Virus record (IMG/VR): IMGVR_UViG_3300008266_000178
Span: 1-37,892 of that record
DNA length: 37,892 bases
Origin: a virus
Reading direction: 5' to 3' (one strand)
The number at the start of each line of letters is the position of its first letter. Positions within the stretch are counted from its first letter, which is position 1. A program made the position numbers and the translations under genes. The notes under the pieces were generated by a model that was given only the letters and a program-made list of their open reading frames with translations, searched no databases and was not told the origin of the DNA. This document shows, in pieces, positions 1 to 37,892 of the stretch.

Positions 1-23
1 TAAATACTTATATAAAAATCTTT

Positions 24-53
24 TTTAAAAAAAAAAGCCAACGTTAGTTAGCT
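24..53 (-). terminator. Intrinsic terminator after the last gene
   Basis: Read on the minus strand, AGCTAAC and GTTGGCT pair (7 bp, one G-U) around the loop TAAC at 36-53 and run into a T-tract (plus-strand A-run 27-36). It sits 28 nt past the stop of the basic-tail gene and closes that unit. Confidence 0.8.
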
Positions 54-81
54 TTTAATTTTATTTCAGATGTAAGTAAAA

Positions 82-372
82 TTACTTTTTGGTTTTTACC
101 TTCACTTCTTTGCCTTTGTTAATTTCCAAAGACATATCAACCAATTTTTCATTTCCTTTTACCAATACCCATCCTGTTGCTGTTCTTACGTGACGGCATG
201 ATTTATCCAATGCTCCTATTGGAAAAGAAGATCGGCCGGGTTTTGAATCATCTGTTACCGCTTTTTTTGGTGCGGCTTTTTTTACTGCTGGTGCTGCTGC
301 TTTTTTTACCGGTGCTGCTTTTTTTACCGGTGCTGCTTTTTTTGGTGCTGCTTTTTTAGCTACTGTTGACAT
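82..372 (-). CDS. Lys/Ala/Pro-rich basic protein with DKS...GW module
   Basis: The 96-residue product has two parts. Residues 5-38 are a low-complexity basic tail built from KKAAP/VKKAAP units, resembling histone H1-type or bacterial HU-like tails that contact nucleic acid. Residues 51-72 form a small module (IGALDKS, then HVRTATGW and VK) also found near the N-terminus of the 516-residue protein at 4264-5814. The gene has its own promoter-like motif (411-424) and terminator (24-53), so it is probably expressed alone and strongly. Binding to nucleic acid or a head/DNA role is inferred from the charge only; I do not recognise the family. Confidence 0.8.
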   Translation of the reverse strand: MSTVAKKAAPKKAAPVKKAAPVKKAAAPAVKKAAPKKAVTDDSKPGRSSFPIGALDKSCRHVRTATGWVLVKGNEKLVDMSLEINKGKEVKVKTKK

Positions 373-404
373 ACGATGTAATTTTTAAATGATGTAAATA
401 GTTT

Positions 405-430
405 ACAGATGTAAATATATAAACTTTTAC
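405..430 (-). promoter_or_regulatory. Phage promoter motif, copy 1
   Basis: The minus strand reads AAGTTTATATATTTACA, containing the exact 14-mer GTTTATATATTTAC (411-424) shared with 20414, 23120 and 33941. Its end lies 39 nt from the ATG at 372. TATATTTAC resembles the Bacteroidota -7 box TAnnTTTG. It is called a promoter because of recurrence and placement. Confidence 0.6.
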
Positions 431-462
431 TTTAAACTTACATCTTTACTGAAGTAATTTAT

Positions 463-2301
463 TTAGTTGAGAATACCTGCAGCGTTGGCATGAGTCTGTG
501 CTATTACAAGGTGGCGTTTCTTGTTTCCCATTAAATCATTGTTTTTAGGATCGTCAAATTCTTTCATGTGATGCCTTACAGCATCCTTATGATCTTGTAT
601 CGAATAATCATGATAATCCATTGCGTTGGAATGAGAGTATACTGTTTTACCTGATTTTGTTTTTCCTATTTCTGAATTTTCTTTTTGATTCAATTCACTT
701 AATCTATGTCTTCCACTTCCAAAGCCACCTTTTTCGATATCATTTTTATCAACATTAATATGCATTTTATGATGAGCATTTCCGGGATGATAAAAAGATG
801 AAGGAACTGTATCTTTATAATTTCCTTTTTCATCATATTCAGCAACACCACCACCAGCTTGATGATGATATCCATGCGCATTAGAATGAACATCGCCAGT
901 TTGTCTGTTTTTCTTAGCTTCCTCTTTAACTTTATTTATTGCTTCTTTGTTTTCTGAATTTTTAATTGATTCAGCCATTTGCGCATGTGTATGTTCTCCC
1001 CAATGATGCTTACTCCAATTTTGATTTTTATACATCTTCTCACCTTTTATAGTCGTGCCATGCGATACGCCTTTGGTATATTCCTGTTTCTTTTCATGAT
1101 GTAATTTAGAAGCATCTCTATGATCTTTCTCAGAAAAATCTTTATACTCATGATAATCCTTATTAGCATATACAGGTTTTCCTGTTTTTGTATGGCCAAT
1201 TATTTTACCACCACGAGAACCTTCGCCACCCTTCTCAAACGTTTCATTCATTCCTTTCAAATATGTTGATTGTTGTAGTTGATGATCATATATATTTCCT
1301 TTCTTCAAATGCTGTTTATATCCTTCCAATTCTTCTTCTTGCTTATCAGCTTCTTTCTCATCATCTTCATGCGATAAACTTCTTAATACTTCTATAAGAT
1401 GTTCGTGTTCATCGATAAGTTCTTCAGTATTTGCAGTAGTTGTTTTTGATTTTGAAAAATGATTTACTATTGCATCACGATCTGCTTCAGGTAATTCAAC
1501 TCCCATCATTCGTGCATATCCAGCAACAAAACTATGATTAACATTTTCTTTTGCTATTGATTGTAATTTTATCGCGTTTATTACTTTTTCTTGTTTATCG
1601 TTTAATTTAGCAACATCTAAATGTTTATCGCCTTCCTTTTTCCAATTTTCAAAATGTTCATGTGGAAATTTTCCATAAGGATTTAAAGCATCATGATATC
1701 CATCTTTATCTGCACCGGGATATTGTTTACCTAAATTTCTTTCAACGTTAACTATTTTTTCACCACGACTAATTTCTTCTTCCCACGCAGACATTGTTGA
1801 ATATTCACCATTCTTATGTGCCTGTTCTAATTTTTTATGTGCTCTTAACAATTGTTTTTCAACAGGTGATTGTGTTGTTGGATTGTTTTTAATATGATCA
1901 AAAAGGTCAGCTTTGTATTTACCATAATGTTCTTGCTGTTTTTGTCTTAAATCTTTTAACTTATTATCGTATTCTTTTTTCTCTGCCGATTTCATTTTAG
2001 ACAACTTTCCTTTACCCGATTCTTTATGTGCAGCAATTTCATTTTGATATTGAATTGTATTTTTTCTTGACTCCATATTTTCACGATGATGTAGAGGAAC
2101 GTTATGTTCTAAATCTTCCCGCTCATGTTTTATATGACTATCAGAATCGTAAATAGCCTTTCCCGACTTTGTATGACCTATTACTTTTCCACCTCTGCTT
2201 CCTTCGCCGCCTTTCTCAACTTCATCTTCCATATGTACCTTTGCTTCAATACCGTATAAATTTTTAAGTCTTGATTTAGCAACGTTTTGTAAATGTGTCA
2301 T
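463..2301 (-). CDS. Large charged protein with three KGGxGS/GHTKSGK modules
   Basis: This 612-residue hydrophilic protein is rich in His, Lys and Glu and has no signal peptide or membrane segment. It has three copies of a module: EKGGEGSRGGK...GHTKSGKAIY at 29-51, a full copy at 357-402 ending DHRDASKLHH, and a variant at 523-578 that starts KGGFGSGRHR and ends DHKDAVRHH. Residues 80-340 between copies look helical and partly coiled-coil. The N-terminus has RLKNLYGIEAK, similar to the RRIxSLYGNNE stretch of the proteins at 6570 and 6916. GxGSGR motifs occur in phage head-morphogenesis and scaffold-type proteins, and the gene lies in the portal/lysis late region, so a virion or head-assembly role is inferred. 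No enzymatic motif is visible. Confidence 0.85.
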   Translation of the reverse strand: MTHLQNVAKSRLKNLYGIEAKVHMEDEVEKGGEGSRGGKVIGHTKSGKAIYDSDSHIKHEREDLEHNVPLHHRENMESRKNTIQYQNEIAAHKESGKGKLSKMKSAEKKEYDNKLKDLRQKQQEHYGKYKADLFDHIKNNPTTQSPVEKQLLRAHKKLEQAHKNGEYSTMSAWEEEISRGEKIVNVERNLGKQYPGADKDGYHDALNPYGKFPHEHFENWKKEGDKHLDVAKLNDKQEKVINAIKLQSIAKENVNHSFVAGYARMMGVELPEADRDAIVNHFSKSKTTTANTEELIDEHEHLIEVLRSLSHEDDEKEADKQEEELEGYKQHLKKGNIYDHQLQQSTYLKGMNETFEKGGEGSRGGKIIGHTKTGKPVYANKDYHEYKDFSEKDHRDASKLHHEKKQEYTKGVSHGTTIKGEKMYKNQNWSKHHWGEHTHAQMAESIKNSENKEAINKVKEEAKKNRQTGDVHSNAHGYHHQAGGGVAEYDEKGNYKDTVPSSFYHPGNAHHKMHINVDKNDIEKGGFGSGRHRLSELNQKENSEIGKTKSGKTVYSHSNAMDYHDYSIQDHKDAVRHHMKEFDDPKNNDLMGNKKRHLVIAQTHANAAGILN

Positions 2302-2361
2302 TTTATTTTTTTATTTAAAAACTTTTATTTTATTTTTACCATCTGTTTTATTAGGGTATTC

Positions 2362-2395
2362 CCTCTTCCGTTTCTACGGAGGAGGCTTTTTTTTT
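2362..2395 (+). terminator. Strong hairpin with T-run on the plus strand
   Basis: CCTCTTCCG (2362-2370) pairs with CGGAGGAGG (2377-2385) over 9 bp including one G-U, around the loop TTTCTA, followed by C and nine T on the plus strand. On the minus strand it starts right after the stop of the 2394-2726 gene, with an A-run before the stem and no T-run after it. It therefore looks like a plus-strand terminator, or a 3'-end/leader RNA hairpin, in a region with no plus-strand gene. Confidence 0.6.
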
Positions 2396-2726
2396 AAAAC
2401 TTCAAAGCGTTTTTATTGAAAAAGCCTTTATAAATAACTACACCGTTTTCAATACCATCGATTATATATTCTTCATTCTTTGATTCATCAGTACGAGTAA
2501 TTTTCCAACTTACTTGTTGATCACCTGCTGCAAAGAATTCATAAGACTGATTTTTAACCAATCTTTTGATTTCCTTGATATTTTTATTACGAAGAACAAC
2601 ACGCCATAAATTTTGATACGATAACACTGATACGTTATCATTACCAAGCGAATGTTTCATTACACAAAGCTTATGCCTTAATGTATCAATTACTGTTTGT
2701 TCGTTTTGCTGTACTGCTGTGTTCAT
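2394..2726 (-). CDS. Hypothetical protein, 110 aa
   Basis: A soluble 110-residue protein that I do not recognise. The N-terminal half looks helical (QTVIDTLRHKL). The C-terminal half looks beta-rich (VSWKITRTDES, EEYIIDGIENGVVIYKGFF). It lies 14 nt after the 506-residue module protein and is followed directly by the plus-oriented hairpin at 2362, so it may be the last cistron of that run. No catalytic motif or cysteine pair is visible. Confidence 0.75.
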   Translation of the reverse strand: MNTAVQQNEQTVIDTLRHKLCVMKHSLGNDNVSVLSYQNLWRVVLRNKNIKEIKRLVKNQSYEFFAAGDQQVSWKITRTDESKNEEYIIDGIENGVVIYKGFFNKNALKF

Positions 2727-2740
2727 TTTTTGATACTATT

Positions 2741-4261
2741 TTATTGTTTTAAATAAGAACTATGCACTGCTGTTTTTCCGTGTTCTGTTTTTATTCCTAA
2801 CCATTTACCGCCTTTTGGATTATCTTCAGGAACATCATGACCGCTATTTTCTGCTTCATCTTTAGAATTAAATACATGCTTAACATCGTATTCATTATCG
2901 TCATGATAAAGTTTTATCTTATCACCAACTTTATGATTGTTATTACCTAAATTACGTTTTTCTTCTTTTTCTGCAGCGTCATCTGCTGCAAAATCATGAT
3001 CTATTAATAAACTAGCATGTTGATTTTCTTTTTCACTATTATTTTCTTTTTTATATTTTTGCGCAAGTTTATTATGAATATCAACCGCATCTGAATGATC
3101 TGCTGAATTAAAGTTTTTATAGTCTTCATGATGAGGTGTTTTATCAGCATATACAGCTTTACCACTTTTAGTGTGCCCAATAACTTTTCCGCCGCGTGAA
3201 CCTTCACCACCACCTTTTTTAATATCTAATAAATCATCCAAATAATTTTTAACTGTTTCTTTATTATCAAAAATTTTATTATCGTTTTTTTCTTCAAAAT
3301 CATCATAATAACTTTTACCATCAGCATATTTCTTTTCGCGCATTTTAGATTTTATCTTTTCATGCATATGTTGTGGTGCTTCTTTTAAATCACTATCGGC
3401 AACATAATCCATATTACCTACAGTTGTTCTTACTTTATGATATTTACCATCTTCATCAGATGAATGAATAACACCATGATTCATAACTCCTGTATAATTA
3501 TTTTTAAACGAAACAAATTGACCTTTATGTCTACCACTACCATGTCCGCCTTTTTCAATTTCACTTTCTTTTGTTTCCTTTCCTTCTTTCATAGCATTGG
3601 CTTCATTAGCGTTTGCTTCAGTTTTTTCTTTTTTACTTGCAAAATTATTTGCATCTTCTTTATTTAATCCTTCACGTTTTTGTATAGCATACTTTTTATT
3701 ATCGTCGGTTGTTTTATAATAATGCTCTTCTTTTTGATGCTGCGCGCCTTTTATCGTATGACTGTATTCCATTTTACCATGTTCAGGATGATTTATTATT
3801 TTAGGAACACCTTGAATATCGTGATTTTCTTTCTCTTCAAAGTTATTATCAACTTCGCCACGCATCGCCCTACGATGTTTTACCTGCATTTGATCATGAT
3901 GATCTCTTGTTTCAATATGTTCCTGCCATTTAGGATTAGGTTTATTATCACCTTCTCTCATACCTATAAGTCGTGAAGGTGTGCTTTCTGCTTTTCGCGA
4001 ATGTTTACCATATAATTCACCGTGAATTACGGAAGCATCACGATGATCATCAGGTGTATAATTTTCAGTACCATGTGGTTTATCCATTCCCTTTGATTCA
4101 TATACTGCTTTACCACTTTTTGTATGGCCTATTATTTTTCCACCACGGCTACCTTCTCCTGCTTTTTCCAACTTATCAAACTGACCTTCATTCATAAAAG
4201 TTGTTGTCATTCTTTTAGAATGTAAATGTTGTTTCGCAGCACCTGAGTTAAATAAGTCCAT
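2741..4261 (-). CDS. KGGEGSRGG-module protein, 506 aa
   Basis: A 506-residue hydrophilic paralogue of the 612-residue protein. Full modules lie at 32-80 (KAGEGSRGGK, GHTKSGKAVY, DDHRDASVIH) and 349-396 (GGGEGSRGGK, GHTKSGKAVY, ADHSDAVDIH). A third site at 237-247 reads KGGHGSGRHKG and is followed by a possible small beta-barrel (residues 249-292, FVSFKNNYTGVM to YVADSDLK). The last 60 residues (GDKIKLYHDD...) look like another small beta domain. The start is 3 nt from the stop of the upstream gene, implying a common late transcript. Structural or internal-virion function is inferred from position and lack of enzymatic motifs. Confidence 0.85.
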   Translation of the reverse strand: MDLFNSGAAKQHLHSKRMTTTFMNEGQFDKLEKAGEGSRGGKIIGHTKSGKAVYESKGMDKPHGTENYTPDDHRDASVIHGELYGKHSRKAESTPSRLIGMREGDNKPNPKWQEHIETRDHHDQMQVKHRRAMRGEVDNNFEEKENHDIQGVPKIINHPEHGKMEYSHTIKGAQHQKEEHYYKTTDDNKKYAIQKREGLNKEDANNFASKKEKTEANANEANAMKEGKETKESEIEKGGHGSGRHKGQFVSFKNNYTGVMNHGVIHSSDEDGKYHKVRTTVGNMDYVADSDLKEAPQHMHEKIKSKMREKKYADGKSYYDDFEEKNDNKIFDNKETVKNYLDDLLDIKKGGGEGSRGGKVIGHTKSGKAVYADKTPHHEDYKNFNSADHSDAVDIHNKLAQKYKKENNSEKENQHASLLIDHDFAADDAAEKEEKRNLGNNNHKVGDKIKLYHDDNEYDVKHVFNSKDEAENSGHDVPEDNPKGGKWLGIKTEHGKTAVHSSYLKQ

Positions 4262-4263
4262 TG

Positions 4264-5814
4264 TTATTGTTTTAAGTAGTTTTTAAATTCATCAAATGTG
4301 AAACAGTTTTGTTGAAGTTTTACATTCGACGATACTGAATTTGATATTTCAATTTTTATTTTTTTACCTTGCTTAGTTGGATCAGTAATTGGATTTTGAT
4401 TTTCCCATTTTTTATGATCTTCATCAATCGCCATATTTGATGAAGGTCCATTCCATTTATCGTAATCATCACTCATATTTTCAAGTGACATAACTAATTG
4501 ATCTTTATTTTTTTCAAACGTAATCCATTTTTCACCTCTGAAACTTTTATCGAAATGATTTACGATATTTAAATAATGCTGGGGATCGGCTAATATTTCT
4601 TTGAAACTCTGTACAGTCGCAATCTTTTCATCTGCGTTCATAGGATATGGTTTAATCCACTGCGCAGGTCTTGAACCAACCTGATGTTTTACTTCTATTC
4701 TTTCTTTTGCTGCAATATGTTTATCAACTATTTGTTGCGCTTGTTTGTTTCGCATATGATCTGCGATTTTTGATTTGTTATACGCCATCAAATCATCGAG
4801 AAATTTATTAATCTTGTTTTTATCTTTACTATCCGACGTATGATCAAATACGTTTCTTGCGCGACTGTATTCACCATCTATTTCTGCAAAGGTTTTATTT
4901 TCAAAATCTTTTTCATTAAACACCCAGGGATCGTTTGATATCTGTTTATTTGGAAAATCTTTAAATGCTTCTTCATGTTCTTCATCGCTTACCCAATTCC
5001 CTGGTTCTTTTACTTCTGATTTTATATCCTGTATATTAAATTGCTTTTTAAATTCAGGAGTTAATAACGCATTTTTTTCTGGATTTTCAGTTGCTTCTTT
5101 TATCTTTTTTATAAACACATCTTTTAAATGATCGATAGAAAATGTTCGACCTGTAAATCTCAAATCTTTAGGTTGTTTTTCTTTAGGTTGAAAACCTCTA
5201 CTATAAAGTTCATATGTTTTATGTGAACCACCACCGCTAAATATATCTATTCTTTTACTACCAACCATTACTTCATTAATATCTACACCTTGTACTGTAT
5301 ATTGCGAAATAGGGCGCCAGAAACCTTCCAATGCAACACCATTTATTGTTGCTTTAAAACCAATACCATTGGTTGATGTTTCGTAAGTATTTTTTTCAGA
5401 AGAATTATAAGTTACTTTTACTTTTTGTTTTGCTTCTTTCTTATCATCATCCTTCTCTGCTTCATGTGCGCGTATTGATGTTTCGCATGCTTCTTTGAAT
5501 TTATCAAATCTCATACCAACGTTGTGTGCTATTTCTCTTAATTCTTCGTCTTTTGGTAACTTACCACTTTTACCTATCTTTACTATTTCAGCAGTTATAC
5601 CTTCATTTTTTTCAGTCAATGCTTCATGTCCTCTTTTAATACTAACGTTTTCTTTTTCTACTAAATGAGAATGTGTTTTGATAGGCTTCCAACCATCCAA
5701 CGTTTTTACATTCTTACCAGACTTATCAACCTGACCTACTAAAAACGCTTTAGCTTTTTCAAACAAATCGATATTTGGTTTGGTTTTGTTTTTATCAAAA
5801 TTATAAATACTCAT
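4264..5814 (-). CDS. Hypothetical late protein with DKS...GW module, 516 aa
   Basis: I do not recognise this 516-residue soluble protein. Residues 24-46 (FLVGQVDKSGKNV, KTLDGWKPIK) match the module of the 96-residue basic protein at 82-372: G, DKS, K/R-x-V-K/R-T, GW and K are shared. Residues 60-130 are helical and charged, residues 130-235 look beta-rich (GIGFKATINGVALEGFW, YTVQGVDINEVMVGSKRIDIF), and the rest is mixed. It lies between the 142-residue membrane protein (3-nt gap) and the 506-residue module protein. The family is unknown; the context suggests a late structural or assembly role. Confidence 0.85.
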   Translation of the reverse strand: MSIYNFDKNKTKPNIDLFEKAKAFLVGQVDKSGKNVKTLDGWKPIKTHSHLVEKENVSIKRGHEALTEKNEGITAEIVKIGKSGKLPKDEELREIAHNVGMRFDKFKEACETSIRAHEAEKDDDKKEAKQKVKVTYNSSEKNTYETSTNGIGFKATINGVALEGFWRPISQYTVQGVDINEVMVGSKRIDIFSGGGSHKTYELYSRGFQPKEKQPKDLRFTGRTFSIDHLKDVFIKKIKEATENPEKNALLTPEFKKQFNIQDIKSEVKEPGNWVSDEEHEEAFKDFPNKQISNDPWVFNEKDFENKTFAEIDGEYSRARNVFDHTSDSKDKNKINKFLDDLMAYNKSKIADHMRNKQAQQIVDKHIAAKERIEVKHQVGSRPAQWIKPYPMNADEKIATVQSFKEILADPQHYLNIVNHFDKSFRGEKWITFEKNKDQLVMSLENMSDDYDKWNGPSSNMAIDEDHKKWENQNPITDPTKQGKKIKIEISNSVSSNVKLQQNCFTFDEFKNYLKQ

Positions 5815-5817
5815 AAT

Positions 5818-6246
5818 TTAGGCTTTACTTTTTTGTATGTAATTTACTTTCTTTAAAATCGAATCTATTGATTTAATTACACTACTATCTTTTTTTGAAA
5901 GTTGTTTTCGTTTTCTTGGTATCGTATCTGTATATGCTGCATACATAGGATTTAATCTTTCATTAAATCGATACGATGTTGGTTGTGATTTAGTTTCAAC
6001 CTTTGAAGTAATTGTTTGTCTTATGTTTAATAAAACAGTAATTAATTCTTGATTTTGTTTTTCAAGATATGAACAAGGATTGTGATTTTGATACTGTTGA
6101 TATTGATCAATTGGTTTTTCGCGAGAAAAATAATAATATCCGCTACTCATTATAACTAATACTATAAAAACAAACCATATACGGCTTGCTTTATTTGTAG
6201 ACAATGTTTTTAGTAATGATAGAAAAAACGTGAATATCTGATTCAT
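5818..6246 (-). CDS. Small single-pass membrane protein, 142 aa
   Basis: The 142-residue product has one clear membrane segment at about 23-41 (IWFVFIVLVIMSSGYYYF) preceded by positive charge, then a polar tail with a helical stretch at 62-80. This gives an N-in, C-out prediction. Its ATG overlaps the TGA of a 25-codon ORF upstream (ATGA), suggesting translational coupling. It lies about 1.1 kb downstream of the endolysin gene, so a lysis accessory role is possible but unproven. Confidence 0.8.
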   Translation of the reverse strand: MNQIFTFFLSLLKTLSTNKASRIWFVFIVLVIMSSGYYYFSREKPIDQYQQYQNHNPCSYLEKQNQELITVLLNIRQTITSKVETKSQPTSYRFNERLNPMYAAYTDTIPRKRKQLSKKDSSVIKSIDSILKKVNYIQKSKA

Positions 6247-6320
6247 TTTGAAAATATCATTATAGCTATTCCAACGATTATTAGTTTGATTGTATTTTTT
6301 TGTTCGAATGTTAGTTTCAT
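6243..6320 (-). CDS. 25-residue membrane microprotein
   Basis: This ORF encodes 25 residues: MKLTFEQKNT followed by IKLIIVGIAIMIFSK. The second half is a strongly hydrophobic helix. Its ATG overlaps the TGA of the upstream gene (6317) and its TGA overlaps the ATG of the downstream membrane-protein gene (6246), both as ATGA, which is what a coupled small cistron looks like. It fills a 70-nt gap that would otherwise be anomalous in this packed region. It could be a holin/antiholin-like or accessory membrane peptide; function is unknown. Confidence 0.55.
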   Translation of the reverse strand: MKLTFEQKNTIKLIIVGIAIMIFSK

Positions 6321-6580
6321 TTCTGTAACGATTTTAAGTATTTAGCAATTTCCAATACCGTAAATCTAATTATATTTTCAAATTCTTTTTTGTTTTTATT
6401 CTCAATTACTTCAAGTAAAGATAATTCAGCTTTGTCTTGATACTTAACTTCATTTACTCTACCGTTTAAAGTATCTGCCTTTAAAGACTTTTCAACGTAT
6501 GTCCATTCACCTTTATCACTTAAATAACAATCATACAATGGTAATGAAACGTGTTGAGCTATATTTTCTTTATTCTTCAC
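6317..6580 (-). CDS. Hypothetical protein, 87 aa
   Basis: An 87-residue soluble protein that I do not recognise. It is rich in Lys and Glu, with a C-terminal helix (FENIIRFTVLEIAKYLKSLQK). It overlaps the end of the acidic-tail gene upstream by 11 nt and the microprotein start downstream by 4 nt, so it is embedded in a coupled operon. Confidence 0.7.
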   Translation of the reverse strand: MKNKENIAQHVSLPLYDCYLSDKGEWTYVEKSLKADTLNGRVNEVKYQDKAELSLLEVIENKNKKEFENIIRFTVLEIAKYLKSLQK

Positions 6581-6905
6581 CTTCGTCGTTAATTTGTTCG
6601 CCTTTTACTTCATTATCTTTTTTTTCTTCAACTTCTTCAACACCATCATCGTTATCACTACCTTTTTCTTTATTCTCTTTATCTTTTTGTTTTATTACAG
6701 CCTCTGCGTGTTGAACAATAAATTTCTTTGATTCATCTTCAGTTGATTCAACGTTTTCTTTTCCGTTATCTGTTTTTTGTTTCGCTGCAGCTGCAGTATC
6801 AACAACTTTATCAACATTTGATTTTTGTACTTCGTTATTACCATATAAAGACGCTATACGTCTTTTACCTATAACTTCACGAGAAATAAATTGATCGTTT
6901 GACAT
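6570..6905 (-). CDS. Acidic-tail protein sharing an N-terminal tag with its neighbour
   Basis: Of 111 residues, the first 29 (MSNDQFISREVIGKRRI, then ASLYGNNEVQKS) match the neighbouring 147-residue protein at 26 of 29 positions. The rest is low-complexity and acidic (KKDNEVKGEQINDEGEE at the end), probably disordered. The neighbour continues into the KGGEGS module, which this one lacks, so the pair looks like a tandem duplication with divergent tails. Because the conserved part is the N-terminus, a targeting or assembly tag is a plausible reading, but nothing proves it. Confidence 0.8.
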   Translation of the reverse strand: MSNDQFISREVIGKRRIASLYGNNEVQKSNVDKVVDTAAAAKQKTDNGKENVESTEDESKKFIVQHAEAVIKQKDKENKEKGSDNDDGVEEVEEKKDNEVKGEQINDEGEE

Positions 6906-6915
6906 TTTTTAGTTT

Positions 6916-7359
6916 TTATTGTTTATTTTCACGATTAGTTGAAGCTCTTCCACCAGCCTTTAAATGATAATTAAAAGCATCTTCATGCTTTTTATAATTT
7001 TGATAATGTTCAGAATTATTTTTCTTATGTTCATCAAAAGCATTATGGTGTTCGTTTGTTCCCGGTTTTTTACCTTCAGTCATTTTATCATAATGTTTTG
7101 ACATTTCTGCGTTATGATGATCAACCGCATCTTGATGATCGCGTTCTGTAAATTTAGGTCCACCCATACCTTTATTTCCACTTTGGTAAATAGGTTTACC
7201 TGAAGCTGTATGTCCTGTAACTATTCCACCATGTGAGCCTTCTCCACCTTTTTCTAAATCACGATCTTCAATAGATTTTTGAATTTCATTATTACCATAC
7301 AAAGATGATATTCTTCTTTTGCCTATCACTTCGCGTGATATAAATTGATCGTGTGACAT
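6916..7359 (-). CDS. KGGEGS-module protein, 147 aa
   Basis: A compact 147-residue member of the module family. It has the N-terminal tag at 1-29 (MSHDQFISREVIGKRRI, SSLYGNNEIQKS), then one module at 36-82 (EKGGEGSHGGIVTGHTASGK, PIY, FTERDHQDAVDHH). A His/Lys-rich helical tail follows. It starts 9 nt after the endolysin gene, as part of the late operon. It shows the minimal architecture, tag plus module plus helical tail, that is expanded in the 506- and 612-residue proteins. Confidence 0.85.
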   Translation of the reverse strand: MSHDQFISREVIGKRRISSLYGNNEIQKSIEDRDLEKGGEGSHGGIVTGHTASGKPIYQSGNKGMGGPKFTERDHQDAVDHHNAEMSKHYDKMTEGKKPGTNEHHNAFDEHKKNNSEHYQNYKKHEDAFNYHLKAGGRASTNRENKQ

Positions 7360-7368
7360 AACTTTATT

Positions 7369-7788
7369 TTAAATATGAGATAATTGAAAATGCATACCGT
7401 CTTTGCGTTTCCAGGTACCGCCCCAATCAAATCCTACGTCAGTAAAACATGAAACAAAACCGGGAGTAAGTTGTGGTACTTTACTTAATCCATTCCACGC
7501 CGCATTAACATCAATTGCTAAACCCCATGAATGAATTGAAGCTTTTGTTTTTGAACCTCTTTGAAATCTTATATTGAAACATCCATCGAATGTTTTTAAC
7601 TCATTAACAAAACCTCTGTTGATAAGATTTTTAAACGCCTTTGATAATGGTTCAATCATTCGCTTATTACAATAAAGCTTTTTAGGTATTACACCAATTT
7701 CAAGTTCAGTTGGTACATCCCATAGTACCATATCTTTTTCTTTTGTTGGATCACCTAATAAATCGAAGCATTGTTGTGGAGTTATCAT
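7369..7788 (-). CDS. M15-family peptidase endolysin
   Basis: This 139-residue protein has the zinc-peptidase signature of family M15 (VanY/D-Ala-D-Ala carboxypeptidase and phage L-Ala-D-Glu endopeptidases). SIHSWGLAIDVN supplies ligands His86 and Asp93, GMHFQ supplies His133, and DWGGTW (Asp121) lies before it, as in phage endolysins of this type. It would cut peptidoglycan stem peptides during lysis. The length suits a single-domain enzyme with no separate wall-binding domain and no signal peptide. It directly follows the spanin-like gene (20-nt gap), giving a lysis cassette. The family call is firm; the exact bond cut is not deduced. Confidence 0.9.
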   Translation of the reverse strand: MITPQQCFDLLGDPTKEKDMVLWDVPTELEIGVIPKKLYCNKRMIEPLSKAFKNLINRGFVNELKTFDGCFNIRFQRGSKTKASIHSWGLAIDVNAAWNGLSKVPQLTPGFVSCFTDVGFDWGGTWKRKDGMHFQLSHI

Positions 7789-7808
7789 ATTTTATTTTTT
7801 AATCGTTT

Positions 7809-8456
7809 TTATATTCCTGTTGTTACTTTAGAACCTATCTTTAAAAATGTTCTTAATAAAAATCCAATGATAATTCCTATTAATAACCAAAATATTCCGT
7901 TTTTAAATCTTGCAAACCAACTACCTTTAGTTTTTGCTTTTTCAACCCTATTATCTGAAACATGTATACGTTTAGCGAATTTTAATGAGTCTATGTATGC
8001 TTTCGTTACGAATTTCAGCGAATCTTTATATTGTCGGGTAATTTCATTAATTGAATCTCGCGCCGTTTTTTCAGTCTGCCTGATCATCGTACGCATTGTC
8101 TGTTGTTCTTGCCTTATTCTTGCTTTAAACGCAGACATTGGAATTTTCTCTTCTTCAACTGTTGTAATGTTTTTTGTCTCATTTAAAACTAATTCGAATT
8201 TGATTTTATTGTCTTTAATATTTATTAACAATAAATCATCTTCTATATCAATAGCTGTGTCCAAAACAAAACCTGGGCAATTAACTTCTATTTGTGGTAA
8301 CGTAACTATGTTTGTTACAGTATCTGTAACTGTTACGGTTTTTGTTGTTGTAATATATTTTGGAGAACAACCAAAAATCAATATCGATGCTATTAACAAC
8401 ATCAACACATAACACCAAAACTTTGCACTAATTTTTAAATACGATTTATATTTCAC
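7809..8456 (-). CDS. Unimolecular-spanin-like lipoprotein
   Basis: The 215-residue product begins with a basic stretch and hydrophobic segment ending ILIFGC at Cys30, a lipobox-like site for outer-membrane lipidation. It continues as a periplasmic-type region with a helical, coiled-coil-like part (about 105-165) and ends in a membrane helix at about 187-205 (GIFWLLIGIIIGFLLRTFL). An N-terminal lipid plus a C-terminal membrane anchor is the u-spanin architecture (as in phage T1 gp11), which fuses inner and outer membranes in the last lysis step. It lies between portal (4-nt ATGA overlap) and endolysin. The Gram-negative host implied agrees with the other evidence. Confidence 0.75.
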   Translation of the reverse strand: MKYKSYLKISAKFWCYVLMLLIASILIFGCSPKYITTTKTVTVTDTVTNIVTLPQIEVNCPGFVLDTAIDIEDDLLLINIKDNKIKFELVLNETKNITTVEEEKIPMSAFKARIRQEQQTMRTMIRQTEKTARDSINEITRQYKDSLKFVTKAYIDSLKFAKRIHVSDNRVEKAKTKGSWFARFKNGIFWLLIGIIIGFLLRTFLKIGSKVTTGI

Positions 8457-10135
8457 GATAATATTATTTTTGATTCTTTTATAAATAACTTATTAATATC
8501 CGATTGAATTGATTTTGCAAATGGATTTTCATTGTATTGACTAGCATCTTTATTTAAATACTGCGAATACTGATCTTCATCATCTCCCTGATCATCACCA
8601 TTTTGCATATTATCAACCGCCTGATTTGATTGTTGATTACCCATCTGTGACATTTGTTTCGCCTGCATCACAATAGGATTTAAAACTATATCACCTTCAG
8701 GAAGTGGTGGTAAATCTCTCCGTGCACGTACTTCATTTAATGTTTCAATATTTGTTACTGATTTTATATCGTATTCAATTTGATCTTTTTCATTGTTTTC
8801 GTCCAATCCAACAAATACTAATTCAAAATCAGGATGAAGATAATCGACGATAGTTTTATTTACATACTTTTGAAATCCGCGCAGAAGTGGACGTAGCCCT
8901 TTATCTCTACTCCACTTTAATCTTTCTTCACCACTTCCTTCAAACATTGGTTTGCTTCCCGTTGAACCAGATAATTGAAAACCTATTTCCGACGAATCTA
9001 TTTTAAACGCCATGCAATTCAACTTAATCAAAAATTCGTGGTACTTTGAAAACTCCATATCGCGATTTGTTTTCGTAAGGTCGACAAATTCAGCCTTCTC
9101 TGCATGCATTACTGGAATTTTATGCATGTTCATAACACCAGTAACTTGCGCTACCCATTCGTTACGAAACTCATCCATCTTCGATTGATTAACCTGTCCA
9201 TGTACTCTTAAAATTCCTTTTGGTGCACTTCCTACTTTAAAGAAATTTGCGTTATAAGCGTCGGTATTTAATAACGCCGTAACCATTGTAATCATATCTT
9301 CAAGTTCCGCATTGCCATATCCATTTCTTTTTATATCTGTTTTTGGGTTGCGAATCATCATCGCTAATTCCCAAGGATAAAATTCATGAAATATCTGGCC
9401 GTTTATTATCTGTATATACGAAGGATAATATCCATTAATTTGTTTTCTTTCTGTTGGGTTATTTAAATTCGCACCAACCATATCATCATCAAATGTATCG
9501 GCGATTCTGAACGTTGCACCATCCGCAGCGTAAAATTCAGTGAGATCACCTTGAAAATCACGAACGTTTTCCCAAGTTCCTTGATCTATCGACAATGAAT
9601 CCTCGACAACCTTAGACGCAAAAGTTTCAAAATCATCAGCATGCCACTTATTTCCGCTTACTCCGCAATTCAATATAAATTCTGTTATCCACTCGGCTAT
9701 CTTATAATCCTTTGTGGACATTTTTTGTTTTTTCTTATCGTAATATGTTCCTTTGTGTTTTTTACGTATTACGAAACCGGGTTGTGATTTTATTTCCTGT
9801 GGTGCACAAAATGCTTTTACTTGATCTTTTCTTGTTTCGATGCATGCTTTTGGAATATGAGTTTTCGCCATTGCACGTAAAACATCGAACGACATCGAAA
9901 ACATTTTGTCTTTATAACCTAAAGATGATGATATATCTAAAGGATCGACTAATAATGCTTTCGATGAAGTTTGTTGTTCTTTTCTTTTTTCTATCTTCTG
10001 TAAATATTTTTTCGCTTGATATATCTCATTTATATTACCAGAAGTAAACGCTTTTTGAATAAGAAGCTGTTTTTCTATTTGAAGTAGTTCTTCTTTTTCT
10101 TCTATTGAACTTATGCTTGTTTGCGGATTATTCAC
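8453..10135 (-). CDS. Portal protein
   Basis: This 560-residue protein fits the portal family, the dodecameric head-vertex ring through which DNA enters and leaves. Evidence: the N-terminal stretch on a conserved RAMAKTHIPKACIETRKDQ type motif (residues about 87-105), a clip/crown-like middle, and the diagnostic C-terminal NEVRARRDLPPLPEGD (467-482), very close to the NExR..LGLPPLPGGD motif of HK97/SPP1-type portals. An Asn/Gln/Asp-rich linker follows (490-525). It lies downstream of the terminase genes, as usual, though about 5 kb of small genes intervene. The stop overlaps the start of the spanin-like gene. No capsid or protease gene is visible in the window. Confidence 0.9.
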   Translation of the reverse strand: MNNPQTSISSIEEKEELLQIEKQLLIQKAFTSGNINEIYQAKKYLQKIEKRKEQQTSSKALLVDPLDISSSLGYKDKMFSMSFDVLRAMAKTHIPKACIETRKDQVKAFCAPQEIKSQPGFVIRKKHKGTYYDKKKQKMSTKDYKIAEWITEFILNCGVSGNKWHADDFETFASKVVEDSLSIDQGTWENVRDFQGDLTEFYAADGATFRIADTFDDDMVGANLNNPTERKQINGYYPSYIQIINGQIFHEFYPWELAMMIRNPKTDIKRNGYGNAELEDMITMVTALLNTDAYNANFFKVGSAPKGILRVHGQVNQSKMDEFRNEWVAQVTGVMNMHKIPVMHAEKAEFVDLTKTNRDMEFSKYHEFLIKLNCMAFKIDSSEIGFQLSGSTGSKPMFEGSGEERLKWSRDKGLRPLLRGFQKYVNKTIVDYLHPDFELVFVGLDENNEKDQIEYDIKSVTNIETLNEVRARRDLPPLPEGDIVLNPIVMQAKQMSQMGNQQSNQAVDNMQNGDDQGDDEDQYSQYLNKDASQYNENPFAKSIQSDINKLFIKESKIILS

Positions 10136-10176
10136 GCGTAAATTTTTTAACTATTTCAATGTTTATTGTATTGTTT

Positions 10177-10710
10177 TTATTGAAATATTTTCCATTCTAT
10201 CCACGCATCTTTTATTACCAGATCTGTCGCAGTTGTTGCAACTAATGATTGTACCTGTATTTTTGTTCCAGTTAATACTTTAGCGCCTACAGGTCCTTTA
10301 TTTGTCGAACCAAATCCATTAGTTAACGAAATAAATACTCTTTGCTTTGCAAGTGCAGTATCTGTCGCCGCAAAAGGAGTTGCTGATGAAATCGTAAACA
10401 ATCCGGCTGACGTTTTTGCAATTGTTGGTGTTACGCCTAACGTATTTATTAATACCGTATCTATTGATATCGTTGAATCAACAGTTGATTGTGATATCTT
10501 AGCAATATACGTTAAAGCTGGCCACGAATTTGCATATGTTTTATACAATCCATCAAACGCCGCATTTACTTGTGTAGTAATCGCCGGTGTGTTTGGATTT
10601 ACAACCGCCTGTTTAATAACTTGTAAAATAGGCGTGAATTGCTGCGCTTTTACAGAAATAGGTTCAAAGAATGCAAATGCAATTAATGCACATAAGATAA
10701 ATTTTTTCAT
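10177..10710 (-). CDS. Secreted protein with Sec signal peptide, 177 aa
   Basis: The start MKKFILCALIAFAFFEPISV is a classic signal peptide with a likely type I cleavage after VKA, before QQF. The mature part (about 155 residues) is rich in Ala, Thr, Val and Ser, looks beta-rich, and has no cysteine. Its base composition looks higher in G+C than its neighbours, which could mean recent acquisition. It has its own promoter-like motif (10742-10763). A secreted phage protein could act in superinfection exclusion, alter the envelope, or be a virion protein; I cannot decide. Confidence 0.8.
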   Translation of the reverse strand: MKKFILCALIAFAFFEPISVKAQQFTPILQVIKQAVVNPNTPAITTQVNAAFDGLYKTYANSWPALTYIAKISQSTVDSTISIDTVLINTLGVTPTIAKTSAGLFTISSATPFAATDTALAKQRVFISLTNGFGSTNKGPVGAKVLTGTKIQVQSLVATTATDLVIKDAWIEWKIFQ

Positions 10711-10741
10711 TGTTAAAGTTTTTTAATTTTTACTAATATGA

Positions 10742-10763
10742 GATAAAAATATAACTTTTTTTA
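10742..10763 (-). promoter_or_regulatory. Phage promoter motif, variant
   Basis: The minus strand reads AAAAGTTATATTTTTATC here, a looser match to GTTTATATATTTAC, ending 32 nt before the ATG at 10710. It lies in the 50-nt gap between the membrane protein and the secreted protein. Confidence 0.35.
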
Positions 10764-11009
10764 CAAGTTTTCGAAATAAAATTTTTCTATAGCAGAAACT
10801 ACTTTGTTGTATTTATCAACCTTTTTTATAGTAATTTTTATTATCGCAAAAAACAATCCCCATAATAAAAATCCTGGGATATTAAATATGACGTATAATA
10901 TACATGTTATTTGTTTCATTTTCAACGGATCAATCATTATCCATATAATTGGAAATTGATAAGTTGATATTATTGTCCATACAATCAATACGATCAAATA
11001 AGTGTTCAT
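10761..11009 (-). CDS. Two-helix membrane protein, holin candidate
   Basis: An 82-residue protein with two membrane segments, about 2-27 (TYLIVLIVWTIISTYQFPII) and 34-59 (VIFNIPGFLLWGLFFAI), then a short basic/amphipathic tail. Size and topology resemble class II holins, and the portal-spanin-endolysin cluster is just downstream, with no other convincing holin in the window. Sequence similarity to a known holin family is not evident to me. Confidence 0.7.
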   Translation of the reverse strand: MNTYLIVLIVWTIISTYQFPIIWIMIDPLKMKQITCILYVIFNIPGFLLWGLFFAIIKITIKKVDKYNKVVSAIEKFYFENL

Positions 11010-11032
11010 TTTTTTAGTTTTATTTATATTTA

Positions 11033-11410
11033 TTAATAATTTTTCAATTCTTGTTTTAATGACTCAACAATTATAGAATATTCTTCTATCAATTGTTTAA
11101 TTATATACGGACGTAATTGTTTTTTTGAAGTTAGTTTATATCTCGGTCTCTGACCATCTAATTGCTTTACTATAGCAAGTTTTTTATAAACTAATGTTTG
11201 AAGTAAATTTTCAGTATATTTTAAATCTCCAAATTGTTTTTTGAATTTATCAAATACTTCTTGCGCTGTTACCCAATTACGGAATTGATTTTCAATTAAT
11301 AAACATATTTCAGTTGAAATTTCTTCAGCTGTTTTCTGTTTGGCGAAATTTACTGTTTCTTTCCTTTTCTTTGAAAGATACGTTATAAATTTTGTGAAGT
11401 ATTTTTTCAT
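11033..11410 (-). CDS. Putative winged-helix protein, 125 aa
   Basis: A basic N-terminus (KKYFTKFITYLSKKRKE) is followed by a likely winged-helix fold at 45-95: WVTAQEVFDKF, LLQTLVYKKLAIVKQLD, then the wing RPRYKLT. A helical tail ends the protein. This suggests a small DNA-binding regulator. It is next to the DnaQ-like exonuclease with a 2-nt gap. The fold is a pattern call; the function is unknown. Confidence 0.65.
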   Translation of the reverse strand: MKKYFTKFITYLSKKRKETVNFAKQKTAEEISTEICLLIENQFRNWVTAQEVFDKFKKQFGDLKYTENLLQTLVYKKLAIVKQLDGQRPRYKLTSKKQLRPYIIKQLIEEYSIIVESLKQELKNY

Positions 11411-11412
11411 AA

Positions 11413-12102
11413 TTATTTTATTTCGAATTCTGTTCTAAAACGATTTCCTAAAGATGATTGTTGTGTTACGTTTTCATCATCTACAATATTTGTTTTTTGT
11501 TTTTGATTATTTCTTAAATAGTTTACGAATACTACAAAAACATCTTTTGTTGCTATTGTATCATTCATTGCATCATGTGCGTCTGTTAATTCAACACCTG
11601 CTTTATCGCAAATGCAATTTAATTTATATGCACCATTTAACATTGTATTTCTTTGCCAAGTCGTTCTTGCAAGTAAAATAGTATCTAAATTATCTGGTAC
11701 AAAATATTTTCCCATTGATTTTCCTGTGAAATATTTTTCCAATGTATTTTTAGAAAAATCAAAAAAGAAGTTATTAATAAATCCAATATCAAATAAAGGA
11801 TTTTGTCCTACCCATATTAATTTATCTTTATGTGAACGCGATGAATATTTATTTAGCAATAACTCAATTTCATTGCAAGCAAGTTTTGCATCTTTTCCTT
11901 TTTTATGAAGTAAATCAATTGAAATATTTGTAGAAATTAATGCGGCAGTATCATATATTTTATCGTAAGGGAAAATATATGATTCATAACTACTAAGTAC
12001 TTCTAACGTTTCACCATTTATTACTACACATGCTATTTGTGTTATTGCATTTGTTTCTGGATTAAAACCTCCTGTTTCTACGTCTATTACTAAGTAATTC
12101 AT
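11413..12102 (-). CDS. DnaQ-like 3'-5' exonuclease (DEDDh)
   Basis: The 229-residue protein has the three exonuclease motifs of the DnaQ/DEDDh superfamily: ExoI VIDVETGG (Asp7, Glu9), ExoII VGQNPLFDIGF (Asp105), ExoIII AHDAMNDT (His176, Asp181). Such enzymes hydrolyse 3' ends of DNA or RNA with two metal ions (proofreading, repair or RNA degradation). The window shows no DNA polymerase, so a stand-alone trimming or host-degradation role is possible. The C-terminal ~35 residues are polar and probably flexible. Confidence 0.85.
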   Translation of the reverse strand: MNYLVIDVETGGFNPETNAITQIACVVINGETLEVLSSYESYIFPYDKIYDTAALISTNISIDLLHKKGKDAKLACNEIELLLNKYSSRSHKDKLIWVGQNPLFDIGFINNFFFDFSKNTLEKYFTGKSMGKYFVPDNLDTILLARTTWQRNTMLNGAYKLNCICDKAGVELTDAHDAMNDTIATKDVFVVFVNYLRNNQKQKTNIVDDENVTQQSSLGNRFRTEFEIK

Positions 12103-12138
12103 ATTTAAAATTATACTATTGTTTTGTATTTAAAATCT

Positions 12139-12480
12139 CTACAACACAGTTTCAACATTACCTTGTTTTATTTTTTGAATTGCTTCATCAGGCATCATCT
12201 GTATTGCAGCTTCAACAATGGTTTTAAAATCTTCAATCTTCAAAACAAGTAATTTACATTTATAATCAATATGTTGATCATTTTCTTCTTTCGTAATTGC
12301 AGATTGATTTTTAGAAATTATCAGGTTTGATAAATCATCAACCATTTGTCTTATATTTTTTCTTTCTATTTCTTCAGCAGGTATTTTTAAGTTTTTAATT
12401 TGACTTTTGTCAACTTTAAAACAACCCGTAAAAACTGAATTACCTAATTTAAATTGTTTGAATAAATTTATAGCTTCCAT
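12139..12480 (-). CDS. Hypothetical protein, 113 aa
   Basis: A soluble, mostly helical 113-residue protein that I do not recognise. It has a charged middle (AEEIERKNIRQMVDDLSNLI) and a C-terminal stretch DEAIQKIKQGNVETVL. It is followed by the DnaQ-like gene after 36 nt and preceded by the HNH-like gene after 10 nt. Confidence 0.7.
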   Translation of the reverse strand: MEAINLFKQFKLGNSVFTGCFKVDKSQIKNLKIPAEEIERKNIRQMVDDLSNLIISKNQSAITKEENDQHIDYKCKLLVLKIEDFKTIVEAAIQMMPDEAIQKIKQGNVETVL

Positions 12481-12490
12481 ATTTTTGTTT

Positions 12491-12967
12491 TTAAAATGGT
12501 TCGATATCTGTTCTTGGTTCGCAAATGTTATCGTGTTGTTTTATATTATTTGTAACAGTTGCAGTTTTTGTTAAGTAATCGTAATGTAAAACTTTATTTA
12601 CTTTTCTTCTTTCATGTTCTTTTATTGTATTATTACTTAAAGATAAAACTTGTAAATTCGATTCAGTATATCCTTTTGATTCTATAATTCTATCTATTGA
12701 ATACGATTCTTTTGTTTTTCCTTTTCCAATAAGATAATTTGTTTTGAAACAAAATTGTTGAAATTGTTCGAATGTTAAATCAAAAAATATTTTTCTTCTT
12801 TTTGCATTCATTTTTAAAGTTTCAAACGCATGCTTTTCTTTGTTTTTTTCTCGCCAAACTTTAATATAACAATATCCGCATTTTCTACTACCTTTATTTC
12901 TTACTTTATTTTTACAATAAGGAGTATTGCATTTATTACTCTTTTTCTTATTGATATTTGTTTTCAC
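12491..12967 (-). CDS. HNH-like endonuclease with N-terminal zinc finger
   Basis: The 158-residue protein starts with a Lys-rich segment and a zinc-binding cluster (CNTPYCKNK at 13-18, CGYC at 30-33). Residues 87-112 read YSIDRIIESKGYTESNLQV with following SLSNN, the pattern of HNH/homing-type nucleases (SxDRIDxxKGYTxxNxxxL...N). The first His of the canonical HNH is not obvious, so activity is uncertain. It may be a free-standing mobile-type endonuclease, common in phages. It is one of three zinc/HNH proteins between 12.5 and 14.2 kb. Confidence 0.75.
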   Translation of the reverse strand: MKTNINKKKSNKCNTPYCKNKVRNKGSRKCGYCYIKVWREKNKEKHAFETLKMNAKRRKIFFDLTFEQFQQFCFKTNYLIGKGKTKESYSIDRIIESKGYTESNLQVLSLSNNTIKEHERRKVNKVLHYDYLTKTATVTNNIKQHDNICEPRTDIEPF

Positions 12968-12972
12968 TATTG

Positions 12973-13299
12973 TTATTTAATCTGTTGAATTATTTTACCA
13001 TCATATATTAATGAAAATTGCGCAACTTTACTTTCTGAATCTGTTTTATATACCTTCAAATATATTTGATGAATATTACTTTCAACTACATTTGCAAATA
13101 TTTTAGCAATATATTGTTTTGGATTTTTTATCTTATCATACAATAAAACTTTTCCTTTTGTAAATAATTGATCTTTATAATTAACAACAACAATATCTGT
13201 ACCACCATCTTCAAATGATTTATTGTTTTTTCTATATTCATCTTTTACTATTAATATTCTTGCATAAACATCATCGGGTAATCCAGTATTATTTTTCAT
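12973..13299 (-). CDS. Hypothetical protein, 108 aa
   Basis: Unrecognised 108-residue soluble protein. The pattern is helix (DDVYARILIVKDEYRK) followed by beta strands (TDIVVVNYKD, IHQIYLKVYKTD, VAQFSLIYDGKIIQQI). The ATG overlaps the TGA of the zinc-ribbon microgene upstream (ATGA), which suggests coupled translation. Confidence 0.7.
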   Translation of the reverse strand: MKNNTGLPDDVYARILIVKDEYRKNNKSFEDGGTDIVVVNYKDQLFTKGKVLLYDKIKNPKQYIAKIFANVVESNIHQIYLKVYKTDSESKVAQFSLIYDGKIIQQIK

Positions 13300-13466
13300 A
13301 TAAAAACTTTTTTATGATTAAATTTCTTTAATTCAGATTTCTTTTTTAAAATAAAACGTTTATCATTTCCGCATTTACAAATAACATTAAACCAATCAAT
13401 CCATCCACATTTCATACAATATTCAATTCGCGTTGATTTTATTTTCACTGTTTTATCTTTACACAT
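13296..13466 (-). CDS. Zinc-ribbon microprotein, 56 aa
   Basis: This ORF runs from ATG at 13466 to TGA at 13296-13298. Its 56 residues include YCMKCGW (Cys17, Cys20) and VICKCGN (Cys30, Cys32), a probable zinc ribbon with an unusual CxC second half, then a Lys-rich tail. It fills the only gap between two genes and ends in an ATGA overlap with the downstream start, supporting expression. Binding to zinc, and possibly nucleic acid, is inferred. Confidence 0.65.
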   Translation of the reverse strand: MCKDKTVKIKSTRIEYCMKCGWIDWFNVICKCGNDKRFILKKKSELKKFNHKKVFI

Positions 13467-13471
13467 GATTT

Positions 13472-13675
13472 TTATTTTGTGTTTAAAAAATTATTTATTT
13501 TATTTTCTATATTACTGGTAATAGTAAATGCATTATGTAGTTTTAAAGCTAATTTTTGTTTTTCACTAATTGTTTCTTGATTAGATGTTTTTTGTTCATT
13601 TAAAAAATATATTTTTGAGAGTTTTGATTTTCTTTTTTTCAACTTTTTTATTTTTATAAAAATATATAAAAACAT
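13472..13675 (-). CDS. Small basic protein, 67 aa
   Basis: Unrecognised 67-residue protein: a basic N-terminus (IKKLKKRKSKLSK) and a helical C-terminus (EKQKLALKLHNAF, NIENKINNFLNTK). It fits exactly between the HNH gene and the zinc-ribbon microgene. The start could also be internal. Confidence 0.5.
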   Translation of the reverse strand: MFLYIFIKIKKLKKRKSKLSKIYFLNEQKTSNQETISEKQKLALKLHNAFTITSNIENKINNFLNTK

Positions 13676-13686
13676 TTATAAAAGCA

Positions 13687-14235
13687 TCATAATTTTTCTA
13701 TCAAGATATTATATAATTGTAAATCATTTTGCTTTATGAATTGCATTTTCTTTCTTAACATCTCAGGATTTATTTCCTGTATTTTTTTAAGATTATTTAT
13801 CTCCCATAAATTATGACATTCTGTAGGATATGAACTTGGTGCGCCAAAACATTCTACGACTAAATTTTCTTTATCTGTTATCAAATCAATTCTATTTATT
13901 TCTTTACATCGTTTTCTTGATATTGTATGACTTATAGATAAAGGCATATTATGTTTACCGCATGTTTCACAACAAGGATCACGCTCTGATAATATTTCCT
14001 TTACTACTTCTGAATATTTTTTATCTATGATTTGTTGTTTTTCGGTTTTTTTAAAAACAGGTTTTTTATAAATAATAGTTTTTCTTCTATCATTTATTTT
14101 AGATGCTTTGATTTTGTTGGTTCCATTTCTATTTGAACCATGTAATCTTATTTGATTACAATCATCGCAAAGTTTATGTGTACGATTTACTATATAGCTA
14201 TCTATATTGCATTTACTACATTTTTCTTTTATCAT
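13687..14235 (-). CDS. HNH-family protein with N-terminal zinc ribbon
   Basis: The 182-residue protein has an N-terminal ribbon CSKCN...CDDC (6-9, 23-26), a basic linker, and a C-terminal HNH-like core: CCETCGKHN, SISHTISRKRCKE, NLVVECF and ECHNLWE. The Cys pair, paired His and later Cys/His fit an HNH fold, as in NinG/Rap-like and other phage HNH proteins. HNH proteins near terminase genes often assist packaging-associated cleavage; this one is 0.8 kb downstream of TerL. Role inferred from position. Confidence 0.75.
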   Translation of the reverse strand: MIKEKCSKCNIDSYIVNRTHKLCDDCNQIRLHGSNRNGTNKIKASKINDRRKTIIYKKPVFKKTEKQQIIDKKYSEVVKEILSERDPCCETCGKHNMPLSISHTISRKRCKEINRIDLITDKENLVVECFGAPSSYPTECHNLWEINNLKKIQEINPEMLRKKMQFIKQNDLQLYNILIEKL

Positions 14236-14238
14236 AAA

Positions 14239-15039
14239 CTATTTTTGTTTTATTCCCGCGTTTTCAAAATTTTCTTTAGCCATTTTTTTAAATTTTTCAA
14301 CTAATGAATTTTTTAATTGATTTATGTTTTTCGCGCCTTCAATTTGTTTTTTAATTTCAATTTCTTTTATTACTTCAATTGGTGAATGTATTGGAGGTAA
14401 TTTTGAAACTTCTTCAAATTCTAAATCTGTAATAGCATTCATTTTTTCATAATCAAAATGATCTGGAATTTGAACAACATCGCCTTTTGCTTTTTGTAAT
14501 AATTCAAGTAACTCAACTTTCTCTGGCATCGTTAACGCAGTAGTATCTATATTTATTAATTCAGCAGATATTTTTTGTTTTTCAAACCTTACTTTATTAT
14601 TTATAACTATTCTAGTTTTTTTACGATGCAATCCTAATAATGTTTCCTTTTGACGCATTGTATCTAAACAACTTAGAAGTTTTTCTATTTTTACTTTTTT
14701 ATAATAATTTATATTTCTTATTTGAGGATTTCTTAATTCCCTTTCTATTTTTTTATCGTAAATTATTAAATGTTCAAAAATTATTCTTTCCTTTTTACTT
14801 TTTATTGCTTCAGTATAATCTTTCATAAAGCAGTAGTAGATTTCTGAAAGTTGATTTTTGCTTTTTACTTTTTTAACACCAAGTACTACAAGAGACTTTT
14901 TAATTATTTCAGTTTCATTAAATCCTAATTCAACAAATGAATTTAGTGTTTGAATAATTGTAAAAAACAATTTTATATCTACCTTATTAGTTTTAAAATA
15001 ATCTAAAGTTAACTTTAAATCATCTATTTCTATAATCAT
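14239..15039 (-). CDS. Hypothetical protein next to TerL, 266 aa
   Basis: A Lys/Ile-rich, mostly helical 266-residue protein that I do not recognise. The N-terminal half (1-140) looks like packed helices; the C-terminal half has LTMPEKVELLELLQKAKGD (about 169-187), QIPDHFDYEKMNAITDLEFE and a Lys-rich end. It lies 10 nt after TerL in the packaging block, so a packaging or head-assembly accessory role is possible. No enzyme motif is seen. Confidence 0.75.
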   Translation of the reverse strand: MIIEIDDLKLTLDYFKTNKVDIKLFFTIIQTLNSFVELGFNETEIIKKSLVVLGVKKVKSKNQLSEIYYCFMKDYTEAIKSKKERIIFEHLIIYDKKIERELRNPQIRNINYYKKVKIEKLLSCLDTMRQKETLLGLHRKKTRIVINNKVRFEKQKISAELINIDTTALTMPEKVELLELLQKAKGDVVQIPDHFDYEKMNAITDLEFEEVSKLPPIHSPIEVIKEIEIKKQIEGAKNINQLKNSLVEKFKKMAKENFENAGIKQK

Positions 15040-15049
15040 AAATTAATTT

Positions 15050-16507
15050 TTAAATAAAACCAAAATCAAAAGTTTCATCAAACATTTGATCCATTGATGC
15101 AGTAAGAACATCAACCATATCATCATGTAATGAATTTGGAAACGCTAAACATTGTGAAATAAATTTATCGTTCCAATGTCCTTTTACTAATTTAACTCTT
15201 TTTGATTCTAATCTTGGTGTTTGCGCATAAACCCTTGTAACTTTATCGTCTTTAGGAGTTTTACCTTCTATTATACTTAACTGTGTTTGTTCTATTAAAG
15301 TTTGAACAATTGATTTTCCACTTGCTTTTGGTTCAACATATATTTTTGAATCAGATGAATAATCAAATCTACTTACGTATTGAGTAATAAATCTACAAAG
15401 GTCTGGGAATTTTAACCACACTTCTTCAACGCCAACAACATACATCTGATTATCAGAAAAATAACAAGCTAAAATAGCAGAAGGATCGTTTTCTGTTTTT
15501 TCTGTATATGCACTATCTATAAAAAAATGAATTGGAGAAATTGAAGGATTGCGTGAAAGCTTTTCAGGGTCGACTATTTCCAACCATTCACGTTTAATGA
15601 TATTACCTTCATTATCAAAAGGTGATTGCAAATATTGTCCAGCAAATCCTCTACTCCCTAATATTTTTTTAAATGTTCCTAACGTTGTTCTATTTAATCT
15701 TATAGGATCAAGTAAACCATCTTTATAAATAGACTCTAATTCAGGTGGATAAACGTTAGGTGTTATTTCAGCTGGTAAACAAATTAAGTTATACATATCT
15801 CTAAAATTTGCAAGTAAATAACCTGTCAAATCTTCTTCATGTAATCGCTGTTGAATGTTTACACGAATACCTATATCAGCTGGTGTTAAACGATTATATA
15901 ATGACTTCGTATAGTAATCTATAACCTTTTTACGCATTACTTCTGATTCTGAAGTTAATGGATTTTGTAAATCATCTGTTACAATTATAGTTCCTTTATG
16001 TCCTGTAATATTTGAACCTGTAGTTTTACTTATTCTAAATCCACCTTGGTTATTCATAAACAAACCTTTTGAATCATAATCTCGTCTCAAATAAAACAAA
16101 TGACCAAATAGTTGTTGATATGTTTCGCTTTTTATAATATCTTTCGTATACGATGCATTCATTAAAGTTAAATCATCGTCAAACGATGCACAAATAAAAG
16201 GTATTGAAGGATCGTGTACCCATATCCATGCATTCCATGCAATTGAAACAATAAGAGTTTTTGTTGTTCTTGGTGGAATATTAATATTTAAATCTTTTTC
16301 CTTAGGTTTTTTATTAACTATACGAATTCCTTCATATTGTAATTTATCGCATAAAAATTTTAAATGAGGTGCGTCTCTATATATTTCATTTTGAAACAAT
16401 TCTTTAAAACAAAACTTAAAAAATTCATAAAAAGATTGTTTATATACTTCTCTTTTTAATTCAATATCAAGTGTCTTTAAACTAAAATTAGTTTTGCTGC
16501 TTTTCAT
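15050..16507 (-). CDS. terL: Terminase large subunit (TerL)
   Basis: The 485-residue packaging motor has its ATPase domain first: Walker A INIPPRTTKT (Lys83), Walker B TIIVTDDL (Asp178-179), C-motif NIQQR (218-221). The nuclease domain follows: FFIDSAY (Asp331), YVEPKASG (Glu392) and HDDMVDVLT (Asp462, 463, 466). The Walker A has PPRTTKT in place of the classic PPRxGKS/T, a variant I associate with some other terminases. It cuts concatemeric DNA and drives it into the prohead through the portal. Its start overlaps the stop of the TerS candidate by one base (TAATG). Confidence 0.95.
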   Translation of the reverse strand: MKSSKTNFSLKTLDIELKREVYKQSFYEFFKFCFKELFQNEIYRDAPHLKFLCDKLQYEGIRIVNKKPKEKDLNINIPPRTTKTLIVSIAWNAWIWVHDPSIPFICASFDDDLTLMNASYTKDIIKSETYQQLFGHLFYLRRDYDSKGLFMNNQGGFRISKTTGSNITGHKGTIIVTDDLQNPLTSESEVMRKKVIDYYTKSLYNRLTPADIGIRVNIQQRLHEEDLTGYLLANFRDMYNLICLPAEITPNVYPPELESIYKDGLLDPIRLNRTTLGTFKKILGSRGFAGQYLQSPFDNEGNIIKREWLEIVDPEKLSRNPSISPIHFFIDSAYTEKTENDPSAILACYFSDNQMYVVGVEEVWLKFPDLCRFITQYVSRFDYSSDSKIYVEPKASGKSIVQTLIEQTQLSIIEGKTPKDDKVTRVYAQTPRLESKRVKLVKGHWNDKFISQCLAFPNSLHDDMVDVLTASMDQMFDETFDFGFI

Positions 16508-17016
16508 TATACTTCAATACCTTTCGTTTTTAACAATAATTGTTCAAATCGTATTTTTTCATCTTTGTTTAAAAGATTAATATCAAACTCTTGTTTTTCT
16601 ATAAAATCAAATTCGTTTTCTATAAAAAAATCGTCAGTATCATCAATTAATCCTAACAACCTTTCACGATATAACATTGCTTTTGATTGACCAAAATCGC
16701 TTCCGAGAGTTTCAAACTGTCTTGCAATTGCAGAATAAATTAACGAATGTTTAAAAAATATTTCAGAAAAAATATTTTCGCAAATATCTTTTGCTTTTTC
16801 TGAAAGCAACATACATGCTTCTCTTAATTGCGAAATAGTTACTGCTCCATCATATTTGTTGTAGACGATAGTTATTGATTCAATGTAATTACCTGAATCT
16901 AAATAAGCATTTAGAATTTCTTTATATACCATATCATGAGTAATAGAAATACCGGGTAATTTTTTAATCCTACCTACTTTTTTATATTTAGCGTTTGTTA
17001 CTCTTCTTTTGTTCAT
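16507..17016 (-). CDS. Probable terminase small subunit
   Basis: This 169-residue protein immediately precedes and overlaps terL. It has a basic N-terminus (NKRRVTNAKYKKVGRIKK), a helix-turn-helix-like region (residues 25-70, SGNYIESITIVYNKYDGAVT, ISQLREACM) and helical oligomerisation-type segments, ending in an acidic region. This is the usual TerS layout: DNA recognition then ring assembly. No family-level identity is recognised, so the call rests on size, HTH-like start and gene order. Confidence 0.65.
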   Translation of the reverse strand: MNKRRVTNAKYKKVGRIKKLPGISITHDMVYKEILNAYLDSGNYIESITIVYNKYDGAVTISQLREACMLLSEKAKDICENIFSEIFFKHSLIYSAIARQFETLGSDFGQSKAMLYRERLLGLIDDTDDFFIENEFDFIEKQEFDINLLNKDEKIRFEQLLLKTKGIEV

Positions 17017-17225
17017 AAAGTAATAATTGCAGAAACTACTATTATAAGTTTTGCTTGTTCTTTTTCTGTAAATCTAAATCCGTTTTTACGATCTAATTTG
17101 TTTTTTAATTTTGCTGCAGCAGAACTTGTTTTTATGTTTGGGTACATACGCCTTGCAACTTCAGATTTATTTAAAGAATTTTTTTTAAGAAGATTTTCAA
17201 CATCCTCTATTTTTAATTTAGCCAT
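17013..17225 (-). CDS. Small helix-turn-helix protein, 70 aa
   Basis: In 70 residues, LKIEDVENLLKKNSLNKSEV and ARRMYPNIKTSSAAAKLKNK form a helix-turn-helix, with NKSEVARRMYP as the likely turn. It overlaps the TerS candidate by 4 nt, so it heads the packaging operon after the terminator at 17263-17297. It may regulate this operon or help TerS recognise DNA. Function is inferred. Confidence 0.7.
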   Translation of the reverse strand: MAKLKIEDVENLLKKNSLNKSEVARRMYPNIKTSSAAAKLKNKLDRKNGFRFTEKEQAKLIIVVSAIITL

Positions 17226-17262
17226 GTTTAAGTTTTTATATTAAAAATATTATATAAAATTA

Positions 17263-17297
17263 TAAAAAAATCCTGATAATAATATCAGGATTAAAAA
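17263..17297 (-). terminator. Intrinsic terminator after the helicase gene
   Basis: ATCCTGATA (17270-17278) and TATCAGGAT (17283-17291) form a perfect 9-bp stem with a 4-nt loop. On the minus strand it runs into seven T. It lies 69 nt beyond the helicase stop and 45 nt before the HTH gene. The rest of the 17226-17359 gap is AT-rich with no clear gene. Confidence 0.85.
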
Positions 17298-17359
17298 ATT
17301 AAAAATTATTTACTAAGCAATTAAAAATTTTTTATAAGATAATAAAATTACAAATTTAT

Positions 17360-18739
17360 TTATAATTCATCAAAATTTATTTCAGCTATTCTTAATTGAT
17401 CTAAATTTTTTAATGATTTTTCTACCCATACTTTATCTTGAGTATCTTTACAGCAAAAAATAAATATTGAACCTATATGATCTTCTCTAAATCTTATACA
17501 TCTTCCAATTCGTTGAATAATATCTTTTTCGTTTGAATTTACTTGTCCTACAACTTCATTGTCAACATCGTCTATATTATGACCTTCATTTAATGATTCA
17601 ACAACTCCAATATAATTTATTTCACCTTTTATAAATTTATTTAAAGCTGTATCTTTTACGTTACTATGAAAAACATTTTCACCACATAAATCATCCGCTT
17701 GTTTTATTGAACCACAAAAAATAATTGTTTTTGAATCATCGCTTATAAAATTTTGTAAAAAATAATGAACAGCTTTTCTTTTAGATTCGAGATTATAAAT
17801 AAACCTCATTCTTTCTAACATTTTAAATTTATGCTTGTTTTCAAAAAACTGTAACTGTCCTTTATTTGTTTTATAATCTTGAAGTAGAAGTAGAATATCT
17901 TCGTTTAAATTTACATATTGACTTACTGATTTTTCAAACTCCTTTTTCTTCATATCTAAACAATCTTGAACTATATCGGGTTGTGATATAAAAAAATCAG
18001 AAATTTCAAATGATTTTACTTTTTCATTTAATTCTGCTAATTTTGTTCTTGTTTGTTCAATACCTTCACATAAAAATTCATATCTTTCTTTTTCTGTAAC
18101 TTTAAACTTTCTTTTATCCTTCAATTCTACATCGATATAACGCTGATTTTCATCAAGTTGCGTATAGATGATAATTATTTCATAAGGAGCAACAGTGCCG
18201 TGTTTTACACCTTGATCTAACGTATATACAAAGGTTGTGGGACAGAGTATGTTAAGAATATTTTTTGATTCGCCTTTTTTAGGCGGAGTAGCAGTTAATC
18301 CTAAAATAGTATTACATTGATTTTTATTAAAAAAAGTTGAATTGTTTTCAGTTACATTATGCGCTTCATCAAGTACAACTAATTCGAACAATTCGTTTTC
18401 TATTTTATTTGCAGATACATAACAACATGTTATTACATTTTTTTCATAAATTTTTAAACAATTCCATTTTTCAAATTCATCTCTCCAATTAGTATCTCTT
18501 AATTTTTGTGTAGGTACTATAATTATAATTTTTGCAAAAGGATTTATATTAATGATTTCTTCGCATCTTAATATTGCTACTCTTGATTTTCCAGTTCCTG
18601 TAGCAGCAGCAATCAATGCTTTATAATTATTTTTTTTAAAAGAATCTAAAGCACTATGTTGTATTTTATCTTTTTTTTCAAAGATCGTTAATGTTTTTAT
18701 TTCACTATCTGTAAAATCTACTGTATCGTAATTTTTCAT
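17360..18739 (-). CDS. SF2 DNA helicase
   Basis: This 459-residue superfamily 2 helicase has motif I AAATGTGKSRVAI (Lys51), motif II VVLDEAHNVT (124-127), motif III GLTATPPK (149-153) and motif VI DIIQRIGRCIRF (409-413 QRIGR). The RIGRCIR form is typical of the type III restriction/Rad25/UvsW-like group. It uses ATP to translocate on or unwind DNA, probably in phage replication or recombination. It sits downstream of the initiator-like gene and palindrome array, and ends at the strong terminator at 17263. A short internal helical insertion (about 195-290) is present. Confidence 0.9.
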   Translation of the reverse strand: MKNYDTVDFTDSEIKTLTIFEKKDKIQHSALDSFKKNNYKALIAAATGTGKSRVAILRCEEIININPFAKIIIIVPTQKLRDTNWRDEFEKWNCLKIYEKNVITCCYVSANKIENELFELVVLDEAHNVTENNSTFFNKNQCNTILGLTATPPKKGESKNILNILCPTTFVYTLDQGVKHGTVAPYEIIIIYTQLDENQRYIDVELKDKRKFKVTEKERYEFLCEGIEQTRTKLAELNEKVKSFEISDFFISQPDIVQDCLDMKKKEFEKSVSQYVNLNEDILLLLQDYKTNKGQLQFFENKHKFKMLERMRFIYNLESKRKAVHYFLQNFISDDSKTIIFCGSIKQADDLCGENVFHSNVKDTALNKFIKGEINYIGVVESLNEGHNIDDVDNEVVGQVNSNEKDIIQRIGRCIRFREDHIGSIFIFCCKDTQDKVWVEKSLKNLDQLRIAEINFDEL

Positions 18740-18750
18740 TTTTTGTATTT

Positions 18751-18771
18751 TAAAAAACGACTTTAGTCGTT
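18751..18771 (-). terminator. Short intrinsic terminator before the helicase gene
   Basis: ACGACT and AGTCGT (18757-18770) form a compact hairpin, 7 bp if the flanking A/T pair is counted. On the minus strand a run of six T follows. It would end transcripts from the winged-helix gene 11 nt before the helicase ATG, which may allow attenuation of the helicase. Confidence 0.6.
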
Positions 18772-18816
18772 ATTCTTTTTATATTAATTAGCCTTATTAG
18801 ATATAGATATATTATC

Positions 18817-18881
18817 CTGCTCAAATTTGAGCATCCCCTATGTTCATTTCTGAGCATCCCGGGATGCTCAAATTTGAGCAT
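18817..18881. repeat. Three 18-bp palindromic repeats (iteron/operator array)
   Basis: The unit is ATGCTCAAATTTGAGCAT, itself a perfect palindrome. Copies: 18817-18834 (first two bases differ), 18840-18857 (ATGTTCATTTCTGAGCAT, imperfect), 18864-18881 (perfect). Centres are 23 and 24 bp apart. Between copies 2 and 3 a second perfect palindrome, GAGCATCCCGGGATGCTC (18852-18869), forms. The array overlaps the last codons of the winged-helix gene and runs into the gap before the helicase gene. A replication-initiator or repressor binding site is the natural reading. Confidence 0.8.
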
Positions 18882-19200
18882 GGGCTTTATCGTATTTTGC
18901 GAATCTACGATACCATGCTTCTGGTAAGTAAATATATCTACGTGTTCCTTTTTTATCGACATTAAGATATGTAACTATTATGTACTTTTTATCAATCAAT
19001 TGATTTATTGATCTATCAATAGTACTTCTACTTATTTTTAATTTTTCTTCAAACCACGAATTTAATGCAAAACAACAACCTTTTTTGTTATTACATAATC
19101 CAGTTATAAAACAATATAATCTAAATGTTGAGTTTGAAATTTCTGTATCTTCAAGGACTTCTGACAATCCTTGAAAATAATATGTATTTACTTCATTCAT
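18868..19200 (-). CDS. Winged-helix replication-initiator-like protein
   Basis: This 110-residue protein has a winged helix: FRLYCFITGL and WFEEKLK lead to the recognition helix ISRSTIDRSINQLIDKKYI (57-75), then the wing TRRYIYLPEAWYRRF. This resembles the N-terminal HTH of phage/plasmid initiators and of HTH_36-type proteins. Its last five codons lie inside the third palindrome, and the three-copy array follows at once, like an initiator gene next to its iterons. The SF2 helicase is next. A repressor that binds the same sites is the alternative. Confidence 0.75.
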   Translation of the reverse strand: MNEVNTYYFQGLSEVLEDTEISNSTFRLYCFITGLCNNKKGCCFALNSWFEEKLKISRSTIDRSINQLIDKKYIIVTYLNVDKKGTRRYIYLPEAWYRRFAKYDKAHAQI

Positions 19201-19254
19201 TTTTGTAGTAATTGTAGATGTAGATATTTTCTCTATAGCGGTTTTAAAAATATA

Positions 19255-19308
19255 ATAAAAAAAAATAAGAAAAATCTTTTCTGTGTTAGATTAGATTTTT
19301 CTTATTTT
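19255..19308 (-). terminator. Long-stem terminator after the DUF932 gene
   Basis: AAAATAAGAAAAATCT (19262-19277) and AGATTTTTCTTATTTT (19293-19308) form a perfect 16-bp AT-rich stem with a 15-nt loop. A T-rich tract follows on the minus strand. It lies 17 nt past the stop of the DUF932 gene. The 19201-19261 stretch upstream of the next gene holds only AT-rich sequence and a possible promoter. Confidence 0.7.
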
Positions 19309-19324
19309 GTAGTAGATGAAGTTT

Positions 19325-20377
19325 TTACTTATTTAATTTTTTAGCTTCATAAATTTCCATTGCGTATTCCCAGAATTTTTTATTGAATAATAAATCAAGG
19401 TGTGTACTTTTGATAGCATTTGCTTTTGATAATCCGCTGTCAACTTTTGCATAATAATCACCTTTTGTAATCCTTTCCTGAATTACGTTAAATACTGTCC
19501 ATAAAGAATCATCGGCATCTTCCAACCTTGTAGGTTTTATTAATGATTCAACAGCGTATCTTGCTTTTAATTCTTTGTAAACTAATTCAAGGTATGAGTT
19601 TTTATATTGATACCTCGAATGTAAACCTTTTATTGCTAAATCGATTTTTTCTTCTTCCGTTAAAATCATTGTAGAAAATTCACTGAATAAATCAATTAAT
19701 TTTTTTACATTTTTAACGCATTCAGTAATGTATTCATTGATTACATTATAATCAGTAAAATGTTTTTTATTAATCGACGCGAAACGTTTATCAAAAATTA
19801 CCAATCCATTTGAACAAACCAATCTAAAGATTCCAAAATAAAATTCGAATTTACTAACACCGTTATGTGAATTAGATAATACCAATTGTATTTTATCGTT
19901 TGTTTTTGGTAAAAGGTATTGATTATTTTCAAGTTTTACAACGTGGTGAGTATATGGTTTTAATCCTGTATCTCTTACATTTGTTTCTCTTACGGAAACA
20001 ATTTCCCAACCCGGCATCGACTTCATAATATTTTCAATAACGAATTGTGTATTTACGTGTTTGTAACGATCGGATAATTTTTTATGCTTTTCCTTAGTTG
20101 CTATTGAAGGACAAATTGTAATAGCATCTTTTAAACTTAAAATTCCAGTTGTAATTGTATGCAATTGTTTTTCGGCAGTTTCAAAATTCTTTTTATTACG
20201 ATCTATAAAATCATCCCAACCTTTGTATTCATTTTTATAAACTTTTGCAAGTTCATAAGGTAAATTGTTTTGCTGCTTCAATGGCCATTTTTGATATTCT
20301 TTAAGTGTTGCAATACCGTTTCCAATAACTGTTTGTTTTGCTTCTTCAAAAGAAAGAAATTGATTTTTCTGTTTCAT
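19325..20377 (-). CDS. DUF932-type protein with an N-terminal integrase-repeat-like segment
   Basis: In this 350-residue protein the region FGIFRLVCSNGLVIFDKRF (181-199) and its surroundings match the DUF932 phage/plasmid-like protein family, whose function is not established. Residues 9-58 (SFEEAKQTVIGNGI, ATLKEYQKW, LPYELAKVYKNE, YKGWDDF) look like the repeat unit found in some phage integrases and phage proteins. I read a fusion of the two. It forms its own unit: promoter motif at 20414, terminator at 19255. Single-unit expression from a conserved promoter suggests an early, abundantly needed product. Confidence 0.75.
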   Translation of the reverse strand: MKQKNQFLSFEEAKQTVIGNGIATLKEYQKWPLKQQNNLPYELAKVYKNEYKGWDDFIDRNKKNFETAEKQLHTITTGILSLKDAITICPSIATKEKHKKLSDRYKHVNTQFVIENIMKSMPGWEIVSVRETNVRDTGLKPYTHHVVKLENNQYLLPKTNDKIQLVLSNSHNGVSKFEFYFGIFRLVCSNGLVIFDKRFASINKKHFTDYNVINEYITECVKNVKKLIDLFSEFSTMILTEEEKIDLAIKGLHSRYQYKNSYLELVYKELKARYAVESLIKPTRLEDADDSLWTVFNVIQERITKGDYYAKVDSGLSKANAIKSTHLDLLFNKKFWEYAMEIYEAKKLNK

Positions 20378-20413
20378 GATTTTTGTTTTTTGATTTAAGA
20401 TTTGATTGACATT

Positions 20414-20439
20414 GTAAATATATAAACTTTTATATAAAG
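20414..20439 (-). promoter_or_regulatory. Phage promoter motif, copy 2
   Basis: Contains the exact 14-mer GTTTATATATTTAC, preceded on the minus strand by CTTTATATAAAA. It ends 37 nt before the ATG at 20377. Confidence 0.6.
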
Positions 20440-20477
20440 AAAAAAATTATTTTCAATATATTTTTTATTATAATTTA

Positions 20478-20657
20478 TTAAGCAAAATTTTCAGGTAATA
20501 TTGTTACCCCAGTAAACAACCCTTTTTCTTCTGCTACTTTAATAATGTCTTCTGCGAATTTATGAAAGTTGTCATCATTCATTACAGCATGTAATAATTT
20601 ACCTGTAAATATTATTTTTTCAGGAATTGTTTTTTCTTCGTAAGATTTGCAAATCAT
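20478..20657 (-). CDS. Small acidic protein, 59 aa
   Basis: ATG at 20655-20657, TAA at 20478-20480, 59 residues (MICKSYEEKTIPEKIIFTGK, then LLHAVMNDDN, FHKFAEDIIKVAEEKG, LFTGVTILPENFA). It is followed by the promoter at 20414 and preceded by the 137-residue gene with a 17-nt gap. Codon use and the A-rich start context match its neighbours. It is unrecognised and probably a small alpha/beta protein. Confidence 0.6.
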   Translation of the reverse strand: MICKSYEEKTIPEKIIFTGKLLHAVMNDDNFHKFAEDIIKVAEEKGLFTGVTILPENFA

Positions 20658-20674
20658 AATTTTAGTTTTAATTA

Positions 20675-21088
20675 TTATTTAATAAGATTTAAAGCTTCAA
20701 CTGCTCTAAGATACAATCTATACCTCATAGTTTTTTTGTCATAATTTTTATACCATAATTTTACAACTTTAGCTATTGTAATAAGTTTAGTATTTTGTTC
20801 TTCCAATACTTTAATTCTTTCATTTAGCGATTTCAAAGTTTCATTTACATAACATAATGTATATTTTTCTTCTTCTATTATTTGTGTTAAAATTCCATTT
20901 AATACCGATTGATGCCATTGCTTTATATCAGCTATAGATTCATAATATCGGAACATATCTACTGTTACACCTGTATATTCAGGATAAGTATAAATAACAT
21001 GTCCTTGATGCTGATATACACCTTCTTTAACAGTTATAATTTGTTCAGGTGATAAGTTTCTAAATCTATTTATTTTATTTATGTTCAT
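20675..21088 (-). CDS. Hypothetical protein, 137 aa
   Basis: Unrecognised 137-residue soluble protein with a Tyr-rich N-terminal half (HQGHVIYTYPEYTGVTVDMF) and a coiled-coil-like helix (NETLKSLNERIKVLEEQNTK). The C-terminus is basic (KKTMRYRLYLRAVEALN). It is one of a run of small genes (20.4-23.1 kb) driven by the promoter at 23120. Confidence 0.75.
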   Translation of the reverse strand: MNINKINRFRNLSPEQIITVKEGVYQHQGHVIYTYPEYTGVTVDMFRYYESIADIKQWHQSVLNGILTQIIEEEKYTLCYVNETLKSLNERIKVLEEQNTKLITIAKVVKLWYKNYDKKTMRYRLYLRAVEALNLIK

Positions 21089-21168
21089 GATTTTTAGTTT
21101 TTATTTTTTATTTATAGTAAAAAGAATTAAATTACATTATTCTCATAAGCAGTTAGTTTTGGTAACCG

Positions 21169-21193
21169 GCCCTTGTTTCTACAAGGGCTTTTT
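21169..21193 (+). terminator. Second plus-oriented hairpin with loop TTCT
   Basis: GCCCTTGT (21169-21176) pairs perfectly with ACAAGGGC (21181-21188) around TTCT, then TTTTTA on the plus strand. As at 2362, it sits directly after the stop of a minus-strand gene (21192) and has no T-run on the minus strand. Both hairpins contain GTTTCTAC at the loop. Confidence 0.6.
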
Positions 21194-21722
21194 ATTCATA
21201 CTGCTCCGCAGGGTTTTCTTCATCAGCTGTATGTAATCCACCAGCTGGATCAATCCATAACCCTTTTTCATCGCATTCACCGCAAAGAACTAAACCATAT
21301 AAATTACTTGGATTAGGATCTTCAATTACAGTTTTACAACTACAACATAAACATGTTTTTTCTATTCTTTCAATATAAACGTATGCGTTATATTTATTAC
21401 CAACCATATCTTTAAACTGCTGTTTTGAATAAACAAACGTAACTTTATATAATTCTGTTGCGTTAATTAATTTTTTTCTGTTATCAGATACTGCCCATTC
21501 ATCAATTAATTTTACCGTTTGCGTTACGGTACAACCTGTTTCATATTGTGTTTCAACTCTTGTACCTTTTTGTCCATACCATTCAACTAATTGTTTCATA
21601 CAATTCCAAATATTATCACCTTTATTTGTTACTGCACCAAAATCTGCAGCATCTTCAAAAATTCTTTTTGAATTGTTTTCTATTTGTGCTTTACAATAAA
21701 AACCTTCTTTATAGACTGACAT
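21192..21722 (-). CDS. Hypothetical protein with C-terminal zinc ribbon, 176 aa
   Basis: A 176-residue protein of unknown function. The C-terminal part has CLCCSCKT (Cys124, 126, 127, 129) and LCGECDEKG (Cys147, 150), a likely zinc ribbon, and an acidic end. The N-terminal 120 residues are mixed alpha/beta with no recognisable motif (YETGCTVTQTVKLIDEWAV). The stop is directly followed by the hairpin at 21169. Confidence 0.75.
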   Translation of the reverse strand: MSVYKEGFYCKAQIENNSKRIFEDAADFGAVTNKGDNIWNCMKQLVEWYGQKGTRVETQYETGCTVTQTVKLIDEWAVSDNRKKLINATELYKVTFVYSKQQFKDMVGNKYNAYVYIERIEKTCLCCSCKTVIEDPNPSNLYGLVLCGECDEKGLWIDPAGGLHTADEENPAEQYE

Positions 21723-21741
21723 AATTTTTAGTTTTAAATGA

Positions 21742-22014
21742 TTAATTTATTGAATTATCCAATATCATTGTGATTTGATAATTACCTTCGTCGTTTATTT
21801 CGAAAAAATGAGTTTTTGAAAAATTACCTTCTACATTTTTTTGTACTACTATTGGCCTTTCAAATCCAATAGTTTTAAAATTTAACAATATTATTTTTTT
21901 TGCTTCTGCAATATATAACTGCATTTGCTTTTTTGAATTTGCAATAACTTCAACAACTGTATAGGTTTTGTTTGTTTTACCTTTGTAAGTAATTATTGTT
22001 TTTAACTGTTTCAT
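21742..22014 (-). CDS. Hypothetical protein, 90 aa
   Basis: Unrecognised small protein. Beta strands predominate (TIITYKGKTNKTYTVVEVIA, FFEINDEGNYQITMILD) around one helix (SKKQMQLYIAEAKKIILL). It belongs to the small-gene unit under the promoter at 23120. Confidence 0.7.
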   Translation of the reverse strand: MKQLKTIITYKGKTNKTYTVVEVIANSKKQMQLYIAEAKKIILLNFKTIGFERPIVVQKNVEGNFSKTHFFEINDEGNYQITMILDNSIN

Positions 22015-22035
22015 TTTGATTGTTTTTATTATTAA

Positions 22036-22623
22036 TTAAAATTCAGGATTTTGCGCGTATTTTCTATAACCCAAATACATTGTATTAAACCACGAATTGT
22101 TTATTGAACAACCATCAGTTATGTAATAACCGTTTTTTCTTAATGTACATTTTGTCCACTTCTTCTTATCATTACTATTGTTATTACTGTATGAATATGG
22201 AATATCAGAACCATAAGGATATGGACCACCTATTACTTTGTAATCATCACCAGAAACGTAAATTGTTTTTAAATCTTCACTTACTTCGTGAACAGTATGA
22301 GGATAATAATCACCATTATAACCTGTTGTTGCACCAATACCAACTACAGGTTTTGTAAGTAAAAAAATTTCTTCCTTTCCTATTTTTACTTTATCAACAA
22401 CTTGTTGAAAACATTTTTCAATTATCAAATCAGCTTCTGCTGAATACGGTGAAGTACATATATTTATACCAATAGTAATTGATCTGATTGAATCGTTAAT
22501 ATCAATACCAAAATAAATTGTACCAAGTGTTTCAACTTCTATTAAAGTTTTTTCTTGTTTTTTAAGAAAATTAACTATATAATTCCTTTTTTCGTTTTGT
22601 GATATTTGTTGTTTGTTTGACAT
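22036..22623 (-). CDS. Hypothetical protein, 195 aa
   Basis: Unrecognised 195-residue soluble protein. After a helical start (NEKRNYIVNFLKKQEK), residues 28-100 look beta-rich (LIEVETLGTIYFGIDIND); a Tyr/Gly/Asn-rich stretch follows (YNGDYYPHTVHEVSED, GGPYPYGSDIPYSYSNN). No signal peptide, cysteine pair or catalytic motif is evident. It lies in the small-gene unit. Confidence 0.75.
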   Translation of the reverse strand: MSNKQQISQNEKRNYIVNFLKKQEKTLIEVETLGTIYFGIDINDSIRSITIGINICTSPYSAEADLIIEKCFQQVVDKVKIGKEEIFLLTKPVVGIGATTGYNGDYYPHTVHEVSEDLKTIYVSGDDYKVIGGPYPYGSDIPYSYSNNNSNDKKKWTKCTLRKNGYYITDGCSINNSWFNTMYLGYRKYAQNPEF

Positions 22624-22645
22624 GATTTTTGATTTTTAATTGTTT

Positions 22646-23080
22646 TTAATAAGTTTCGCAATATTGTGATAATTTACTTAATGCTTCGTCATAGCTATTT
22701 GATTTAGTAACTTCTTCAACTAAATACTTTGCTAATGTTTTTTGTCCATCTTTTTTTAACGCCCGTGTACATAATGACATTAAATTAAAAATGTTTCCAT
22801 TTTCGCCTACTAATTTTACTTTAGGTTTTTCATTAACGATAGCACCATCATGATCATAAACAAATAATACTGAATCACCATCGTTATCTTTTACAATTAT
22901 ACATTCAGTATCTTTATCATAAATTTCATATAATTCTTCAAAACCTGCACCTGAAAGTTTTTTATTCCAAATTTTTTCTAAATCTTTTGCAATTCCTTTT
23001 ACTAATACAGTTGTTATTTCTCCTGTATAAGTTTCAGCTAAATCGCCGATTTCAACTTGTTTGAATGATTTTGTTGTCAT
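22646..23080 (-). CDS. Hypothetical protein, 144 aa
   Basis: Unrecognised, and first gene of the small-gene unit, 40 nt behind the promoter at 23120. Residues 1-60 are mixed (KQVEIGDLAETYTGEIT), then an acidic strand (DTECIIVKDNDGDSVLFVYD) and a helical C-terminus. The opening FKQVEIGDLAETYTGE resembles KQTTIGKVKDGEVFQL at the start of the 56-residue microgene at 23300, so a distant relationship is possible. Confidence 0.75.
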   Translation of the reverse strand: MTTKSFKQVEIGDLAETYTGEITTVLVKGIAKDLEKIWNKKLSGAGFEELYEIYDKDTECIIVKDNDGDSVLFVYDHDGAIVNEKPKVKLVGENGNIFNLMSLCTRALKKDGQKTLAKYLVEEVTKSNSYDEALSKLSQYCETY

Positions 23081-23119
23081 GATTTTTGATTTTTGATTTT
23101 TGATTGATTGTTTGATAGT

Positions 23120-23145
23120 GTAAATATATAAACTTTTATATAAAG
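23120..23145 (-). promoter_or_regulatory. Phage promoter motif, copy 3
   Basis: Exact 14-mer GTTTATATATTTAC. Together with the following CACTATCAAAC it is identical to the copy at 33941. Upstream on the minus strand is CTTTATATAAAA. It ends 40 nt before the ATG at 23080, and the terminator for the preceding unit is just upstream. Confidence 0.65.
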
Positions 23146-23191
23146 AAAAAATTTATTTACTACTTTTTTGAAAATCTTGCATATATAATAC

Positions 23192-23219
23192 AAAAAAACC
23201 CGGAATAATCAGTTCCGGG
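23192..23219 (-). terminator. Intrinsic terminator of the recombination unit
   Basis: CCCGGAA (23199-23205) pairs with TTCCGGG (23213-23219) with a 7-nt loop; on the minus strand seven T follow. It is G+C-rich against an AT-rich background. The rest of the 23146-23299 gap holds no gene I can support. Confidence 0.85.
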
Positions 23220-23299
23220 AATCCTAAAAACAATCAAAAATCATATGCGAGAAGGATAAAAGTAAAACAATTTTTATAAAATAAAAACTCTTCTACTTC

Positions 23300-23470
23300 C
23301 TAAACGTAACAAACAGTATTTGATTGTTTTATAAATGATTTGTTCGATGATGTGCTTGTAAAAGTAATTAATTTACCTTTTCTTAAAATTACTTGGTAAA
23401 TCACTTTACTTCTTTTTGATAGTTGAAAAACTTCACCATCTTTTACTTTTCCAATTGTTGTTTGTTTCAT
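23300..23470 (-). CDS. Small basic protein, 56 aa
   Basis: ATG at 23468-23470, TAG at 23300-23302. The 56 residues begin MKQTTIGKVKDGEVFQLSKR and continue SKVIYQVILRKGKLITFTST, probably a small beta-rich basic protein. It ends the recombination unit before the terminator. Its N-terminus resembles that of the 144-residue gene downstream. Function is unknown. Confidence 0.65.
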   Translation of the reverse strand: MKQTTIGKVKDGEVFQLSKRSKVIYQVILRKGKLITFTSTSSNKSFIKQSNTVCYV

Positions 23471-23495
23471 GATATTTATTTTTAAATGTTTACTA

Positions 23496-23789
23496 TTACT
23501 TCTTCGCTAACTTCTTTTTTCTCAAGTGATGTAATTTTTCAGTTACACCTAATGTAGGTAATACTTCTTTATTAAAATGATTTGTTGCACGTTTTTTTCT
23601 ATCAGCTTTAATTTCTTTATGCGTCATCTTTTCACTAACCAACATATTACATGATTCACCTAACAACTTTAATTTCTTTTTAGTAAAAGGACAAACTACA
23701 TTTTTAACTTGAGCTTGCGTATCACCTTTTTTATTACAGATGATACAATCTTCTTCATTTTTTGAACACCATAAATTATATGTCGCCAT
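23496..23789 (-). CDS. Cys-containing basic protein, 97 aa
   Basis: Unrecognised 97-residue protein. Cysteines cluster at CSKNEEDCIICNKK (Cys8, 15, 18), with Cys33 and Cys47, suggesting metal binding; the C-terminus is very basic (KLHHLRKKKLAKK). It overlaps the resolvase gene's end by 14 nt, so the two are likely coupled; a nucleic-acid accessory role is inferred. Confidence 0.75.
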   Translation of the reverse strand: MATYNLWCSKNEEDCIICNKKGDTQAQVKNVVCPFTKKKLKLLGESCNMLVSEKMTHKEIKADRKKRATNHFNKEVLPTLGVTEKLHHLRKKKLAKK

Positions 23790-24318
23790 CGTTTCTATAT
23801 TTTATTTTACAATAATGTGATAAACATAAAGCATCTACTATTCCTTGATGCGGATTTTTACTTCGTTCTGAACCTAATAAATTTACTTTTGGATATATCC
23901 TTTTTACAGCTAATAAAGCCATAGGTTTAGTATCTAATCCACCTTTTTTCCCTTCTACTTTATTTGGTTTTCTAATTTCTTTAATTCCTTCAAATAAAAC
24001 TGCTTGCCATTTTTTAGGTGCAACTTTAATAAAAGGTATTTTCATCGACGCTAATATTCCTTCTAAAATACCTAATGATCTACCAAAACCAAACATAGCT
24101 TTTGCTGATGAACCAAATATCGCATGAACGTCTTCTGTTATACAAATAGGAAATACTCTTTTATCGTTCGTAAATTTTTCAAAAATCTCAACTATTTTTT
24201 GAATATCGATTTCGTCTGCTACCTGTGGTGTTTTCATTACCATAATATCATCATAGCTTTGGAATACGATTCCACCGTCTTTCCCAGGGTCTATTCCAAT
24301 AAACATATTATATTGCAT
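23776..24318 (-). CDS. RuvC-like Holliday-junction resolvase
   Basis: In this 180-residue protein with an RNase H-type fold, GIDPGKDGGI (Asp10) gives the first acidic strand, TEDVHA (Glu62) the second, and the C-terminal HQGIVDALC (His157, Asp162) completes the RuvC-type catalytic set. Such phage RuvC-like enzymes cut four-way junctions and branched packaging substrates. Its neighbours gp46/47, ssDNA-binding protein and DenV fit a recombination-dependent replication block. It overlaps the downstream Cys-containing gene. Confidence 0.85.
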   Translation of the reverse strand: MQYNMFIGIDPGKDGGIVFQSYDDIMVMKTPQVADEIDIQKIVEIFEKFTNDKRVFPICITEDVHAIFGSSAKAMFGFGRSLGILEGILASMKIPFIKVAPKKWQAVLFEGIKEIRKPNKVEGKKGGLDTKPMALLAVKRIYPKVNLLGSERSKNPHQGIVDALCLSHYCKIKYRNDGDI

Positions 24319-24320
24319 AA

Positions 24321-24722
24321 TTAATTTTTTAACTGATTATGAAACTTAGAAACTGATAGACGTTCATTTATCCTTTGTTCTATTAAATTAACGTCTTCTA
24401 TAGTTGGTGCGTAATCATTCCACAGGTTTTTAAAATTATAATCGTTGTATATATTCCAATTTTGACTATAATCAGTTACATTAAAACCACGATTTTTACA
24501 TTCTTGATATAATTGTAAATAACGTATAAAAGTATATTCACCTTTATTTAAAAAAAATTTAACATGCCCAGTTCCTAACTTAAATGATTCAGGAATATTT
24601 GTTAAACATTTTTCGCCATATTTTTTTAAATGGTTCGGGATACGTTTTATTTCACGATGTTCTGCTAATAAATGTTTATCAGTTAATTTTTGTGGTTTTA
24701 TTCCTATATTAATTCGCGTCAT
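24321..24722 (-). CDS. denV: Pyrimidine-dimer DNA glycosylase (T4 endonuclease V type)
   Basis: This 133-residue protein matches T4 DenV along its length: it opens MTRIN (Thr2, the catalytic amine nucleophile after Met removal), then HLLAEHREIKRIP (Glu24 corresponds to catalytic Glu23, with the conserved Arg pair), and GTGHVKFFLNKGEYTF corresponds to GAGHVTFFYDKLEF. It cleaves the glycosyl bond of UV cyclobutane dimers and nicks the abasic site. T4's enzyme is 138 residues. It overlaps gp46 by 4 nt and is 2 nt from the resolvase gene. Confidence 0.92.
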   Translation of the reverse strand: MTRINIGIKPQKLTDKHLLAEHREIKRIPNHLKKYGEKCLTNIPESFKLGTGHVKFFLNKGEYTFIRYLQLYQECKNRGFNVTDYSQNWNIYNDYNFKNLWNDYAPTIEDVNLIEQRINERLSVSKFHNQLKN

Positions 24723-26803
24723 AAATCTATTAATTCTGTTATTTTATTAGCCTTTCTTGCTAAAAGTATATTTATACTACTTTCGTTAACAGTATTTTGA
24801 GTAATAATAAAAACCGTTTTATTAATACTATCCATAGATTTTACTATAGAATCAATTCCATATGAATCAACGGCATCTAAAACTTCATCAATACCTATAA
24901 AATCCAATCCACCTGAATCAGATGCCAAATTTATTAAATTCTGTAATGCAAGAATGCAACATAAATCTATTCTACCTTTTTCACCTGCACTGAATTTATT
25001 AAAATCACCTTCACTTACTGCGTTTCTAAAAACCTCAACGGAAATTTGTTCTTTTAATTCACCATTTGATTTTAATTTAAATCCCGACATTAATATAGAT
25101 AAGTTACTACCTATTTTTTCCAAATAATGATTTACATAACTATTAATAATAACGACTGATTTATTAGCTAAGTATGATTTAAATGATTTAAAGTTTAATT
25201 GCCAACGTTTGATTTTTTCCTCTTCATCTTGAAGCGATGTTAATATTATATCAATACATTGTATCATTTCATCAAATTCAGAAATTGATTTGTTTTTACT
25301 TATTATTTCATCTTGCTTCGCATCCTTACTTTGTTTTACAGTTTCAATTTGTTCATTGTATTGTTCAATCTGTTCATTCAATAATTTAATGCTATTTGAT
25401 TTTGAAATCAATTGATCATTCTGTAATTTTATTTTTGATTCTAAATTTTGTTTTTTTAATTTCAATTCGTCTAATAATTTTATTAACTTTCTTTCTTCTT
25501 CTATTATATCTTGTGATTTTCTTGATTCTTCATTCATTTTATTTTGAATACTCTTCTGCTCTTCTTCAATTTGTTTCAAAACAAAATCTTTATCAATAGT
25601 ACATTGTTTTAATTCATTTTCAAACATATGAAGTGAATCGATTATTTTTTGTTTATTAAGTTCCTGTTCAACAAAATTGTTTTTTAATTCTTCTACATTT
25701 ACTTCTTTATCGTCAAATAAAAACGTATGTTTGCATTTAGGACATTCGATAGCGCCCATAATTTTTTTATTAATGTCACTAATTATTTGATTTACTGTTT
25801 TTAACATAGTTTCATTATTAGAAATTGTTGACAGTAATTCATCTTTTAATTCGTTTAATAAATTAATTTCTTCATCTTTATCTTCCTTAATTTTTAAAAA
25901 TTGAATTTTTAAATTTCTATGTTGATTATCTGAATCAACTTTTTTTGCTTTTATATCTACAAACTGTTCATCATATTGATCTAATTTTATCATTGATAAA
26001 TCAATTTCATTACCATTAATTAAAATAGCTAATTCGTGTTTAAAATCTTCAGCATCAACTATTAAATTTTTACATTTCAAAATAAATTGCGATAGTTCTT
26101 CTATTTTATCAATTTTATATTGTTCAAAATCTATATTTCTTAATTGTTCAATTTGTTCAATTAATAAATTTTTCTGACTATCTAAACCGTATTTTTCTTT
26201 TGTATTTTCAATTATATCTTTTTCAATCTGTTTAAATTTTTCATTAAAAACTAAAACTAAATTATCTAAAACATCTGCTTTAGAAAATCTATTGATTAAT
26301 TGTTTTTTAGCAATATCGTTTGATTTTAAAAATGAAATATATTTATCACGCGATATAATATAGTAATTCAACAAATCTTCGTTTTGAATACCAATCTTAT
26401 TAGTAATAAAAGTATTTGCATCGTCAACACTTGTTGATGATGAGTTTTTAATAACTTCTCCATTAATTGAAACAATAACAGAACTACTACCTTTTACAAA
26501 AAGGCTTCTTTCTATTTTCATTTCTTCGTTTAATTTTGAATTATTTAATGTAATGCAAGTATAACATTCATCTTCATCATTAAAAACAATATCTCTGTTT
26601 TTAATTTTTCTCAAACATTGTCCAGTTAAGTTTATACTTATAGCTTCAAGAAAAGCAGATTTACCTGTACCATTTACTTTCTGTCCACTATCTAAATCTA
26701 AGTTTTCGCCAGTTAATAAAATACATCTTCTGTTTTTAAAAGTATAAAACGCATCTTTAATACTAAAACAGTTTTTAATTTCAATCGATTTTAATGACCA
26801 CAT
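24719..26803 (-). CDS. 46: Recombination endonuclease subunit gp46 (Rad50/SbcC-like)
   Basis: A 694-residue SMC-like ATPase. Walker A is NGTGKSAFLEA (44-54), expanded by a loop before it (TGENLDLDSGQK). Long coiled coils (190-345, 370-550) flank a zinc hook CPKC (354-357). The ABC signature FSAGEKGR lies at 604-611 and Walker B DFIGIDEVLDAVD at 631-646 region. With gp47 it resects double-strand breaks for recombination-dependent replication. The Walker A spacing is unusual, with DSGQKVNGTGKS in place of GxNGSGKS. It follows gp47 with a small gene between. Confidence 0.93.
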   Translation of the reverse strand: MWSLKSIEIKNCFSIKDAFYTFKNRRCILLTGENLDLDSGQKVNGTGKSAFLEAISINLTGQCLRKIKNRDIVFNDEDECYTCITLNNSKLNEEMKIERSLFVKGSSSVIVSINGEVIKNSSSTSVDDANTFITNKIGIQNEDLLNYYIISRDKYISFLKSNDIAKKQLINRFSKADVLDNLVLVFNEKFKQIEKDIIENTKEKYGLDSQKNLLIEQIEQLRNIDFEQYKIDKIEELSQFILKCKNLIVDAEDFKHELAILINGNEIDLSMIKLDQYDEQFVDIKAKKVDSDNQHRNLKIQFLKIKEDKDEEINLLNELKDELLSTISNNETMLKTVNQIISDINKKIMGAIECPKCKHTFLFDDKEVNVEELKNNFVEQELNKQKIIDSLHMFENELKQCTIDKDFVLKQIEEEQKSIQNKMNEESRKSQDIIEEERKLIKLLDELKLKKQNLESKIKLQNDQLISKSNSIKLLNEQIEQYNEQIETVKQSKDAKQDEIISKNKSISEFDEMIQCIDIILTSLQDEEEKIKRWQLNFKSFKSYLANKSVVIINSYVNHYLEKIGSNLSILMSGFKLKSNGELKEQISVEVFRNAVSEGDFNKFSAGEKGRIDLCCILALQNLINLASDSGGLDFIGIDEVLDAVDSYGIDSIVKSMDSINKTVFIITQNTVNESSINILLARKANKITELIDL

Positions 26804-26829
26804 ACTATTTTGTTTTTAATTTTTAAATT

Positions 26830-27030
26830 TTATAACTCTTCGTTATTTCTTCTATCACGTAATTTATATTTACGTCTTTCTTCATCACTTAACTGATCTG
26901 AATTACCAAAAGGTTGATTCCACGGTTTAAATGGATTGTCGCTATCAATTCCATTATGTGGTGCAAATGGATTATCTCTTTCAAAACTATTCCAAGGTTG
27001 AAATGGATCGTCGTTTAATGGTTTGCTCAT
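26830..27030 (-). CDS. Small protein with DDPFxPWN repeats, 66 aa
   Basis: Three repeats of a DxDNPFxPWN-type unit lie at residues 7-14 (DDPFQPWN), 19-26 (DNPFAPHN) and 31-38 (DNPFKPWN), then a charged tail (SDEERRKYKLRDRRNNEEL). Proline/aromatic repeats of this kind mark short interaction modules. It lies between gp47 and gp46, so it may link or regulate the nuclease complex; I do not recognise a family. Confidence 0.75.
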   Translation of the reverse strand: MSKPLNDDPFQPWNSFERDNPFAPHNGIDSDNPFKPWNQPFGNSDQLSDEERRKYKLRDRRNNEEL

Positions 27031-27042
27031 ACTATTTTATTT

Positions 27043-28098
27043 TTACTGAATATTAATTTGTTTTAAAAATTCAATTCCTGTTTCGATATCTATATTTTCT
27101 TTTTCACAAAAAACTTTAAACTCTTCCAATATTTTTTTATTATCGAATTCTATTAATTCCAAATGTTGTTCACCATCATCTGAAATTTCTACCTCTGATT
27201 TTGTTTTAATATCAATTCCCAATAGTTTAATATAATTAAGATCAAGTGATTTTATTTCTTTTTCTTCACCTGATAATATTATTCTAACTCTATCGCCGTT
27301 TTCAATTTTTTTAACCAAATCAGCTATTTTCTTTTTATTTTTAACGTCATCAACATTATATTCAACAACAATGAATTTAGGAAAATCAACTTCTACATAA
27401 TCAAAAGTTAAATCATCGTAGATACATACAATTCCTTTATCCGTAGTTTCCCCATAATTATGTTGAATCGTTGACCCTACGTAATGAATATTTTTACCTA
27501 AATCTGTTTTATTATGAAAATGTCCTACCAATGTTTTATCGAAATGTTTAAATAAGTCTTTATAAACAATTGGTGAATCGTGAACATGATTATCGTTTGT
27601 TTTAGCACCATTAATACCAACATGTGTTATTAATATATTCCTTCCTTTGTATTGCTTGAGTAACTTAGGGACTGATTCTATGTACGAATTTAATCTTTCA
27701 ACATACAATACCTTTTCATCGAAAAATGGTATAAAATGAAACATTATATCGTTTAGTAAAACTCCTGCTGGATTTTTTATAAGATTTAAAGCTGGGTGAT
27801 GTTTATATGGATTTAAAAAAGATTCTTCAAGTCCATAATCTGTTTTATCGTGATTGCCTGGGATGCAATGCATTATAATTCCTGCTTCTTCAAGTGAATC
27901 TAAATTTCTTTCAAAACCTACAAGGATATTTTGTAACTGCCCTTTTCTTGAATGAAAATTATCACCTGCATTAATTATATTAGTTATATTATTTGCTTTA
28001 CATAATTCAACAATTCTTTCAAAAACACCATCAATTGTTTTTCCGTTTTCTTCTTTTCTATGTAAATCGGTTATTAAGAAAGTTATTATTTTTTTCAT
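27043..28098 (-). CDS. 47: Recombination endonuclease subunit gp47 (Mre11/SbcD-like)
   Basis: A 351-residue metallophosphoesterase: TDLHRK (Asp11, His13), NAGDNFHSR (Asp46), PGNHDK (Asn82, His83, Asp84), ILITHVG (His about 159) and LVGHFHNK form the dinuclear-metal motifs. It is the nuclease partner of gp46. It starts just after the terminator at 28111 and needs a promoter I cannot place with confidence (only 12 nt from the terminator), so its expression may depend on read-through of the ssDNA-binding protein transcript. Confidence 0.93.
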   Translation of the reverse strand: MKKIITFLITDLHRKEENGKTIDGVFERIVELCKANNITNIINAGDNFHSRKGQLQNILVGFERNLDSLEEAGIIMHCIPGNHDKTDYGLEESFLNPYKHHPALNLIKNPAGVLLNDIMFHFIPFFDEKVLYVERLNSYIESVPKLLKQYKGRNILITHVGINGAKTNDNHVHDSPIVYKDLFKHFDKTLVGHFHNKTDLGKNIHYVGSTIQHNYGETTDKGIVCIYDDLTFDYVEVDFPKFIVVEYNVDDVKNKKKIADLVKKIENGDRVRIILSGEEKEIKSLDLNYIKLLGIDIKTKSEVEISDDGEQHLELIEFDNKKILEEFKVFCEKENIDIETGIEFLKQINIQ

Positions 28099-28110
28099 TT
28101 TAAAAAGGTT

Positions 28111-28141
28111 AAAAAAAAGGCTGCAATAATTACAGCCTTTT
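28111..28141 (-). terminator. Terminator between ssDNA-binding protein and gp47
   Basis: AAGGCTG (28117-28123) and CAGCCTT (28133-28139) pair, extended by A/T pairs on both sides. T-runs lie on both sides, so it can work on either strand. It separates the ssDNA-binding protein unit from the recombination unit and may let partial read-through set protein ratios. Confidence 0.75.
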
Positions 28142-28170
28142 TAAATTTGTAGAATTAAATTAACTGAATT

Positions 28171-29547
28171 TTATTTTTTGCTTTCTTTCTCTTTCCTCAT
28201 TGCGTCCAATTTTGCTTTTGCTTTCGCTGCAATATCGGAAGTTTTTTTCGGCTGTTCTTCAGTTTTATTTTCAGCTTTTTCTTCTTTAACAATACCTGAA
28301 CCTTCATCTGCTGGTTCGTTTGCAAATAACCTTGCTGCTTCTTTTAATTCATCATCGGTTGTTTTTTGAATACAAACAAAACCAGTTTTATTATCTTTAT
28401 GCCATTTTTTTAATTCCTCTCTTGACATAAGATCGTATTCATCTTTTTCACTTTCAACAATTTCATCTGATCCTGCATTTTGCTGAATATCATCTTTCTT
28501 TTCTTCTTCAGGATAATATTCACTTATTTCTTCAATTACTGCAGTAAATTCAGGATCGTTAATTAATCCGTATTCGTATTTAGAATCGAAATTATTTAAA
28601 CCTTCCAACGCAATTTCAAAATCACGTTTTCTGTATACATTTCTGTATTGTTTAAACAATGAATCGAATTCCAACATATTATCCAATGATTCAGAATTTA
28701 CGATATTTCCTTGATCGTCAACTTCAACCAAAGGAAATAATTTAAATCTACCTGCACCGATTTTTGGTTGATAAAGCGAAGTGTTATAATAATCTTGTGC
28801 TTTATCTGCGTCCGGGTTGTAATCAATAACTATTGCAATTCCTTCTACAGGATCAGTAAAAGGATCGGTACCTAAAGGTTGGTTTGCTGCTTCAGCTGCA
28901 GAAAGTTTTTGCAAACCAAATTTAACTGCTTTACCAATTTCAAGTTTTCCGAATTTTTTATCAACCTTATCTTCAACTGCATCATATTTTAAAATATGAT
29001 CGCAAAACATTACCCAGGATGTTTTTGCATTTAATCCTGAAATACGTTTTTTCCAATTACCTACAATGTTTTCCAGATACTTCGCTTTTTCTTCAGAATC
29101 ACCGGGACCGTATTCATCAATAGCTTTTTTGTTAACGAATTTAATATATTCATCAACAACATCCATTTTTGTGCCACCATGAATTCGTGAATCAAAAACT
29201 GCTTTTTGAACTTCCTTCATAATAACATTTTTCTTCGAATCGTATTTTAATTCACCTTTATCGTTTTTATCTTCAACGTATTGAGGTAAATAATAAACTA
29301 CACGCGATTCTGCAAATGATTCGCCTTTATCATTTGGATCTGATTCTCCGCACATTTCCCTTACTGCATTGTGATGTGGATAAATTCTGAAATAATTCAA
29401 CCCTTTTTCTAAACTGTGGAAATCACCTCGGGTTTTTTTGTTTTCTTTTCCAAGTGCTTTGTCAACTGCATTGTCTGCAGCTTGCATTTGTTTCATGTTT
29501 GTCCCTTTAAATCGGGACTTGTCGAATTGCCTTTTTTCTGTTGACAT
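28171..29547 (-). CDS. gp32-like single-stranded DNA-binding protein
   Basis: The 458-residue protein starts with a basic N-terminus and RGDFHSLEKGLNYFRIYPHH (41-60), as in T4-like ssDNA-binding proteins of other phages, followed by an OB-fold-like core (DSRIHGGTK, YDSKKNVIMKEVQKAVF). The middle holds WVMFCDHILKYD and IGKAVKFGLQKL. The C-terminal part is acidic to mixed (EEEKKDDIQQ and a Lys-rich end), more like a flexible tail. It has its own promoter motif and terminator, in keeping with high expression. Adjacent gp46/47 support the call; family identity is by pattern, not proof. Confidence 0.7.
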   Translation of the reverse strand: MSTEKRQFDKSRFKGTNMKQMQAADNAVDKALGKENKKTRGDFHSLEKGLNYFRIYPHHNAVREMCGESDPNDKGESFAESRVVYYLPQYVEDKNDKGELKYDSKKNVIMKEVQKAVFDSRIHGGTKMDVVDEYIKFVNKKAIDEYGPGDSEEKAKYLENIVGNWKKRISGLNAKTSWVMFCDHILKYDAVEDKVDKKFGKLEIGKAVKFGLQKLSAAEAANQPLGTDPFTDPVEGIAIVIDYNPDADKAQDYYNTSLYQPKIGAGRFKLFPLVEVDDQGNIVNSESLDNMLEFDSLFKQYRNVYRKRDFEIALEGLNNFDSKYEYGLINDPEFTAVIEEISEYYPEEEKKDDIQQNAGSDEIVESEKDEYDLMSREELKKWHKDNKTGFVCIQKTTDDELKEAARLFANEPADEGSGIVKEEKAENKTEEQPKKTSDIAAKAKAKLDAMRKEKESKK

Positions 29548-29613
29548 TTTTTTAGTTTTTATTGTTTATAATTGTTACGCAACTTAATGTCGCTTGTAAC
29601 TTGTTTTTAACAA

Positions 29614-29640
29614 AGTGTAAAATATAAATTTTTATTTAAA
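29614..29640 (-). promoter_or_regulatory. Phage promoter motif, variant before ssDNA-binding protein gene
   Basis: The minus strand reads AAATAAAAATTTATATTTTAC, a looser form of the 14-mer. It lies 70 nt before the ATG at 29547. The following leader (29548-29613) holds no other feature I can name. Confidence 0.4.
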
Positions 29641-29652
29641 AAAAAATCTTCA

Positions 29653-29937
29653 TTAACAGCGAGGAATTTCTTTATTTAAAAATTCATCTAACGTAGGTAA
29701 TGAAGATACAGAAAAATGTTCAATTTTATCATCAGGCATATACGTATATACTCTCATAACACCATTATCGTTATAGATATTAATATACCCACAACCTTCA
29801 CAGAGATAAGGACCTTTATAAAACCCATCTTCTATTTCTTTTGAAATTTCTTTTAAATCTATTTCAGGTTTTACTTCACCAAACATTTCACGTGAACATC
29901 TTGTACAAAAATCTGCCATTGGTATATAGTTTAACAC
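29653..29937 (-). CDS. Zinc-ribbon phage protein (CTRC...CEGC)
   Basis: The 94-residue frame contains the pair CTRCSREMFG and LCEGCGYINI, a zinc ribbon of a family seen in many phages whose members start MADFC. The true start may be Met7 (29919), giving MADFCTRC; the extra leading six codons are then leader. Function unknown, possibly a small zinc-binding regulator. Confidence 0.8.
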   Translation of the reverse strand: MLNYIPMADFCTRCSREMFGEVKPEIDLKEISKEIEDGFYKGPYLCEGCGYINIYNDNGVMRVYTYMPDDKIEHFSVSSLPTLDEFLNKEIPRC

Positions 29938-29942
29938 GTTAA

Positions 29943-30131
29943 TTAATTTAATTCTTTTTTAAGGTTTTCAACAATCTGCATAGCTTCCAATCTTGTCATA
30001 TTGTATTTATCCCATATTAACACAATTAGCTTATTTGTTGCATCGGTTAAACGTGGTTCAATGGCTATTGTCAAAATATCATCATCAGTCAATCCAAACT
30101 CTTTTAATATTTTGCTAACAGATTTACCCAT
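29943..30131 (-). CDS. Small helical protein, 62 aa
   Basis: The open frame could start further upstream at 30224, overlapping the 30136 gene. I place the start at the Met at 30129-30131 (MGKSVSKILKEFGLTDDDIL), 4 nt after the upstream stop, because gene spacing here is consistently tight. The 62 residues are helical with an acidic turn. Unrecognised. Confidence 0.65.
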   Translation of the reverse strand: MGKSVSKILKEFGLTDDDILTIAIEPRLTDATNKLIVLIWDKYNMTRLEAMQIVENLKKELN

Positions 30132-30135
30132 GTTT

Positions 30136-30705
30136 TTATTTTTTAGAAAATGGTTCTTGAAAATTGTTTTTAGTTTTTTTAATTGCAACACCATTGCAAG
30201 TATCTTGAAGTATTTCCATTGCAAATTCTTCAGGCTTCATTCTATCAGTCAACTTATCCAATTTACCATCCTTTGATTTTGCTGACCAATATATTGATTC
30301 AATTTTTGAAAAGTTTTTTTGTAAATTAATAAGATTCTTTTTTGCAGTTTTATAAGCAACATCTACTAACACTCTTGATTCTAATTCATCGACAGTTGGA
30401 CTTACTATTTTTGTTTTTCCTTTTCCGTCATCTATTGTAGATGTTTCTGCTTTTCTTATTCTTGCTTTTGTTTCAGCCTTTAATACTTCAAGATCAAATT
30501 CTGATAATTTTACAAGACTTTCATATTCAGCTCTTAAATTACCAATACGGTTAAACAATACGGGAAAAGTAAGAATTTCACCTAACAAATTTGAGTAGTC
30601 AATATTTAATATTGCTTCTACATCAATATCAGTATCAAAGTCCTGAATTTTCAATGAGTAAAGTTTGTCACCAAATTCTACTACTAATACGTCGCTGTTA
30701 TCCAT
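30136..30705 (-). CDS. Possible recombination mediator-like protein, 189 aa
   Basis: A 189-residue helical protein. Residues 58-85 (ESLVKLSEFDLEVLKAETK, ARIRKAE) and 105-160 (VDELESRVLVDVAYKTAKKN) resemble the helical core of UvsY-like mediators found near ssDNA-binding protein genes in T4-like phages. The evidence is weak: size, helicity, Lys/Glu pattern and position. A generic coiled-coil protein is equally possible. Confidence 0.6.
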   Translation of the reverse strand: MDNSDVLVVEFGDKLYSLKIQDFDTDIDVEAILNIDYSNLLGEILTFPVLFNRIGNLRAEYESLVKLSEFDLEVLKAETKARIRKAETSTIDDGKGKTKIVSPTVDELESRVLVDVAYKTAKKNLINLQKNFSKIESIYWSAKSKDGKLDKLTDRMKPEEFAMEILQDTCNGVAIKKTKNNFQEPFSKK

Positions 30706-30708
30706 TTT

Positions 30709-31185
30709 TTATTTGTTTTTTATATGTTTATTATAAACCTTATAATGAATTTTTTTAATTAACGCTGCATCAAATTTCGAAGAATATTTTTCTTCAATTA
30801 ATTCATGTGACGCTTTAGGTGTAAGCTTTTCATCTGTTTTAAAAAAATTCAAAATATCGTTGAATAAAGTTTTTTCATCTACTTTTGAACCTTTCGATAA
30901 ATCAACAGCACTTTGTCCTTTTTCAACCTTATCCTTAGGAAATTCTGGTTTTTTTATGCTAGATTCAGTTTTCTTTGCTGTTTCTTCAGTGTTTTTTAAA
31001 TCCCTATATATTTTATCAGATAATGTTTTATCTTTTGAAATGCAGTCCTTTCTAATACTATCATAAATAGCCTTTAAATCATGAGTATTATCAAAACGTT
31101 CAAATATAATTGAAAATTCTGCGTATGATTTAAATAACGCAGCTTCAGTAGCAACCTTATCTCTTATAAAAAGTTCTCTTGTCAT
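30709..31185 (-). CDS. Hypothetical protein, 158 aa
   Basis: Unrecognised 158-residue protein. The N-terminal helical part (VATEAALFKSYAEFSIIF) and C-terminal helical part (LIEEKYSSKFDAALIKKIHY) flank a Lys/Glu/Ser linker at about 65-100. It overlaps the FEN-type nuclease by 4 nt, so they are co-translated. Confidence 0.7.
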   Translation of the reverse strand: MTRELFIRDKVATEAALFKSYAEFSIIFERFDNTHDLKAIYDSIRKDCISKDKTLSDKIYRDLKNTEETAKKTESSIKKPEFPKDKVEKGQSAVDLSKGSKVDEKTLFNDILNFFKTDEKLTPKASHELIEEKYSSKFDAALIKKIHYKVYNKHIKNK

Positions 31186-32135
31186 AAATAGTGAATGTAT
31201 TTTGTTTGTTTAAGAATGTTTTTCATTTTGAATTCAATATCAGGTAATTCTTTTGTTTGTAATGAAAGAAATTTATCTAACGATTTTTCTGGTAATAAAT
31301 CTTTAAATAAACAAACTAATTTCATTTGAGTACTCATTATATCAAATGAATATTCAATGTTACTTTGAATGCAGATCTTTATTAAATCCTCGTGAGTAAT
31401 TTGTTCAGGTAAATAATTATTTATAAAATCGAAATTATTTTTATTTACTATTTTTTCTATTTTTTTTATTCCATATCCATAAGGTGCTAATCTTTCAACT
31501 TCATCACCTTCACAACCTAAAAATATTTTTTCTAATAAAACTAAACACGGGTTTGTTTTTTTAAAAACAAATGAGGTGTCGTTAGTAAATTTTAGAAAAG
31601 TTGTATAATTTAAAATTTCATCTTTTATAATATCTTCACTTAATTGTGAAAAGTATATAATTTTCTTTTTAGACAAATTATTAAAAACAACTGTATTATT
31701 ATTTATCAATTGATGAGTATCATAATCACCAGAATAAATAACGTTTAAATTTGTTTTATTACTATGAGCAACTAAACCTACAAGATCATCTGCTTCTAAA
31801 CCTTCAACTTTTAAACAATTTAAATTAAGTGAATTTAAAATTTCTTCACATTCGTTAACAGTATCATAAAACGCCTGTTCTTTTTGTTTTCTCGATGCTT
31901 TATATTTTTTAGATATCTGTTTTCTAAATGAATGCGAATCAAAACAGAAAAAAACGTTTTCAATGTTTTGTTTTTCAAACATATTAATTGCAGCGCTTAT
32001 ATCTGTAAAGAATTTTCTTACAAAAAATGCTTTATCGTTTTCTTTTTCAAAAGAAAAATCTTTTTTTACAGTTTGAGCTATAGAAAAAGATTTATAAAAA
32101 ATATGACCGATATCGAATATTATATTTACTTTCAT
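31182..32135 (-). CDS. FEN-type 5'-3' exonuclease / T4 RNase H homologue
   Basis: This 317-residue FEN/5'-nuclease has FDIGHIFYKS (Asp8), CFDSHSFRKQ (Asp66), KYKASRKQK (Lys79, Arg82 region), GLEADDLVG (Glu114, Asp116, Asp117) and YSGDYDTHQL (Asp137, Asp139). A helix-hairpin-like GCEGDEVERLAPYGYGIKK follows (208-225). T4 RNase H removes RNA primers and flaps at the replication fork. It sits with the methyltransferase and dCMP deaminase genes. Confidence 0.9.
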   Translation of the reverse strand: MKVNIIFDIGHIFYKSFSIAQTVKKDFSFEKENDKAFFVRKFFTDISAAINMFEKQNIENVFFCFDSHSFRKQISKKYKASRKQKEQAFYDTVNECEEILNSLNLNCLKVEGLEADDLVGLVAHSNKTNLNVIYSGDYDTHQLINNNTVVFNNLSKKKIIYFSQLSEDIIKDEILNYTTFLKFTNDTSFVFKKTNPCLVLLEKIFLGCEGDEVERLAPYGYGIKKIEKIVNKNNFDFINNYLPEQITHEDLIKICIQSNIEYSFDIMSTQMKLVCLFKDLLPEKSLDKFLSLQTKELPDIEFKMKNILKQTKYIHYL

Positions 32136-32175
32136 AATATAAAATTATAATAGAATTGTTATAATATAATCTATA

Positions 32176-32850
32176 TTACCAACGATATCTACTATACGAT
32201 AATGATTCTCTTTTTTCTCTTTGTATTTCTTTTTGTAAATATTCTTTCATCCAACTATTCATATAACATAATGAATTTTCACGATTCAAATTATATTTGA
32301 ATTTTTTATGCAACTCTTTCATTTCTTTGTAATTATCTTGATTAATTGATTCCCAGATATCAAAATAAATTGAATCAAATTTATCTCCGGTTTTAAAATT
32401 AAAAATATCGCCTTCAATTATTTTTATTTTTTTATCTTTAAAAAACGGTGCAACTATATCAATTACATTTTTATTGTTTTCAACAACAACAATTTCAGTT
32501 ATTTCTTTAGATTTTAATTTTTTCATTAAATTTTCTAACAATAATCCAATACCAAGTCCTGCTATTAAAACCTTTCCATTAGCTTTTTGTATAAAATCTG
32601 AATTAGTTAATTTTTCCATATTAGTATCAGACATAAAAAGTTTACCATCTATAATTAACTTAACATAAGTTCCCTCGTACATTGTCATAAATGCATGACC
32701 ATCACGTGCTGCACGTAAATTATAAAGAATGTCATTTCTTTCTTTATATTCATAGCACATAAGTTTACAATTACCTTTTTCAATTACTTGTTTAGGAATC
32801 ATTTTAAAACGATCTACAACTCCTAATAAATTTGATTTTCCGTAGTACAT
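32176..32850 (-). CDS. SAM-dependent methyltransferase (spermidine-synthase-like fold)
   Basis: The 224-residue Rossmann-fold enzyme has motif I VLIAGLGIG (94-102), acidic residue Glu124 (VVVENN), EGDIF (Asp148) and FDSIYFDIW (158-166). This resembles spermidine-synthase/methyltransferase-like folds rather than a C5-cytosine methylase (no PC or ENV motif). Substrate unknown; a nucleotide, DNA or polyamine substrate is possible. It is near the base-modification genes but in the unit driven from 33941. Confidence 0.8.
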   Translation of the reverse strand: MYYGKSNLLGVVDRFKMIPKQVIEKGNCKLMCYEYKERNDILYNLRAARDGHAFMTMYEGTYVKLIIDGKLFMSDTNMEKLTNSDFIQKANGKVLIAGLGIGLLLENLMKKLKSKEITEIVVVENNKNVIDIVAPFFKDKKIKIIEGDIFNFKTGDKFDSIYFDIWESINQDNYKEMKELHKKFKYNLNRENSLCYMNSWMKEYLQKEIQREKRESLSYSRYRW

Positions 32851-32854
32851 AATT

Positions 32855-33349
32855 TTACGATTTTATTATTAATTTTTGTTTTGAATTTTCTTCTTCTATT
32901 AAAATATTTTCCAATGAAATAATTTTAACATTAGCTTTTTTTAATAATTCAATTCCAGATACGTCTCTATATTGTTGTTCATAAATAACATTAGTAATTC
33001 CAGATTGAATTATAATTTTTGCACATTCAATACAAGGTGATATTGAAACGTACAGTATTGAATTTTTTGTAGGTATTCCTTGCCTTGCTGCTTTAGCGAT
33101 AGCATTTATTTCTGCGTGAATTACTTCAGGTTTAGTTACCGTTCTTTTTAATTCAGTATTAAATGCCGCACCAGAATCTGGTATTTCTTCTTCACAAATA
33201 TTTGGAAATCCATGAGGTGTTCCATTATAACCATAAGCAACAATGTTGTGATCTTTAACTATCACTGCTCCAACTTTACTTCTTTTCGCATAACATAATT
33301 GTTCTGCTATTAAATTACATAATGCGATATAAAAAATATGCCATTTCAT
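32855..33349 (-). CDS. Deoxycytidylate (dCMP) deaminase
   Basis: This 164-residue zinc deaminase has the HAE triad (His78, Glu80) in EVIHAEINAIAKA and SPCIECAK (Cys106, Cys109). The KVGAVIVKDHNIVAYGYNGT and GFPNICEEE segments fit the dCMP-deaminase (rather than cytidine-deaminase) group. It makes dUMP from dCMP, feeding thymidylate or modified-pyrimidine synthesis. It sits downstream of the ThyA-like/ThyX-like genes. Confidence 0.9.
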   Translation of the reverse strand: MKWHIFYIALCNLIAEQLCYAKRSKVGAVIVKDHNIVAYGYNGTPHGFPNICEEEIPDSGAAFNTELKRTVTKPEVIHAEINAIAKAARQGIPTKNSILYVSISPCIECAKIIIQSGITNVIYEQQYRDVSGIELLKKANVKIISLENILIEEENSKQKLIIKS

Positions 33350-33373
33350 AATTATTGTTTTAATTGTTTTAAA

Positions 33374-33913
33374 TTAAGAAATACAATCTTCTTTGTTTGA
33401 ATTTTTCATATTTTCAATAACAGCTTTTGTTACCATTTCTTTATTAAACTTCAACTTCATATTAGTTAATTTATTTTGTTCATCCATATCTTTTGGACGC
33501 ATATTTTTAGGCCATGCTCTTTGTTTACCGTTTGGTAAAGGATGTTCTGAAATTGTTCTACCATCATTAAAACCTAATGGGAATCTAAAATTTGGTGAAG
33601 GTACACACCATAAATGATATTGATTGCTTCCATCAACAAGACGTGATTCAGCAGGGTATAACTGAACGGCTTCACATTCTTCACCTACTAATTGGTTTTT
33701 TATAAATTGAAAATGACGCCAATCATTACAAGGTTCCTTATCATGCCTTTTAATACTTAACCAAGTTGTGGGAAAAGATTCTTCCACTAACGCGAAATCT
33801 TTTTTAACGTATACCATATATATATCGTTCATCCAAATTTCACTAAAGTCAGTTAATCCTTGTAATTCTTTTTCAGATTCAATTGATCTTTTTAATCCGT
33901 ACCAAATTTCCAT
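33374..33913 (-). CDS. Conserved phage protein (DUF7694-like)
   Basis: The 179-residue protein has a recognisable pattern: WLSIKRHDKEPCNDWRHFQF (51-70), IKNQLVGEECEAVQLYPAES (71-90), RLVDGSNQYHLWCVP (91-105). This WRxxQxIKN...ELYPAESRLVD...NQYHLW set is widespread in phage proteins of unknown function (I think DUF7694; not verified). It leads the unit behind the promoter at 33941. Confidence 0.8.
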   Translation of the reverse strand: MEIWYGLKRSIESEKELQGLTDFSEIWMNDIYMVYVKKDFALVEESFPTTWLSIKRHDKEPCNDWRHFQFIKNQLVGEECEAVQLYPAESRLVDGSNQYHLWCVPSPNFRFPLGFNDGRTISEHPLPNGKQRAWPKNMRPKDMDEQNKLTNMKLKFNKEMVTKAVIENMKNSNKEDCIS

Positions 33914-33940
33914 AATGATTGTTTTTAATTGTTTGATAGT

Positions 33941-33966
33941 GTAAATATATAAACGTTTATATAAAA
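33941..33966 (-). promoter_or_regulatory. Phage promoter motif, copy 4
   Basis: Exact 14-mer GTTTATATATTTAC with the same following CACTATCAAAC as the copy at 23120. It ends 28 nt before the ATG at 33913. The rest of the 33914-34010 gap has no gene and no clear terminator. Confidence 0.6.
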
Positions 33967-34010
33967 TAAAAAACTATTCTAAACATGAAATTTTGATAAA
34001 TAAACTAAAT

Positions 34011-34724
34011 TTACTTTTTTGAATATTCGTAAGAACTACGAGGAATAGTTATACCTAACTGTTTTTCAAGTAAATCAGGCGTTGTACATGATTGATTAAA
34101 TGAAGCATAATTTGCTTTATCTTCCCATCTTCCACAACCAGCAAATAAACAACCAAACATATTTGAAAGATAATCAGCTGATGAATAATCGCATTCTTGT
34201 TTTAAATCACACCCAGGTAATAATCTTAGCATTTGATTATACATTGAATCATTTCCTCTTGTTAAAAACAGATCTATTAATTTATCTCTTAATAACCAAT
34301 GTAATCCTACTATAAATTCTTCTTCACAGAATTTTAATCTTCTTGCCATTTGTCCAGTTAATGAAGTAAAATCCTGCTGAACTTCATAACTACAATTTCT
34401 TGTCATCAAATTAAACGGTGTTTTAAAAAAACAATTTTCACGTAATTTTTCAAGTTCAAGTAATGAATTAGATACTTTTGTTTGAAATTCTTTATTTTCC
34501 AACAATTTAAAAGTATGATTATAAAATGAGTATTCAGGAGTATCTGATACTTTATAATCAAAAAATCTTATTCCTATTCTTGCTCTACTATGTTGATCAT
34601 ATTGACAAATAGGTGTGTTCTTAACTTCATACGTTACAGATTTTTTATCGTAATCTAAAATATTTACAATTAAATTACTAACACCATTAAAAATATGAAT
34701 ATCGTCTTTTGTTATTATTTGCAT
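34011..34724 (-). CDS. Cys-rich unknown next to the ThyX-like gene, 237 aa
   Basis: Unrecognised 237-residue protein. Cysteines cluster: CQYD (Cys40), CFFK, RNCS, and a C-terminal LLPGCDLKQECDYSS...MFGCLFAGCGRW with four cysteines in about 25 residues, possibly a metal or cofactor site. The middle (ELEKLRENC to GLHWLLRDKLIDLF) is helical. It directly follows the ThyX-like gene (11-nt gap), suggesting a partner role. I cannot name a fold. Confidence 0.7.
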   Translation of the reverse strand: MQIITKDDIHIFNGVSNLIVNILDYDKKSVTYEVKNTPICQYDQHSRARIGIRFFDYKVSDTPEYSFYNHTFKLLENKEFQTKVSNSLLELEKLRENCFFKTPFNLMTRNCSYEVQQDFTSLTGQMARRLKFCEEEFIVGLHWLLRDKLIDLFLTRGNDSMYNQMLRLLPGCDLKQECDYSSADYLSNMFGCLFAGCGRWEDKANYASFNQSCTTPDLLEKQLGITIPRSSYEYSKK

Positions 34725-34735
34725 TTTTTTATTTT

Positions 34736-35596
34736 TTAAATTTGATTAAAGTATTTTAAATCTTCTACCGATAACTGCGAAACAGTTAAATTTCTAATTT
34801 CTTCAAACCTTTTATTTTTATCATTTTCTGAATTTAAACAAATCATTGCATAAAATCCTATTAATGGAAATTTTTTATGAATAGCAAAACAAATTGTACA
34901 ATATAATTCTCTTAACATTATTTCTTCTTCCGTATTTCCGAAAAATTTACTTGCATGAAATCCTTTTACACCTACTATAGCTAATAAATTTTGTGAAAAA
35001 TGATATGCGTGTAAATATGATTGCGGTAAAAATGTTCTTGCACTTTGCCAACTTGATTGATCAGCATTTAAAACTTCTTCGTAAAGATTTTTTAAATCTT
35101 TAAATACAGTATCTAATGATATTAGTTTATCAACATGTGAACTTGTTATATCATCAACCGTTTGTGGAGTTATAACAATATCGCTATCTAATTTGCTATT
35201 ATCTCTACAACCAATACTCATAATAGAAATAAATGGAACTTGAGTATGATAATCAAACAACCAACGAGGAACGCCATTTACTCTAAATACAAAATTTACC
35301 ATTTCCTTAGCCTGCGGTAATGTATTATGAGTTAAAACTGCTTTTATTACTTCCAACTTACCTTCAATATCTGTCTTCGCCCATTTTGATTCAAACTTAT
35401 TATCTCCCCATGTACTTGTAGCAGCAACAAACATTGCTTTATACGGATTATGTGAATGATCTTCGATTGTTATATCGATTGATTCATTAAAACGCCGAAT
35501 CTCAGTGTTTTTTACAGGTCTCTCAGAAGGTAACGTTCCTGTTACTTTCCTAAGATTTTCTATAAAATCTGTAGTTAAATGTTTTTGTTTTTCCAT
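34736..35596 (-). CDS. ThyX-like protein with altered active site
   Basis: The 286-residue protein aligns by pattern with flavin-dependent thymidylate synthase (ThyX). The region VLTHNTLPQAKEMVNFVFRV, NGVPRWLFDYHTQVPFISIM (87-126) matches the ThyX helix and the strand leading to the RHRxxSxNExSxRY motif. ARTFLPQSYLHAYHF (187-201), then SQNLLAIVGV...EEEIMLRELYCTICFAIHKKF, matches the ThyX C-terminal half. However, the RHR...SxRY residues are not conserved: DYH replaces RHR, and SIGCRDN stands where the SxRY should be. Flavin or nucleotide chemistry may therefore differ. It lies between the SDR and the Cys-rich gene. Confidence 0.65.
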   Translation of the reverse strand: MEKQKHLTTDFIENLRKVTGTLPSERPVKNTEIRRFNESIDITIEDHSHNPYKAMFVAATSTWGDNKFESKWAKTDIEGKLEVIKAVLTHNTLPQAKEMVNFVFRVNGVPRWLFDYHTQVPFISIMSIGCRDNSKLDSDIVITPQTVDDITSSHVDKLISLDTVFKDLKNLYEEVLNADQSSWQSARTFLPQSYLHAYHFSQNLLAIVGVKGFHASKFFGNTEEEIMLRELYCTICFAIHKKFPLIGFYAMICLNSENDKNKRFEEIRNLTVSQLSVEDLKYFNQI

Positions 35597-35597
35597 A

Positions 35598-36605
35598 TTA
35601 TGATTTGTTTATGTTTTTGTTAAAATTACAAACTGAATTAAACGTTAATGCAAACCCTTCTTCGTTTTTAATAAATCGTTGATAAAGTTTTTCAACTTCT
35701 TTTTGATTAAAGTATTTTATAAAATTAGAGTGTAGTCCTAAGTGATCTTGTAAATAATCACTCTTATCAATAATTTTAATATGTTTATTTACATCTACAA
35801 TACATATTGCAGTTAAATCTTTACATATGTTTCCAAAACTTTTCGCCCAACTATGTGGATTTGAAATTATAAAATCGATAGTGTTATTGAAATAATCCAA
35901 ATTAACAAGTATTTGATTAAACATTATGCTGAAATTTTCAACACGCATGTAATTTTTTTTAAAATGATTTTCTAACGTAATATCAATTATTTTATCTTCC
36001 AATACTGCTTGAAATATTTTTCTAATATTAGATGAATTATCTTCAGGTGCGTTACCGTAAACAAAAACAGGTTTTATTATTACTGCATTATTTAAAGTTT
36101 GTTTTACAGCCAATTCACCACAATATTTACTCAACCCGTATAATGTTTTTGGATTAATTATTTCTTCTTCGTCAAAATATCCATTTTTTTGCATGTACGA
36201 ATTAGGATCGAAAACTGCTGTTGTTGAGAAATAAATTAATCTTGCGCCAGTTAATCTTGAAAGCGTAATCATATTTTGTGTTCCAAGAATATTTGATTTA
36301 ATTGCGTCGTAACTATAATTATCACATTTATCAGTATTTACATAAGCTGCTGTATGAATTATTATATCGTTTTCATCTAACTCTTCAGCTACACAAGTAA
36401 TATTTGTTTGATTTAAAATATCAATTTCAAATTCCTTTACTTGTTTATTTTTATCTCCATTATAAAAATGATAATCGTTCCAAAAATATTTAAACGAATA
36501 TTTTTCTTTTAATTCTTCGTTTATAATTTTAAAACCTTCTGGTAATCCTGCAGCAATACCTTTAGCAAGTAATCCAGATTCGCCTGTAATAAATATCCTT
36601 TTCAT
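35598..36605 (-). CDS. Extended SDR: NAD-dependent epimerase/reductase-like
   Basis: This 335-residue protein has GESGLLAKG (8-16, Rossmann NAD(P) motif), the strand IIIHTAAYVNTD (81-92), STT (127-129, catalytic Ser/Thr), and YGLSK (Tyr156, Lys160, catalytic pair). It is of the RmlD/dTDP-4-dehydrorhamnose reductase to GDP-fucose/epimerase class, acting on nucleotide sugars. In a phage this could feed glycosylation of modified bases or capsid or LPS modification. The substrate cannot be read from sequence. It is 1 nt from the ThyX-like gene, so co-transcribed. Confidence 0.85.
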   Translation of the reverse strand: MKRIFITGESGLLAKGIAAGLPEGFKIINEELKEKYSFKYFWNDYHFYNGDKNKQVKEFEIDILNQTNITCVAEELDENDIIIHTAAYVNTDKCDNYSYDAIKSNILGTQNMITLSRLTGARLIYFSTTAVFDPNSYMQKNGYFDEEEIINPKTLYGLSKYCGELAVKQTLNNAVIIKPVFVYGNAPEDNSSNIRKIFQAVLEDKIIDITLENHFKKNYMRVENFSIMFNQILVNLDYFNNTIDFIISNPHSWAKSFGNICKDLTAICIVDVNKHIKIIDKSDYLQDHLGLHSNFIKYFNQKEVEKLYQRFIKNEEGFALTFNSVCNFNKNINKS

Positions 36606-36607
36606 GT

Positions 36608-37123
36608 TTATATGTTTATATGTAATGAAACTACTTTTATATAAATAGCACCTACTTCGTATCCTAAAATATTATGCGCTGTTTCCATTAATTTACAGAA
36701 AGTCAAATTATCGTATAAAAAATTATCTTTAAAATTTTGACTTCTTACTACAATATGAAAATCTATTTTTTTATTTCTTACAATAATTTGTACGTAACTT
36801 ATACAACTTGCTAAATTTTCATTTCCAACATATTTTAACTGCGCAACACATTGTCTTGAATTTATTTCGCTTTTTAACCAAAGACAACAAAATTTTTCAA
36901 CAACATTAATTAAAACTTTTCTTTCTTCTTCATCATCAATATTATTAGGTTTTACTGAATCATAATCACTATGAGAAAAAAAACTATCTATCTGATAATT
37001 TACATTATATAATTCTTCAGTTAAAAACGGATGTATTTTTATTTTCTTTGAATGATTTTTAAACAAACTTCCTATTAATTCAACAATTTCTTCAATCATT
37101 AAATTATGCGTATTTACTGTCAT
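36608..37123 (-). CDS. Short ThyA/dCMP-hydroxymethylase superfamily protein
   Basis: The 171-residue protein's C-terminal 85 residues match the ThyA-fold pattern: NSRQCVAQL (88-96, with the SRxxxxQ strand), ASCISYVQIIV (Cys107 in the catalytic-Cys position, Gln112), HIVVRSQN (Arg127, Ser128), YDNLTF (138-142), SLHIN (His168). Aligning the RSxDxxLGLPxN stretch without gaps puts Asp138 where thymidylate synthase has Asn177; T4 dCMP hydroxymethylase has Asp there, which sets dCMP specificity. The usual RSxD Asp is Asn130. So a dCMP-C5-modifying or hydroxymethylating enzyme is likely, though at 171 residues it is shorter than the usual ~245. Confidence 0.7.
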   Translation of the reverse strand: MTVNTHNLMIEEIVELIGSLFKNHSKKIKIHPFLTEELYNVNYQIDSFFSHSDYDSVKPNNIDDEEERKVLINVVEKFCCLWLKSEINSRQCVAQLKYVGNENLASCISYVQIIVRNKKIDFHIVVRSQNFKDNFLYDNLTFCKLMETAHNILGYEVGAIYIKVVSLHINI

Positions 37124-37566
37124 AAGTCTAAATTTAAATCAATAATAAAGCAAGTATCTTGTATAGTTTGTTTTGAAGTATCTATTGTAAATACAAACTT
37201 ATTTGAATATTTATTAGCCAAATTATTTGCTTCTTCAGCTACCTCTAAAAAAACGTTTTGATGTTTAATAAAATCTGATATCAAAATATCTTTTTCATTA
37301 TTTTCAATAAATCTTTTTGCTGCAACGATTTCGTCACACGTTAATAGAAAAAATTTATGATTAAAAATAGAACCTGAAAAAATAAATTCACGCCAAAAAA
37401 ACTTTTCATTAATATTTCTATTATATATTCTACCGTAAGCTATTTGCGATATAAACGATCTAACATATACTAAACAATTACCTTTATGTTCTTTTACTAA
37501 AAATCTTCTAACCGAATCCTTACCTGTTTTATCTGCACCATCTAAATGTACTATTGCTGATTTCAT
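37120..37566 (-). CDS. P-loop nucleotide/nucleoside kinase-like protein
   Basis: This 148-residue protein has a P-loop: HLDGADKTGKDSVRRFL (7-23). GxxxxGKDS resembles the GKDT of T4 deoxynucleoside-monophosphate kinase gp1 and also thymidylate-kinase-like proteins. The Walker B/LID region is not obvious, and LISDFIKHQN may be the DxxK-type strand. In the same operon as the ThyA-like gene, it could phosphorylate a (modified) dNMP. Specificity is inferred from neighbours. It overlaps both flanking genes by 4 nt. Confidence 0.7.
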   Translation of the reverse strand: MKSAIVHLDGADKTGKDSVRRFLVKEHKGNCLVYVRSFISQIAYGRIYNRNINEKFFWREFIFSGSIFNHKFFLLTCDEIVAAKRFIENNEKDILISDFIKHQNVFLEVAEEANNLANKYSNKFVFTIDTSKQTIQDTCFIIDLNLDL

Positions 37567-37874
37567 AAAAACGATTGTTTACAGGTTTGCATTAATCTAA
37601 TTATTTTATCCAATTGATTTAATTCGAATTTACCAAAAAACAAAGTTTTATTGTACGTTGCTAATGTATCAGTAAATATTTTTAATACTTCTTTAAAAGA
37701 AAAATCGTCGTTATTAAAACACTCAACTATTTCATTATTTTTTAAATGAAATGTAATTCTATCGTTTTTATGATGCGTTGATGTAACAATTTTATTTTGC
37801 ATATTTATTTCCCATGCATTTATTTCGTGCAATGCGGCTGGATATTCAAAAAATACGAGAGTTATTTTTTTCAT
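37563..37874 (-). CDS. Hypothetical protein at window edge, 103 aa
   Basis: Unrecognised 103-residue protein, complete within the window: ATG at 37872-37874. Beta-rich N-terminus (KKITLVFFEYPAALHEI) and middle (ITFHLKNNEIVECF), C-terminal helix (LNQLDKIIRLMQTCKQ). It precedes the kinase-like gene with a 4-nt overlap; upstream genes lie outside the window. Confidence 0.7.
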   Translation of the reverse strand: MKKITLVFFEYPAALHEINAWEINMQNKIVTSTHHKNDRITFHLKNNEIVECFNNDDFSFKEVLKIFTDTLATYNKTLFFGKFELNQLDKIIRLMQTCKQSFL

Positions 37875-37892
37875 TTAATAAAATTATATAAA

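Follow-up and report, generated by a model that had tools for sequence, protein, structure and literature searches.

What does a phage make with two non-homologous one-carbon transferases of the thymidylate synthase type, a short-chain dehydrogenase/reductase (SDR) and a nucleotide kinase encoded side by side? The locus lies at one end of the window, that is, the whole stretch of 37,892 nucleotides that we analysed. A sequence-only reading had seen in it an operon for base modification. We suggest, with reasonable but not high confidence, that it belongs to a phage module which makes a C5-modified pyrimidine deoxynucleotide before replication.

The kinase, ThyA-like, SDR and ThyX-like genes follow one another on the minus strand with junctions of −4, +2 and +1 nt, hence the four near-spacerless genes of the sequence-only reading are borne out. 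Two further genes, g103 and g237, are conserved with this set and were absent from that reading. The g103 and kinase genes share 4 nt, and 11 nt lie between the end of the ThyX-like gene and the start of g237. The dCMP deaminase and methyltransferase genes, placed earlier in the neighbouring unit, are both found there by family profiles. The features are as follows.

37563..37874, minus strand: g103, small uncharacterised protein, kept upstream of the kinase gene in relatives
37120..37566, minus strand: P-loop deoxynucleoside-monophosphate kinase, 148 aa (Pfam PF02223)
36608..37123, minus strand: minimal ThyA-superfamily enzyme, 171 aa (phrog_160, profile alignments)
35598..36605, minus strand: RmlD-like extended SDR, 335 aa (PF04321)
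34736..35596, minus strand: putative ThyX-like subunit A (P5), 286 aa (PF02511)
34011..34724, minus strand: putative ThyX-like subunit B (g237; structure model and hhalign, no Pfam or PHROG match)
32855..33349, minus strand: dCMP deaminase, accessory (phrog_174, E 3e-45)
32176-32850: methyltransferase, next to the dCMP deaminase gene

Upstream of g103 the window has only 18 nt left (it ends at position 37892), and part of the operon may therefore be missing.

Recurrence of the gene set in uncultivated phages

The gene set is not a chance grouping, since it recurs in many other IMG/VR contigs. The genome-neighbourhood search proposed with the sequence-only reading was run, and the module is present in dozens of contigs of uncultivated phages. 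The DNA pattern of the kinase P-loop (GxDKTGKD) occurs at 71 IMG/VR loci, and at many of these the whole set has relatives. With the ThyX-like alignment as query 33 contigs were found, and a single-chain ThyX pattern gave 16 loci, partly from contigs already found. Module counts are counts of contigs, some of them close kin, and were made with strict profiles; iterated HMMs cross-labelled UDG/DnaE and kinase/ThyA owing to fusions. The best relatives reach E values of 4e-94 (ThyX-like), 5e-83 (g237), 3e-72 (SDR), 4e-42 (kinase) and 1e-26 (ThyA-like). g103 matches its counterpart in locus L012 (phmmer E 6e-10), with weaker matches in 15 other loci.

The module core consists of a flavoprotein resembling UDP-galactopyranose mutase (UGM), a MazG/5′-nucleotidase, the ThyX-like protein, the dNMP kinase and the SDR, with or without the ThyA-like protein, UDG and dCMP deaminase. 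The neighbourhood in the relatives comprises the flavoprotein, MazG/HAD, g103, kinase, SDR and ThyA-like genes, often a DNA polymerase gene, and then the ThyX-like gene and g237. By strict profiles, each of the 28 loci with enough flank has a flavoprotein and a MazG/HAD gene close to the ThyX-like gene, and most, not all, of them also have the SDR and ThyA-like genes. The set is kept although the gene order is shuffled between lineages, high-GC ones included. Closest to the window are L080 and L096, where the kinase, SDR, ThyA-like, ThyX-like and g237 genes are contiguous and followed by an exonuclease gene. Contigs picked by the kinase motif alone also carry ThyX-like genes, and in the records reached only via a more distant form of the kinase, ThyX-family proteins adjoin it. 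A dCMP deaminase gene is near the module in L106, L107, L117, L119, L122 and L129. The flavoprotein and MazG/HAD genes are absent from the window, and we predict them just beyond the contig end.

The earlier idea of a functional gene set is supported for the ThyX-like, ThyA-like, kinase and SDR genes. Neither of the neighbouring methyltransferase and DUF7694 genes recurs near the module in the relatives, and we do not count them as module genes.

Outside these contigs relatives are scarce. A tblastn search of 50,697 phage records with the ThyX-like, ThyA-like, kinase and g237 proteins found no relatives, and no isolated phage among these records matches the ThyX pair. IMG/VR peptide scans with single window proteins (ThyX-like, ThyA-like, terminase and a conserved 458-aa protein) gave none either. 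A cellular copy of the module was not found; a pattern scan of genome contigs gave one MAG contig (L130), with no confirmed ORF. By terminase, the closest isolated phages infect Bacteroidota, e.g., Chryseobacterium and Croceibacter. The nearest of them, Chryseobacterium phage MA9V-3, has a canonical ThyA, and none of the cluster genes showed a homologue in the part of it that was compared.

A ThyX family divided between two genes

The ThyX-like protein, described earlier as divergent, does belong to this family: it matches Pfam Thy1 (PF02511) just above the cut-off (E 5e-6, 27.0 bits vs 24.8), as do six of six family members (best E 3e-7), and the single-chain relatives score 36-93 bits. No Pfam or PHROG family model detects g237. 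Its AF2 model is of moderate confidence (pLDDT 60, pTM 0.63), and in a structural search with it the top 47 of the 50 rows listed are all ThyX (best Z 8.7, next unrelated 3.5). As modelled, g237 is a paralogue of the ThyX-like protein with the ThyX fold.

Several lineages (L108, L110, L114-L129) have a single ThyX chain of ~320-380 aa. Two genes replace it in the window and in 30 other contigs reaching far enough, and in each of those 30 the ThyX-like gene is followed directly by g237. The profiles of the ThyX-like protein and g237 do not match each other (E 0.14), whereas both align by hhalign to the single-chain family (E 2e-59 and 5e-44, respectively). Among 70 columns conserved in the single chains, 37 are kept only by the ThyX-like protein, 23 only by g237, 2 by both and 8 by neither. 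This complementary split has a Fisher P of 9e-10, or 2e-5 in the shared core, with columns taken as independent and P serving as a guide only; part of it is the loss of whole ends. In a tree, the ThyX-like proteins and g237 are each monophyletic with full support and nested among the single-chain proteins. The topology of this sequence tree fits a single duplication followed by reciprocal loss.

The active-site residues follow the same division. For site assignment we used the T. maritima ThyX residue numbering (R90, R147, R174), mapped through M. tuberculosis ThyX. The ThyX-like protein keeps NPYK/TWGDN, TLPQA, SIGCRDN (R131 = R90) and SWQxAR (R187 = R147), and has lost RxR and the R174 equivalent. 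g237 keeps DQHSRAR (R47/R49, the arginines of the RHR motif), RRLKFCEEEF (R129 = R174) and a Cys-rich C-terminus, and has lost the R90 and R147 equivalents. Hence, the RHR motif and the positions of S88, R90, Y91, R147 and R174 are not in one chain here and are spread over two proteins. ThyX is a homotetramer with its active sites between the subunits, so a heteromer could restore complete sites. We infer heteromer formation, and judged from their sequences the two proteins look like an obligate heteromeric ThyX.

The positions of H79, S88 and Y91 are replaced, the single-chain family having Gly at S88 and Asp at Y91. In T. maritima ThyX S88 and Y91 assist the loss of water from the flavin carbinolamine (PMC8316439), so the chemistry may differ from thymine synthesis. 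Two records (G010 and G027) also hold a canonical ThyX, which together with these changes argues that the ThyX family is not merely a dTMP supplier.

The ThyA-like protein, kinase, SDR and flavoprotein

The short ThyA-superfamily gene of the sequence-only reading is supported by the PHROG thymidylate synthase family (phrog_160, E 3e-7) and by the kept catalytic residues; its Pfam match (E 0.003) is below the cut-off. The top PDB match of a 12-member profile is T4 dCMP hydroxymethylase (E 0.003), and hhalign against ThyA/gp42 gives E 3e-6 with the catalytic Cys, phosphate-binding Arg and Asp in register. C107, R127, R90 and H168, equivalent to Cys146, Arg166, Arg126 and His207, are invariant in the 12 aligned relatives; the Cys and Arg127 were placed by hhalign, R90 and H168 by eye from the alignments. 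D138 is invariant as well, occupies the position of E. coli N177 and is in register with T4 gp42 D179. In more divergent copies, inspected by eye, the Cys is visible and the Asp is the same or shifted by one residue. Asp at the N177 position marks enzymes using cytosine nucleotides (PMC5175136) and thymidylate synthases on cytosine-modified contigs (PMC8670742). We suggest that the ThyA-like protein most likely acts on dCMP.

The protein is ~90 aa shorter than E. coli ThyA, and its alignment to ThyA covers only the C-terminal ~90 residues. The shortened N-terminal half has no detectable ThyA match and no counterpart of E58/W80/Y94 recognisable by profile alignment. An AF2 model from one sequence was too poor for use (pLDDT 44). 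In some lineages (L091, L104 and L118 among them) no ThyA-like protein was detected, which makes it improbable that the pathway depends on this step.

The kinase matches Pfam Thymidylate_kin (PF02223) above the curated cut-off (E 5e-8) and, by its sequence, is a thymidylate-kinase-type protein. The P-loop kinase gene is therefore confirmed, and its P-loop, GADKTGKDS, has the GKDS form of T4 gp1 that had been pointed out. The likeness to gp1 ends there: a comparison with gp1 aligned 23 columns with a probability of 2% and E 0.03, and kinship beyond the P-loop is rejected. The alignment of the kinase family has 13 members. One ORF encodes both the kinase and a ThyA-like domain in L085, L094 and L108 (the Pfam match of G015 falls in or beside such an ORF), and in L080 and L096 the fusion partner of the kinase is a UDG-like domain. 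These fusions argue for the same nucleotide as the substrate of these proteins.

The SDR matches RmlD (PF04321) with E 5e-25 and has its conserved Y156xxxK160, STT (S127-T129) and the TGxxG start T7-G11, so its catalytic residues are intact; the earlier call was of an NAD-dependent enzyme of the sugar-nucleotide type. The flavoprotein family of the relatives has UGM as its best PDB profile match (E 5e-5), and their MazG domain is fused to a 5′-nucleotidase-like HAD domain.

Proposed pathway, alternatives and known systems

We infer the following substrates, products and order of steps. The UGM-like flavoprotein and the MazG/5′-nucleotidase would work together with the operon, and the MazG/5′-nucleotidase would remove the unmodified dNTP/dNMP that competes. 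The ThyA-like protein and the putative heteromeric ThyX (34736-35596 plus 34011-34724) would place a one-carbon unit on the C5 position of a pyrimidine dNMP. The SDR may then use NAD(P) for a redox change of the product or of a group attached to it, with the flavoprotein also in a redox role, and the kinase would phosphorylate the modified dNMP toward the dNTP for the polymerase. The ThyX-like, MazG/HAD and flavoprotein genes are the most constant and the ThyA-like gene is missing in some lineages, which suggests that the ThyX-like enzyme is probably central. The MazG/5′-nucleotidase fusion, the kinase-ThyA fusion and the Asp at the ThyA specificity position are what a pyrimidine modification made before replication would require. 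The modified base is probably cytosine-derived, judging from the Asp in the ThyA-like enzyme; uracil is still a possible target, because dCMP deaminase and UDG recur. More tentatively, the ThyX paralogues might be an obligate heteromer with an altered active site which forms a new C5 group, not thymine, in series with the dCMP-type ThyA-like enzyme, so that an undescribed base would be made via two unrelated one-carbon transferases.

An ordinary dTMP supply, where divergent thymidylate synthases and a dTMP kinase provide the thymine for replication and the SDR has no part in it, would agree with the thymidylate-kinase type of the kinase and with the dUTPase, ribonucleotide reductase and dCMP deaminase genes near the module in many relatives. 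The relatives' records are also without a canonical ThyA and usually without a second ThyX, so their dTMP would have to come from some other enzyme, such as those of the module, or from the host. However, two non-homologous one-carbon transferases in one operon would be redundant for this purpose, the ThyA-like protein has the dCMP-type Asp, and the ThyX positions H79, S88 and Y91 are altered. With a canonical ThyX also in G010 and G027, and with the flavoprotein, the MazG/5′-nucleotidase and usually the SDR travelling with the set, we regard dTMP supply as rather unlikely.

The matches of the SDR to RmlD and of the flavoprotein to UGM, both nucleotide-sugar enzymes, could instead mean that these two make an NDP-sugar for later attachment to a 5-hydroxymethylpyrimidine of the DNA, as T4-like phages do with arabinose and other pentoses. 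Sugar-modified hmC has precedent in phages (PMC12838424, PMC6024577). Against this, none of the neighbourhood genes examined was recognised as coding for a glycosyltransferase or another dedicated transferase acting on DNA, and enzymes with SDR and UGM-type folds have many other substrates. This route seems improbable to us. Glycosylation of the base, raised as a possibility by the sequence-only reading, is still possible but is not supported here, sugar-nucleotide-type enzymes alone being insufficient for it. We think it highly improbable that the nucleotide product of the module is destined for something other than DNA, such as a modified nucleoside toxin, a signal or an RNA precursor. Proteins of the ThyA and ThyX folds do act outside DNA synthesis, e.g., MilA of mildiomycin biosynthesis (PMC5175136), and the PolB UMP/dUMP methylase is among the structural matches of the g237 model; yet the genes around the module serve DNA replication (DnaE or PolA polymerase, exonuclease), and the MazG/5′-nucleotidase, dUTPase and UDG suggest that it is the DNA precursors that are controlled.

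The proposed synthesis of a C5-modified pyrimidine nucleotide resembles the T4 hmC pathway (gp42, gp1 kinase, gp56 dCTPase) in its ThyA-fold enzyme with the dCMP-type Asp and its dNMP kinase, and the relatives' pyrophosphatase-type enzyme could act against the unmodified dNTP. Unlike in T4, the kinase is of the thymidylate-kinase family, the ThyA-like protein is ~75 aa shorter than gp42, and a putative heteromeric ThyX, an SDR and a UGM-like flavoprotein are added, with no glucosyltransferase recognised. Relative to canonical ThyX (T. maritima, M. tuberculosis), the fold, the superfamily and the R90, R147, R174 and RxR equivalents are common, here across two proteins. However, the known enzymes are one-chain homotetramers, whereas two paralogues with complementary losses, changes at H79, S88 and Y91 and a Cys-rich C-terminal extension are found here. 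UGM works through a flavin N5 adduct (PMC8316439) and is the top PDB hit for the flavoprotein family encoded upstream in the relatives, but the relatives' flavoprotein is ~200 aa shorter than the matched mutases and its gene is outside the window.

Bacillus phage SP-15, with a proven hypermodified uracil (5-dihydroxypentyluracil DNA), has two Thy1 proteins, and its gp130, encoded directly after an SDR gene, is a proposed hydroxymethyluridylate synthase (PMC5977210). Among ThyX-type proteins of phages with modified bases it is the closest precedent from experiment, and genes 129-130 are alike to the module in having a Thy1 protein beside an SDR. However, SP15_129 is another type of SDR, and relatives of the module's other genes are not annotated beside it. 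SP15_130 is rejected as a family member, the single-chain, P5 and g237 profiles giving no match above noise. In the literature we found no report of a ThyX-type hydroxymethylase, though one may exist.

The logic of the module is that of T4 and related phages and of a known kind; it differs as a variant by its gene content, by the division of ThyX and by the pairing of a flavoprotein with an SDR, and this variant is new. The split ThyX offers a direct test of dividing the shared active site of a homotetramer between two paralogues. DNA modification is a main counter-defence of phages against restriction and CRISPR, and new bases bring new enzymes. With the module in dozens of uncultivated contigs and the ThyX-like pair unmatched in the phage records searched, a lineage of modification chemistry may be unsampled.

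SDR/ThyX pairing in SP-15 and a distant ThyX-family group

An SDR/ThyX gene pairing is found in Bacillus phage SP-15 (KT624200.1), a phage with proven hypermodified uracil in its DNA, where the SDR gene SP15_129 stands immediately before the ThyX-type SP15_130 (115025-116910). Loci L142-L145 encode an additional group of the ThyX family, which is more distant and whose proteins are about 310-350 aa long. Its genes directly adjoin or lie near a kinase of the same type as that of the module, and neither an SDR nor a flavoprotein was recognised near them.

The nearest isolated phage

Chryseobacterium phage MA9V-3 (PV245944.1, locus L002) is the isolated phage nearest to the window phage. Canonical ThyA, GTP cyclohydrolase, QueE and a QueD-like protein share one stretch of its genome (45868-50580), which suggests 7-deazaguanine DNA modification instead.

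Intein-like inserts, repeats and apparent kinase fusions

The ThyX-like protein of one relative (L128:195-1649) is broken by an intein-like insert (MPGTKIITENG...) immediately after the conserved KFC. Intein-like inserts also seem to be present in both DnaE (L013:3473-7276) and dUTPase (L013:8732-9632) of another relative. In the window, peptide motifs of the form KGGEGSRGGKxIGHTKSGKxVY are repeated within 463-7359; they are common to several ORFs, with more than one copy in some single proteins.

At three loci the kinase is apparently fused with a UDG-superfamily-like domain (L080:7575-8528, L096:7704-8555 and L113:6867-7766). An activity resembling that of uracil-DNA glycosylase may therefore be linked with the modified nucleotide.
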